Assembly (NCBI RefSeq): GCF_000151665.1
Contig: NW_013171820.1
Coordinates: 62,001-126,000 of the forward strand
DNA length: 64,000 nt
Reading direction: 5' to 3'
Source of the DNA: Blastocystis hominis
Taxonomy: Eukaryota > Sar > Bigyra > Opalinata > Blastocystidae
The position numbers and the translations under genes are program-made. The notes beneath the pieces were generated by a model. The model was given only the letters and a program-made list of their open reading frames with translations. It was not told the origin of the DNA and searched no databases. Positions 1 to 64,000 of this stretch are shown in pieces (within the stretch, counting starts at the first letter, position 1; each line of letters begins with the position of its first letter).

Positions 1-424
1 TTTTGATTTAGTGAATGCTGATAAAAATGATGATAGCACACCTATTCCGGTTGATTATGTGATTCAGGTGTATGCCAAAACATATGTTCAAGCAAAAGTA
101 TATTGGAGATATCGTCCATATACTCACCGAAATGGTGATGATATTCATGGCTCAATAACTTGGTTTATGGAATGTCATCAAAGGCCATATAGGGCTTCCT
201 TTAAAAATGAGGGAAAATACAAGCATTACGGAAAGGATGCAGTTGCGTCGTACAAAACAAAAACTCATAACATAGTGAGACCACAAACATACAGAAGTTG
301 GATAATGGCAGGATATAAGGGAATCCGAGACCAATCGGTCAGAGATAGGTTTCCGTGGACAAATCAATACTGGGAGAGTTCATATTTACGTCAAATCCAT
401 AAGCTATGTTTCTTTGTTTATTGA
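1..424 (+). CDS. 3' part of an unrecognised gene (cut by the window edge)
   Basis: The reading frame is open from base 2 to a TGA at 422-424, so this is the C-terminal 140 or so residues of a gene that starts outside the window. It is rich in Tyr, Trp, Arg, His and Lys (for example AKVYWRYRPYTHRN), with no membrane segment or motif I can name. An AT-rich TTTGTTTATTG run overlaps the stop and resembles the local poly(A)-site motif, so the real 3' end may lie there. It is followed on the same strand by a glycosyltransferase gene and shares its AT-rich composition. Function unknown. Confidence 0.45.
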   Translation, partial: FDLVNADKNDDSTPIPVDYVIQVYAKTYVQAKVYWRYRPYTHRNGDDIHGSITWFMECHQRPYRASFKNEGKYKHYGKDAVASYKTKTHNIVRPQTYRSWIMAGYKGIRDQSVRDRFPWTNQYWESSYLRQIHKLCFFVY

Positions 425-946
425 GAATAAATAAATTGTGTTTTTACAAATCAGGAACATAAAAACAGTTATGTGAGTTGCGACTAATACAAACCATAGT
501 TTGCTTCACTTTCTGTATTCGATAATAGTATTGTTGCTACTGAGCTACGTTTATTTATGAAGCGTAGTTTTGCTGTTATTATTATAATTATTATATAATT
601 TTAATATTTTGTGAAAACATACAAAATTGGAGCACTGTCAAATAATATGTATCTTTCAAAGTATTCCACATTAGAAACATATGTTACTACATGATCCACA
701 ATTGTTTGGACATAAAAGAATAAGTTAGGAAACGTTCACTTTAGCTTTTGGTGTGATGTAGTAATACAAGGCAGATTAAATTAAAACAATAAAATATACA
801 TACCTTGATACATAAGGAAAAAGCTAATCACTAATTGTGATGTATAAATTATATCACTGATTACAATAGTATTAAATTGGATACATAGAACTTGACACTA
901 TCGTGGATTTGCATATTTATGTAATATCACTAATTCTTATTTCTTA
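425..946. other. AT-rich intergenic stretch, no gene seen
   Basis: Very AT-rich spacer between the partial gene and the GT61-like gene. I see no ORF of note, tRNA or long repeat. It must hold the 3' end signals of the first gene and the promoter of the second. Confidence 0.5.
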
Positions 947-2679
947 ATGGGACGTTCTAAGTTTATTCTATTTTATTTTATTCTTTCATTCTATTGTATT
1001 TCAAACTATAATAGTTATCGATTCCAATTCTCTTGTGAATATGTTGCTGTGTATATACTTGATCCAAAATTACGTGTGAAAAGTACTGTTCTTCATAATC
1101 CTACCAAGACTTCGGAGTCCATATATTCTGAAGAAGTTGGACTGTTAATCAATCATCTTCCAAACAACCAACTCAAGGATATCTCGATTCCATTCGTTAT
1201 TGATTCGTCCTATTCCATAATATCAAAGCTTATTGTTGAAGAGGATTCTTGGTATATAAAAGACTACGTATATTCCCAAAACATCTGGTTATTAAAATGG
1301 GTATATTTTTATTTTTAGGAAACAAAAGTTTGATGTAATCGTGAGGATCCTTCAAAAAAAATACAACGAAATGTAGTTCTGAATTACACATATGACATTT
1401 AGAGAATCCAAGAGGAACCGTAATGAGACCAAATTCCTAGCAAGCGATTACTCGGTAGTTTCAATTAAATGTGTAAAAAATACTCAGTCACCATTTATGA
1501 ATGCTCATAATATATGTATTAATTCGTCCATGTACTGGAAGATATTTTTAGAAAGCGGAAAATTCAACATTCATTATCCTCATAATTCTAGTAACCGTTC
1601 TATTTCTTTTTTCATATCGCTTTTAGATGGTCTCACAAAATCGATGTTGTAAAGGGGAAGATACCTCAGAATGTGAAATGGATCAATACCAAGCAGTTTT
1701 TTGTTTCTCAGCCCTATGTATCAAGGCATTTAGGTCACTTTACAGAATCAGTAAATCACGCTTTATTAAAGCTTCGTTTTCCATCTGCTTATTTGCCATT
1801 GACAGATCTCTTCTTCCCAACCTTTCCTGTAGATAAAGTTAAATGGACAAATGCATATCTAAAACTACTATTGAGCCTCTATCCCGATAATATGCGTCCG
1901 TTAGTTCATCTCCCTGGTAGTATTCCCATTGACACCCTGACTTGTTTTCGAACTGCTGTATAATTAGGAATTGGTACTAATGATTAGGTGTTGTTAGATA
2001 AATGCATGTTTGGTGGGGGATTATCGTACTGGCCAGGCTTTTTTTCTCAAGATATGATGAGAGCATCGGCATATCGCTATGTTGACATTCCCACAAAATT
2101 GAATAAACCACAATTGTTATCTTTGCTTATCGTCGATCGAAAGAAAACGAGAAGTTTTATTGATGGAAAGAAATGGATACGAATCATTGGTTCCCGCTTT
2201 AAAGTTTATGCAGAGATTACTAGCGTTATTTTTAGAATCTGTCCATTTCGTACTCGTTATTAGAAAACATTTCCTTCAAAAAGCAGGTCCAACTTTTTTA
2301 CGAAACGGATATTTTTATGTCTACTCATGGTTGTGCCCTCATAAACATTATGTTTGCTACCCCACACTCAGTAGTGATTGAATGTGATCCTCCCTACTTT
2401 TATGAAATGAGTTACACTGAAAATGTTATGATATCGCGAGTTCACTATATTTTGGTTTCGTCTTATTCCTCTCATCCTGCTAATGATACTCGTTGGATGA
2501 AAGCGCAAAATGCATACATGGATGGTAGTTTCTACGTCATTCACAAACAGTATGTGAATCTTAAAGTGGATCCTCCATTGGAAAGTGTTCTGTTTGCAGT
2601 ACAAGATGCTATTGAATATCTGAATCGATGGCGTTTCATCTATGAAACGAATGATAAGTGGTCTCCCTTATTCTATTGA
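947..2679 (+). CDS. GT61 (DUF563/EOGT-like) glycosyltransferase, multi-exon
   Basis: Starts at ATG 947 with an N-terminal hydrophobic stretch (FILFYFILSFYCI), as in a Golgi/ER type II enzyme. Introns fitting the local rule lie at 1288-1318 (31 nt), 1373-1402 (30 nt) and 1958-1987 (30 nt, with CTAAT near its 3' end). Two more are needed near 1590-1630 and 2230-2263 but their 5' ends are not settled. The C-terminal exon has the family hallmark: ETDIFMSTHGCALINIMF, then SVVIECDPPYF, matching the HGAGLTN...VIE block of GT61 enzymes that transfer xylose or GlcNAc in the secretory pathway. It ends at TGA 2677-2679. The family call rests on this block; the sugar cannot be predicted. Confidence 0.7.
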
Positions 2680-3123
2680 AGTGTTTTCTTTAACCCACAT
2701 TACGATGTAACATTCTAAATTGTGATGCAAGGTATGCCCAATATAATACGTTGCAATGTTACGTTGTTTGTATTCCTGTTTCCATCTATACTTTTTATTA
2801 TCACATGCTAGTGGTAAATATAGCTCCCTTTATTCATTTGTATATATATATATATACATATATATGTGTTATTTGTTTTACATAATACATTACTTACGAT
2901 TCTTACCATCATCTTCTTATTGTCTATTTGATCAAGCATCTTTCCTTCACATAGAAAAAAGATTCATTCTGTGTATTCTTTGAATAGAATACTTATGCTC
3001 ATGATTCCTCAATTCCACATTTTTCCTATCTAAATTATCATTCACACAGAAATTATCCTTCGACTCCTTGTATCTATAAAAAACAAACTGAAGAAAATAG
3101 TTCATTTTATATGATTTACAAAA
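2680..3123. other. AT-rich convergent intergenic region with short TA repeat
   Basis: Spacer between two convergent glycosyltransferase genes. It contains a TA dinucleotide run near 2842-2866 and, for the minus-strand gene, an AGTTTGTTTT run near 3090 that resembles the local poly(A)-site motif. No gene seen. Confidence 0.5.
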
Positions 3124-4488
3124 TTATGGTTTCCACTCCCTATCAATCACTCTCGACACATAGGGACCATCTAGTCTTGTATACTTCATTATTGATCTTG
3201 GAATATATGTATTATCTATCCTGATTTGATATGTATCCTGAATTGATCGTAGCAAATTTCCTGATATTTTCTTACATTTTTCCTCATCATTTCCAAATTC
3301 CCAATGAAAAGCGGGATGATAATCAAAGTCCCAGTTCATTGATCTGCGAGGCTTGATATTATTTAGTAAAGCAGACAAGACAGATTGATCCTGCCTGTGG
3401 TTATCTTTATTTGAATTACGAGGAGATACGCACTTTTGCGTAAAGGCGCATTGATAATAGGGATATAACACTCTTTCCACAACATCACTATGAGACCAGT
3501 CCGATACAATCAAGCCAGTCGAACAATTAGGGTCATCGTAGCTGAAATGATCGATCAAATGATGCTGGATAAGGAAATTAGCAGTATCCGGATGCGTCCA
3601 ACGCTTTTGGTTTCCTTCCGACGGAGGACTGTAAACTCCATCCACACGAGCATTCGTTATCTCTCGACTGATTCCTTCCCTGATTAGATTGCCTCCATCG
3701 TTCCACATTGTAATACCTTTCCATGCAAAAGCGGCATCCATGTGGGCAATCACCTTCCCGATATTCTTTTCTGTCCACATCCATTTCGGGAATGAGTTCC
3801 ACTTGAACTTTCGATAGGCTATAAAACCATTCGACTTCATTTTCAATTGGACTTGGCGAATCGACTCAAAGTGAGCAAAGAGAATATTCCGTTCTTTGTC
3901 CGTGAGTCCGAAATCGATGTACAGGTACGAAGCATAAGGATCGGCTAATACCATAGAATATAAGCAATTGAAGGACGCAAATGCTTGGTCGTCCGAAGCT
4001 CCAGTGACCATCAGTACATCCGATTTTTGATATTGAAATCTAGGAATATTGCCGGTGAGAACATAAGAAGGAGAACCAACTGAAATTCCATAATTCTCAT
4101 ACCGCATTGAGATATTAGAGACCAAGACGTTGAATGGAATAGGATACTGGATATCGTCATAGTCATATTCTATAGATTACAGCACGAAGAAGAAGAATAT
4201 ACGATTGCGTTCAAACTTTCCAAACTCGGTGAATTTGTCCCAATCGTTGGAACCATCCGTTTGTTTCATTTCAAACTTCTGAGCAGACTCGCTGTCATAA
4301 TTCTGTCTTATTGCCATATCAGAATGGTGACCTGAGTTTTCATTAGAGAAAACATGCAATTCATGAATAATATTGCCTAGAACTAGCATACAAAAGAGCG
4401 ACAAAATCCAGGAAATGCACTTTTGTATGAAGCCACTCATATTCATGAAAAAATAAGCCAAAAGGAAGACAATTATTGAAACTCCCAT
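3124..4488 (-). CDS. Type II membrane protein with DUF1647-like glycosyltransferase domain
   Basis: Two exons, 4488-4203 and 4169-3124, around a 33-nt intron (4170-4202). Spliced, it codes for 443 aa. The N-terminus holds two hydrophobic segments (VSIIVFLLAYFFMNM and WILSLFCMLVLGNI), consistent with a Golgi-type anchor. The lumenal part follows the pattern of DUF1647 nucleotide-sugar-transferase-like proteins: VTGASDDQ, then YLYIDFGL (acidic nucleotide-binding strand), FAWKG, MWNDGGNLI (DxG-like motif), GVYSPPSEG and RWTHPDTANFL. Family assignment is from the order of these blocks. Donor and acceptor are unknown. Converges with the GT61-like gene and is divergent from the next plus-strand gene. 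Confidence 0.65.
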
Positions 4489-4873
4489 CCTTTACAGTTG
4501 TTCGCTTGGAATCGTTTTGGGTCGTTAGGGTCTCCATTTGAATTAGGATCGAAGGATATGGCTTAAAGATCATAGAAGTGAATTCGTTTGTCTTTTGTCA
4601 CATGCAAGACAGTTTATAGGTGCAATATGAGTATCTAGTTGTAGAAGACAATTGGTGTATACATTTTGCTTCAAACCCTCAGCTGGACCCACTTTGGGAT
4701 CTTTCATGCAAACATTCCCATATCTTCATGTCTCACTATTGCGTCACCTGAATAATAACAATGTGAACCTCCTATCTTTCCTACCAATCGGTTTTTAGGT
4801 TTTTACAATTCATTTTTTGGTCCTTGGTTTTGTATTATTAATATGATAGTGTGCTGGTATCGAAGGGATATTG
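4489..4873. other. Divergent promoter region
   Basis: AT-rich spacer between the minus-strand DUF1647-like gene and a plus-strand membrane-protein gene. It should contain both promoters. I see no distinct TATA pair, RNA gene or repeat. Confidence 0.4.
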
Positions 4874-5680
4874 GATGCTTCATTGTTGATAATGGTAGGG
4901 TGTTTTGGTCTCTTGTTTCTAGCAAAGCCTTCTGACCTGGATTCTAGTTTTGATTTCTCGTTGCCAGAGAAGGTTTTATATTCTAAAGTTTACTTTTCTA
5001 CCCCAATCATTGATTTGTGTACAACTACCGAACTATCTGCAGAATCGTTTTTTGATCTGTGCCATGAGGAGTCTCCACTATTCTTTTTTCGATTCCTTGT
5101 GTTTTCCAAACTCTGTAAGTGTGGCTGGTATTGATTTTCCACAATCTTGCGTAAATTATAAGGACTGTTACGAGTGGCGCGGATGTAGGGTGCGATTATT
5201 GCCTCTATCCCACTGATGTTGATTCTTCGCATTCCTTGTCTCTCGTTTCGTTGGAATACCCGGTTGGAATTGGTTTTTCGATTTTCCTGTTTTGGTTCAC
5301 TGGTAGTTCAACCTGTTGCTGGAAGTGAATTCTTTTCGTCTAATTCTTCAATTTACTCTCCTTATTCTTGTTTTTTGTCGGAATCAATTCCGTCGCAACT
5401 CAATTTGAAAGACAATTCCAATACAGGTGTTCACTGGCGAGATATTCAACGTTTTTCTCGCCTCTCGGGCATTCGTAGGAAGTATTGGAATCGCGCAAGT
5501 TTGATCACTTCATCTCCACTCTCTTGTCGTACCCTTTCTGAAACGCTCAACTTGGATCGTTCCTCGTCCCTTTCGCTTGTCCAGTTTCAGGTAATCGACT
5601 CTTTTCTCTGTAAACTCTCTCAGCACTGGGATCCTGCCCATCCATCAAGCGAAGCCGCAGAGTATGTAACGAAAGACTAG
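4874..5680 (+). CDS. Probable secreted/type I membrane protein, exon structure unresolved
   Basis: Three overlapping open frames suggest one multi-exon gene ending at TAG 5678-5680, 6 nt before a TGTTTGTG poly(A)-type motif. N-terminal part: a hydrophobic start and an acidic lumenal stretch (FDFSLPEKVLYSKVYF). Middle: a Cys-rich patch (CVNYKDCYEWRGC) that could be PSI-like. Then a hydrophobic segment (YPVGIGFSIFLFWF) and a Ser-rich tail of about 120 aa. Candidate introns are GT...CTAG at 4894-4921 and a 33-nt GT...CAG at 5591-5623 that is in frame either way. The start codon and the middle splices are uncertain. No family recognised. Confidence 0.4.
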
Positions 5681-5718
5681 TAGCATGTTTGTGAACAAAC
5701 CTCCGAAACACGAATGAC

Positions 5719-7184
<1,466 letters not shown>

Positions 7185-8804
7185 GTAGATTATAGAAAAT
7201 TATTACAGAGCAGATTGCAAGAAGATGATTTACGACTCTAGGAAGTGTTTTACCTTAGAATGGTAATAACGAAAATGGACTCGATTTTGCATATTTCAAT
7301 AATTGCCCCTATTTTCTGTGATTGTCAATATTCTATGTTTTCGTTCCTAGTTGTATCGCTGGCTGTTTGGCTACGCTATTCTCCAGGAGAATGAAAGGAG
7401 CGAGTCTGTACTTTCCATTTGGTAATTAGGGAATCATTGTTTGTATAAGGGTTGGAAAATTGAATCGCTAAAGAGATTTTGTGCTTATTGCGACATGTAT
7501 AATGTACTGTATTCTCTTTCTTAAGATAGCAAGAATTTGACTAGATATCTGCAGGCAGTCATGTCTTATCTGAATAAAAACACTTGATTTTTTGTGTTCA
7601 TGTTGTTGATTTGTGAGACAACCTATGTTACTGCTGAGTAATATCTATTTTGCAAGCTAGAATTGTATCCATATTGACTGTGTAAAGAGAAGATACACAA
7701 CAAAGAGTCGAATCGACCTCTTGTTTGATAAATAACAATCCACACTCAAAAACTAATCTCCTCCATTATTATTATTACTATTATTATTTGGTAATTGTGA
7801 ACTAAGTACAAAAAAGAGTGTTTCAAACAAACCAACTAAAAACCTATAAAACATTAGATATGTCCAAGCAAAAACATCAAAGAAACAAAAATATAGAGTG
7901 TTCAGACATCCAAGGAAAATCCTGCATCAGTGTATACTTTGCCAAATATACACTCTTGGGTAGCCTGCGAATGGAATACCAATTTTTTTCATCTCTACAC
8001 CCTCACATGTGTACTCAGACATCCAAGGAAAATCCTGCATCAGTGTATATTTTGCCAAATACACACTCTTGGGTAGCCTGCGAATGGAATACCAATTTTT
8101 TTCATCAGTGTACACCACCAAACAAGTCAGAGAGCAACGTAATCTTCTAACACGGTATCTTCAGTCCGCCCGTTGCCAGCTCATCATCCCGAAAATCCAA
8201 TCTCACTCCACTTACCTATACCTAGATGAACTTGAAAGAAATAATGCCGACCGTTCAATGCTCACCTATCATATGAATGAACAGAATTTGGTTCATCCAA
8301 TGATTTTGCACTTAGAGTTCTACTCCAATTTGTATCGTATAGGATTAGAAAGGGTATTATATCAGAGGCCACGAATGTAGTCTACGAATGGTGTTGAAAG
8401 GGAAGGAATATGAGCAGAGTGGCTTTGTCTCTTTCAAACGTATGCTCGGGTATTGAGCAGCTTGTAGCAAGAGCATATAGAGAAGTGCTTGTAACATAAA
8501 TGCAGGTAACTGTTATCTTTCACCTGCAAATTCGCTCACTACTAGATAATATTGTTGCTAGTTTTTAGCCAACAATTTTTTCATCGAATTTGCATAGATT
8601 TGTGGTTTATGCTTTATAACTGTATTTTCGTTTCTGGAAGTGTGCTTTGCGTTTTCAATAGATTGTATGCATGCTGGATATCGTGTTTTGAAGGTAATAT
8701 AGAAACACAATCCACCAATCTCTTAAACTCGCTCCTTTCTCTTTACCAATTCCCCTATTCTGTATGTAGTTCCAACAAATAACATAATCAAAGTATATCC
8801 ACTT
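7185..8804. other. Gene-poor stretch with a tandem duplication
   Basis: No confident gene in 1.6 kb. The first 600 nt are AT-rich and include the promoter of the minus-strand CK1 gene. A 113-nt tandem duplication lies at about 7899-8120. After it, an open frame at about 8110-8380 (ends YQRPRM) could be a gene fragment, but I recognise nothing and see no supporting intron. The last 20-60 nt hold the 3' end of the AAA protease gene. Confidence 0.4.
7899..8120. repeat. 113-nt tandem duplication
   Basis: The block beginning CAGACATCCAAGGAAAATCC at 7903 recurs at 8016 with few differences, running through GGGTAGCCTGCGAATGGAAT and a T-rich end ATTTTTTTCATC. The period is 113 nt and the copies differ at only a few bases over about 95 nt, so the event is recent. 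It lies in a region with no confident gene. Confidence 0.85.
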
Positions 8805-11784
8805 TTAATGCTTGCCCCTTTGCCATAACTTATCAAATATTTCCTTCTCTTGATCACACCGTAGCTGAACCATCGCCTTTGCAATCTCCGTAGCAAACTT
8901 GTCGATATCCACCGCATCTTTGCCTTTGACCTGGGTATTACTATTGAGCGTATTTTCCTTCTCAGCACCCTCCGCTTGCTTTTTTGCCTTGAGTTCGAGC
9001 ATTTCTCCTTTGATGATTCGCTGAGCATCCTCCCCCGAAATGGTTTCGTGTTCCTCCACGGCCTACTTCACTAGAAAGCAAACGGAGCCTACATCAGCCA
9101 GTTTTAGCAAAATGTGCTTATTGTTCTCGATGAGGGACTTTGCGCGGTTGTAGCTCTCCGAGAGGATTTCTTCGATCTCCAAGTCGTTCTTTCGCTTGGT
9201 AGCTTCCGAATAGTTCGGGAGCGGATCGTGTGTGAACCGATCAACTCCCGTTCGTACGCGGATTGTCTAGTGTATGCACACAGTCATCCTGCCCTACGCT
9301 GCCCATTCCCCATTCGTACACCGCTTTCCTCGCCATCTGCGATGCTTGCTGAAGGTCGTTTTCCGCTCCAGTAGTCACGCGATCTTTTCTACAGTTGGAC
9401 GTAAATCCAAGCAAACTACCCAAAAAAAACCTCCTCCGCTGCTCGGCCTCCCATAGCCACATCGATGCTCGCAAGCAGCTGCTTCTTGGACCGCGAATAC
9501 AGTTCTTCCTCGCCCAGAACATGGGTGACATAGCCCAGAGCCTTGTGTCAATTCGGCGCGCTATTCCTACATTACCGCGAGGAATGATAGTGATTTTTCC
9601 GATCGGAAGCGTTCCGTCGGTGAGGAGAGAAACCAGAGCATGGCCGCACTCGTGGATTCTACATAAAAACGGAGAAAAAAGGAGGGAACATGGTGTTTCG
9701 AATCGCTTGCTTATCATCTCCGAGAACTTGCTTGGAGCCGATCTGAATGCGGTCCAAGGCTTCCTGGATGTGCTCGAACTTGATATCTTGCGAACCGTTC
9801 GACACGGAGATCATTGCAGCGACGTTGATCAGACTCTCCAGCTCTGCGCCAGAAAATCCAATCGTTAGGCGAGAAAGGACTTCGAGATTCACGTCTTCGG
9901 AGAGGCGCGACTACGGCAAAGAGATGCGATGCTTTCTACCTTCGATGTGATCTTCTTCAGCAGAGTTTCGCGTGCTTCGCGATCGGGTAATGACGCTATG
10001 ATTCAATGCGCAAATTGAAAAATACTTTGAATCTCCACGTCAAATCGTCCGGGACGGATGAGTGCAGGATCGAGAACGTGCTTCAGATTGGTGGCCGCGA
10101 TGACCAGAATGCCTTCGTCGTCGCGGAAACCTCCGATTTCGTTGAGGAGCTGATTGACGGTTTGGCGGCCGGATCCGCTGCTGTAAAAGGAACGCTTGAG
10201 ACCGACGGCATCGATTTCGTCGATGAATACAATGCAGGGAGCCTAGAAGAGATGAGCAAATGGAGCGGGGTGGGAGAGAGGAGAGCATTCTGCATTAGAG
10301 AAGAGAAAGTGCGGTGTTAAGAGAATGAATAGTATTACTGTCATCACACTCAGTTAAAAAAATACCATGGTCATGAATGAGCAAACTCGAATATCATGGC
10401 TGAGCAAACTCATTTCTACATCCATACACACACACAACACTTGAAAACGCAGCAATCCAACTTAACTTGCACACACTCACACACACAACATCCCATTCAC
10501 TCACACACACAACATCCCATTCACTCACACACACAACATCCCATTCACTCACACACACAACATCCCATTCACTCACACACACAACATCCCATTCACTCAC
10601 ACACACAACATCCCATTCACTCACTCCAACTCACTTCAAATCGATGCTCCGCCCATTTCAATTCTATCAACACCTACATGCTTCCTCGCATCTTCGAACA
10701 GTTTCCGCACTCGCCTCGCGCCCATGCCCACAAATATCTCATCAAACTCCGATCCAGAAACGAAAAAGAATGGAACTGACGCTTCGCCAGCAATCGCTCG
10801 CGCCAGCAACGTCTTTCCCGTCCCCGGAGGCCCCGTCAGCAGCACACCAGTAGGTTGTTTGATTCCCATCAGCTTGAACTCGGAGGGATCCTGGAGATAC
10901 TTCACCAACAACTTGACTTCATCCAGCGATTCGCCCAATCCAATCACATCGCTAAAACGGGTCTCGATGTTTTTTTCAGGAATGTACTACATATAAACAG
11001 AACGCGGAGGATCCACGGATATGGTCGGGAATATGTCGGTCTCCTTCTTTGAGGATACTCTCTTCCAAAACCAGACAACAAGAAGGAGAGAGAATGCAAG
11101 GATCACATATTTGCTAATGTTTGGCTTCTCGAAGTAGTAATGCAGCTTCGAATACTTGGATAGAGAGTTGGCCACTTCCTCCATTTCACCCTCCGTTAGG
11201 CCACAAAATGAAATCCTTTTTTGAATGTCTTCAGATGGCAGATTAAGAAGATTAGGATCAAAATAGAGCAAGTATAAGGAACTATCAGTTACCTAAAACT
11301 CCAGTACATACAGAATATAAATGTCTCTTCCATATCTTCTACGATCCTTTATTTGCCGGAGACAGGCTTGAGACATATGATAATTCCCTTGCGAAAAACT
11401 ACTCTACACTTCAAAAATACTATGAAACACATACCATCGCATAATAAAGATAAGTCTTATCATCAAACCCCTTAGGTTGAGCACCTTTACTTGGGACTTC
11501 AACTTTTTGCGCTTCTTTTCCATTCTCCGGATTTTCTAAAATTGGTTCACTCCCTAAGCTCGTTAAGAAACAGAACTAAGTACCAATTCGATCTGAATTT
11601 ACTGAAGAAGCAATAAAACGTCGCACTATTTGAGGTCTGGCTGGGCCTTGAATGAAAATATAAAGAAAGTACGATATTTATCAAGAGGTGTGAAACGAGG
11701 GATTTGCTTGAAAAGTCCAGGACTCTCACGAGATAGTGTGGAGACAACGGCTCTCGGTAGAACCCGCTGACTTAATGAGAGCAT
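8805..11784 (-). CDS. YME1: Mitochondrial (i-AAA/Yme1/FtsH-type) ATP-dependent zinc metalloprotease
   Basis: Fourteen exons with 13 introns: twelve of 26-31 nt and one of 435 nt (10243-10677). They leave exactly 729 codons (728 aa). The N-terminus ([19 protein letters not shown]) is an Arg/Ser-rich presequence, so the product should enter the mitochondrion-related organelle. One membrane span ([15 protein letters not shown]) near residue 190 favours the i-AAA (Yme1) type, which faces the intermembrane space. Motifs in order: Walker A GPPGTGKT, Walker [11 protein letters not shown], second region [19 protein letters not shown], zinc site HECGH (the usual form is HEAGH), PRGNALGYVT, and [13 protein letters not shown]. 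It degrades misfolded membrane proteins. Most introns end TAG, but one 26-nt and one 29-nt intron end AAG. Confidence 0.93.
10243..10677 (-). other. Unusually long intron (435 nt) of the AAA protease gene
   Basis: The flanking exons join exactly between GARKH and [11 protein letters not shown], so the whole segment is intronic. It begins GTAGG and ends TCTTCTAG. It is over ten times the local intron size and its core is a 24-bp minisatellite. Confidence 0.85.
10466..10627. repeat. 24-bp minisatellite inside an intron
   Basis: About six and a half near-perfect head-to-tail copies of a 24-nt unit (TCACACACACAACATCCCAT plus TCAC). Because the unit is a multiple of three without stops it makes artificial ORFs on both strands (for example SHTQHPIH repeats); these are not genes. 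Confidence 0.95.
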
Positions 11785-11882
11785 AAAACTATTTTTGGCC
11801 TCAATTGGGTTCCCTTCTTTCGCCCGGTGCTATAAATAGAGTGAGACTCCTTCGTCTCCTCCACTCCTAAGCTACGATTTTC

Positions 11883-11890
11883 AACAAACA
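11883..11890 (-). terminator. TGTTTGTT poly(A)-site motif of the EF-1 beta gene
   Basis: Exact TGTTTGTT on the minus strand, about 35 nt after the TAA of the EF-1 beta gene. The same octamer follows many other genes in the window. Confidence 0.7.
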
Positions 11891-11924
11891 AGAAGAGGTA
11901 GTCTGAAGCCCAACAACTTAAAAC

Positions 11925-12795
11925 TTAAGAAATCTTGTTGAACGAAGCGGTCTCAGTGGACTGCACGTCATTCTCGAACTGCATAATGGCATCGATGACA
12001 TCATCCTCAGAGCAGACATCATCCTCAATCACGCAGGAAATCTGCAGGAAGCACAGTCCATAGGCCAGAGGCTCGATGTTGCAGGTCTCGCTCCACTTGC
12101 ATCCCTTGACCTCGGTGGCGCGGATCTTCTCGAACAGAGCCTTCAGATCCGTCTCCTCGTCGTAGGGCTTGATGTTGATCACCAGCAGAGACTTCTCCAC
12201 CTTCTTGTTCGCCTCCTTCGCGGCCTTCTTCTTCTCAGCCTCAGCGCGCAGCTTCGCCTCCATGGCAGCAGCGGCCTCCTCGTCCTCCTCGTCGTCGTCA
12301 TCTCCGAACAGATCCTCTTCCTCCTCTTCCTCTTCCTCCTCTTCCTTCTTCTCAGCAGCAGGGGCAGCAGCAGGGGCAGCAGCAGCCTCAGCACAGTCAC
12401 AAATGATCACGTAGCTGACCACATAGGTGAAGTGGCAGAACTCCCAAATACGCATAACCTTCACCTTCTTTCCATCAACAACGGCAAAACCGTTCTCAAT
12501 AGCTCCCTCGCAGGTTTCCTCAAAGGTGGAGTCAGTAATGGTCATCTTGGAGTACTTCTCGCACTCGCAGCACTAGACTCTTATCCAAAGGTTGGAACAC
12601 CTACGCAAACCGGCTTTCCGTTAATAACAAACTTGGTGCAGCAGCCATACTTGACAGTAGCAGCCAGTTCCTTGATCTTCTCCTAACAAATTAGAACTAC
12701 ATAGGACAGTCAAATACAATGTAAGAAGGAATAGGCTTAGTAGCCAGGCAACGAGTAGAATAGACGGGGGTCTTGCAAATACAGAAACGCTCCAT
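11925..12795 (-). CDS. EEF1B: Elongation factor 1-beta (EF1B guanine-exchange subunit) with Cys-rich N-terminus
   Basis: Three exons (12795-12718, 12682-12605, 12572-11925) with 35- and 32-nt introns give 267 aa. The C-terminal half is standard EF-1 beta: acidic DLFGDDDDEEDEE box, KKAAKEANKKVEKSLLVINI, KPYDEETDLKALFEKIRA, then the EF1_GNE domain ending FENDVQSTETASFNKIS. It reloads eEF1A with GTP. The N-terminal ~110 residues are not the usual GST-like domain. They hold about 14 cysteines in CxC and CC pairs (FCICK, YGCCTKF, VCCCECEKYSK, IICDC), suggesting metal binding. A TATA run (12801-12811) sits just upstream of the ATG, implying a short 5' leader. High codon bias fits strong expression. 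Confidence 0.9.
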
Positions 12796-13473
12796 TTCGC
12801 TATATATATAAAGCAATCCGAACAAGAATACGAATGAACCAATATTATGTGATCAAATGAATTTCTGGTGGTGAGGTGTATGTCGGACATTATCATTGAA
12901 ACTCTCTCTCATGGGACGACATGCGCCTCGCAGATTTGTATGAAACAGCATATCGAAATCGATTGATACGTCTGATTCATGGAAACTGTTTGAGTTGTCT
13001 CATTCGAATGTTGAATCGATGTTTTGCTTGAGGTTGATCACATATAACCAAGAGATTCGTACAGCATTTAAAAATGGTTTTGGTTGTAATATGTGGAAGC
13101 AATTTCTTATAGTTATGTATATAATTATCTCTCATATCAACTGCGTGAAATCGAAAAGGAGAAAACGATTTCTCAGCACTTCTAAAGTTTCAATAGCTAT
13201 TTTTATCATGAAGGTTCACGATTAGTTTGTTATGTCACTTCTCCTCAAACTTGCTTCCCATATATGAATATGAAAGTCCAATCCTTACCATAGACTGATT
13301 CTTTTTAACTGCATCAATGCTATATTCGCTTCAATTTCTAGTAAACAAGGAAATAGGATTTTGCTCCGCAATAACGATTCTACATAGTTTCTATTTTCTT
13401 AGAAAAAAGAAAAATCAGCAAAAAGATCAAGTTAAATTCAGTTTGGTTGTTCATCCTGTTACATTTTATTTTA
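12796..13473. other. AT-rich intergenic region, no firm gene
   Basis: Spacer between the divergent EF-1 beta and kinase genes. Short open frames occur on the plus strand (from ATG near 12881 and 12919), but they are brief, lack any motif and do not join under the local intron rule, so I do not call them. Confidence 0.4.
12801..12812 (-). promoter_or_regulatory. TATA-like element close to the EF-1 beta start
   Basis: TTTATATATATAG on the minus strand lies within 20 nt of the ATG at 12795. If used as a TATA box, transcription would begin at or inside the leader; it could instead be an initiator-type AT element. Confidence 0.35.
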
Positions 13474-15169
13474 ATGCCTCCAAGTCAAAGAGTTTTATTT
13501 GAACAGTTTTACAAAAAGGCAGTAGCTCTAGGTGCTAAGAAGGTAGATTTCGTACGTACTTCTCAACATAGGGAAAGAAGTTAGGGAAGGATATTTATAA
13601 TTTGCTTTGCCAGCAAACTCTTATGATATGCTCATATCAAGAGGGTATAGGCTATCTTGTCTTGTTTCACTCTTTTTAGTAATGCATAAAGAATATGGTC
13701 ATTCTGCCTTTTTTGGAATATATATCCGTGTTCCCTATAACGGAAAGGACTATATTATTCCTGGATCGCTCCTCGTTTCACTTCATTACTTTTTAGACAA
13801 GAGACCTTTGTTAATGTTGGTCAAGAAGAATGAAAGTAGGATTACTACATAGATTTTAATCTCAGATCTTCAAAAATTGAACCATTCTATGGTCGGGGAA
13901 GATGGAATGGTAAATACGGATTATTTCCAAAACTGGACACCTGTATTTATTTTGTGGCTATTTCATATAGGATTCTTCTTTTGTTGAGGCCATGCGTGAT
14001 CTTGTGGATAAGCTCCAGGGCAATCCTTACGAATACCCAGCCGAGGAAGAAGTTTCAACATCGGATGCTCCAGAAGTGGTTCAGGAGCCTCCCGTGGTGT
14101 AGGTTTGGTAATTTATTAACCTTATGATTTAGGAGCTCAAGTTCCCATAAACTTTGAGTTCGTGATGTGTAGAGTTCAATCCCAATCTTAAATGGGAAGA
14201 TATCCGTCTCACAAGCACCTTGCTTGGCCAAGGATCCTACGCCGCTGTGTACAAGGGGTGAGCGGAATGGCTTTGGCCTCATGGGTAGCATCTATAATAA
14301 CGAAGAAGTCGCTGTGAAGGTGTGGAAGCAGCAGTTGTCGCAGAGCGACAAGGTCTACTTTGATCGCGAGGTGGACATCCAGAAGAGACTGGACCATCCC
14401 AACTGTCTGAAGCTCTATGGAGTGACGACAAGTCCCCAGGGCTATCCTGTGCTCATCACCGAGCTCGCAGACTGCTCGCTGACGAAGCTCACAACGCAGC
14501 GATCGCCGCAATTGCCTCCCCTGAGTGCGCAAGAGAAGTACAACTTCATTCTGGAGATCGCGAGGGGAATCGCGTACATCCATTCCTGCGGCTTTGTGCA
14601 TCGCGATATAAAAGTACGGTGCAGACGGGAGGATTGAAAACTAGCTGGATAACATCCTGATCAAAAACGGACATGTCAAGATCGCTGATTTTGGGCTGGC
14701 TCGTTCGATGCAGCCGGTCTCGCTTATTGTGACGTTCGCTGGTTCGCCGATGTTGTAGGGATTTGGAGAAGACTCGAGACTAGCATGGCACCCGAGCTGA
14801 TTATGGGGCAAAAAGTGACACAAACAATCGATATCTACTCTCTGGGATGTGTGATCGACGAGATCATGACTGGAAAGACTTGCTTTTGGGATTATTGCAT
14901 GAAGGGAGTCACGCAGGAACGAGTTCGCGTCCTACGCTCGCTTTATACGTAGTTCTTTAGAGATATTCGCCACGGACTGAGACCTACTATCGATCGAAGT
15001 CTTCCAAAAGGTAGGCGAACGCATGCGATAGCCATTTGTAGAAGTCCGCTATTTGATTGGAGACTGTTTCAAGGAAAAGAAGTATCGTCCCAATGCGGAG
15101 ACAGTTTGCCATTGGATTGAGAATTGGGAATACCAGAAATGGGAGCCCAAACAGAATAAATGTGCGTAG
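13474..15169 (+). CDS. TKL-like protein kinase with novel N-terminal domain
   Basis: Twelve exons (13474-13555, 13585-13644, 13680-13819, 13853-13942, 13971-14098, 14133-14140, 14173-14257, 14289-14613, 14645-14751, 14784-14922, 14953-15010, 15042-15169) sum to exactly 450 codons (449 aa); all 11 introns are 28-35 nt. Residues 1 to ~165 match no family I know. The rest is a kinase: LGQGSYAAVYKG, AVKVW, HRDIKLDN, IADFGLAR, MAPELIMG, IDIYSLGCVIDEI and CFKEKKYRPNAE, closest in style to tyrosine-kinase-like Ser/Thr kinases. An 8-nt exon (14133-14140) is needed to keep frame. Without it the kinase part has no start codon and the first part would stop at TAG 14100-14102. The end (TAG 15167-15169) is followed by TGTTTGTT. 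Confidence 0.8.
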
Positions 15170-15186
15170 ATCATGTGATGGTTGTG

Positions 15187-15194
15187 TGTTTGTT
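15187..15194 (+). terminator. TGTTTGTT poly(A)-site motif of the TKL-like kinase gene
   Basis: Exact octamer 18 nt after the stop codon. Confidence 0.75.
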
Positions 15195-15395
15195 CATGGA
15201 AACAATGGTTGTTTGACGATATTACATGATGAGGGAGAAAAGGTTGTGGAGATGTTTCTAGTTTTAGGATAAAAGGACTTTTTTTTATATTTCTAAGGTA
15301 GAGGAAGATAATTGGGATATTGGATTCGGATAAAAGGGTATTTGAAAAAAGGAAAAATGAAGGATTCGTTTGGACAATACATTTGAAATAAAGGC

Positions 15396-18300
15396 TTACA
15401 GATTGCAGTATTTGAAGAGATTTGTATAGTGCTCGTGATTCAGTTCGGATTGCGACTTCGTGAGGATAGACCTTTCATTCATTGAGTGTGTTCTTTGATC
15501 CTGTACACTTCGCTGAGTCGACAGATTCCTTTGCGAAACCAGGTTTTCCACTCACATCAAAGCCACAATCTGAAAATCACCCAATCCACTCCAAAGAATA
15601 CTCGATAAACGATAACTATATCGACTTTTTTCAAGAAGCTCAACAAAGGATACCGAAAGAAATCGAGACAGCGGAATATCTATATATTACAAAGCCATCA
15701 AACCTATACTCTCTAAAACCAGTCTTTGCAAGGGACAGTCTTTTCTCGATAAATAGTTCTGGAGCGCTATCGCATCGTCTTGGTCGATGATTGCATCCGA
15801 TACACGCAGATATAAAAGATCAAGCTTCTGCTTCGCCAGTATCTCACTTAAGAAGGTCGAATAATTGTCATAGCAGAGAGTTAGCGAGGTCAGACAAGGA
15901 AGATTCGCTCTCGTGATTTGCTGAGCACATTCGATTTGTTGGCTGCATTTAAACTGATTCCCTTCCAAAATTAAATGCTTCACTTCCTTGCAACTCTCTT
16001 TCAACTTTTTCAACAATAAATCACATCCATGTGCTCCTCGTTTTATCCCTAATCCTCACATCACAAGAAATATAGTAACATCGGAAGGATTCCACATCCG
16101 GTTCCACTTGATCATCTCGAATCATCATTGCGGAACTCATTTCACCATTGATCGCAGAATAAACACTGCTAAAATCCTTCATGTTCACTGCGTTCTTCGA
16201 TTCCTTGCCCGCTATTTCGTTGAAAAACGATTCCAACATTTCGGTTTTCGTGAAGTCGGTCTCACATTGTGTGGAAGAAGAATAAGGACGAGGAGAAGAA
16301 GAAGAAGATGATGATGATGATGATGATGATAATCGCTTTCCATTCAAACTTGTGTGGATATGGCGATTTAAAGTAGCTGCCTTCTCGATCACTTCACGAT
16401 ATTGAGCAACATGAGTTTCATTTACTAAATGAACAACTCAATCCTCTTGTTCCTACGTTCAAATTCGATTTCAATATCATCAACATAACTCTGGTTATGG
16501 ACAAGAATTTCGAGGTTTTGGTAATCGCTCATGAATAGCTCAACTAATCAATCAACAGCAATCCGAACAAGTAACAAGGAATGGAAATCTCACTGAAACT
16601 AAATACATAATCTTGAGAATGAAGAAGGTCTTCCGAAATCACTCCTTGAAAATCAGAAATCGAGTCTATTAATCATCCATTGAAAGGTTACTTTGTACCA
16701 GAGATCACAATCTTCTTGATGAGTTGTTGGGTAATATTAATATCATCCATATTTAACGAGTTATTACTACTCAGTAGAGCCAGGAAATCGAGCAAAGCTT
16801 GGGATGAAGTGATTTCATCTATCATTCAAAACAAAAAGAATGCAAGCACAAGTCATCTGCACAGAGTGAACGTCCCACAACAAACAGCGATCACTTTCTG
16901 ATGAATCGCTCGACGGAGAATCTGTAAGGCAAATTGTCTTGTCAGCAAATCGCAATTCCACGCGTTTTAGTACGAACGAATAGGGCATCGCCAGCAAGGA
17001 AAGCATGTAGTCGATTTCAGACATCGATGGATCAATGCATTCTATGGCAGGAAGAATGAAAAGCCTGCTGAAATCGAAAAAAATCGGTTGAATTGCGGTC
17101 CGCCCCTCCCTCTTTACCCACTCATCAAACGAAGGAACAGATCGGAGAAACGAAACATCAACTTCCTCTGTGTAGTCGTATTCTTCCTCTCCCTTCAAAT
17201 CAAACGATGGGTAATATGCTTACAAATAAAGCATTGGCTAACGAAAACACTGGAGAATGGATGGCGATTTGAGCAGAAGTGTGGGTATGCGTGATTACAT
17301 TCGAGAGCAACACGGAATGCATCGGGATTTTGGTAAACGAACTGTCTTTCCCAAGCCATCTAAAAAGCATTGACGAATCATGTTCTGTGTAGCTTAACGG
17401 CTCTCGTGCGAAATGGGAAGTGGCGAGTGTAGCATCCTTAAAGCGGTCCTGTAAAGTGGATGCAAAAGGAATCTCGACGATCGAATCCGAGACAAGGAAA
17501 TGAAGTTTGATTTCAAACTCGTTTGCCTCCACATTCCGTATTCTCAAGTTTTCCTTTGATACTTCATACAGACTCTATTGCTCACTAAACTCGATCGCTT
17601 CATTACGGAAACGGCTTCCAAAATACACTCTTCTAAACCACTACCCTCCAGTGAATCATCCACAGTCATCTGGTCCGTGAACGACCCTCCGAAGTGAAGA
17701 TTCACCCATTTCTTTCCAGGACTACAGCATGCATACACAGGGAGATCGTTTTTCACTCCAATATAGTCCACGATTTCGAGTTCTACTTCTGCATGTAGCA
17801 AATGATGGAAAAGTGGATAAAAACATATTTGATATCTATCCTGAAGATGAATTCCGTGATAAGATAACAGAATGGACTGCTTATGACCAAATCGAATACC
17901 ATTCCTTGCAAGACTCTATACTGACAGGAAATGGACTGACAATTACAAATGAGAAATCCTGACAAAACAAAGATACTAAGCAACGCTCTGAATGGCGAAA
18001 TTCCACTCGTTTGCTATTGATTGAACAACACAGTTCTACTAGTTCGTTGTCGACACAAAAATCGAGTAAGGAGCCTTGCTGGATCCCTAATTCGCTTAAG
18101 GATTTGTTTTCATTCCTTATATTTCTCTCATCAAAATATATACACTGCAGATATGTGGGGATGTAATAAACTGCCTACTATTTCAACTTGCAGTTTAATG
18201 CTACACGAATTGTCTCCTTTAAGCGACTAACAGATGAATCCAGGCAAATATCGACAGGATATTGACCGTCATCCGTGTTTAGATAGATCCGAACTGCCAT
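15396..18300 (-). CDS. Ubiquitin-like domain / LRR-like multi-exon protein
   Basis: Starts at ATG 18300 (MAVRIYLNTDDGQYPVDICL). A 30-nt intron then joins into VYYIPTYLQCIYFDERNIRN and KSLSELGIQQGSLLDF, which together follow the ubiquitin fold (a K27-like helix, IPP/Q, LSELGI) without a terminal diglycine. Further small introns link exons down to about 15396; junctions that restore frame were worked out for most of them. The middle has repeated blocks of the form MPYSFVLKRVELRF, a run of 12 serines near 16300, and C-terminal leucine-rich stretches (VKHLILEGNQF, LTSLTLCYDN, CPLQRLVLESIGL) resembling LRRs. Function unknown; a ubiquitin-pathway or scaffold role is a guess. The last junction (27-nt intron at about 15527-15553) is uncertain; without it the gene stops at 15552. 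Head-to-head with the LC8 gene, 50 nt apart. Confidence 0.65.
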
Positions 18301-18350
18301 AGGATGAAAAAAATGAAGTATTGCTCATTATTTTCTCTATTTATTCTAGT

Positions 18351-18670
18351 ATGTTTACAAGTCACGAAATAGCTTCTCAAAAAATAGTATTTAAATCGGT
18401 AGAGATGACAGAGACGCTCCAAAACGAGGTTCTTGAACTAGCGAAAACCGTACTTTTTCTATTCATTATTTTCAAGGATAGGCGATGTCTTTGTATTCCG
18501 TTGAGAAAGATATCGCAAAACACATCAAATGTCAGCTCGACTCCCTGAAAGGAGGAGTATGGCATGTTGTTGTTGGAAAAGAATTTGGATCCTATATTAC
18601 CCATGACCGAAATTGTTTCATTCACTTTTCGATCGGCGACTATTCTTTTCTTGTATTCCGTATTGGCTAA
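18351..18670 (+). CDS. DYNLL: Dynein light chain LC8-type
   Basis: Two exons (18351-18449, 18482-18670) around a 32-nt intron give 95 aa, against 89 for the family. The match is clear along its length: VEMTETLQNEVLELA (MSEEMQQ helix), SVEKDIAKHIKCQLD, GGVWHVVVGKEFGSYITHD (the WHCIVGRNFGSYVTHE core) and CFIHFSIGDYSFLVFRIG. LC8 is a small dimer hub that binds dynein intermediate chain and many other partners. It fits tightly between two larger genes and shares a 50-nt head-to-head promoter region with the ubiquitin-like/LRR gene, which is easy to overlook because the ORF is split. Confidence 0.92.
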
Positions 18671-18747
18671 TCTGTTTATTACCATCGTTTCATATGTTTT
18701 TTTTACACACAAACAAGCCTTTGCTTCCCAAGAACCTATATACTGAC

Positions 18748-21700
18748 TTATTCGATAGCAGGGGGTTGAGGAGTAGGCAAGAGTTCATTCACCACAGGAC
18801 GGATAGCAAATCCAGCAATACCAGCAATATTCGCATCAGACGTCGTCTCGCGGATGGGGAGACGATACACAAACGAGTCACAAGCACGCAGTCTCGACTC
18901 AACAGCAAAATAGGGCCACTCAGCAAACTCAGGGGCTCCTTCCACAGCATACTGCAAATACTCCACAACCACACCATACACAGAAGGTCTCCAGTAAGCA
19001 TTGGTGAAGTACGGGCCTTCAGCACGATCATTGCGGTAGTACTGGAAATACTCAGGGTCCAGACCCATCGACACCGCCGTGGGACCCTTCATCACCAGCT
19101 CAAACAGTCCCAGCTTGTTGTACACATGAGGCTTCTCATAACCGGCAATATGGTACTTCTGCTCGTCCGGTACAAACTGGCACTGATTCTCAGTACCAGT
19201 CTGAGGATAGTACTGACGGAAGGCGATTCCGTTCTCGAACGCATAATCGAATCCCCACGCAATAGGCAGACCATCGCACACCTTGCCCTCCATATCGTGC
19301 TCCTTGCCCACGCAATCAATCAGCTCCTGCGCAGAGAGCGCCACTTCCACCAGCTGATCGTAGGTGTCCAGATACAGCTTCTTGATCGCGTACTCGATCG
19401 AGTTGGTCACGGCAAAAGCCCAAGAAACGGAGCAATTCTGAGGCTTGCAGACCAGTTCACGGAGATGATTTTCTCTGCCCTCGAAAACATCGTCACAAGG
19501 ATCCGAAGAGGGCATCAGATATCGCCAATTCGAGTTGTTATACACGGGGACCGTGAACGGAACATGGGCTTTCACTCCCGTGTAGCGCTGCTTCGTGGTC
19601 GTCAGCTCTTCGAACTCCATTGGATCCCAATCCGCATAGAAAGTAAACTCGAAATCATAACGACCGCGGAGATTCCAGTCGTGAATCTTCTCGCACGAAT
19701 CGATGAAGTACTCCAAACGGGTCTGGAACTCGGTCGTTGTCACATCGCGCGATGTGCACTTCATGGTTTCTGGCCATGCGTTGAGATAACGCAAATAGCC
19801 ACTCTGATCGCAAGTATAATCCGATTTGTGATCCGTAGGATCAGCAGGATAAGCGGGTTTACCGCTAAGAGGCTTGCTCTTATCGAAGTCGGGACGAGTG
19901 TGAGCTTCCGGCACAGTGGTGTAAGGACTCTCTGTATCCGAAATAGCCAGTACTACAGAAAGAGCCGGCACCTGCAAGGAGAAGTCTTTATCAAACGAGT
20001 CATAGTTGACGTTGACCACCGCAGTATCTTCACAACCCACATAGTAATAACCAGGGTTCAAACAATACTTCTTCTTTGTTTCCAGACCATTAATCAGTAA
20101 CAATCCGTTCGATTTACCCGTGATATCCGAGACACGAATTTGGCAGGCGGAGCTACCCGACACTGAAGAGAAGGTAACCTCGACGAATCCACTGGTGCAA
20201 ACAAGTGGAGCGGTGGGAACTATCGTAGTGGGAGAAATTGTAGGAATGGAAGTTGGAGGTAATGTTGTTGGAGGAAGAGTTGTAGGAGGCAATGTAGTGG
20301 GAGGCAACGTAGTGGGAGGAAGAGTCGTAGGCAATAGAGTGGGGACAGCTGGATGCTCGTCAAGAGTTGTGTAGTACTCAGCCGGGAACATCGTAGGATC
20401 CATAATCTTTAACTGGGCATCGACCTGAGCAGTAGAACTCACCAAGGCAACAAGAAGCTGCGGCTCCTCTTCGGGAGTGGCTTCGATCTGACCATAGGCC
20501 GTGAGAGTATCCAAGAGTCTTCGATATGCTTCCTTTTTCTCCCAAAGCTGAATGTACTGCGCACTAATACTCAATACATTCGCGTACGCCTGGCGCACTG
20601 CACTCAGAACGTCATCCGTCCAGTAATTGTTCACGTTATGACAAGTAATCAAGAATGGAATATAGATCTTGCCTTCAGGAGGAATCTGCGGGATGCAATC
20701 TTCGGAATTCTTCACCCACACTCCATAGCCCTCAGGAGCCGAACAAGTCCACTTAACCTGACCAATGAAACCTGCTCCACAAGAAACATAGAGGATCGTT
20801 CCAACTACACTTTCAGGAACATCACTGTTAGCAGGACACGTAATAGGTGCTGGTGTAGTAGGAGGCTCGGTGGTAGGAATCTCAGTGGTAGGAATCTCAG
20901 TGGTAGGAGGTTCGGTGGTTGGTGGAAGAGTTGTAGGAGGCAGAGTGGTAGGTGGTAGAGTTGTAGGAGGCAGAGTTGTAGGAGGCAGAGTGGTAGGTGG
21001 CAAAGTTGTAGGAGGCAGAGTGGTAGGTGGAAGGGTGGTAGGTAACTCAGTAGTAGGCGGCAAAGTGGTTGGTGGAAGAACAGTAGGTGGCAGAGTAGTA
21101 GGAAGTTCAGTGGTAGGACCTTCAGTGGTAGGAGCCTCAGTAGTAGGACAGTCAGCGGTGGGAGGCAAAGTAGTGGTAGGCAAAGTAGTGGGAGCTTCAG
21201 TGGTAGGAACCTCAGTAGTGGGAAGTTCGGTGGTAGGAACCTCAGTAGTAGGAGCCTCAGTAGTAGGAACCTCAGCAGTGGGAACTACGGTGGTAGGAAC
21301 CTCAGTGGTAGGCAAAGTAGTGGTAGGCAAAGTAGTGGTAGGCAAAGTAGTGGGAAGTTCGGTGGTAGGAATCTCAGTAGTAGGAACCTCAGTAGTAGGA
21401 ACCTCAGTGGTAGGAGCTTCAGTAGTAGGAACCTCAGTAGTAGGAGGCAAAGTAGGAGCTTCAGTGGTAGGAACCTCAGTAGTAGGAGGCAAAGTAGGAG
21501 CTTCAGTAGTAGGAACCTCAGTAGTAGGAACCTCAGTAGTAGGAACCTCAGCAGTGGGAGGCAAAGTAGTGGGAGCTTCAGTGGTAGGAACCTCAGTAGT
21601 AGGAGGCAAAGTGGGAGCTTCAGTGGTAGGAACCTCAGTAGTAGGAGGCAAAGTAGGAGCTTCAGTAGTAGGAACCTCAGTAGTAGGAACCTCAGTAGTA

Positions 21701-23600
21701 GGAACCTCAGTAGTAGGAACCTCAGTAGTAGGAACCTCAGTAGTAGGAACCTCAGCAGTGGGAGGCAAAGTAGTGGGAGGCAAAGTAGTGGGAGCTTCAG
21801 TGGTAGGAACCTCAGCAGTGGGAGGCAAAGTAGTGGGAGCTTCAGTGGTAGGAACCTCAGTAGTAGGAACCTCAGTAGTAGGAATTACGGTGGTAGGAGG
21901 CAGAGTGGTAGGTATCTCAGCGGTGGGAGGCAAAGTAGTTGGTGGAAGAACAGTAGGTGGCAGAGTAGTAGGAAGTTCAGTGGTAGGAGCCTCAGTGGTA
22001 GGAACCTCAGTAGTAGGAATTACGGTTGTTGGAGGCAAAGTTGTAGGAGGAATGGTAGTAGGAGGTGCAATATAACTCAAAGTGAGTTCGGCAACTTCAA
22101 TTCCCTCGCTTTCCGACTTTGAGAAATACACTCGATACATCGCATATCGCTGATAATTGTCAAAATCCCATTCATGAACCTGACCATAACCGTCCTGATA
22201 CTGCCAAGAGAGAGTATGCGAGTCAAGAGAGTTCCAAAGAGATCCATCATTAGAAGCTGTAATTGTCACGTTTTCAGGACGACGTCTTCGAGTATTACCA
22301 GCATAGAATTGAACGTGGTTAATTATCTCACCATCTGGATTGAACGGTGTCCACTGAAGCCAGAAAGATGATTCTCCACTCGCAACTGATGAATCCAATA
22401 GAGTCAACTTTGTGTTCGAGTTTTTGTCCACGGCAAGGTAATAACGTTCATCATAGGAAGAGTCATAAAAACCAACATGAGATGCAATAACGGTTCCTCC
22501 AATAGCAGGAACAGGAACATCAGCCACCAAAGCATTACTCAAAGTAACTTCCGCAATTTCAATATCATTCGATCCTGATTCTAGGCATCGAATACGATAA
22601 ATGTTATACGCCTCAGTATTCTCAAAAGACCAGTCTTCATGATAATTCCAGCCATTACTGCTAGACCAAGAAAACGTTTTGGTACTCAGCACAGTCCAAA
22701 TGTTGTCTCCATTCGATGCAAGAACCGTGATGTTATGAGGACGACGATTACCTTCATTTCCAGCATAGAAAGAAATGTAGTTAAACACATAGCGCTTTTC
22801 ATTATTCGCCTGCATTTGAACCCACACACCCTCGCTCTCCGGTCCATTATCCGTACCCATAGCCGTAAATTTGGTTTGCTTATTCCCATCGAACGCCTTC
22901 GTATAGCGCTCATCATATTCACCAGAATAATACCCTTCATGTGAAGCAGTAAAGCTACCACGCAGAGTAGACCAATTTGGAATATATGTCCAACTCAGAC
23001 CCAACTCTCTCACTTCCACACCTTGGGATGATGGACGTCCCATGTAGATTCTGTATATCGGGTAAGCTTCATCATTTTCGAAGGAAAAGTAGTTATCGCT
23101 AGCAGACAAACTCACAGATGAAGATTCCCATAATACATCCCATATGTCATTTCCATGACTAGCCTGTACAGACAAATATCGTGGGCGGCGATTGTCTTCA
23201 CTTCCAGTATAAAAGCGCAAACGATTGTAGACAACAGGCACATTACCTATGGATGCCCACTGTACCCAAACGTTCACTGTTCCCGCAGCAACATCAGCAT
23301 CTTCAACGTAATACTTGTTGGAAGTTGACCCATCCATGGCGTATATAAATCTTTCATCATAGTTGGAAGAATGCAATCCAATATGAGAAGCTGTTACAAC
23401 ACCACCGTTATAAATGGTTGATTCTTCATCATTTAATACGGTAGCTGACAGCCTATCATCTCGTAAGTGCCGACTCACTTTATTTGTACTCTCTCCACAA
23501 TTACCCAAAACGCACTGGGCAGATACTGTAACTACAATTAAAAATTAAATACTTTATAATTACTCAATAATACTAATAAAATACACGTGCTGACCCTCAT
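18748..23600 (-). CDS. Secreted mosaic protein: discoidin-like x3, mucin tracts, sushi-like, pseudo-papain
   Basis: Two exons (23600-23564, 23531-18748); the 32-nt intron splits a signal peptide (MRVSTCILLVLLITVSAQC). Total 1606 aa. Residues ~50-490 are three repeats of ~140 aa, each with VVTASHIGL, YDERF, a W-x-Q-W core, RRPRYLSV and YPIYRIY, like F5/8C (discoidin) carbohydrate-binding domains. Then ~350 residues of PTTLPP/PTTEVP/PTTEAP repeats (heavy O-glycosylation likely) and a Cys-paired sushi-like module (ITCPANSD...VKWTCSAPEGYGVW). A ~170-aa region and a second short Thr/Pro tract follow. The last ~330 residues have a papain fold (SWAFAVTNSIEYA, LSAQELIDC, FDYAFENGIAF, GPTAVSMGLD), but the active-site Cys is Ser and neither the NHAV His nor the NSWG Asn is present. 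Probably a secreted or surface-adhesive, non-catalytic protein. Confidence 0.85.
20850..22065 (-). repeat. Thr/Pro codon repeat of the mosaic protein (main tract)
   Basis: Long degenerate tandem array of 12- to 18-nt units coding PTTLPP, PTTEVP, PTTEAP and PTTELP. A shorter block lies at about 20225-20340. Higher-order copies (for example PTLPPTTEVPTTEA) recur several times, so length variation between strains is likely. On the plus strand the array reads as a VVGTSVVGG ORF of 401 codons, which is a shadow. Confidence 0.95.
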
Positions 23601-23990
23601 TAATAGACTATTCTATTTTCATCATCATTACCAAGATTCACAAATTAACCGCGAATGTGTCTAACTAACCATTAATATAATGGGAGATTAGTATTAAAAC
23701 AATACTAATCAATTTATGCTACATAATGAATTACATGTCGAATTTACTGGGTAACCAACCCTTACAAGCCATTACTTCAATTCCATCAAGGTACTTTATG
23801 GATTTGGATATTATAATTGATCACAAATTACGGATTAAGCATACGGAATACTTGAGAGTCGAACTCTATATTTGTTATTGTTATTACTACAATAACCTAG
23901 TTTTAATGGAATTCCAATATTATGGGGTAAATTTTGCTTTAGAAATCATTTGAATACTCCGCTAACTCATTCATAATCAACCAGTAAATC
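23601..23990. other. Divergent AT-rich promoter region
   Basis: Spacer between the mosaic-protein gene (-) and the Vti1-like gene (+). It includes an imperfect inverted AT repeat near 23680-23712 (TTAGTATTAAAACAATACTAA). No gene seen. Confidence 0.5.
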
Positions 23991-24901
23991 ATGGCAGCAG
24001 TTGATGGATGGGTCAATGACGTCGAAGATGTGCTTTCCAAAGCCGAAAGTGCCTATCGGCAAATCACACAGGATACATCGCTCGACGACAAGAGAACGCT
24101 GTTGGTCGAGTCAAGAAAACTTGTATTTGCATTGTTTTGCGCTGAGTTGTAGATGAACGAAGCAAAAGATAATTTGGATGCTTTGGCTGTACAAATCAAG
24201 AAGCTTCCGCGAGAGTCTCAATTTAATTATCTAAATGTGCAAATACAGCGTTTGTATGATTGCTAGAAAAAGACTGCATTTTCTGAGCGAATCAAAGTGC
24301 TGCAGTCGGACCTGAAATTCCAATTCCAATCGATGGAACGCAAGGATCTATTTGGCGAAGGGAAGACCGATGGTGTCGAAGGAGGAGATATGCTGATTCA
24401 GCATGCATTGCAGGTACGCAATACTGTATAATGACAAGGAATAGACCCAAGGAAAGACGATTGATGCAGCTAAGAACACGCTCCTATTGCTCCACGAAAC
24501 AAAGCAAGTGGCGTTGGAGACAACAGAAACTTTAGCGAACCAAACTGACCAGATTGGAGGAATGAAGGGGAATGTGCAGGATATTGATAATCAACTAAAA
24601 CGATCGGAGCAGGTTTGCATCGTTCTGCACTCTACTAATATGTTTAGCTGATTCGCACCTATCTGGTTCGAATGATGACGGACAAGATTATCATGGGCCT
24701 CGTTTTTATTCTCGTTGTGCTGATCGTCGTCGCCATCGTCTTCTATTCGCTTTTTGGAAAGAAAAATGAAACAACCAGTGAGAAACAGGAAGGGTTTCAT
24801 GAGTTGTAGCAGCCCCGACAGCGCCTCCGATCGTTCCATCGTTCGTCAAGATCGCTTTGAAGAAAACAGGACAGTCAGCATTGATGTATCTTAGAGAATA
24901 G
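23991..24901 (+). CDS. VTI1: Vti1-type Qb-SNARE
   Basis: Six exons (23991-24122, 24153-24236, 24267-24414, 24446-24612, 24648-24777, 24810-24901), introns 30-35 nt, sum exactly 251 codons (250 aa). The N-terminal ~95 aa form the helical regulatory domain (KAESAYRQITQDTSLDDKR). Next comes the SNARE helix (IDAAKNTLLLLHETKQVALE to NQTDQIGGMKGNVQDIDNQLKRS, with Q/D at the zero layer) and a transmembrane anchor (IIMGLVFILVVLIVVAIVFY). A further ~40 residues follow the anchor, which is long for a tail-anchored SNARE whose C-terminus normally ends in the membrane. It should act in Golgi/endosome fusion. The stop (24899-24901) is followed by TGTTTGTT at 24913. Confidence 0.85.
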
Positions 24902-24912
24902 TGGTTTTTCTG

Positions 24913-24920
24913 TGTTTGTT
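24913..24920 (+). terminator. TGTTTGTT poly(A)-site motif of the Vti1-like gene
   Basis: Exact octamer 12 nt after the stop codon and about 95 nt before the next start codon, showing how tightly plus-strand genes are packed here. Confidence 0.75.
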
Positions 24921-25015
24921 TCAGAATTGGGGCCTTTTGAGTGGATTGGTCCCAAATAGTGGGAAGATGTTCTTCTTATTCATTTTGGTTTGTTTTCGAA
25001 AGGGTATTAGCTAGA

Positions 25016-26704
25016 ATGCTCCGTTTGAAGGAAGGAATTTTGGGAAACAAGGACCAGAAGCCCGCAAGAAGGGCTTACGTGAGTAAACCCGCTCCGGCCA
25101 CCGAGAATAAGCAAACTGCTCAGCCCCAGATTTTGGGAAGATTAAAGATGGGTCACCGTGTGATTCAGTTGAAAAAGAAGTTGGGACAGGGAGGTTACGC
25201 TATTGTGTACCAGGCGATGGACGAGGACACGTACAAGGAGTACGTGCTCAAGAGAATGGATTGCAAGGTAAGAGGAGCGTGTTTGGTGTGATGGTAGACC
25301 CCCGAGATGGAGAAGCTGTTGGATAAGGAGTTCAAGGTGCTGCGTATTGTGCGCGACCACCCGAACATTGCGAAAATCTACGCTCTGCAGAAGCGCAAGG
25401 CTCCCGGCGGCTGGGAGGCTCGTGAGCTGATGGAGCTGTGTCCGATCGGTCTGTTCGACTACCTGAAGGTGCTGGAGAAGGACAAGAAGTACCTTCCCGA
25501 GCAGGACATTTGGGAGATGATGTACGATCTGGTGAACGCGATCGGCTTCATGCACAAGCAGAACCCTCCTCTGGTGCACCGCGATCTGAAGCTGGAGAAC
25601 GTGATGCAGGGGAAGGACGGTCGTTGGAAGCTGATCGATTTCGGGTCGGTGGTGTTCGGCACGGTGAAGCTGGCGACGAAGGACGACGTGGACCGCGAGG
25701 AAGAGCAGATCGAGAAGTACACGACGCAGATGTACCGCGCGCCCGAGATGGTGGACTTCTTCGGAGTGAGCGAGATCACGCCGAAGACGGACATCTGGGC
25801 GCTGGGCTGCATTCTGTACACGCTGATGTTCCTCAAGCAGCCGTTCCTCAACGCGAGCAAGCTGGCCATTCTGGGCGCCAAGTACACGATCCCGCCGCGC
25901 CATCGCTACTCCGCCGAGCTGGTGGATCTGCTGAAGCGAATGCTGACGCCGGAGCCGGAGAAGCGCGCGTCGGCGGTGGAGCTGTTCAAAATAATCAAGG
26001 CGAAGGTGGGGAAGCGCGTGCCGCGGCGCGTGCAGATGGTGGCGAGCAACTTCCACGACGACGCGGTGTCGGAGGAGGAGGAAGAGTCGGAGTCGGAGTT
26101 CGACGATGAAGTGATCACGGAGGTGGGAGTAGGGAGAGAAGGAAGCACGGGTGAGGCGTAGAGACCGAAGCGGAGAGGCGTGATGGGCAATCGGTCGCAG
26201 CCCGATCGGATGCGATTCCGCGAGAGCAGCGATGACGATGATTACAGGCCGAGAAAGAAGAAGGCGTCGCGCTATGACGATGACGACGACGACGATTACA
26301 GACCGAGAAAGAAGAAGGCTTCACGCTATGATGACGAGGACGACGAGGATGATTACAAGCCCAGAAAGAAGAAGGCGTCGCGCTATGATGACGACGAGGA
26401 CGAGGAGGAAGAGGAGCGTCCGCGTCCCAAGAAGAAGCCCGCGAAGAAGGCGTCGCGCTATGACGACGACGAGGAAGAGGAAGAGGAAGAAGAGCGACCC
26501 AAGAAGAAGAAGCCCGTGAAGAAGGCGGCTCGCAAGGTGGTGGAAGAAGAGGAGGAAGAGGAAGAAGAGCGTCCGAAGAAGAAGGCGGCGAAGAAGCCCG
26601 CCAAGAAGCCCGTGCAGGAAGAAGAAGAAGAAGAAGACTTCGGAGAAGAGGCCGAGGAACTCCAGGCCGGAACCCCCATCGAGGAGGACTTCCTCAGCTG
26701 GTAA
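25016..26704 (+). CDS. NAK-family (AAK1/GAK/Ark1-like) protein kinase with charged repeat tail
   Basis: Three exons: 25016-25267, 25298-26128 and 26162-26704, with 30- and 33-nt introns; 542 codons (541 aa). The kinase domain has GQGGYAIVYQA, YVLKRMDCK, the HPNIAKIYALQ turn, HRDLKLENVM, LIDFGSVVFGT and TTQMYRAPEMVDFF (the NAK-specific activation segment) and DIWALGCILYTLMF. NAK kinases phosphorylate clathrin adaptors and regulate endocytosis. After the second intron the tail is built of 16-25-residue repeats combining acidic runs with YRPRKKKASRYDDD and KKPAKKASRYDDD blocks, ending in an acidic FLSW. The second intron also contains the TAG that would end the ORF at 26161; splicing it keeps frame, but a separate gene starting at 26183 is a weaker alternative. 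Confidence 0.85.
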
Positions 26705-26808
26705 ACCTAGCCCTGCCGCTGCTGCTGCTGCCACTGCCACTGCGCTGGTTTGGAATGGAGATACCGCGAGTGTTCGTATTTACTTGTACACATTTTGTTT
26801 TTTTGAAA

Positions 26809-28533
26809 ATGAATCTTCCGCCTCCTGCGCTACCACCCTCAGATATCGCTCTTAGGGAAGGAATTCTCTCGGTGTGTGAGAATATCGCTAGGGGAGGCGA
26901 TGATGTTGAGAATGCTTATCGTGAGCAAGTTTATTCTATTTCTTAGAGTATGAAATGGTAGGAATTGCCCAATGCATTGTCAAGTTTTGCATATTTGGGT
27001 AGAGGGTGTGATTACTTTTGTTTTCACCTTGCTTGCTTGAAAAATCATCTATCCAAAGATGAAGAAATACAAATGGTAAGGATTTACTGTCCTTTTCACA
27101 ATAGACGCGCAGTTTTACATTTTTGCCCATAGTAACATTCAGACATAGATTCCGAGTTGTCAAGAGAGGATTTGGAAAGAATATCTCGTTACTTGGAGCA
27201 ATTAAAAGGTGTGTGTTATTTGGATGTATAATAAAAGGTTCTGCAAGGAGTATCTCCGAAACCCGGAAGTGCTTGCTGCCTCTATTTCCCCAAAAAGGAT
27301 ACTCCATTTGTCGTTTGTTATATCAGAAGTTCTGCTCGCTCACAACCTTTTCAGAGAAGATCGTCGTTCTCTATTTAGTCAACGATCTCGTTGCCGCCGG
27401 CCACAGAACCTATCCGGGTACCATGCTCTTCATTGACCTCTCCTACCCATCTAGGCCTTTCTGACTGCATCAAAAGCTACATCGACCTAATGCTTTACGG
27501 GATTGTCCGTTCTCCTTCTTTCCTTCCCGAGAAGCTCCATCAGCTCGTGGATCTCTGGGACGTTCACCGCCTGTAGGGTTCGAGCCCCGCTTTTCTCTAG
27601 TTTTTCTCCCTCCACCATCCAGCGATTCCGTGAAATCATCGCTGGAAACACTGTTTCCTCGCCTCCTGCACCCCCTCAGCCACCTCGACCCACATCATTA
27701 GCACATGATCCCCGATGGCCAGCCGGTGGTTTGCTGAGCGAACTCTACGAAGAGCACCGCAATCTAGGCGTCAAACCGTACACTCCGGTGGAGCGCGCAG
27801 AGCTGCGAGTCCGGAAGCCGAAGGGCGGGACCGGGCGTTTCGACGAAGATTTGATTGACCTGATGGCGAAGTACGAAGCGGGCGAATTGTTTGCAGCGGT
27901 CGACGAGAAGCCGCGCGAGTACGGAGAGGAGGACGTGGGCGAGGGAGAGCTTATCTTCCCCGCGGAGAATGCGAGGAATTCGATGGAACGGCGGTCGAGA
28001 AGTCGATCGAATTCGATGGAACGGCGAAGGAAACGGTCGAGATCGAGCGGAGAACGTTCGGATTCCTATGAGAAACGACCCAACTCGCGGAGCAGAAGCA
28101 GAAGCCAAAGTCGAAGCAGAAGTCGAAGCAGAAGTCGGAGCCAAAGTCGAAGTCGAAGTCGGAACCATTCTTATTCATATCAAAGCTACTCACATTCACA
28201 TTCACCATCTCGAAGTCGAAGTCGAAGTCGAAGTCGAAGTCGAAGCAGAAATCGAAGCTATTCGAGATCTTCACCACGGTCGAGGAGTTTTTCTCGACAC
28301 GGGTCAAGAGATGCGCGATTTTCTAGAGATGCATACAATAAACATCCGTCTCATCCAACGCACGGCTCTGAGTCGTTTAGAGATTCGCACGATTCACGTT
28401 TCTCTCCTCGCCGAGGTAGTTTGGATCGAAGAAGCATGTTTATTATTATCTCTTTTATTGTAGGTTACTCCCACTATTAGAGAAGGCTTTCCTGCGTTTC
28501 TTTTCTTTCTTTCATTCATATTTATCATTCTGA
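26809..28533 (+). CDS. SURP/CID/RS-domain protein (CHERP/SR140/SCAF-like splicing or CTD factor)
   Basis: Introns at 26928-26960, 27076-27104, 27112-27148, then 29, 37, 28 and 26 nt, leave exactly 502 codons (501 aa). Order: a SURP-like patch (ELPNALSSFAYLGRGCDYF), then a CTD-interacting domain (LSREDLERISRYLEQLKGSA, KIVVLYLVNDLVAAG, LPEKLHQLVDLWD). A Pro-rich linker, a conserved-looking LSELYEEHRNLGVKPYTPVE block and a ~120-residue Arg/Ser-rich tail follow. This architecture belongs to U2-associated or CTD-binding SR-related proteins. A 7-nt exon (27105-27111) is required between two introns to stay in frame. The end is either TGA 28531-28533 after a 26-nt intron (28438-28463), preferred because a TTGTTTGTA motif follows at once, or TAG 28478-28480 without it. 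Confidence 0.75.
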
Positions 28534-28611
28534 CTTGTTTGTATTCCAACACGCTATTTCTGCACAATAACCGTTTTGAACGTTAAGTCACTTTTGGCAA
28601 ATAATAGAAAA

Positions 28612-29216
28612 ATGACCAAACTTTCTAGCCTAATTTTGCTAGTATTTCTTGAGAAGTAGAATAACGTACTAGTCTTTTGTTTTTGCTGTGGTTCTATCTA
28701 ATGGGCTGGGTGGATATTTTGGAGAGTATATTCGATGGAGAAGCTACGAAGAAGGAATGAAGGAGATCAAAGAATCAAAGAGACCAGGAGTTGTGTTAAT
28801 TCACCGTGAGTGGTGTGAATCATGCCGTACAATTGGGAGATATTGCAGGGATGATATTCCTTTGATTAAAATGTCAAAGAAATTCGTGATGATTAGCTGC
28901 CCGAATGGAGAGGAGCCTCAGGATGATACATTTAAGATGGGTAATTGCTCTGTACTTGTTCTAATTCATAGATGGTTCGTATTTCCCCCGTCTTTACTTT
29001 ATCAACCCTGATGGATCTGTGAACTATGATATTGTGTCGAATCCTAATATTGAGCGATATCAGTTCTATTATTCTGGTCCTGAGGATATTATTGATGCGA
29101 TGAAGCGAATGATCAAGGATTTGAAGTTGAAAAAGCAGCGAAGACTAGCTCGTCAGGCAGCAAAGGAGGAGTTGAAGGATGTGGATGATTCTCAGTTCCA
29201 GGCTGAGGATTTGTAG
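28612..29216 (+). CDS. Secreted/ER thioredoxin-fold protein (AGR2/TXNDC12-like)
   Basis: Three exons (28612-28641, 28673-28940, 28972-29216) with two 31-nt introns give 180 aa. The first intron interrupts the signal peptide (MTKLSSLILLSFVFAVVLS). The domain has the family pattern RPGVVLIHREWCESCRT, with a CESC active site that should be redox-active, then YFPRLYFINPDGSV with the cis-proline context. The end is a Lys/Arg-rich helix (KDLKLKKQRRLARQAAKEEL) and an acidic C-terminus with no KDEL. Likely an ER oxidoreductase or chaperone of secreted proteins such as the mucin-like gene in this window. Stop TAG 29214-29216. Confidence 0.85.
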
Positions 29217-29231
29217 TTTGTTTGGTCGTGT

Positions 29232-29239
29232 TGTTTGTT
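29232..29239 (+). terminator. TGTTTGTT poly(A)-site motif of the thioredoxin gene
   Basis: Exact octamer 15 nt after the stop codon; a related TTTGTTTGG lies closer, at the stop itself. Confidence 0.7.
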
Positions 29240-29435
29240 GTAATGAGCTGAATTGCAAAAGTGTGTGCGAGCTTTCTAAAGATGGATTGCTTTATCGTTC
29301 TTATCAATGGGTTGAGGGAATGAATCGTGTACTCCTAGCACATACAACCACTAGATGAAGATTGGGATCATTGTTCTAAGAAACAGAGCAAATTATCATA
29401 GAAACGAACCAAAATTAAACGAACTAGACAAACAT

Positions 29436-30466
29436 TTACTTGCTCTCCTTCTTGGATTTCTTTTCTTTCTTTTCCTTCTTCGCCTTCTTTTCCTTCTTTT
29501 CCTTTTTGGACTTCTTCTCCTCCTTAGGCTTCTCCTCCTTGGGCTTTTCCTCTTCCTTGGGCTTCTCCTCTTCCTTAGGCTCCTCCTCCACCTTCATCTT
29601 TTCCTCTTCCTTGGGCTTCTCCTCCTCCTTAGCCTCTTCCTTGGCCTCTTCCTTAGCCTCCTCTTCCTTGGGCTCCTCCTCCGCCTTGGCTTCTTCCGCC
29701 TTGGCTTCTTCCGCCTTGGGCTCTTCCGCCTTGGGCTCTTCCGCCTTGGCTCCCTCTTCCTTGGCCTTCTCCGCCATCTGCGACTTCGGTAAGAACTGTC
29801 GCACCGCGATCGCACGGCCCTCCAGCTCGGTTCCGTTCATTTCCTCGATCGCCTTCTTCATCGCCTCCTCCGTAGCGAAGCGGACGATTCCACGGCCACG
29901 GCTCTTTCCGCTCTGACGATCCTTCAGCACGGTGCACTCTTCCAAGTTACCATACTTGCTGAACGCCTGGCGGAGAGAATCATCGTTCACGCTCCAAGCC
30001 AAACCTTTCCATTAAACCATGATCCGAATCGTACTGGTGATGATAATCTTGTTCGTGTCGATGAATTCCTTGGGAGCAGCCTGCTCATGCTGAGGACGAT
30101 CCTTATTCTCCTTCTGATCACGCTTAGGGCGCTCCGTGGCCTTCTCCACCTTAATGGTGCGACCATCGAACTCCTGACCATCAACCACAAACCACGATCA
30201 TACAGCTCCGTTTTTCTCAAGAGCATTGTTGAAAGCAGCCTCAGAGGCGAACGTAACAAAACCAAAACCACGCGATTTCTTGTTTTCTCTGTTCACCATC
30301 ACCTGAATAATAACTACCCAGCCAAACACCTACACGGCTATCAGTGATCTCACCGCACTCCTGAAAATAGTCATAAAGAGCACTATCATCACAACTGAAG
30401 GGCAGACCTAGAGGTTACATAGCACAACAGCTTGTTACCCAGGACAATAACCTTATTTTCGCTCAT
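29436..30466 (-). CDS. Two-RRM RNA-binding protein with Lys/Glu-rich tail
   Basis: Five exons with introns of 31, 31, 30 and 30 nt give exactly 303 codons (302 aa). RRM1: VIVLGLPFSCDDSALYDYF (RNP2) and KKSRGFGFVTFAS (RNP1). RRM2: IIITSLAWSVNDDSLRQAF and KSRGRGIVRFATEEAM. RRM2 is followed by GRAIAVRQFLPKSQ and about 110 residues of KAEEPKAEEAK / EEKPKEEEKPKEE repeats that end in KKEKKEKKSKKESK. The tail is a highly charged single-alpha-helix type segment with a nuclear/nucleolar-type basic end. Three of the four introns end CAG or AAG rather than TAG. A function in RNA packaging or ribosome biogenesis is inferred from architecture only. Confidence 0.85.
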
Positions 30467-30603
30467 GTCTACAATAATTTGTGAAAAAGGATTATTAGAG
30501 GAAGGAACCATAAAATCCGCCCCGGTAATTGATTGGATGCCCTATTTCTCTAGACCAATCAGATCGTGTTATTTCAAAATCTTTGATTTAGTTTTCTGTG
30601 AGT

Positions 30604-31393
30604 ATGGAGTGCTCTGACCTTCCAAAAAACTTGAATTCCTTTTTGGAAGAGTATTTAGAAAAGATCGGAGATGATTCAAAAGAAATAAAGCGAGATCTTG
30701 AGCTTATTCAGCAGCTCGACGAGGTAAACGCTCTTTCTTTGTACGACCATAGAGGTACACATCTCTTCTTCAGGAAATCGAGGAGCTTAAAACCCAGCTG
30801 TTGGATACTGCGGAGGAGAGAGTGAAAGCGAGCAGTTTGTTCTCTTCTGAGATGTGTGATGTGTAGGCATTGACAACGTTGATGAACTGCTTTCAAAGGA
30901 CTATTTGTTTTTAAAGTTCAAGGAAAAGACGGGAGAGGCAATTGCCGTCTCGGAGGAGAAAGTTCAAATATCTCAGAGAATCACTCGGTTAATGGACAAT
31001 GCCATCGCTCGTTTGTCAAACAAGATCGATGAATTTGGAGACGAAAGGAAAGCAATCGAAGAATCGCAAGCAGAACTAGCGAAGAATGCGGAGCTACGGA
31101 ACTCAAAGAAGAAGCAAAAGGAAGAAGCAATTATGACAGATCCAGCTATTGCCGCCGCTGCTGCTGCTGCTGCTGCTGCTGCAGAAGAGTCTCAAACGTA
31201 TTGTACATGTGGTAAAGTAGGGTCAGTAGAATCCTGTTAGTTGTAGCCTTCGTATGGAGAGATGATTGGGTGTGATAATGATAATTGTACCATAAAATGG
31301 TTTCATCTGCGGTGTGTCGGGTTGGATTCCATTCCTGAGGGAACTTGGTATTGCCCGATTTGTAGGCCGCTAATGGAAAATCAGAAAGCATAG
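30604..31393 (+). CDS. ING: ING-family PHD-finger chromatin protein
   Basis: Four exons (30604-30723, 30753-30834, 30867-31216, 31247-31393), introns 29, 32 and 30 nt, 233 codons (232 aa). The N-terminal ING helix ([39 protein letters not shown]) is joined through a basic/poly-Ala linker (11 Ala) to a canonical PHD finger: [20 protein letters not shown], then [20 protein letters not shown] and PICR. The order Cys4-His-Cys3 is complete, as are the aromatic residues that read H3K4me3. ING proteins recruit HAT or HDAC complexes. The third intron falls exactly inside the PHD finger, after CGK. Confidence 0.95.
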
Positions 31394-31399
31394 TTGCTT

Positions 31400-31407
31400 T
31401 GTTTGTT
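31400..31407 (+). terminator. TGTTTGTT poly(A)-site motif of the ING gene
   Basis: Exact octamer 7 nt after the TAG stop codon. Confidence 0.8.
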
Positions 31408-31722
31408 GAAAATCGTTCGTTTTTTGTGGTTTGATAGTTTTTGAAAATGGCTGGCTGCAATTGTTCTATATATGTGCTGTAAAGAATCAATATAAGATTG
31501 CAAATGCTGCTCTTTCTTTTTCCATTCAACACTCATCAAATTATAACTTTTCCGGGTATACTTCTGTCTCAAGCACAAGCAATATCTGTCTAGAATTACA
31601 ATAATCAAACTGACAATGCAATCGTTGCATGGGAGTTGGATTCCCACGGGAATGAGTGGAGTTACGTTGGATCGTAATTCAATTAGGATCACTCAATAGC
31701 AAGATTGTTCAACGAGTCAAAT

Positions 31723-34700
31723 ATGCCGTCTTTGGATTTAAAGACAGGAAGTGTAAATAACTATATTACCGAGTTTCTAAAGGAGATCGATGACATCTTT
31801 CTAAATCCTGAATTTAACACGTATGCGATTCATTCTGTCTCATAATTTGCATAGATTGGATTATGTGCTAAACATGATGAACAGGTCTCAAACAACTGAG
31901 GGTATGTATTGGGATCATCGTTAATCGGTTAGGAGAGAAGAGGGAAATGGAATTTTTAGACAAACAACAGCAGGTGATCGAGAAGTGTTTAGTGCCTGTT
32001 GTTCAAGCCTATTATAATGACTACAACAAGAGCTTAGCGAGTTTAACAGCAATTTGTGATGATTTCCGCAAAAACCAGGCAGAGGTGATAGAATTATCGA
32101 AGCGCATCCAAGACGTGAAATCTAAAATGTCTGGGAATCGCGGCGGCATTAAAGATTTGTTTTATGAAAGAGTGGGGCTTGTTACTGCAGTTTGCTGATT
32201 GTAGCTCTTGAAGGAATACACTCTGAAATCCCTTAAGAACGTGGAGTATATTCGCCAAGCTCCGAAAATCATGGATTCTCTGATCTCGAGTCGACTGTAG
32301 ATTCGCTGCATGTTCGTGAGTTTTAGCTTCATTCGAGCGAGCAATCTCTACAACGAAGTGGCGACTCTCGTGAACGACAAGAGCATCTCCAGCATTCCAA
32401 CGATCATAACGCTGCAAGCCCTGTGGGAGACGAAGCGAAAGGATTTGGAGAATGTGATGATGGACACGCTGCTTTCGTATTGAATGGGACGAGCTGCGAT
32501 CGTAGAGTGGTGTACAAGGGCGATACAATGGAGTGGCCTTCCTACAAGGACGAGAAATACGATTATTTCGTAGAGATGGAGGAATGGGTTGAGTGGTAGG
32601 AATTAACGGAAGAGAAAGAGAAGGAGTTGGTGACGAATGGAAGTTGGAACTGCAGCAAATTCACAGTCATCGCGGTGATCATCAAATCAGCAACCATTTT
32701 GGGTGGGGATTCGAGAGGGCTGTGAGAGACAGGATGCAATCTAGCGGCGCAGAATCGCTTGCTGAGCAATAGCGTGTCGAACATCAACGAGATCGTGCTG
32801 CGGTTCGTGAACCAGGCGATCGCCCGCATTCAGGACCCGAAGGATCCGCTGGTGAAGGGAGAAGCGGCGATGGAATGGACGCTGAAGAACATTCTGATTA
32901 CTTGCGAGGATGTGCTGAAAACACACATGTAGGGGAGAGGAAATCCAGTGAATTGGAAATGAATGGATGAATTTGGATTGAATGAATTGAATGAATTGAA
33001 TGAATTGAATGAATGAATTGAATGAATTGAATGAATTGAATGAATTGAATGAATTGAATGAATTGAATGAATGAATTGAATGAATTGAATGAATTGAATG
33101 AATGAATGAATTGAATGAATTGAATGAATTGAATGAATTGAATGAATTGAATGAATTGAATGAATTGAATGAATTGAATGAATTGAATGAATTGAATGAA
33201 TTGAATGAATTGAATGAATTGAATGAATTGAATGAAATGAATGAATTGAATGAATGAATTGAATGAATTGAATGAATGAATGAATGAATGAATTGAATGA
33301 ATTGAATGAATTGAATGAATTGAATGAATTGAATGAATCATTGAACCACCAATTGAATGAATCATCGAATTCATTGAGCCATCAAATGAATGAATCATTG
33401 CTTGATTGAATGCTCCACTACTGAATTGACCCTTTTGTTTCCCCATTCTCATCCCATCTAGTTGCTGTATCGAGGCTTCTCTCAACAGCGTGGTCGTCGG
33501 CAATCTCGACTACGACAGCAATATCAATCCCCAATACAACACGATCGCCATCTACGAAAGCATTCAGAGCGCCATCAAGTCCTTCATCGACCGTTTCATC
33601 AGCGTTTCCCCGTTTCCTCACCCTCATCCCCAGCTCCCCACCACTTCTTCTTCGCTCTCCGCCCTCAAATTCGCGCAGAGCAAGAACGCCAAGGGCATCT
33701 CGATCTCCTTCTCCTTCGCCGCGTCGCCCGCCTGGGTGTCCAGCCAGCAGACCGTTCTGAGCGGTTCGCTTCCGCCCTCTCCCTCACCGCTAGACCTCAA
33801 CGGAAAGCGGCTCAACACGAACGTGTTCTCGCAGCTGGCCGATCCAGACCCGCTCTATCTCTGCCCGATCTACTTCTACGTGAAGTCGTTCATCCTGCAG
33901 TCCACTCTGCTGGCCAATCGTTCGCCTTCTCGATTGGATTGAGTCGCAGAATCGCTAACTCGCATGTCGCTTCTCATCGACCGCTTCCCCAAGAGAATCG
34001 ACACCCATCAGGACGTGGACAGCATGAATTCGCTCATGATGCTCACCAATTATCTCAACGAACACGTCGAAAACGATCTCGCGCCCGCTCTTCTCGACAA
34101 GGCCGTGTCGATCGTCCAGTCCGCCGTTTCGATCCCTGAATCGTTCATCATCAACGAAGAGGATGGGAAGCAGCTCAACGTGCATTCGATCGCTTTCGAT
34201 GAGAAATAGTGCGTTCTCAGCCTGATCGGCGGATTCAAAACCATGGAGAGCAGCATCATGAAGCTCCAGCAGAACTACGATGTGGCCATTCCAAGTGCGA
34301 TTGATCGGGGTTTTCTCACGCGCAGGCCTCACCAAAATGGTCGACTCCATCGCTGCCAAGTTCACCAACCTGATCGACGAGATGGTTCGCAATAGTTTCG
34401 CCAAGAAGCGATGCGATTGGTTCGGAAACAACGGACGCATGCTCCTCCTCAACAACCCCAACTACAAAGATATCATCGCCGAGATCTCCGGTTTCCCCGA
34501 TTTCGTGCGTCCTGGTTTCCACGTTTCCCCATAGAGCTTCCCGGTTTTGGGCGAGCGCGAGCGCGCGGACGAAGAAGCGGCGATGAATGGCGATCTGCTT
34601 TCCTTCTTTGTGGATCCCGTGGAATCGGATCGATTGGCTGACGATTAGCCGATCGATAAAGAGCAATTGCTACTGAACGCGCGGCTTCTGCTGCTGTCCA

Positions 34701-35657
34701 ATCTCTGCGAAGGCTCCGTGTCGATCATTCGCGCCATTCTCGAAAGTTGGTTTTGCTCGTTGCGATGAATCCAAGCCAAACAAGCGCGTCATCTCAACTT
34801 GGATCCCGCGTTCCCTGTGGATTTGGTCGGCGCGCTGTGTGGAAGTGACGCGTAGGAGAACTACGACGGCGTTTTGGATCGCTGCGTGCTGCGATTGAAG
34901 GAAGTGATGGACTACGCACTGGAATTGCTGGGAAACGAAATTAATGGCCGAAGTTTTTATTACATCAGCAAGTGGGACGAGGGAAAGAGAGAGGATTGTG
35001 CGTTGTAGACTCGCCGATTCGTTCAAAACGAACAGCTATAACAACGTGCCGCCTGTGATCATGGAGTTAATGAAGGACATGAAGGGCTTCTCCGATATCG
35101 TCTCCAAAATCGTGCTTCTTTCTCTCTCCAAATCGAAGCGTAGCTTTCGCCAGCGAAGGTTCATCTCCTCGGAACGCAGCTGAAATCGATGCTCTCCATC
35201 CTCATGATGCGCGTAGCTCTTGAACGAACGAGCGCGATGTGTAGTCGATCACCCACACGATGGTGGAAGTCGTGGACCGCAATATCATCCGCACGCTGAA
35301 GCAGAGCGCTGTGTGCTGCTCGCAGATCATGACGATGATGCTCCCCATGAGCGAAACCATCCGCATTGCGCGCGATTTGAACGATGTGAGCAAGGCGGGG
35401 TGGGTTGAGAATAGTATTTCTCGCTGGCGACGATGAAGAAGGAGGAGATTCGCGAGTATATCACTCGCCATCCCACGCGATTCACAAACCTCGACTATAT
35501 GAATCTGTTTAAGATCACCACGGAGGATCGAGAACGCGACGACGCTGCGATCGATTGGATTGAGGATATTCTACAAGCAGCGAAGGCGGAGAGAGCTGCG
35601 AAGGCGAAGGGTGCTGCAAAGTCGAAGGGTGCTGCAAAGTCGAAATCAAGAATGTAA
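31723..35657 (+). CDS. EXOC4: Exocyst subunit Sec8 (EXOC4)-like
   Basis: Starts at ATG 31723 (MPSLDLKTGSVNNYITEF). At least a dozen introns follow, mostly 26-42 nt, plus one of 533 nt (32929-33461) filled by satellite DNA. The first ~200 aa match the Sec8 N-terminal region: VQAYYNDYNKSLASLTAICD, FRKNQAEVIELSKRIQDVK, YIRQAPKIMDSLISSRLFI, ASNLYNEVATLV. Later parts are all-helical (SNINEIVLRFVNQAIARI, YESIQSAIKSFIDRFI, MNSLMMLTNYLNEHVENDLA), as in CATCHR tethers. It ends in a Lys/Ala-rich tail at TAA 35655-35657 with GGATTGTTTGTAT about 15 nt later. Sec8 tethers secretory vesicles at the plasma membrane. The exon list downstream of 33950 is only partly resolved. Confidence 0.7.
32929..33461 (+). 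other. Unusually long, satellite-filled intron (533 nt) of the Sec8-like gene
   Basis: The exon before it ends ...DVLKTH + AT (32928) and the next begins T TGC TGT ATC GAG GCT (33462). They join in frame as THICCIEASLNSVVVGN. The intron starts GTAGG and ends CATCTAG, the same consensus as the 30-nt introns. Confidence 0.8.
32970..33412. repeat. TTGAATGAA satellite, copy 1 (intronic)
   Basis: About 440 nt of TGAATTGAATGAATTGAATG-type repeat with occasional 4-nt slips (GAATGAATGAAT) and degenerate ends (TGAATCATTGAACCACC). It produces artificial ORFs such as QFIQFIQFI on the minus strand. The same family appears at 54421-54560 and 59950-60345. Confidence 0.95.
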
Positions 35658-35705
35658 AAAACTGAATCATATTGTGGATTGTTTGTATTGAGAAAACAAG
35701 CCAAG

Positions 35706-36600
35706 CTACGAACTGCCAAAGATGATTGAGGGGAAATAGTATGTAACAATGCCTTGGTAATAGTCGACCCAAGCAATTCCTTGATCGACAAAGGAATCCA
35801 ATTCTTTGACCCATCGGCCATGGTCATCGGTTCCCAAGTCAGACACACATATTTTCCCATTTTGTCTGTTCGCTTTTGAAAGGACTTTGAGTGAGTCCAC
35901 GGTGAAGTTCATATCTGATGACTTAATATACTCCACGACTCCATCCCTATCTTCGATGGTTTCGATCGTGAGCGAATTGGATAGACAGGAAAGCTTTCGC
36001 ACAGCGGTACGAATATCATCGCGGTGGACATGCTCAGCGTTTTTATTTTGATTGAGTCGTTCCTTGACTTCCGTGAGACGGATCAAACCACCGTTTTCAT
36101 AACGTGTGTTAATACAGACTCCGAGCACACGCATTCCAAGCGATTTATAAAATTCATCCAAATTCTTGTTTAATAATCCTGCTAAAAACCCTTTCTTCTG
36201 AGTAAAAGGATCGACTCCGATATCATTGCAAAGTTTGTAGAATTTCTTTTGATACTCATCATCTCCCTGTAAAACTTCCTTCTGATTTTCCACAATACGC
36301 TGTAGGCAGGATTGTAAAGTCAGAACTGAACTCTTTAACGTTTCCACTCTTTTTTGTTCTTCATCATCGTCCAGCTGTGTTCTTTCTTCCATTCTTGTCA
36401 AGCAACAAAACCCAGTAGACTGGATATGCAAAGCAAGCTATAATGATATTCTGGGTTAAAATTCGAATTTCCCGCGGTTTCACTGACTTGATGGATTGAC
36501 GCTTTTCTTTTTCCTGAAATCTTACTGAGCGTGATTGCAATCCATTGCTCCTATACACAGCTCCATGTCCAACCAAAATAGCAAAACTATATTATCAACT
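35706..36600 (-). CDS. SNF8: ESCRT-II subunit Vps22/SNF8 (EAP30)-like
   Basis: The long 3' exon (from about 36410 down to TAG 35706-35708) matches Vps22: MEERTQLDDDEEQKRVETLK, FYKLCNDIGVDPFTQKKGF, LDEFYKSLGMRVLGVCI, GGLIRLTEVKERLN, then two winged-helix units with VEYIKSSDMNFT and WVKELDSFVDQGIAWVD. An upstream segment (VGHGAVYRSNGLQSRSVRFQEK) fits the conserved N-terminal start of the family, but the first intron boundaries and the ATG are not settled. ESCRT-II sorts ubiquitinated cargo into multivesicular bodies. The stop codon is 48 nt from the stop of the convergent Sec8-like gene. Confidence 0.8.
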
Positions 36601-36758
36601 TGCATATTACTAGTTGAGAATAGTAATACACGACCTGCATGTTTTTAAGAATCGATGGGGTATCTTTGGCTATTTTGAGGGTTGCCGCGGGAATGCAGCC
36701 GTTTTTCTCATATATCGCCTCGATCATATTCTACTCATTCTAATAGAAGGATTCTATA

Positions 36759-38840
36759 ATGCAACCAGGTAGGTATCATGAAATATATGATATATTGTTA
36801 TTTTTGTAATATGGGTTCGTTGCTAAATTTGTCTAGAAATAGAGAAATACGTTCCTCCGCATTTGCGACATGCAATAGCGGACAACAGTCAAGTAGCGAA
36901 CAGACCGAGGCCCTCTGAGACCAACTCGATGGCAAATAGGGGCAACAGCGGTTATTTATGGAAACGAAATTCAGAGGGAGGGTCATCTGATAGTTACAAT
37001 CCTCCTGCCAGCTCGAACAGCAGATTCCAAAACTCCAGAGAAATGCGAGATGATCACTCCACCCACAACTATTATCCGCCACACGCCACTTCTAATCCGC
37101 CAATATCGAGTCGTTGGGCTGGATTGGTTCAGGAAACATATCCACCTCGCCGCTGGACGAACCGACGCGGAGCCTACAAGAATCACCTTGGTTTCCATGG
37201 TTCTTTGCGCCCTTCCAGATTTTCTGAAAAGGAGTTATTCGAGTCAATGGAACATGTAACGGAAGGAATAAACTTTGATAACGTACGTGTCGAATGTCTA
37301 ACTCTCACGGGAAGTACGACAACATTCCAGTCGAAGTGAACGGTGACAACATCCCCGAGCCCATTCCCGAGTTTTCGGAAGAATACATTCCCAAATCGCT
37401 TCTCGATAATATCATTCGCTGCGACTACAGACGTCCCACCCCTGTGCAAAAATACGGTCTCGCCATCGGCTGCATTGGCCGCGATTTGATGGCCTGCGCG
37501 CAGACAGGTTCTTTTTTTTCTCTCTCTCATTTGACCGCAGGCTCGGGCAAAACCGCGGGCTTCCTGTTCCCCATCATCATCTCCATGCTCCGCAACGGTC
37601 CCAGCAAGGCTCCGCTCCCCGACGACTACGGCGATCGCTACTTCCCGACCTGCCTCATCCTCTCCCCGACGCGTGAGCTGGCTCTCCAGATCTACCAGGA
37701 ATCGCAGCGCGTAGCCCCTTCCTTGCTCCTCACGAGCAGTTCTGCTACTGCACCGGCATCGCCTCCGCCGTCGTCTACGGCGGCACGCCCATGCGCGAAG
37801 TCCTGGACTCGCTTCGCTCCGGCTGCGACATCCTCGTCGGCACGCCCGGCCGCGTCAAGGACATGATCCAGCGCGGCATTCTCGGCCTCGAAGGCATCAC
37901 GTTTCCCTGGTTTCCTCTTTTTACTCGCAGCCATCTCGTGCTGGACGAGGCGGACCGCATGCTGGACATGGGTTTCGAGCCGCAGATCCGCGACATCGTG
38001 GAGCAGTCGGGCATGCCGCGCAACCGCCAGACGCTCATGTTCTCCGCGACGTTCCCCGACGAGATCCAGCGCCTCGCGGGCGACTTCCTCATCGACTACG
38101 TCTTCCTCGCCGTGGGCCGCGTCGGCGGCGCCGCGCAGGACATCGAGCAGCGCGTGATCTACGTGGAGGACGCCGACAAGGACTCCTACCTCCTCCACGA
38201 GCTGGAGAACTGGGGAAACGGACGGATCCTGATCTTCGTGGAGACGAAGCGCAAGGCGGACATTCTGCAGCGCTATCTCACCACGCAGCACTTCCAGGCC
38301 GCGTCCATCCACGGCGACCGCTCCCAGGCCGACCGCGAGGACGCGCTCAGCGCGTTCAAGCTCAACCGCGTGCAGATCTTGGTGGCGACGGACGTGGCCG
38401 CGCGCGGACTGGACATTCCCGACGTGTCGCTGGTGATCAATTACGACACGCCGCAGAACATCGAGGACTACGTCCACCGAATCGGACGCACGGGGCGCGC
38501 TGGAAACACCGGCGTGGCCATCAGCTTCATCAACGAGAACAATCGCCCCATCGCGCGCGATTTGTACGATCTGCTCGATGAAAATAGTCCCGATTTTTGG
38601 ATTCACTGAGACGTAGACCAGAAAATCCCGCCCTCGCTGGGAGAGCTCTGCATGTCGCGCCCGCGAGGCCGCTCGGGACGAGGAGGGTTCGGAGGCCGCG
38701 ATATCCGACATGGAACTCCGCGAGCGACGCGTAATTTTGGTCGCAATGGAGATCGCGCTGGGAAAAACGGATACACAAGAAAGGGAAGCGGGTATAGTCA
38801 AGAGAAAGAGGCGCTGGAGAGCAAAGATTCTTGGAGATAA
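36759..38840 (+). CDS. DDX3: DDX3/Ded1-type DEAD-box RNA helicase
   Basis: Six introns (68, 32, 33, 29, 30, 30 nt) leave exactly 620 codons (619 aa). The first exon codes only four residues (MQPE), then comes the family-specific [14 protein letters not shown] eIF4E-binding-type motif. After a Ser/Asn-rich linker: [26 protein letters not shown] (Q motif), [11 protein letters not shown] (motif I, split by an intron), [33 protein letters not shown] (DEAD), [39 protein letters not shown] and an RGG-type tail ([13 protein letters not shown]). It promotes translation initiation on structured mRNAs. Introns here favour CAG 3' ends, unlike the TAG elsewhere. Confidence 0.97.
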
Positions 38841-38873
38841 GAAGTGGAAAGGGGTGGTAATGTTCCTTTTCGG

Positions 38874-38881
38874 TGTTTGTT
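38874..38881 (+). terminator. TGTTTGTT poly(A)-site motif of the DDX3-like gene
   Basis: Exact octamer 33 nt after the TAA stop codon, followed by a T-rich run. Confidence 0.75.
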
Positions 38882-39539
38882 GAAACAAACCGTTGTGTTT
38901 TTGTTTTTGTTTTTTTTATAAAATGAAAATACGCAGACGTTGATTCTTTTGGGATGGGGCGGGATAAAGTGCGATTTACGAACTGGAGGATGTGGGTTGG
39001 CTCAACTTTGAAAAAAACGCGTTCCAGACCTCTGCAACCCGCGCTGTATCATTGCTCAGACATCAAAGCAGTGAAGTAGTCTTACGACATCAATTAGTTG
39101 CTCCATATTCATGTTTAGCCTCTTCATACTATTTACCACATCTTCGAGAGACTATCCTATTATGATAAACAAGGGTTTTCTTACTAAGGTAATTTCCTCA
39201 ATAAGTCGAATCTTTTCATCATGGCCAGTGGACTACGTCGTACAAATTACACTTCCTTACCAGACTCATGATAAACAAATCCAAGGGAAAAAATATGCAG
39301 GAACGATTGGATCATTATAATTTGAAAAATACCTGAGCCTTTATATATATATATTGATAATGGTATGGTAATAGGTTATGACTTTTGAGTGAAAACAAGA
39401 GAAATGACAAAAGACAAGAAATTGGAAAAAGTATTCAAGAATAAAATATTTGTGTGATAAGGGGTAATGGAAATGAGGTAGTGAAGAAAAGAATTGGATT
39501 CATTGGATTCTTGTGCCAGTACCAAATGCGAGCTATTCA
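38882..39539. other. AT-rich stretch with only weak ORFs
   Basis: Composition shifts sharply to AT after the helicase gene. A 69-codon open frame starts at about 39111 (MFSLFILFTTSSRDYPIMIN), but it lacks motifs and consistent splice partners. A TA run lies near 39344-39355. I do not call a gene. Confidence 0.4.
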
Positions 39540-40773
39540 TGTAAACGGCAATATTTCAAATCCTAATGTGAAAATAGCTACAGAATAGACAAGAAGATTG
39601 ACCATAACGTTTTAGAATGACTTACTTTCATCAATCTTGCTAGACATTACAAAATTTAATAAAAATCATGCGATACAAACACTAAGACTACCAGAGATAA
39701 CAAAGAGAACTTCCACACAAAACATCAGAAGTAGCTTTGATAACCAAAAATCACTTCGCAAAGCTACAGAATACTTATAGGAACCAGATCAGAGTGTGAA
39801 TTTGCCAGGGATTATGTACTTCCGAAGTGCACATCACAATATACTTGTTATACTTTGTAATAGCCATCCAAAAGAAAGTTATATAAAATCGTTAACAGCA
39901 GTTACTAGATTTATGGTGCTATGTCACGAATTGAATTAATATATATATTAAGGTCGAATCTAATGTTAGTGACAGTTATGTGATATTTCGGCAAAACAAT
40001 TTACCTGATGAATTTATAATAAGATACATATAAGACAAAAAGAATGCTGCTGATGTTTTAATTGGTTATCCTTACTCAGACTGTAAAATCGATACAAGAC
40101 TTGTAAACTCGAAAATGGATGGTGCTTTAACAATTGTTAACAGTGAAAACGTTGTTATTGCAATACTGAATATCGATAATGGAATTGCGACAGGACCCTA
40201 CATCCCAAAAATGACATGAGTGGCTTACCGTATTTAATGGGATATTTAAAAAATGGATATCGTCATGGAAGAGGGCAAGAGTATGATCTAAATGGAAAAA
40301 TGACATTTGATGGATACAATAATCAAGGTAAACGAATGAAAATACATCAAGTTCCTGAAATGAAAAGATATTGGAAAGAATTAGATGAAAATGACATTGT
40401 TACATGTATTAGTAAACGGGATGATCATCGAAACAAATATGGGATATGTTATCTCTATAATAGAAATGAAATATCATGTATTCGTGAATGGAAAAAGGAA
40501 AGGAAATGTACATTGTTAAACAGTTTAATGGTTAAATAATAACTGAAAATAGAAGTTACCACAAATGATATGAATATGGGTATTTAAATGGTAAAGGACA
40601 TGGCGAAGAGTTGTCATACAAAAGAAGATTTGTTTATCAAATATCTATGTGGATTCATGGCCATAGTACAAGAGAAATATGGTTCTATTTAGCATTATTA
40701 TTAATAATAATGACTGCGATAGCATTCATATATGTTTCTATTACAATTAGATTCTTGGTATTATTGTGTTACT
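39540..40773 (+). pseudogene. MORN-repeat membrane-protein gene or remnant
   Basis: Coding-like segments occur in order on the plus strand. The first is ITKFNKNHAIQTLRLPEI, interrupted by TAG after EYL but continuing in the same frame (EPDQSVNLPGIMYF). The second is KMDGALTIVNSENVVIAILN and IDNGIATGPY. Two MORN-type units follow: GYLKNGYRHGRGQEYDLNG and EYGYLNGKGHGEELS. A final C-terminal membrane span (FYLALLLIIMTAIAFIYVSI) ends at TAG 40771-40773. The frame breaks are only partly explained by intron-like GT...TAG segments, so it is either a poorly resolved multi-exon gene or a decaying copy. MORN repeats bind membranes or phosphoinositides. Strongly AT-rich, unlike its neighbours. Confidence 0.45.
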
Positions 40774-40998
40774 AGCAAGCCTAATTCTTTTAAAAACAAT
40801 ATATAGATTACTATTTCACAACATTGATGGTGTAGAATACTGTAAAACGCTCTTGGTATCGAGATTCAACACGAATTGATTGCTTTGCTCGAAAGAAAAT
40901 CCTTTTTCTCCTTCTCTCCCATCAAATCCAAATCCAAATCCAAACTCAATCTCCAATCCACTTTCCCTTCCCTTCCCTTCCCTTCCATTCCATTCTCC

Positions 40999-41006
40999 AA
41001 CAAACA
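40999..41006 (-). terminator. TGTTTGTT poly(A)-site motif of the PP2C gene
   Basis: Exact octamer on the minus strand, 18 nt after the stop at 41025. Its position supports the extra 3' exon of that gene. Confidence 0.75.
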
Positions 41007-41024
41007 ACTCAATACCCTAAATGA

Positions 41025-42207
41025 CTACGACTCTTCCTTCGGGTTTTCCTCTTCCTCTTCCTCCTCCTCTTTCATCGCAGCCGCCCTCTCTTCCTCCTCC
41101 CGCTGCTTCCGCATCCGAATCTTCTCCTCCTTCGGCCTACTTCGCACGCATTTTCCTCGCCTACTTCGGCGCATTATCCAGCAAAATCAGCATGAACGTC
41201 ATGTTATCCTTGCTGTCTCGCTCCAAACACACATCCAGCAGTCGGCAGCACGCCTCCTCCGGCGTCTCATAGCTCTCCTTCGCCTCACTCGCCGCTCCTT
41301 CGCCTACCAGCAGCTCGTTCATCACCGGAATCAGCTCGTCGGGGCGGAAAACGTCCCAAATCCCGTCGCACGCGAAGATCAGATAGTTGTCCGAGGGGTC
41401 GCGCGCGATCACGCGGATGTCCGGCTCGCAGGACACCGGCTGCGCGATCGGAGACAGCGATTTGTTCTGCTTGTAGATGAAATCGCCGAACGAACGCGAC
41501 ACCGCGAGATCGCCATTCACGCGGTTGTTCAGAACGTACCCACCCGCGTCGTAGATTCGTTTTTTCTCGGATTCCTTTGCAATGAAAGCGAATGCGAAGC
41601 CCTACGAGCGCGGGCTTGTGATCCACCGAGAGAGGGCTGGCATGGCCGTCGCGGGACAAAACGCAGCGGGAATCGCCGAGGTTTGCAATAACAAAATGAG
41701 AAGGAGACACAAAGCCGCAAATTGCCGTGCTCCCGCTCATTGCCTAAAAATCAGCGAAAACGCGCGGAAATAACAATATTCGCTTCGTGGATTTCATTGT
41801 CAAATGCAATGATCGCGTCACGGAATGATTCATTGAAAGCTTCTGTAGGAGTACCCTAAATCACACAAAATCGAGAAAAATACTGAAAGAGATTGCCCCT
41901 TCATCTTTTGCTTCATTGAATCCACTAAGTTCTCTCTTCTTCACATCAAGCGAAACATGGAGAAATACATATACGAAGAGGTTGCTGCGCCACCATGTCC
42001 ATCAAAGACTCCAAAAAACCCGCAATCAGGTAACCATTCAAGCTCAGGCTCGCAGATGTGCTGGTCCTACTTCTGAGCCCTTAGACCCGCTCTCACTTCC
42101 ATAGAGATTCTCCACCCTTGCATTGAGACTACTACTCCCTTGTTTCCTTTGAAGGTAAACGAAGTAACATCCTTATCTACTACAGGCTGGTTGAGAATAT
42201 TACCCAT
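41025..42207 (-). CDS. PP2C-type Ser/Thr protein phosphatase, N-myristoylation motif
   Basis: Six introns (30, 30, 28, 31, 31, 28 nt) leave exactly 335 codons (334 aa). It starts MGNILNQP, a likely N-myristoylation signal. PP2C motifs in order: [79 protein letters not shown], and [15 protein letters not shown] with [12 protein letters not shown]. The metal-binding aspartates (MED, DGHG, DGIWD, DN) are all present. The last intron (41137-41164) adds a charged tail ([20 protein letters not shown], then ENPKEES). Without it the ORF would stop at 41161, but the extension ends 18 nt before TGTTTGTT, which favours it. Opposes protein kinases in stress or growth signalling. Confidence 0.93.
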
Positions 42208-42285
42208 TTCGAGAAAATGAGTTCTACCAAGTTTTTTAGAGAAATGGAAATCATGTAATCTCCCGCGGGAAAAAAAGCTCTCATT

Positions 42286-42293
42286 AACAAACA
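42286..42293 (-). terminator. TGTTTGTT poly(A)-site motif of the unknown gene at 42.3-43.2 kb
   Basis: Exact octamer 18 nt after the stop at 42312 on the minus strand. Confidence 0.7.
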
Positions 42294-42311
42294 GCTGATA
42301 CTACACTTTTC

Positions 42312-43170
42312 TTACTCTTCCTTCATAAACACGCGAACTGTCAGCTTGTCGCCCAAACGACTGTACGTATACCCAGACCGGCGGAACATGTTCTTCATCT
42401 CTCTCACGTTCTGAAACGCGGGCTTTACATCCTCCGCAGTCAGAACAACGTATTGGCGGACTTTGTTCACGTAACGAGGAATTAACTCTCTCGCCACATT
42501 CCAGTCTGAAAGTGAGTCAAACGCTTTGAAATCGAACTGTTATCCGAGATATCTATAAAGATCGTGTCAATGCGAACGCCATCGTTAATCAAAGTGTCGA
42601 TTGTGTTTTCAACGAGAGAAACGGAGTGTAAATCGTCTATTACACGCTCTGTCCAGCGATCCTGAAGAGTGGAAGGAATGGAAATTGGCTGTTTTGGTGT
42701 GTGAATTGACTGGATCAAAGCGAAAAACCATTCTATACGATGATTGAGGGATTAAGCGAGGAATGTAAAAACGGAGTTTCGAATTCATCTCGGTCGTGGT
42801 CTCCTATCGATACAGCCACCCTTTTCGTTAGAAACACAGAGAAATGACACTTACATGTTTGACACACCGTCCACCTTCAGTTTGAATGATTTCGCAGAGA
42901 CCTCGACATCATGAACAACGGATTCTGAAATAGAAGGCTTAAAACAACACACATACTTCGAGTAGCAAGAGGCACATTCAGACCTTTGCGATTTTTATCT
43001 ACATTTCCAGTCCATCTCGAATTCATACATTGATTTACAGACAATTCCATGTTTCGATACTTGTCATTGTCCCAATCCGCATTGAATTCTATGGATTTAC
43101 TGCAGCTCACTCGGCATACTTCGCGTGATTTCTGAGATTGAAATCGAATCAGGTTGTTTGTTACGATTCA
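42312..43170 (-). CDS. Unrecognised multi-exon protein
   Basis: Splicing under the local rule joins CSKSIEFNADWDNDKYRN and SVNQCMNSRWTGNVDKNR to SVVHDVEVSAKSFKLKVDG (32-nt intron). A 34-nt intron leads to VAVSIGDHDRDEFETPFLHS, a 29-nt intron to TPKQPISIPSTLQDRWTERV, and a ~42-nt intron to FDFKAFDSLSDWNVAREL and the C-terminal VNKVRQYVVLTAEDVKPAFQ and YSRLGDKLTVRVFMKEE. I know no family with this order. The start is unclear: an ATG near 43170 on the minus strand with a 33-nt intron would fit the layout but not the frame. A TGTTTGTT motif just after the stop supports a real, expressed gene. Confidence 0.6.
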
Positions 43171-43440
43171 TCCCAATACAATAAAAGAGAGCTCCAGAGC
43201 AAGCAACAAAGGCGATTATATAGAGAAAATTCGATGTGACACCTTTCATAAAATACACTTTCTGTTAGACTTTGCTCTTTCCTCTTTTTTTATTTTGGAT
43301 TTCCATATTGTTTGTTGTTTTCACTTTGTATCTATCTGAATATCTCTATCATTTTTAATTCCTCTCAATTCCAAATGGTACAATCCGCATTCTCTAATAA
43401 CAAACATTAGAAACCAAGCTCAAACGACTAAAAGTACGGT
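43171..43440. other. Divergent intergenic region
   Basis: T-rich spacer between the unknown minus-strand gene and the giant HECT gene. No ORF of note. The structured RNA candidate at 43441-43546 follows. Confidence 0.4.
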
Positions 43441-43546
43441 AAGTTACTGCTGTGAGAGCAATTTTGTATTTGGGTAGTCCAGTTCACCCAAACTAACAGT
43501 GACAAACACAGCAGCGAAAGAGCTGTCAAAGCGAAGCTGCTTTTTT
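43441..43546 (+). ncRNA. Candidate structured small RNA
   Basis: The segment can form nested hairpins. CTGCTGTG (43447-43454) pairs with CACAGCAG (43507-43514). Inside it TTTGGGT (43469-43475) pairs with ACCCAAA (43486-43492) across a 10-nt loop. An overlapping alternative 3' hairpin pairs GCAGC (43511-43515) with GCTGC (43536-43540), followed at once by TTTTTT, which would stop RNA polymerase III. An AATTTTGTA run resembles an Sm site. It lies in the gene-free 400 nt before the giant HECT gene. I do not recognise it as a specific snRNA or tRNA. Confidence 0.3.
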
Positions 43547-43572
43547 GACAACCTCATTATATCGACATTGGA

Positions 43573-46500
43573 ATGACCTCAATAAGTTATTTGTATAATG
43601 AAGATTCAATATCGGAAGTCATTCGAGAAAACTCTCCGCCATTCCATGATCCGAAGGGATTCGACAAGCTATTATCTCTCGCAGTAGACTCAATCGACAA
43701 GTTTCCTTATTCTCATCTCTTTTCTACCACCGTATTACAGCGAATTGCCACCGTACCCCAATTCCCCATTTTCACGCCTAGCACTACACAGAAAATTCAG
43801 AATATGACTCTTCCAAATCTCCCAGCCAGACCGAAACCATGGACCCGCTCCTGGTTTCGTCCGTGAAAGAAACAGACCCGTTTGTTGAAGACTTTGTTTC
43901 CTGGTTCATCCAGCAACGCATCCGCAAAGGCGACGTACTCCTTCTCTACCACTCCACCAATTCTAGGCGCAGCTCCGAACCCTCTTCTCTCCCTATTTCA
44001 ACGACCTCTTTAAGAAGCAATCCCTGAAAGAGCGTCTTCAAACCGCTCTCCATTCCTTTTCTCTCTCTTCCGAAACGATCCAGGATCTCCAATCGTCCTG
44101 GAATCGCCACGAAAACCAACCCTTCCTTTCTCTTCTCTTGTTTTGCGTTCTATTTGACAAAACCGAGCAAACCACAATTCTTTCACGCCAAATCGAATCC
44201 ATTCTCCACGAAGAATGTAACGCTCTCCTTCTCTACGATTTCGTGCACCACTCTCGCATCGATGCCGAGCCGCCCAGCAGCATGTGCGCTCATCTCCAAC
44301 GCGGCTGGATTCAATGCGAATGTACGTTCGATTTGGCGGGAATTTTATGCAGCGATTCCACTCGAAAAGCCGCACTTCTGGACGTTTTCGTGCTGCGTTC
44401 GCTTCTGGAACTGCGCGGAGAACGTTCCGTTTCTGCAAATCGACGTGTTGTCCCACACAATCGAACTCTTTCTCAAAGCAAACACGCTCTGGGTGCGCAT
44501 TGGAGACGACGAGACGGAGTCGCCATTCCGCATTTTGGATGACGTGTGGACTGGAATCGATTTTGTTTATGATTCTCATCTCGAAATTCGTGTTTTCGAG
44601 AAGAGTTTCCTTATCGAAAAAGCGTGTCCAGGATTGAAATCGTGTCGGTTTGGGAACGAAAGCACCACAATGGACGTGCTGTCGTTCCAAGCCAATCAAC
44701 GCCAAGTGTTGTTTTCGTTTTCGTTTTCGTTTTTGCTTGGTATGGGCTTGTAACGCTGTAGAGCAGCAGAACCTTTTTTTACTCCCATCACTTCCGATTT
44801 TTCTTCCCGTTCGTATCCCCTCTCCATTTCCTTCTGGAATGCCTACTGGGGAAACGTGGAACCGCTTTCCGTAACGGAATCGACGCTCCTCGCTGCGATG
44901 AAAACCGAAACGCTTTCCGCCAAACCAACGGAGGAGGAATCAAATTGGACAAATCTGCTCGAATTGTGGAATGACAGAATTCAGAAGTATGCTCGCTTTC
45001 GTGTTTTTTTAAACTAGATTTCGAACGATCAACGTGAACCACACGCAGACATCCACTCCTCCTTTTCCACTCCCTTGCCAGGACCAATCGGCCTGCCTTC
45101 TTCTTTTGATCACACTCACATTCAATCACCCCTCTCTTCTCAATCTTCTGGACAACACTCTTTCTTTCCACATGCCCCACAAATCCCACCCCGCTTTAAC
45201 TTCCCTGCTTCCCCTTTTACTCGACATTTCCACTCGCATGGAAAGCAAAACGCAGCACAAACGCGAATCCGAAGAAAACCAGCTCGACGAACAAACCAAT
45301 CTCCCCGAACGATCCCCCTCCGCGTAGTTTCCCCGTTTCTCCGATCACAAATAGAGAAGAAACGGGCTACACTCGCATTCTCCAAATCATCTCGACCCAC
45401 TTTTCCTCTTTTTTTGGCAGCACGGAAGCCCAGCTCGACTACTTAATTTCTCTCACAATCGCCGTCACATCGCCTCTGCTGTCTCCCAAATCCACTTCTG
45501 AAAACCGAATCGCCGAGGACGTTCTCGAAGCGGTCTGTCAGAACCACTTCCTCATCACCGAATTCGCTTCGTCGCTCATTCCAAACCGCGACGTTTTGCA
45601 TTGGCAGCATCGCTATCACGAGCTCAACGCCGATTTGATCCGATTCGACGCGTCGATTTCCACTGCAGGCGTCGCGATCAACTCCAAAGGCGACTTCGTA
45701 ATCAACAGCAACCCCAACCGATCCAAGTTCAACGCGGCGTTCTGCTCGCCCGCTCTGGAGAGCGGCGTGATTGAGATCAAATGGCGCTTGGAGGACGACC
45801 GCATGAACGACGAAATGACGTGCTTCGGCTTCACGACGAGTCCTTTCGAGTCGAATAAAAACTACGAGGAGAGCCAATCGATGTGGGTGTATCGCTGTTT
45901 CAACGGGGATTTGTACAGCCAGGGACGGAAGCTGGAGAGATCGCTGGAGAAAGCGCACGCAGGCTCGGAAATCACGTTTCTGTTTAACTTGGACGAAGCG
46001 ACGGTGTCGATTTCGATCAACGAACGAGCCTATGGCGTCGTGTTCGCCTCCATCCCGACACCTGTCTATCCTCTTGTTTTGTTTTACAACTCACAACCCC
46101 CACAGCGCGCCGTTCGCTTGGTTTCGGTCACGTGCCAATCGAATTCGATCGCTTCCTCCTCCTTGTCGAGCGAGCAGCCCGAAGCTTCTTCAAGCTCGGG
46201 AAACGTGTCCTTGCTAATCCACCATCTTTCAGAGTGTGTTTACTCGCCTTCTTTTCCATAGATGTTACTTCACCACGCACGACAAATCCATTTTGTTCAC
46301 GCTCCAAATCCTTCTAGAGCGCCTTTTCAGCTCCTCCCAGCTGCTGCGACGCTGCGGATTGTACGACGATGTCTCGCCCCCAGCCACGAGCGTCCGGCTC
46401 TCTGGCTCGCTGTTAGATTGGTGTGACGAGTGTTGGTAGTTTTTCTGCTCGGCTTTCACGCAGCAAACCTCCCTCGCAGCTCTCGCACCCTCTCCACTTC

Positions 46501-49500
46501 TCCACCATCCACACCAATCTTCTAACGGCGTCCGAACATGTCCTCACGCACACCGCTAGCGACCACTGGGCCTTTGCGTCGTTTGTTCTTCCGGAGCGAT
46601 CGGACGCTCTGTGGATCGTCCGCATCACCTATCACGCAACGAAAGAGCCGCAGCTGATCGTTGGAATCATCGAGGAGACGCAGGACTCCGGTTCACTCAT
46701 CGAGCGTCGCTCACATGTAGACGAAGTGAATTACGAAACGTTTCTGGGCAGCGATAAAAACACGTGGGGCTACAAAACATCAGGGCAGCTGTATCTTTTT
46801 TTATCTCCTCCTTTGATTGGCTAGATTCCACGGGAATCAATGCACGGGCAACGTGATTCGATCGAGCCCTCAATCCTCGCTCGTGTTCATCTTCGACGGC
46901 ATCCAGCGCGAAATTCGCCTCCAAATCGACTCCATGAACCACGTGACGCTCTTCGACTCGCTCCCAGAACACTGGATCCCCGCGATTGCTCTTCTCCGCG
47001 AAGGTGATTCGGCTTCTGTGGATCTTCTCCCCTCGATCACGTCGGTCTCGCAAGAAACGCGTTGGTGCGACCTGTACAAATCCTACAAAGGCGACGTGTA
47101 TCTGGCAGGAGAAGTGAGTGAAAACGTGGTGCGCGTGGTGGAGTTCGTTCTGCAGGACCTCGTAACGCACTTGAATGAAGGCGAATTGAGCCAGAATCGA
47201 TTGTATGGGATCGAGTGTTGATTGAGACGAAGGCAAAACTATCTGAACGACTTCATTTATCCGATGCTCGCTACGATCTGTCTGGCTTCATTCACCAACG
47301 AGCAGTGGACTCTTCTCTCTTCCAAATGTCTCATTCTCATGAAGCGTCTTCGACTGTTGAACCTCCAAAACCCGTTCAGCGAATTCTTGGAGTGCCTTCT
47401 GGTCCAGTTCCTGTTCTCCTACTCGCAGCCACTTTGCCATTTGACGCTTCTGCAAGGCGCGGTGCATGGGTTGAAAAGCAGCGAATTGGCGACTCACAAG
47501 TTCGGAGAAACGGCCATCGAAGTGGATTGGAACCGCGAAACGGACGAAGAGCATGTGTGTGAAGAAATGATTGGAAACGGAACCACGCGAATGAAACGAT
47601 TATTCGAATTGTTGAATCATTCCTTTCAAATTCCCGCCAATTTGGGCAAAAAATGGGGAGAATTGGCGGGGATTTTTTGTCGATCTTGCTTCACCTTTTG
47701 TTGTCACCATCTCTCCATGATTTCTCTGTATCGGTTCCACGTTTCCCCTTCTCTATAGAATCGATGCCTTTTCCACATACCTTCTCACATCATCATCATC
47801 ATCTCCACTTTCATCTTCCATTTCAACACCCACCATTCTCACCATTCTCTGGAAACACGTCACCTTTCTCTTTTGCTCGCGCGTTTCCAATCTCCAACCC
47901 GATTCGCTCCAGCGAATCATCGATCGAATCCAAACCCTCACACTTCACACCGCTTCCCAATTCGACTTCAACGCCGCCACACGTCCCTCCACTTCTCTCT
48001 CCGTCGATCTCGACGAGACTCCACGCGTAGTTTCGATCGAATTCCTCGACGTGTAGAGCGTTCCAATCCCCATTCAAACATTGTATTCGCTGCCTCGCTC
48101 TTCTGCGATGGTCGAATCAATCGATTTTTCGTCATTGTCTAGTCCGCAGTCTTCCAGTCGCTCGAAGAAGCGTTCAATTCGCCGCTCGCAGCCTCCGAAG
48201 TGCTGCAGACCATGAAAGAGCAGAGCAGTTATGCGATGGAGAAGCTCCAAATCGGAGAAACCATCCGCGAATGTGTGAACGAATTCAGCGAGGAAACGCC
48301 CGTTTCGGTGATTTTGACGTGTTTAAAATGCCTGAAATCGTTCGATTCCTCGCCGATTCCGATGATTTGCATTGAATTGCAGACGGCTCTGCGCGAACAG
48401 CAGCACCACGCGATTTCTTCGCTGGTCCATCTGATCTATTCGATGATCATGAAGGGCATCGCGGAAGGCGACCACTTGCTTTCTCTCGTTTGCTTTCTCT
48501 CCTTCCATTCGACGTAGTTACTCCACATTCTGAACTATGATTGGTCCGAGGAAGACCTCATTTTCCTCCAGCAGCTCGACATTTTCACCACCCTCGAAAC
48601 GCTTCTCCAGAAGCAACTCGAGTTCCACCCCTCCCTTCTCTTTCTCGAGTGCACACTCGACCAAATCGTCATCATGACGCATCGTCTCACCCACTTCTAC
48701 CACCCTCTCGCCGATGCCTCCTCTCCCTCCTCCAGTCGCGAGTCCACGCTCTCTCATTATCGCTCCAACTCCGTCGGGCTTCCCTGCATCGTCTCCCTCA
48801 CCTCCTTCCTCTTCTCGTTGCTCCAGCAGCTCGCCACCAAGCCCGAATTTCAAGGCCTGCTCACCACCTCGATCGTCTCGCGCCTCCTCCAATCGCTCCA
48901 GCTCCTCCTGCCCTCCTCCAAAGAAGGAATCGTCGACTGGATCCAGACGCTCTTCCTCTGCCTCGCCATCTGCGACCCGTCCGCGCAAATCACCATCATC
49001 TCCTCCATCGAGCTCATCCTCCTTCTCATCCCCAACATCTCCGTCCACGACGCCTCCTCCATCACTTCTCAATGCTTCGCCATCCTCGTCGGATGCTTCG
49101 CCAACCTCTTCGCCAGCGACGTCTCCGTCCTCGTTCTCTTCGTGAAGCAGCACGTCTGCGTGCAGCTCGTCCGCCGTCTCCTCCACCTCCCCGTCTGGCA
49201 GTCCATCGCGCAGGACGAGCTTCTCCGCCTGCTCCGCTCCGACGACCCCCACGAAATCCTCGCCGGCTGCAGCGTGCTGGGCGGCGAGCTGATTGGCCTC
49301 TTTCCTGGCGCTCCCGCCACGTTCACGCCGAAGAAACTCCCGGTGAACGAGAAGACGGGGATCGGCGAGATCTACCGGCACGCGGAGAATTGCAAGGTGC
49401 TGGAGATGGATTTGGAGCGGGAAATGGCGACGATCCGGATCTTCCGGACGGGAGAGGAGCGAGAAACGTCGATCTGCTCGCTGGACTACCGTCCGCCGCT

Positions 49501-52500
49501 TCGCGCGGAGCTGCAGTTGTTCTCTGCGTCGCACGTGAATCAGCTGTTCGCGCTGTTCGACGCGCATTGCAGCCCCGATCGAAAGTAGCGATCTCGCCGT
49601 CCATTCAGCCGTTTAGGATGGAAACACACATCCAACACGAGGTGGAATCGCACTTCTTGCAAGTGTCGATCACCAAAGCGATGGAGCGTCTATTCCGCTG
49701 CATGACGTCCATTTCTATCCAGCAGATCGACCTCGACTTCGTCTTCGCTCTCCTCAAACACAGCCTTCGCCTCACTCACACGCCCGGCATTTCCGTCGTC
49801 CCTTTCATGATCCACATCGCCGTCTCCTCCGCCATTTCCCAGTTTTTTTCTCTCTCTCTCCCGCCATTCCGTAGATTCAACGAGTTCACCGCGGTTTTCC
49901 AGCCGTCCTCGCTGCTCCCGATCCCCGCTGCTTCTTCTTCTTCTTTTTCTTCGTCGTCAACTTCGTCGGATTCCTACGCGCCGGTTGAATTCATTCAGTG
50001 GGAAATCGGCCGCGACGGCGAGGCCTGGAAGCCGCTCTCTCGCGACGACTGCGACCTGCTGAACGAGCTGGTGCGAAGCGACGTGGGCGCGTGCGTGGTT
50101 CGCCTGCAAGGAACCGACAAATATCTCCTCGACACACACGAATTCTCGCTCGTTCACATCCATTCCGGGTATCTTTCTTTTTTTAATTTGATGTTTTTTT
50201 CTAATGCATAGAGCGGAGTGGAAGCTACGACAGGGCTCGGCAATTCCTTCCGTGTCGGACATCCTCATCGGCATGGGTTTCACTCCGAACCACGTGGATT
50301 TGGCGGTTCAATGCCACGGCGAAGACATCGAGGCCTGCATTCAATTCATTCTCTCTCTCCAAGCCTCCAGTCCCTCCGCCTCCGATTCCTTCTTCCCCGC
50401 GGAATCCAAATCGGGCGACTCGCTGCGGTCGTCGTACGACTCGGTATTGCTGTGCGTCGCGGACGAGGAATTGCCGAGTTTGACGGAGTTGGATTCGGTG
50501 AAGAAGGATTGCGCGAGCGACACCGAGGGCACCGACCGGTACAAGCGCTGCTATGGGGGCGATCTGAGCCAGATCGATATCTGTGAGGAGATTCTGACGA
50601 GTCATGCGAGCGGAAGCGGGAGTGCGAGCGGAAGCGGGAATGGAAATGCGAATTCCAATGGCAACGCTGCGACCGCACAGAATGGTTCGATCGATCCGGA
50701 GGAGCATTTCATGAACTATCTGTGGACCTACGCGTTCCGCTACGACTTCTGGAGCAAGCAATCGATCCGTACATTCCTCGCCGATCCGTCACTTTTAGGC
50801 CCGAATTCTGGAATTTCCCAATTAGACGCGTGTCGTCGCATCCTCGCCAACCGTATTTCCCCTTCTTCCCCTTTTCTCACATCCAGTCTCCAAGATCGTG
50901 ACCATATTATCGCGGGAAATCCTCGTCCGTCTGCTCCTCCAATCGAATCTCCTCGACGAACTTCCAAAAGAACCCTCCTTTCTCTCCCGCTGCTGGAAAA
51001 TCCTCAAAATCGTCCTCCTCCAAAGCTCCGCCCCTCTCCTCAAGCCCCGTCTCCAATCGCGTCTCCTCGACGCTCTCCCCGACTGGCGAAACGCCCTCGA
51101 ACCGGATCTCTCGAGGGCGTTTCATCTCCTCGCGCTGCCGCAGTACGGCGAGAGCCGCAAGCGCAGCCGCTGCATCGACTTCAACACCGACTGGGACATC
51201 TGCGTGAACCCGCAGCTCCGCGTCCTTCTGGCCGTCTCCACGCTGCTCTCGCCGCAGGCCTGGAGCCCGGAGGCGCGCTCGTTCTTCCAGTGGATCGCCT
51301 CGCAGTGGATCGCTCTGCTCCCCAACGCCTCCTTCATCGTCAACGAAGCCGCCTACACCGCGCTCATCCACTGCGTCCGCGTCGTCGCCGAGGCCAGAGA
51401 GCCGTTTCTGCAGAAGTGGCTCTATCGTCAGCTGCATGGAATAACCGCGGAAGGCGTGGTCGTCGCGGAAATCCAGAAGGAAATCGAGCAGTGGCCGCTC
51501 TACTCGACGCAGCTGCAAAAACTCGTCGAATTGGCGCTGTTGAAGGATTCGTTGCAGCCTGTGGATGAAACGCCCGAAACGGAGAAATGGCATTGTTACC
51601 ACTTTTTGAAAGGAGGAACAATAACCGTGAAAAACCGATTATTGTTCCCGTCCTGGACGTTCGAGTTTTCCATCCGCGTCGATGAAACGCTCGGCGAAAC
51701 GCCCTTAATAGTGTGCAGCGAATCAGAAAGTGTGTTCCAATTCGTCCGAACCGAATCCAATGAGATCGTGTTCCAGTTCCTCGGCGAGAACGAATCCATT
51801 TCCTTCCTCTGCGATCTCCCCGCGGGATCCTGGACGCACTTCGCGTTCGTGGTGGACGCCGTGACTACCGTTTCATCCCTCCTCGCGATCTGATTGGTAG
51901 AGCTGCACCTTCTACGCCAACGGCTTTCCTCAGCCCCCCCAGATTTTCTCGTCGCCCTGCCATCTGCAGGCGCTGGGCAGTCTCCAGAACACACAAGCCT
52001 TCGACCTCTGCGAGGTCCGACTGTGGGCCTGCGCGCGCCCCGCGTCGCTCCTGCAGTCCTTCCAGAAAACAGAGCTCTCTCTACCGCTTGTAGGCCCCTT
52101 CTTGACGCTGTATCTGCCGTCGATCGCGAGGAAGGACGCGGCGTTCCAGCCGACCGACTTGCTGAACAGAGGAACGCGGTTCCACGCGCAGAACGTGGAG
52201 TTCCGGACCGGAGAAGCGGAGGTGTTCCGGTCGGTGCAGCCGAAGGAGACGCTGCTGTTCGATTACCGGGGCGTGTGGCGGTTCGACGCGGCGGATTGGA
52301 TGAGCGGGAACTGGAACCAGGCGTGGAGCGTGGAGTGTCAGATTCGATGCTACCACGCGTTCGATTATTACCGAGCGGAAATACTGTTACTCGACGAGCT
52401 GACGGCCATCGAGATGGCGGGCGAGGCCGAGAAAGACTCGGCAATTCTGCGCACGACGCAGATCCACAGTTTGAATCCACTCACCGAGAATTGGATCACG

Positions 52501-55500
52501 CATTTGCGACTTGTTTTATCGCTTTCCCACCCCTTCACGTTCTCCTTCCAATCCACCTTCCCTTTCCACGTTTCTCCGATGAAACCGCCCACCTCGATCG
52601 GGTTCCACGTTTCCCTACACTCCTCCATTCTCGACGTTCCTTCCGCCACGCTCGTCCTCAACAAATCCGAAGTCAAACAATGGGGAATGGCCATGGCGGT
52701 CCTCCATCCCGCCCAGCGCACCGCGGTGATTCCTCAGGGCATCACTACGGGCACGTGGGCGTGGGATATTTCGATTAAACGTTGCTCTACACAATACATG
52801 GGGGTCGGAATCGCGTCTCTCGGAACCAAATTCACCTCCTATCTAGGCAGAGACTTCACCGGATGGGCCTTTCAGCCCACCGGAGAGAAGTGGCATGCCA
52901 ACGTCGGCACGCCGTACGGCCCGCCACGGCCGTCCTACAGCGAGGGCGACACGATAACCGTGGAAATCGACATGGATCGAGGCGAGCTTTCCTTCTACAA
53001 AAACAATTTGTTCTTAGGCGTCGCGTTCGACAACGTGCGCCAGAGCGCCGTCGCCTCGAAGTACGGCGTCTTCCCCGCGGTTACGTGCTATCGATCGGGA
53101 GACATGCTGGAATCGCGGGGATTTCGGAATGGCGAAATCACGGACTATTTTTCGTCGCTGGATATGTTAAATCGCGTGAAATGGACGCAGATGTGGTCGA
53201 ATGGAAAACGCCACGGATACGGAATGATCGAATATCAGAGCGGAGAAAAGTGGCACCGCGTTTGGAGAAACGGAGTTCCCGATGACCTCGTTGTGATCGA
53301 AAATGATGGAACGTGGAAAATTGAATTGTTGAATTGTGACGAACTCACTCATTCCGAAAACCAAATCGATGTGGAGGCCTATTTTGGACGAGCCGTCTCG
53401 ATGGACGAATCCCTCGTCGCTCTGCTTCGAGCCATCGAATTACCCCCGATTTCTGCATCTCCAGAAATCAACACGATGGTGACCGTCAGCGGAGCTGGCC
53501 AGCTTTTCCCATCCCAGCTCTTCACGTTCTCGCCGGCGCACTGCGCCGCTGGAATCGAGCTGAGCGACGATTTGCTTTCCGCTCGCTGCGCCACCAATAA
53601 TCGATGCATGGTGCTCGGCTCCCGCGGTTTTACCAGCGGAAAAGTGTACTGGGAAGTGTCCGTGGAGAACTGCGACTACGGAACACTATTCATCGGGGTG
53701 GCGGGGAAATTGGCGGGGAGCAGTCATCAGTGCTGGCGCGATTACGGGTTCGTAAGCAATCGGTCGTTCCAGGACCACGCCAATGAATACTTCTACGGCG
53801 TGCAGTTCTACAAGGGCGACGTGATCGGGGTTTTGCTGGACATGGATCACGGCGAACTCTCCTTCTTCAAGCAAGGCAAGGACTTGTACTACTCGCATCA
53901 TTCGCTGCTGTCGTTCGGCGTGGCGGCTCGCAATCTTCACTCGAATGGAGGCGAGCTGCAGGTGATTCCGCTGTTCCCGTCGATCGGATTCAAGCGCTGC
54001 GGCGACGCCGTGACGCTGCGGAATATGAAAGGCGTGGAGGAGAGCGGGAACGACGCGGAGGGAAGTCTGAAGCAGGTGCGATTTGCGTATCATTTGATGC
54101 GAGCGATGTATGTGGGGAACCCGGAATTGCTTCCTTCCTTTGTGAGAGAGAGTATTGTGAGGGAGTATAGGAGAAAGAACGTGAAGACGGTGCTGGCGAG
54201 GGGAGCGATTCGAGTGGAGATCGATACGTCGCAGGAGAGGCTTGATCGGGTTTTGAGGGAGCGAAATCGGCTGAAAATCGGGCAGTTGATGAATGGAAGG
54301 AATGGGGTGAAGCGGATTGTGGGGACGAAGTTCGATCAGATTTGGTACCAGTGCGAAAACCATGACAGCTATTGGTATTTTAACGTGAACGAAATGAAGG
54401 CGATTTTGCGTGGAGGCGAAGTGAATCAAAACGAATCATTGAATGAATCATTGAATGAATCAATGAATGAATCCATCGATTTGAATGAATCCATCGATTT
54501 GAATGAATCATTGAATCCATTGAATCATCAATTGAATGAGTCAACCAACGAATCCTTCGATGCATCCATCGCTTTCAATGCATCGCTCCCTAATTCCACC
54601 GACTCTCCTCCCTCTCCCTCCGATTCCTCCACCCGCAAAGACCCCGACTGGAGTTTCATTCTGAAATCGATTTGCCGCGGGGACCACCACGGGCTCGCGG
54701 GCTCCGCTCTGCGCCTGCTGAACCAGAGCGTGCCCTCCTTCCTCCCCTTCACCCCGCTCACCTGGAAGAACGCGCCGTTCTTCGCCTCCTCGCCCGTGTT
54801 CTCCGCTCTGCCCTCGCTCTCCACGCTCTTCCTCGCCTTCAAACCGCTCCTCTCCTTCTCCTCCAAAAAACTCCTCTGGCAAACCGTCCTCACCGCCACC
54901 GCCGCTCACGCCATGAAGCTCTCCGACGGCGTGCAGACTCCGCTCACCGTTCCTGAGGTCAAGATCAACCGCATCGCGGCGCGGCGCAGCCAGCAGAGCA
55001 ACGAGTCGCGCAGCGACATCCTCACGAAGTCCGTTCTGAACCAGATGATTTCGTCGATGGAAGTCGTCCCCGTCGCGAGCTTTCGAAGAGAATTCGGCCA
55101 CGCGGAGGACGCTGGCCAAAAACGGAGCTTTTTTGTGAGGCTGATCGGAGAAGGCGTGTATGATAGCGGCGGTCCGTACCGCGAAATGATCGAGACAGCG
55201 ATCTCGTTTGAGCCGTTGTACGTGTTGAATTTGGCCCGGAAATCGGCGAACAACGAGAACAATCTCACCAACGACGAAACGTTCGAAATCATAAACAACA
55301 ACGACACAGACAACCCGCCCAACACACGACGCATGCAGTTCTATTGGGGCGTTCTGCTCGGCGTGGCGATCCGCGGCGCGATCTCCGTCTCGCTTCCCCT
55401 CTCCTCGATCTTCTACAAAAGCGTAGCCAACGAACCACTCAATCAAAACGACATCGAGAACGTCGACCTCGGCGTTGTCCACATGCAGACCAACTGGGAC

Positions 55501-56127
55501 GAAGTCCTCGCCGCCTTCGGATCCACCTCCGAGATCATCGACGTTTTGCCCCTCAACCGACTCGACAAAACCAAACTTCTCTTCTGGGTGGACCGCGAAC
55601 CGCGGTCTTTATGGTTCCAGCGCGTCTTTCGCGCCGTGCTCACGCAGAAATGGACAGATTGCGAGCTCGTGGTGCGCGGCATGGGCGCCGTGCTGCCTCT
55701 CCAGTGGATCATGCTCTTCACACACGCAGAACTCAAAACACTCATCTGTGGAAACGAGGAAATCGAGGTCCGCGACCTCCAGGAAATCGCGGAATACGCG
55801 GAAGGCGTCGACGTGCACGGCGACGTCATTCGACGCTTCTGGAACGTCGTGGAGGGGCTTTCCAGCGAGGACCGCGGGAAACTACTCGAGTTTGTGTGCG
55901 CGCGAAGCCGAATTCCCGCGCCGCCGCACCCGCCAATTTCGTTTAAAATCGCGGTTGTGAAGGGCGGCGATGAAATGCTGCCGCAGAGCCAGACGTGCTT
56001 CTCGATCCTGAAGATCCCGGCGTATTCGTCGGAGGAGGTGATGAGGAAGCAGCTGCTGTATGCGATTTATAACGCGCCGACGATGGAGCTGGACGTGCAA
56101 TTGCATGATGCGGAAGGATGGGAATAA
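43573..56127 (+). CDS. Giant SPRY/UBA/HECT-type E3 ubiquitin ligase
   Basis: One gene of about 12.5 kb (roughly 4000 aa) with many ~30-nt introns. Examples are a 31-nt intron near 44990 joining NDRIQKR to FRTINVNH, and one near 51870 joining VTT to SCTFYANG. The last exon (about 51899-56127) is uninterrupted. Order: helical N-terminal repeats; SPRY-like domains (about 45.6-46.1 kb and 46.5-47.1 kb); armadillo-type helices; a UBA-like motif (DILIGMGFTPNHVDLAVQC, 50.25 kb); a LamG-like domain (51.6-52.1 kb). Next come two clear SPRY domains with DMDRGELSFYKN and DMDHGELSFFKQG, with a MORN-like unit (NGKRHGYGMIEY) between them. The C-terminal HECT domain has FRREFGHAEDAG, DSGGPYREMIE and the catalytic LPQSQTCFSILKIPAYSS. 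Resembles HECTD4/HERC-class ligases. Ends TAA 56125-56127. Confidence 0.85.
54421..54560 (+). repeat. TTGAATGAA satellite, copy 3 (inside a HECT-ligase exon)
   Basis: About 140 nt of ATTGAATGAATC-type repeat in frame, coding NESLNESLNESMNESIDLNESIDLNES-like Asn-Glu-Ser units between a SPRY domain and the HECT region. It is the same repeat family as the intronic arrays. An in-frame, stop-free intron cannot be excluded because the segment begins GTGAATC. Confidence 0.85.
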
Positions 56128-56255
56128 TGCGCGTATGCATGTGTATATATTTGTTTATTTATTTATTATTTTTTTTGTTTGGTTGTTTGTTTCCTTACAT
56201 TTTTAATTCGATTTCGTGAAATGGTGAGGAATAAGAATCATTTCATGCAAAAAAG

Positions 56256-57024
56256 ATGAGACTTCATTTGCTTCTTGTCTTATTCGTGCTTTTCACAGCG
56301 TACTCTAAAGTATGGAATGCTCAAATGGGGAGTTGAGACTCTAGAAAGTCACAGTTGAACTTGAAGACGAGCGCGCGCTTTTAGATGGATCAACTGAGTC
56401 AAAGTGGTATTGTAGAAAGGTTCTTTTTCCAAAATACGTTGAATCGCTGCTTGGAGTCATTCCTTTCAAAAAATCATTCCAGTGCCTCCTTCCCGGTCTT
56501 TCTGGGGAATCTACATACGATGCAGTTCTAATTGATGAGATATCCGAGCCTACAAGTATTCCGTACGCAGCGGAGTTTTATTTTTAGAAAAACATGGAAT
56601 CTATAATTTGTACATTATTAGTGCGAAATCAGCCTCGTCTCTTTTCGAGAATTACAACCTGACAGAATTTGTTAATTTCTATTGTTTGTCCACCTTGCAT
56701 ACTGCGTGTCCGCAAGGTTTTTCCGTGATCCAAAGCTTGAAGGAGATCAGACTTCACTCACCTTTTATCTTAGTTCGTCCACAGGATAACGCTGTCGATG
56801 TGGAGGAGCGGATTTACGTATAGTCGCCTCTAACACTGGACGATGTGAATCAATACGTTCATCGTGCTGGCTTAAAAACGCTTCGTTCGCATATTTTGAT
56901 TCAGGAAGAAGAAGAATTGCCAATTCTCTATGCAATCATCTTGATTGCCGGATCGACCGTTCTATTCCTCGGCTTCCTTTGTGCTACTTGGTGTTGGCAT
57001 GGAGCAAAAGAGAAGAAGGAATAA
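56256..57024 (+). CDS. Type I membrane glycoprotein of unknown family
   Basis: Introns of 35, 32 and 30 nt leave exactly 224 codons (223 aa). A signal peptide (MRLHLLLVLFVLFTAYS) is followed by a ~150-aa lumenal domain with KVTVELEDERALLDGSTESK, FPKYVESLLGVIPFKKSFQC and KKHGIYNLYIISAKSASSLF, and three or four cysteines. Then comes one span (LPILYAIILIAGSTVLFLGFL) and a short basic tail ending AKEKKE. The third intron removes the TAG at 56821-56823 and joins PQDNA to SPLTLDD. The layout suggests an ER/Golgi or surface protein; I recognise no family. It sits 128 nt after the HECT gene and 56 nt before the TPR-thioredoxin gene. Confidence 0.75.
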
Positions 57025-57080
57025 GCAGAACATTTTGGAAGGTTCTAGAGATACAATAGTTTTGGCACATATTAAGTTTC

Positions 57081-58290
57081 ATGTTTGAGAAAATAATCGA
57101 TTTGATTGAGCATCCTGAGGATTACCAGGATGTAGAAGCGTACCTAGCTCCTGGAATCGATTTCTCCATAGTGCTTATAAAGATGCGACCAGTGCGCTCG
57201 ATGACTATCTGAAATCGGATTCGCAGGATAAAACCGCTCTCGAATTGAAGGTGAGAATTCTGTTAAGGACTCGCCGCTACAATTACGCCAAGCAGGTAGC
57301 AAAAACTCTTTTAATGCTTGGCGGAGAAGAGTCGCAGTATCTCTATTATTATGGATTTGCTCTTTTGTGCTCAGGTGATTTCGAAGGAGCATACAGCACA
57401 TTCCACCGTGCCTATTCTCTGGATCCAGACGGCAGTTACTCTTTTGGAAGCCTCGCTCGCCAGTCGAAGGAATTGAACAATCTGAAAAAGAAGGGAAATG
57501 ACTTGGTATCGCAGGGGAAAACGGAAGAAGCCGTCGCAGAATACACAAAAGTATATTGTTTATTGTTTAGTAGGGGGAAGAGTGTAACAAATAGGGCATT
57601 GAGCTCTGCAACTCCAAGGAACTGCAGTGTGGCTACGTCTTCCTGAACAATCGCGCTGCCTGCTACATGAATCAGCAGCGATACGAGCAAGCCTTGCAAG
57701 ATCTCGATGCCTCGCTCCTTCAGTTCCCGTTCTCTCCCAAGACGTATCTTCGCGAGATTCGCTGCATTCAGCAGCAGAATTTGCAAGAACGACTGAGTGT
57801 AATTCCTTCCTATTATGTAAATGCTTTGTTTTGCGGTCGGTATTCCGACCCTGCGCTTCGCACCACTAAACGAGATTACATCCAATTCTTAAAACAACAC
57901 AATGCTTTCCAGAGCAATGTCCAACCCATTTCGAATGATCACGAGCTCTCTCGCGTTCTCCGCATTAATCCGGGAACGCTGATCGTTCTAGACATTTTCG
58001 CGTCGTGGTGTGGACCTTGCAAGGTCACATTCGAGTTTTGGAATAACATGTAGAAGCTGGCGCCGTTACTTGATGAAATGAGCGTTACTCATCCTTCTGT
58101 GATCTTTTTGAAGGTGGATGGAGATAAAGTCCGCGAAGTCTCATCGAAGTATCAAGTCGAAGGTTTCCCGACGATATTGTTGATTCGAAACGAGAAAGTG
58201 GTTGACAAAGTGGTGGGATATGCGCCGGAGGACATTGAAAGCAAAATCGAAGGCAAGTTGGAGATGGAGATGGATTTGGTCTATGCCTAA
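57081..58290 (+). CDS. TPR-thioredoxin fusion protein
   Basis: Introns of 32, 44 and 30 nt leave exactly 368 codons (367 aa). N-terminal half: tetratricopeptide repeats (SQYLYYYGFALLCSGDFEGA, KKKGNDLVSQGKTEEAVAEY, VFLNNRAACYMNQQRYEQAL). C-terminal half: a thioredoxin domain with IVLDIFASWCGPCKKLAPLL, VIFLKVDGDKVREVSSKYQV and VEGFPTILLIR (cis-Pro). The active-site CGPC is intact and the third intron follows directly after CGPCK. No signal peptide, so it should be cytosolic. The layout resembles plant TTL/TDX proteins, which act as redox-controlled co-chaperones or holdases. TPRs of this type often bind Hsp70/Hsp90 tails. Ends TAA 58288-58290. Confidence 0.88.
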
Positions 58291-58436
58291 ACATCCGGAT
58301 GATTCTCTTATTGGTACTCGTTTTTGTTTATGATGTATCTATCAATCGGAAACTCATTACCAATTTTAATATACTTTTGATTGTTTGTTAGAATGACAAA
58401 AATCGAGACTTTTTTGGATTTCCTCAGAATAATCTG

Positions 58437-59840
58437 ATGGAGAACGCAAACACTGCTCTGGATGAACTGAAGATGATCGTCAGCGGGATGGATACAAAAG
58501 CGTCCCAGCTTGCCGTGAAGAGGATTAAGGAGATACTGGACGAGAATCCTCAGATTGTAAATGAAGCATGCAGACATATAGAAGTATTTTTCAAAGACGT
58601 AATTGGTTTTGCTCGGGATTTACGATTCTAGGCCCCTGTGCAACATAAACGCTCGATTTTATTTCTACTCGACTATCTATTCAGTTTCCGGATGATCAAT
58701 GTGTTAAACTACTTTTGTTCTTCTCTTCCCAGTATTCTCGGGTCGTACTATGAATCTGTTCGATTTGATTGTTCGAATTAATAAACAGGCTGGAGATGAG
58801 TTCCGAAAGGAATTAGGTTTTATCGTAGGAAAATGGTATCAGCAAGGACTCGTTCCTTACTACATCATCGACTTAATCAACGTACTTTCCGTTCCTTTTC
58901 TCACATCCACAGCGGAAAATCTACTCCATCTGCACATCTCCCGAAGAACAGCAATCCTGGCACATGAACTTAATGACGAAAGTAATTCCTCGCCAAGCGC
59001 AGCCCGCGCCTCCCATGCCCCAGCCCAGCCAGCAGGTGTTAGTATACGACGGCATCGACACAACGAAAAGCGAGCTGAACGCTCTGTTCACAATCAACTC
59101 GGATTTGCTCGAACGCAAAGTCCACGCCGTAAATCCGCGCGCTTTTCGCTCACAAACAGACCGTTCAGAGCCATTTCGAATACGTGCGTGACGTCTTCCT
59201 CTACCAACTCGAACAAAACAAGCGGAACAATGTTCCGCAGCCGGAGATCCGGCCGATCGCCGCAAATCCGGACATCGGTCCGATGCATTTCGATTTCGAC
59301 TGGGAAAAAGATCGAAAAACGCTGCAGAGCGAAGGGCGACGCTACTTCTTCAACCTCGAAAAGAGCTACCGCTTCTCCTGCGATCACTGCGGCGTGCTCA
59401 TTCGAAACGAAGTGGAAGTAGGAGGGATTTTTGGAATTCCAGAAATAGTACAAAGCGCATTTGTCGAACCATCTGCGCAATCGCGAGCTTTTCGAGCGGC
59501 AGAAGGTCAGTCGCGGCTGGCTGAAGCGGCACGTGGACTGGATCGATGAGGGCCGTCGGAAGGATATTCTGGAGGAAAAAGAACGAGTGGGGATGGGAAG
59601 AACGTTTGAGAATAGGAGCCGAGCGCTCGCGTGATGTACGATTTGAATTATCTGCGGTGCGGAATCTGCGGAGAGCAGCTGGAGACGGAGAATGTGAACG
59701 ATGGCGTGGATAATGGGTTGTTGTAGGGGAGAAGGAAGGGAGCGAGGTGTAGCTTTAAGGACGTGGTGCGACCGGATCCGCAGGGACCGATTTATCACAA
59801 GGGATGCTATCGGATTCAGCAGAAACAGAGGGGAATGTGA
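58437..59840 (+). CDS. PCF11: Pcf11-like mRNA 3'-end processing factor
   Basis: Seven introns (48, 49, 31, 31, 37, 29, 33 nt) leave exactly 382 codons (381 aa). N-terminal CTD-interacting domain: MENANTALDELKMIVSGMD, QIVNEACRHIEAPVQHKRS, ILFLLDYLF (the LYLxDSI strand), FRKELGFIVGKWYQQGLVP. Then a Pro/Gln linker and two zinc-finger-type modules: FSCDHCGVLIRNEYKAHLSN...H and LRCGICGEQLETEN...YHKGC, flanking a W-x3-H-x2-W segment (RGWLKRHVDWIDEG) as in Pcf11. Pcf11 couples Pol II CTD to cleavage and polyadenylation. In this organism that process also appears to create stop codons, so this gene is directly relevant to that trait. Followed by TGTTTGTT at 59877. Confidence 0.8.
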
Positions 59841-59876
59841 AGAGAGAGAGAGGGAGTGGAATAGAATGGAATGATG

Positions 59877-59884
59877 TGTTTGTT
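59877..59884 (+). terminator. TGTTTGTT poly(A)-site motif of the Pcf11-like gene
   Basis: Exact octamer 37 nt after the TGA stop codon. Confidence 0.7.
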
Positions 59885-59949
59885 GGATAAAGAGGGAGGG
59901 AAAGGAAAGAGAGAGAAGTAGGAAATGAGTCTATGAATCAATGAAACTT

Positions 59950-60345
59950 ACAGTGAATGAATTGAATGAATCATAATACAATCCACAATCCATTCTTCAA
60001 ATGATTCTCTCCTTTACAACCATTCAATTCAATCTTTCCATTCAATTCATTCAATTCATTCAATTCATTCAATTTATTCAATTCATTCAATTCATTCAAT
60101 TCATTCAATTCATTCAATTCATTCAATTCATTCAATTCATTCAATTCATTCAATTCATTCAATTCATTCAATTCATTCAATTCATTCAATTCATTCAATT
60201 CATTCAATTCAATTCAATTCAATTCAATTCAATTCAATTCATTCAATTCATTCAATTCATTCATTCATTCATTCATTCATTCATTCATTCATTCAATTCA
60301 TTCATTCATTCATTCATTCAATTCATTCAATTCATTCAATCAGTC
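59950..60345. repeat. TTGAATGAA satellite, copy 2 (intergenic)
   Basis: About 330 nt (60020-60345) of ATTCAATTCATTCAATTC repeat, with blocks reduced to AATTC (60205-60240) and ATTC (60258-60320). It lies between the convergent Pcf11-like and NUF2-like genes. Same family as the 533-nt intron array, in the opposite orientation. ORFs over it (QFIQFIQFI, NELNELNEL) are artefacts. Confidence 0.95.
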
Positions 60346-60384
60346 TATCCACACATATTCCACTCCATTTTCCAATCTCTTTCA

Positions 60385-60392
60385 AACAAACA
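60385..60392 (-). terminator. TGTTTGTT poly(A)-site motif overlapping the open NUF2 frame
   Basis: Exact octamer on the minus strand lying inside the still-open NUF2 reading frame. Cleavage 3 nt before it, after TG, followed by A-tailing would give TGA. Confidence 0.7.
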
Positions 60393-60395
60393 CTC

Positions 60396-61949
60396 CACAC
60401 CATCGCCATCAAACTACTCTGATATCGCTTCGCCTTCTCCACCAGCTCCTTCACCATTACTTCCCTCGCCGCAATCTTCTTCTCCCACTCCGCCTTCACC
60501 GCTTCGATCTTCCCTTCACTCCCTTTTTCCTCCCCTACTTCTCTCTCCACCTCCGCAATCCCGCGTCTCTCCGCTTCGCACGCTTCCTCCGCTTCTTCGC
60601 TCGCCTCCTTCGCTTCCTTCGCTTCGCGACGCAGCCCTTCGATTTGCTCCGCCTTCGCGCGCTCCTCGTTCGCCACGCGCACGCGCAGATCGTCCAACTC
60701 GCTCTGAAACCGCTGCGCCTGCAATTGGAGTTTCTACCGTTCCACAGTTTCCACAGTTTCCACCTTTTTCTCAATGGTTTTATCGGTGAGCTGCTGTTTC
60801 AAGTCGCGGATCTGCTGCTTTAGTGTTTCGATTTGTGTCTCCAACTCATTCCTAAAATCGAGCTGTTTTTTTATTTCCTCCAGTCGCTCCACAACTCCCC
60901 CCAATTTCTATGGAATAACCGCGGGACATCGCTACGGTGGAAGCCTGGCTCATAATCGCGGATTGGGATTGGAGGTCGGTCAGCTGATTGCTCAGCGTTC
61001 GACATTCCGCCGTGAAACGCGCGTATTTTTCGCGGTTATCGACCACTTCTTGCTGCCATTTGATTGGACGCTGTGAGTTCTACTTTGAGTTTCCGCGGGG
61101 AAAGAACGATTTGGCTGCTTAGTGTTTCGTACGTTTCGTTTTCTTCTTTGATTTGTGTTTCGAGTTGTTGCTTGCAGTGAGGAGTTTCATCGATCATTAC
61201 GATGGTGCGCGTGATCTCGCGTGTTTCGATTCGAATAGAGTTTCCTATCTCTTTGAGTCGCTGCTGCTCGAGATTTAAACGCTCGATTTCCTCCTCTAAG
61301 CCTTTGTTCGTTTCTTTCTGATGCACAATGATGTCGCGATCGTACTGCTTTTTCGCTCTACATATCGAAATAAACAAATTTTAAATTACTCCAGAGCGTC
61401 GCGTGTGGTTTGCTTCAGTCGAATGTCAATTTCGGTCCGACGTATCTTTTCGGTCAGTTCATTCTAGTTGAAAAACGAATTATGTAAGTAAATCTACTTT
61501 ACGAGTTCGGTAGGGTTGCAATTCTAGCACGATTTGGTCAGAAAAGCTAATGAAGTTTATAGCGGCGCTAATCAATTGCCGAAATCTTGCTCCCGTTGGT
61601 TGCAATAGATCAGATAGAGAGAAATCGTAGACGCAACAGGTTTCCATGAAACCCTTTCTATTGAGTGAATCATCCGAAATAAACGTTACAAAGGCTCAAA
61701 GGCATTGATAGCAACCAATATCGTAGAGTATCCATCAAGTGAGTACTTTTTTGCTGTATCTCGGTCAAATGATGTGATTTCGTCAGATGGAATGCCGGAG
61801 CAGACGCTCATAAATTGAACCAGTACCTCAGCAATCTTGGCCGGTTTGGGACTGTTGATTTCCTCAATCTCCAACGGAATATTGAGTTGTTTCATCACAT
61901 TCACGATTTCATTGTCCTTTAAAATCGGAAACGAGTACTTATCATCCAT
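60396..61949 (-). CDS. NUF2: Kinetochore protein NUF2-like
   Basis: Starts at ATG 61949: MDDKYSFPILKDNEIVNVMK and LNIPLEIEEINSPKPAKI are the NUF2 calponin-homology start. A 32-nt intron then joins to KGFMETCCVYDFSLSDLLQP, GARFRQLISAAINFISF and EKIRRTEIDIRLKQTTRDAL. Long coiled coils follow (LEEEIERLNLEQQRLKEIG, CRTLSNQLTDLQSQSAIM, EEAEEACEAERRGIAEVERE). NUF2 pairs with NDC80 to attach microtubules. No stop codon occurs before a TGTTTGTT motif at 60385-60392: the frame there reads ATG GTG TG|G AGT. Cleavage after TG plus poly(A) would make TGA at 60396. The next genomic stop, TGA 60332, lies beyond the motif. Confidence 0.88.
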
Positions 61950-61989
61950 CCCTCAAACAAAAATTTGAAATGTTTTCTCTCCTTTCTCC

Positions 61990-61997
61990 AACAAACA
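61990..61997 (-). terminator. TGTTTGTT poly(A)-site motif overlapping the open CCCH-gene frame
   Basis: Exact octamer on the minus strand. The open frame reads CGA T|TG GGT just before it, so cleavage after T plus A-tailing would give TAA. Confidence 0.7.
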
Positions 61998-62002
61998 ACC
62001 CA

Positions 62003-63299
62003 ATCGTATTATTCCTTCATAATCCGCATCAACTCTTCCATTTCTACACATCAATCCATTCCACCAACAATCACCATCCGGATCATCTTCCTCCTCCTCC
62101 TCCTCTTCTTCTTCTTCCTCTTCCTCTTCATTTTCATTTTCATTTTCATTTTCATTTTCATTTTTCTCTTCATTCTCTTGTTCATTCTTCACTTTCTCCT
62201 CCTCCTCCGCTTCTTCTTTTCGTTTTTCTTCGTTCTTCGCTTCTTCCTTCATCCCCGCGGTTATCCCCGTCTCCATCCCCGCGGTTATCTCCACCTCTTC
62301 CTGCTGCTTCGCCTCCCCCTCCCTTTTTGCCGCCAAAATTTCGGCGCGGGATCGCACATGCAGCTCCGGTCCTTCCCGCGCCCGCTTCGCCTGATGCCCC
62401 GCGGCAAACCGCGAAACGCCCTGCTTCGCCTGCTGCGCCGCGCGCTCCAGTTCCGCGGGGGAGCGCGTTTGGCGGGGCTCGAAGCCGAGCGGGTCCAGGG
62501 ACGCGTTGGCGCCGTCGATCACGCGAAGCGGTTTTGCCGCCAAATTTTTGGCGGCAAACGAGGAGGACGAAGTCGCCGCTGACCGCTTGAGGGACGTGGA
62601 AACCGGGGAAACCGGGGAAACGGTGGACATGGAGGTAGGAGGCTTCGCTCCATTTGGTTGAGGTTTAAAGGTGGAAACTGGAGAAACTGGGGAAACGGAG
62701 GTCTGGGACGTGGAAGTGGCGGCGGTGGGGAGGATGTGGAGGAAGGGGCAATTGTCGCCGTTCTTGCAGCATCCCCGCTTGAAAAAGGCGCATTCTCTTT
62801 GCATGGGCTGCGGCTGGGGCGCGTAGGGATGTGGATAATGGTAGGGATATGGCTTGGGATAGGGTTTGGGATGAGGGGCGGTGGGCTGTGCGTAACAAGG
62901 AACAAAAAACAAAACCAAGGATGTTAAATGAATAAAAGGGCACTCGGGATCGAAACACTCTCCACGGAGGTATTTCACGCAGAGGATATTGATATTTCGT
63001 ACCTTTGGGTTATGACGGAATTTGCAGCTGTCTCCCTACGCAATAGTAAGCAATTCGTTCAAACAGACAAAACCTATCAAACTTACTTTTAAACAACCGG
63101 TTGTTAAGAAGTACCAGCAATCATGGACTTCCGGTTTCGTTGCTGCCTCTCCATTCGTATCTCCAGTCACAACAGCAGTCGTCTAGGGAAAATGAGCTCC
63201 TCCACTCCTCAGCAATTATTCCACTCAATCACTTCAAGGAAATTCACTTACACTTTGATCAGAAGGGTTATTATTGGTTGTAGGTGGAAGATCAGACAT
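62003..63299 (-). CDS. Triple CCCH zinc-finger RNA-binding protein
   Basis: Starts at ATG 63299 (MSDLPPTTNNNPSDQS). After introns of about 70 and 50 nt it shows CCCH finger 1 (CWYFLTTGCLKGDSCKFRH), finger 2 (CVKYLRGECFDPECPFIH) and, after a 30-nt intron, finger 3 (CAFFKRGCCKNGDNCPFLH). The rest is low complexity: Pro/Tyr-rich, a PVSPVST repeat, a central ERAAQQAKQGVSRFAAG block, and a C-terminal acidic run of Glu and Asn-Glu repeats ending DDPDGDCWWNGLM. Such proteins act in mRNA processing or poly(A) control. There is no stop before the TGTTTGTT motif; the frame reads CGA T|TG GGT, so cleavage after T would give TAA at 62003. The genomic stop at 61953 lies past the motif, 3 nt from the NUF2 ATG. 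Confidence 0.8.
62131..62163. repeat. Hexanucleotide ATTTTC microsatellite in coding sequence
   Basis: Five to six copies of a 6-nt unit (GAAAAT on the coding strand) code for the Asn-Glu repeat of the CCCH protein; a GAG/GAA run coding for Glu adjoins it. Length variation would change tail length without shifting frame. Confidence 0.8.
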
Positions 63300-63419
63300 T
63301 GCTAGCAATATATCAAATTAAAACAAACCAATCTTGCAGCTACAAAGCCCTATTGTGTAGAGAAAGGCCAAATTTGCCTAAAACTAAGGGGCCATTTCAT
63401 CATTTAGGACCCTATTTCT

Positions 63420-63427
63420 AACAAACA
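63420..63427 (-). terminator. TGTTTGTT poly(A)-site motif of the LARGE-like gene
   Basis: Exact octamer 6 nt after the stop at 63434-63436. Confidence 0.75.
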
Positions 63428-63433
63428 TAACTA

Positions 63434-64000
63434 TCACTTAGATTTAAAAAATGTATAGGACAAATCTTTAAGATCGTTGCAAATAGGCAAAATCTTAGTG
63501 TTGTTGCGATAGTAGTTTTTCACTTGGTCCATATACGCGTAACACACAATCGACATATCCGATTTATCTTTTTCCGTATTATACTTATCAAAAATCTGCC
63601 TGTACAGCGAGCTACCTTCAATCCCTTCCCTCATTCTTACTCATGATGAACCACGTCGGTAGCGAAGCCATCGCTCGGCAAATAGAACGAATAGCCTTGG
63701 AATCGCAAGTGATCTGAATATTGCACTTTATTACACCCATAATTGATAAATCGTTCATCATACAACAGCGTTGAGGCAGAGTTCCGTAGCATCATATAAC
63801 TACGCATTTCACACACTCCATACCATCCATACGGTTCTTGAAATCGAGTCGAATAACAATTCAATCGCATCACCGACCGCGCCGGCGCATCGACCCACAC
63901 TTTCGTTGCATACAACTACACGTAATTCCACACAGTAATATTAAAAAAACATGTGTTCGCGAGAGCGGCTTCTTCAAACTGCATCGCTGCTCTCGAATGC
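63434..64000 (-). CDS. C-terminal part of a LARGE/GT49-type glycosyltransferase, apparent frameshift
   Basis: Runs off the window on the 5' side. The exon from about 63915 carries the GT49 (LARGE/B4GAT1) C-terminal pattern: EPYGWYGVCEMRSYMML, LLYDERFINYGCNKVQYSDH and LRFQGYSFYLPSDGFATDVVHHE. The conserved end (H at the last HH) is intact. Directly after VVHHE the frame hits TAA (63637-63639). A one-base shift opens the rest (REGIEGSSLYRQIFDKYNTE to FFKSK, stop 63434-63436), so either a frameshift mutation or a sequence error lies at about 63635. Upstream, a ~35-nt intron (about 63916-63950) seems to link to a segment reading AAMQFEEAALANT. GT49 enzymes extend matriglycan-like or poly-LacNAc glycans in the Golgi. 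Confidence 0.7.

What the first reader, a model, noticed from the sequence alone, without database searches (positions are those of the whole stretch)
60385..60410. NUF2 stop codon probably created by polyadenylation
The NUF2 frame is still open when it meets TGTTTGTT (minus strand, 60385-60392). Three bases before the octamer the frame reads GTG TG|G, so cleavage after TG plus the first A of the tail makes TGA. In Blastocystis a fraction of mRNAs are known to get UAA/UGA this way at the same octamer. The genomic stop further on (60332) would add residues translated from the motif itself.
Basis: partly seen in the sequence, partly recalled or inferred. Interest (0 to 1): 0.75.

Follow-up and report, generated by a model that had tools for sequence, protein, structure and literature searches.

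The report
Gene whose poly(A) tail supplies stop
A cell-division gene (NUF2) of what is most likely the gut protist Blastocystis seems to have no stop codon in its DNA before the message is cut, and most likely gets one (UAA) from the first two A's of its poly(A) tail; this is one more case of a mechanism already described for hundreds of genes in this organism.

Summary
NUF2 (minus strand, 61949 to 60397, seven predicted introns of 28-34 nt) is still in frame when it reaches an exact TGTTTGTT at 60392-60385; the next templated in-frame stop is TGA 60334-60332. In the papers that give the rule, the last templated base lies four nucleotides upstream of the octamer. That base is T60397, first base of TGG, so the mRNA reads ...AUG GUG U|AA: a UAA. 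Both cuts stop at the same codon; the protein ends ...SSLMAMV either way. The frame up to that codon is supported by a homologue from Blastocystis sp. JDR (tail alignment beats 1000 of 1000 shuffles). Genome-wide, T is at the predicted last base of 4298 of 7304 octamers, against 1948 of 5456 reversed controls. The JDR protein's annotated last residues can encode a one-mismatch octamer at the matching place, so its last 11 residues may be a read-through artefact (inferred from protein only). No RNA evidence was available. This is a new member of a known kind.

The parts
60385..60392 (-). TGTTTGTT octamer, presumed downstream element of the poly(A) signal
   Evidence: exact match; the only exact one on this strand between 61949 and 60300, and the next exact one downstream is at 43406
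60393..60396 (-). four-nucleotide spacer GGAG between the predicted last templated base and the octamer
   Evidence: sequence; spacing rule from PMC4159000 and PMC5608401
60395..60397 (-). TGG codon converted to UAA (cut after T60397) or to UGA (cut after G60396)
   Evidence: sequence; the cut itself is inferred
60332..60334 (-). first templated in-frame stop (TGA), 21 codons further on; not expected in the mRNA
   Evidence: ORF 60332-60733
60397..60733 (-). NUF2 exon 8 (last), ends at the predicted poly(A) site
   Evidence: frame supported by homologue P0001
60734..60763 (-). predicted intron 7, 30 nt, GTGGAA...GGTAG, removes the in-frame TAG
   Evidence: homologue aligns without a gap across the junction
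60764..60907 (-). NUF2 exon 7
60908..60935 (-). predicted intron 6, 28 nt
60936..61052 (-). NUF2 exon 6
61053..61083 (-). predicted intron 5, 31 nt
61084..61170 (-). NUF2 exon 5
61171..61200 (-). predicted intron 4, 30 nt, in frame and stop-free; recognised from a 10-residue gap against P0001
61201..61357 (-). NUF2 exon 4
61358..61389 (-). predicted intron 3, 32 nt
61390..61463 (-). NUF2 exon 3
61464..61497 (-). predicted intron 2, 34 nt
61498..61657 (-). NUF2 exon 2 (Pfam Nuf2 continues)
61658..61689 (-). predicted intron 1, 32 nt
61690..61949 (-). NUF2 exon 1 with ATG at 61949

Best explanation
NUF2 of this Blastocystis-like genome has no genomic stop codon before its cleavage site. The octamer UGUUUGUU in the nascent RNA positions cleavage four nucleotides upstream of itself, after U60397. 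Poly(A) addition turns the first base of the TGG codon into UAA, giving a 445-residue NUF2 ending ...SSLMAMV and an mRNA with no 3'-UTR. Shown here from sequence: the open frame, the octamer, its spacing and phase, the genome-wide T at that position, and homology support for the frame. Predicted: the introns. Inferred: that this octamer is used in NUF2 and that the tail begins exactly after 60397. The protein that reads the octamer was not studied here; Klimes et al. suggest a short CSTF2 (CstF-64) homologue.
For: Open frame through an exact octamer with T as codon position 1 at the published cut. Rule: motif (up to two substitutions) exactly four nt downstream of the site in 2333 of 2419 EST-mapped ST7 genes; 372 of 2419 with tail-made stops. 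Genome-wide: T at -5 in 4298 of 7304 octamers (reversed controls 1948 of 5456), against T at -4 in 3039 (controls 1799) and T at -6 in 3329 (controls 1979); TGG at -5 to -3, as here, in 650 of 7304 against 25 of 5456 controls. Homologue P0001: the last 29 residues before the cut plus the W of the cut codon align in this frame with score 59, 0 of 1000 shuffles as good, while the other two frames are at chance (391 and 924 of 1000). Coding character ends there: GC3 0.73 in the last exon against 0.29 in the read-through. In a 264-kb sample, among frames open for 80 or more codons at the cut, spacing 4 gives a tail-made stop in 7 of 14, against 20 of 136 summed over the ten other spacings 0-10 (NUF2 is one of the 7, and one other already has a templated TGA at that codon).
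Against: No transcript data: the tail position and the introns are unproved. The spacing test in the sample is small and weak at other thresholds: at 40 codons spacing 8 ties on count (12 of 44 against 12 of 42), at 60 codons spacing 10 ties on count (8 of 28 against 8 of 25), and at 100 codons spacing 4 has 4 of 10 against 3 of 10 for spacings 0 and 3. A frame through an octamer meets the rule by chance at a noticeable rate (about 15%, from the other spacings at 80 codons). [quoted passage not shown] The JDR homologue is annotated 12 residues past the aligned Val, sharing S and C with the read-through; that similarity is not significant (146 of 2000 shuffles as good). Intron 7 has a GTGG donor, where the other six here begin GTA. 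The organism is identified indirectly.
Confidence: 0.87

Rival explanations
1. One reading: cleavage after G60396, three nucleotides before the octamer, so TG + A gives UGA.
For: The letters fit, TGG allows it, and the roughly 4% of deviating ST7 genes include three-nucleotide spacings.
Against: 2333 of 2419 ST7 genes use exactly four; UGA is 13 of 372 tail-made stops. In the sample, four of the seven spacing-4 cases at 80 codons (window 38874, L006 7736, L011 5383, L016 5854) have C or T after the last base and could not stop with a spacing of three.
Confidence: 0.07
2. The transcript is not cut at this octamer, and translation ends at the templated TGA 60334-60332 with 21 more residues.
For: The JDR annotation also runs on past the aligned Val.
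Against: The octamer is exact and well placed; the read-through drops to GC3 0.29 and has no significant similarity to the JDR tail. The next exact octamer on this strand is at 43406, about 17 kb further on; variants downstream of 60300 were not scanned.
Confidence: 0.04
3. A further short intron in the last exon shifts the frame onto a templated stop (TGA 60411-60409 or TAG 60416-60414) just before the cut, as a predicted intron does in the upstream neighbour gene.
For: 28 of 44 possible GT..AG cuts of 25-45 nt in the last exon would end in a templated stop (14 in a tail stop, 2 in none). The neighbour can end in a templated TAA by such an intron, 31 nt at 62074-62044.
Against: The last residues before the cut align to P0001 in the unshifted frame, and both other frames score at chance. 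The only candidate with GTA..(T/C)AG ends keeps the frame and would remove conserved residues.
Confidence: 0.02

Closest known systems
Polyadenylation-created termination codons of Blastocystis nuclear genes (Klimes et al. 2014, PMC4159000; Gentekaki et al. 2017, PMC5608401)
   Same: Octamer, four-nucleotide spacing, in-frame T at the cut, no earlier templated stop, later templated stop that would be mis-annotated.
   Different: Nothing in kind. This gene has the stop in a TGG codon, so a cut one base late would also give a stop (UGA). NUF2 and 'kinetochore' do not occur in the main text of PMC5608401, and the main text of PMC4159000 as read does not name NUF2; supplements of neither were seen, so NUF2 may be in their gene lists.
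Mammalian mitochondrial mRNAs completed to UAA by polyadenylation, and PAY* Tyr-to-stop conversion (as described in PMC4159000)
   Same: Stop codon completed by the tail.
   Different: Organellar, or alternative isoforms of genes that also have a templated stop; the UGUUUGUU element is reported there for Blastocystis.
Metazoan GU-rich downstream element read by CstF-64 (as described in PMC4159000)
   Same: A GU-rich element downstream of the cut.
   Different: In Blastocystis highly conserved in sequence and spacing, and no conserved upstream motif was found by those authors.

Membership tests
Blastocystis tail-made stop codon genes | TGTTTGTT or close variant just downstream of the site | tested here: met
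   exact at 60392-60385
Blastocystis tail-made stop codon genes | exactly four nt between last templated base and octamer, that base completing a stop with tail A's in frame | tested here: met
   T60397, GGAG, octamer; GTG T+AA
Blastocystis tail-made stop codon genes | no templated in-frame stop upstream of the cut, first one beyond it | tested here: met
   spliced CDS of 1336 nt open to its end, stop formed only with the tail; next TGA 60334-60332. Depends on the predicted introns
Blastocystis tail-made stop codon genes | EST, RNA-seq or 3' RACE reads with the tail at that base | not testable with these tools
   no transcript data available
Blastocystis tail-made stop codon genes | the organism is Blastocystis | tested here: inconclusive
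   Indirect: 18.7 Mb with one octamer per about 2,560 bases, 44.6% GC in 264 kb, against ST7 at 18.8 Mb, 45.2% GC and one per about 2,790; best NUF2 hit is Blastocystis sp. JDR at 45-47% identity
NUF2 (Ndc80 complex subunit) | Nuf2 N-terminal domain, PF03800 | tested here: met
   100.6 bits, cut-off 25, residues 4-130 (455-residue version)
NUF2 (Ndc80 complex subunit) | Nuf2 DHR10-like domain, PF18595 | tested here: inconclusive
   17.4 bits, below cut-off 28.4
NUF2 (Ndc80 complex subunit) | partner Ndc80 present and binding (recalled) | not tested
   not searched

The most novel reading that the evidence does not exclude
The tail-made stop of NUF2 is an old, conserved feature of Blastocystis, present one codon further on in the JDR lineage (predicted ...LMEVVR then UAA from a serine codon TCN), and TGG is favoured at such junctions because a cut one base late still gives a stop (UGA), making termination tolerant of cleavage slippage.
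Probability: 0.2. Interest if true: 0.45.

Novelty: new member of a known kind. Interest (0 to 1): 0.3.

Why it matters
It corrects the predicted 3' end of a chromosome-segregation gene (role recalled from other eukaryotes) and shows how annotation without transcripts can add false C-termini (21 residues here, perhaps 11 in JDR). The enrichment of TGG at the cut (650 of 7304 octamers against 25 of 5456 controls) raises a simple open question: whether tail-made stops are arranged to tolerate imprecise cleavage.

Tried and rejected
Five further NUF2 relatives (P0002-P0006) from a profile search end at the first NUF2 exon, fused to an upstream gene, and say nothing about the C-terminus. A search with residues 1-150 found nothing at E <= 0.001 (440 candidates). 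Both full-length searches scored only the best 7988 and 7998 candidates, so other relatives may have been missed. Scans of viral contigs and genome contigs found no relative (279 and 232 pattern matches, none confirmed). A test whether the fused upstream-gene/NUF2 junction of P0004 fits the tail rule in the NUF2 frame was negative at 0 and 1 mismatch. The longer 39-nt form of intron 2 was rejected because it breaks the frame. The first 455-residue model was replaced by 445 residues after a 30-nt in-frame intron was seen as a gap against P0001; the Pfam and homologue searches were not repeated with the 445-residue form. The idea that the upstream neighbour is a second tail-made stop was dropped: the published spacing gives no stop in its long frame and a 31-nt intron gives it a templated TAA. 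The internal-window control (0 of 410 at one mismatch; 32 of 410 at two) is biased by coiled-coil composition, so adds shuffles (31 of 5000) and windows of long ORFs (93 of 4773). A one-mismatch octamer at 61376 lies in predicted intron 3 with A at -5 and was not taken as a site.

Papers: PMC4159000 main text read in three parts; PMC5608401 passages and the section 'Functional termination codons'; PMC4360255, PMC3129679 and PMC6395660 passages only; all others search listings only.

Full report
What was checked. The minus strand reads ...AGT AGT TTG ATG GCG ATG GTG TGG AGT GTT TGT TTG AAA..., with TGTTTGTT at 60392-60385. The frame is open from 60733 to TGA 60334-60332. The octamer occurs 18 times in the window against 2.54 expected (0 of 100 shuffles reach 18) and 7304 times in the genome (3601 forward, 3703 reverse; the pattern read backwards 5456).

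The gene. Exons 1 and 2 hit Pfam Nuf2 (1.6e-11 and 7.9e-13); the spliced 455-residue model hits at 1.1e-28. A whole-genome search with PF03800 matched only here, as two exons. The first database search returned one homologue, P0001 of Blastocystis sp. JDR, 450 residues, 45% identity over 99% of the query. Alignment showed a 10-residue gap that corresponds to a 30-nt GTAATG..GCAAG stretch, so the final model has seven predicted introns of 28-34 nt and 445 residues. The published modal intron length is 30 nt. Intron 7 (60763-60734) removes an in-frame TAG; in the global alignment the homologue has no gap at any of the seven junctions.

Where the message ends. Klimes et al. mapped poly(A) sites of 2419 ST7 genes with ESTs: 2333 have the motif (up to two substitutions) exactly four nucleotides downstream of the site; 372 have a stop made by the tail, 359 UAA and 13 UGA. 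Gentekaki et al. [quoted passage not shown] Here four nucleotides (GGAG) upstream of the octamer leave T60397 as the last templated base, in codon position 1. The spliced CDS is 1336 nt and its stop is formed with the first two tail A's.

Checks in this genome. In 80 octamers of a 264-kb sample (window plus L001-L020; octamers with fewer than 40 bases before or 20 bases from their start to the end of the stretch were left out) T is highest at -5 with 0.59 among positions -16 to -1. Genome-wide T at -5 is 4298 of 7304, T at -4 is 3039, T at -6 is 3329; reversed controls 1948, 1799 and 1979 of 5456. TG at -5,-4 is 1573 of 7304 (controls 161) and TG at -6,-5 is 470 of 7304 (controls 160); TGG at -5 to -3, the NUF2 context, is 650 of 7304 against 25 of 5456. 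Tandem runs of the motif are included in these counts. In the open-frame test on 70 octamers (runs collapsed, 1 kb upstream required), spacing 4 gives the most tail-made stops at a threshold of 80 codons: 7 of 14, against 20 of 136 over the other ten spacings. The test is weak at other thresholds, with ties on count at 40 and 60 and a lead of one at 100.

Frame support at the very end. The last 29 residues before the cut, with the W of the cut codon, align to the JDR tail with score 59 (0 of 1000 shuffles as good); the other two frames score 14 and 14 (391 and 924 of 1000). Coding composition changes at the cut: GC3 0.73 before, 0.29 after. The read-through tail is not significantly similar to the JDR tail (146 of 2000).

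The JDR homologue. Its annotated end ...LMEVV-RSPLCYKHAIQK can encode T|CNCC|TCTTTGTT, a one-mismatch octamer at the right spacing with T in codon position 1, one codon after the equivalent point. Such compatibility occurs in 31 of 5000 shuffles of the 12-residue tail and 93 of 4773 windows of long ORFs. If real, JDR NUF2 ends ...EVVR and the last 11 annotated residues are false. This is inferred from protein alone; its DNA was not seen.

Judgement. The tail-made stop is the best explanation (0.87), with UAA rather than UGA. It is one more member of a known class. Not shown: any transcript, the organism's name, or the use of this octamer in vivo. A reporter study found that changing the motif and two upstream T's in the legumain 3'-UTR lowered expression 324-fold; [quoted passage not shown] That supports a role of the motif in general, not at NUF2. 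A search for papers holding Blastocystis, NUF2 and kinetochore together found none of 5.39 million; three hold Blastocystis and kinetochore, seen as a listing only.

Noticed in passing
window 63035-61953 (-), octamer 61997-61990: Upstream neighbour, a CCCH zinc-finger ORF (Pfam zf-CCCH_3 35 bits, cut-off 31), runs through an octamer to TGA 61955-61953, 3 nt before the NUF2 ATG. The published spacing gives no stop in that frame; a 31-nt intron at 62074-62044 would give it a templated TAA (...DDPDEMEELMRIMKE) shortly before its poly(A) site.
   Followed up: partly
P0002-P0006 (unnamed proteins, contigs of 2.1-19 kb): All five end in the first NUF2 exon, fused in frame to upstream sequence; for P0004 this upstream part is related to the window's upstream neighbour (E 7e-07; the other four judged by eye). 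So the gene pair seems conserved, with no templated in-frame stop between the genes in the predicted frame. T-L-F-V near the joint could encode TGTTTGTT, but the tail rule is not met in that frame.
   Followed up: partly
window about 60030-60350: Long TTGAATGAA-type simple repeat fills most of the space between the convergent 3' ends at octamers 59877 (+) and 60385 (-).
   Followed up: no
window 38874 (+); L004 7012 (+); L006 7736 (-); L011 5383 (-); L015 4760 (-); L016 5854 (+): Other octamers where a frame open for at least 78 codons would get a tail-made stop at spacing 4 (L016 as UGA); candidate further genes of this class, coding status not examined.
   Followed up: no
G000 genome-wide: G after the last templated T is favoured at octamers: TG at -5,-4 in 1573 of 7304 against 161 of 5456 reversed controls.
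   Followed up: partly
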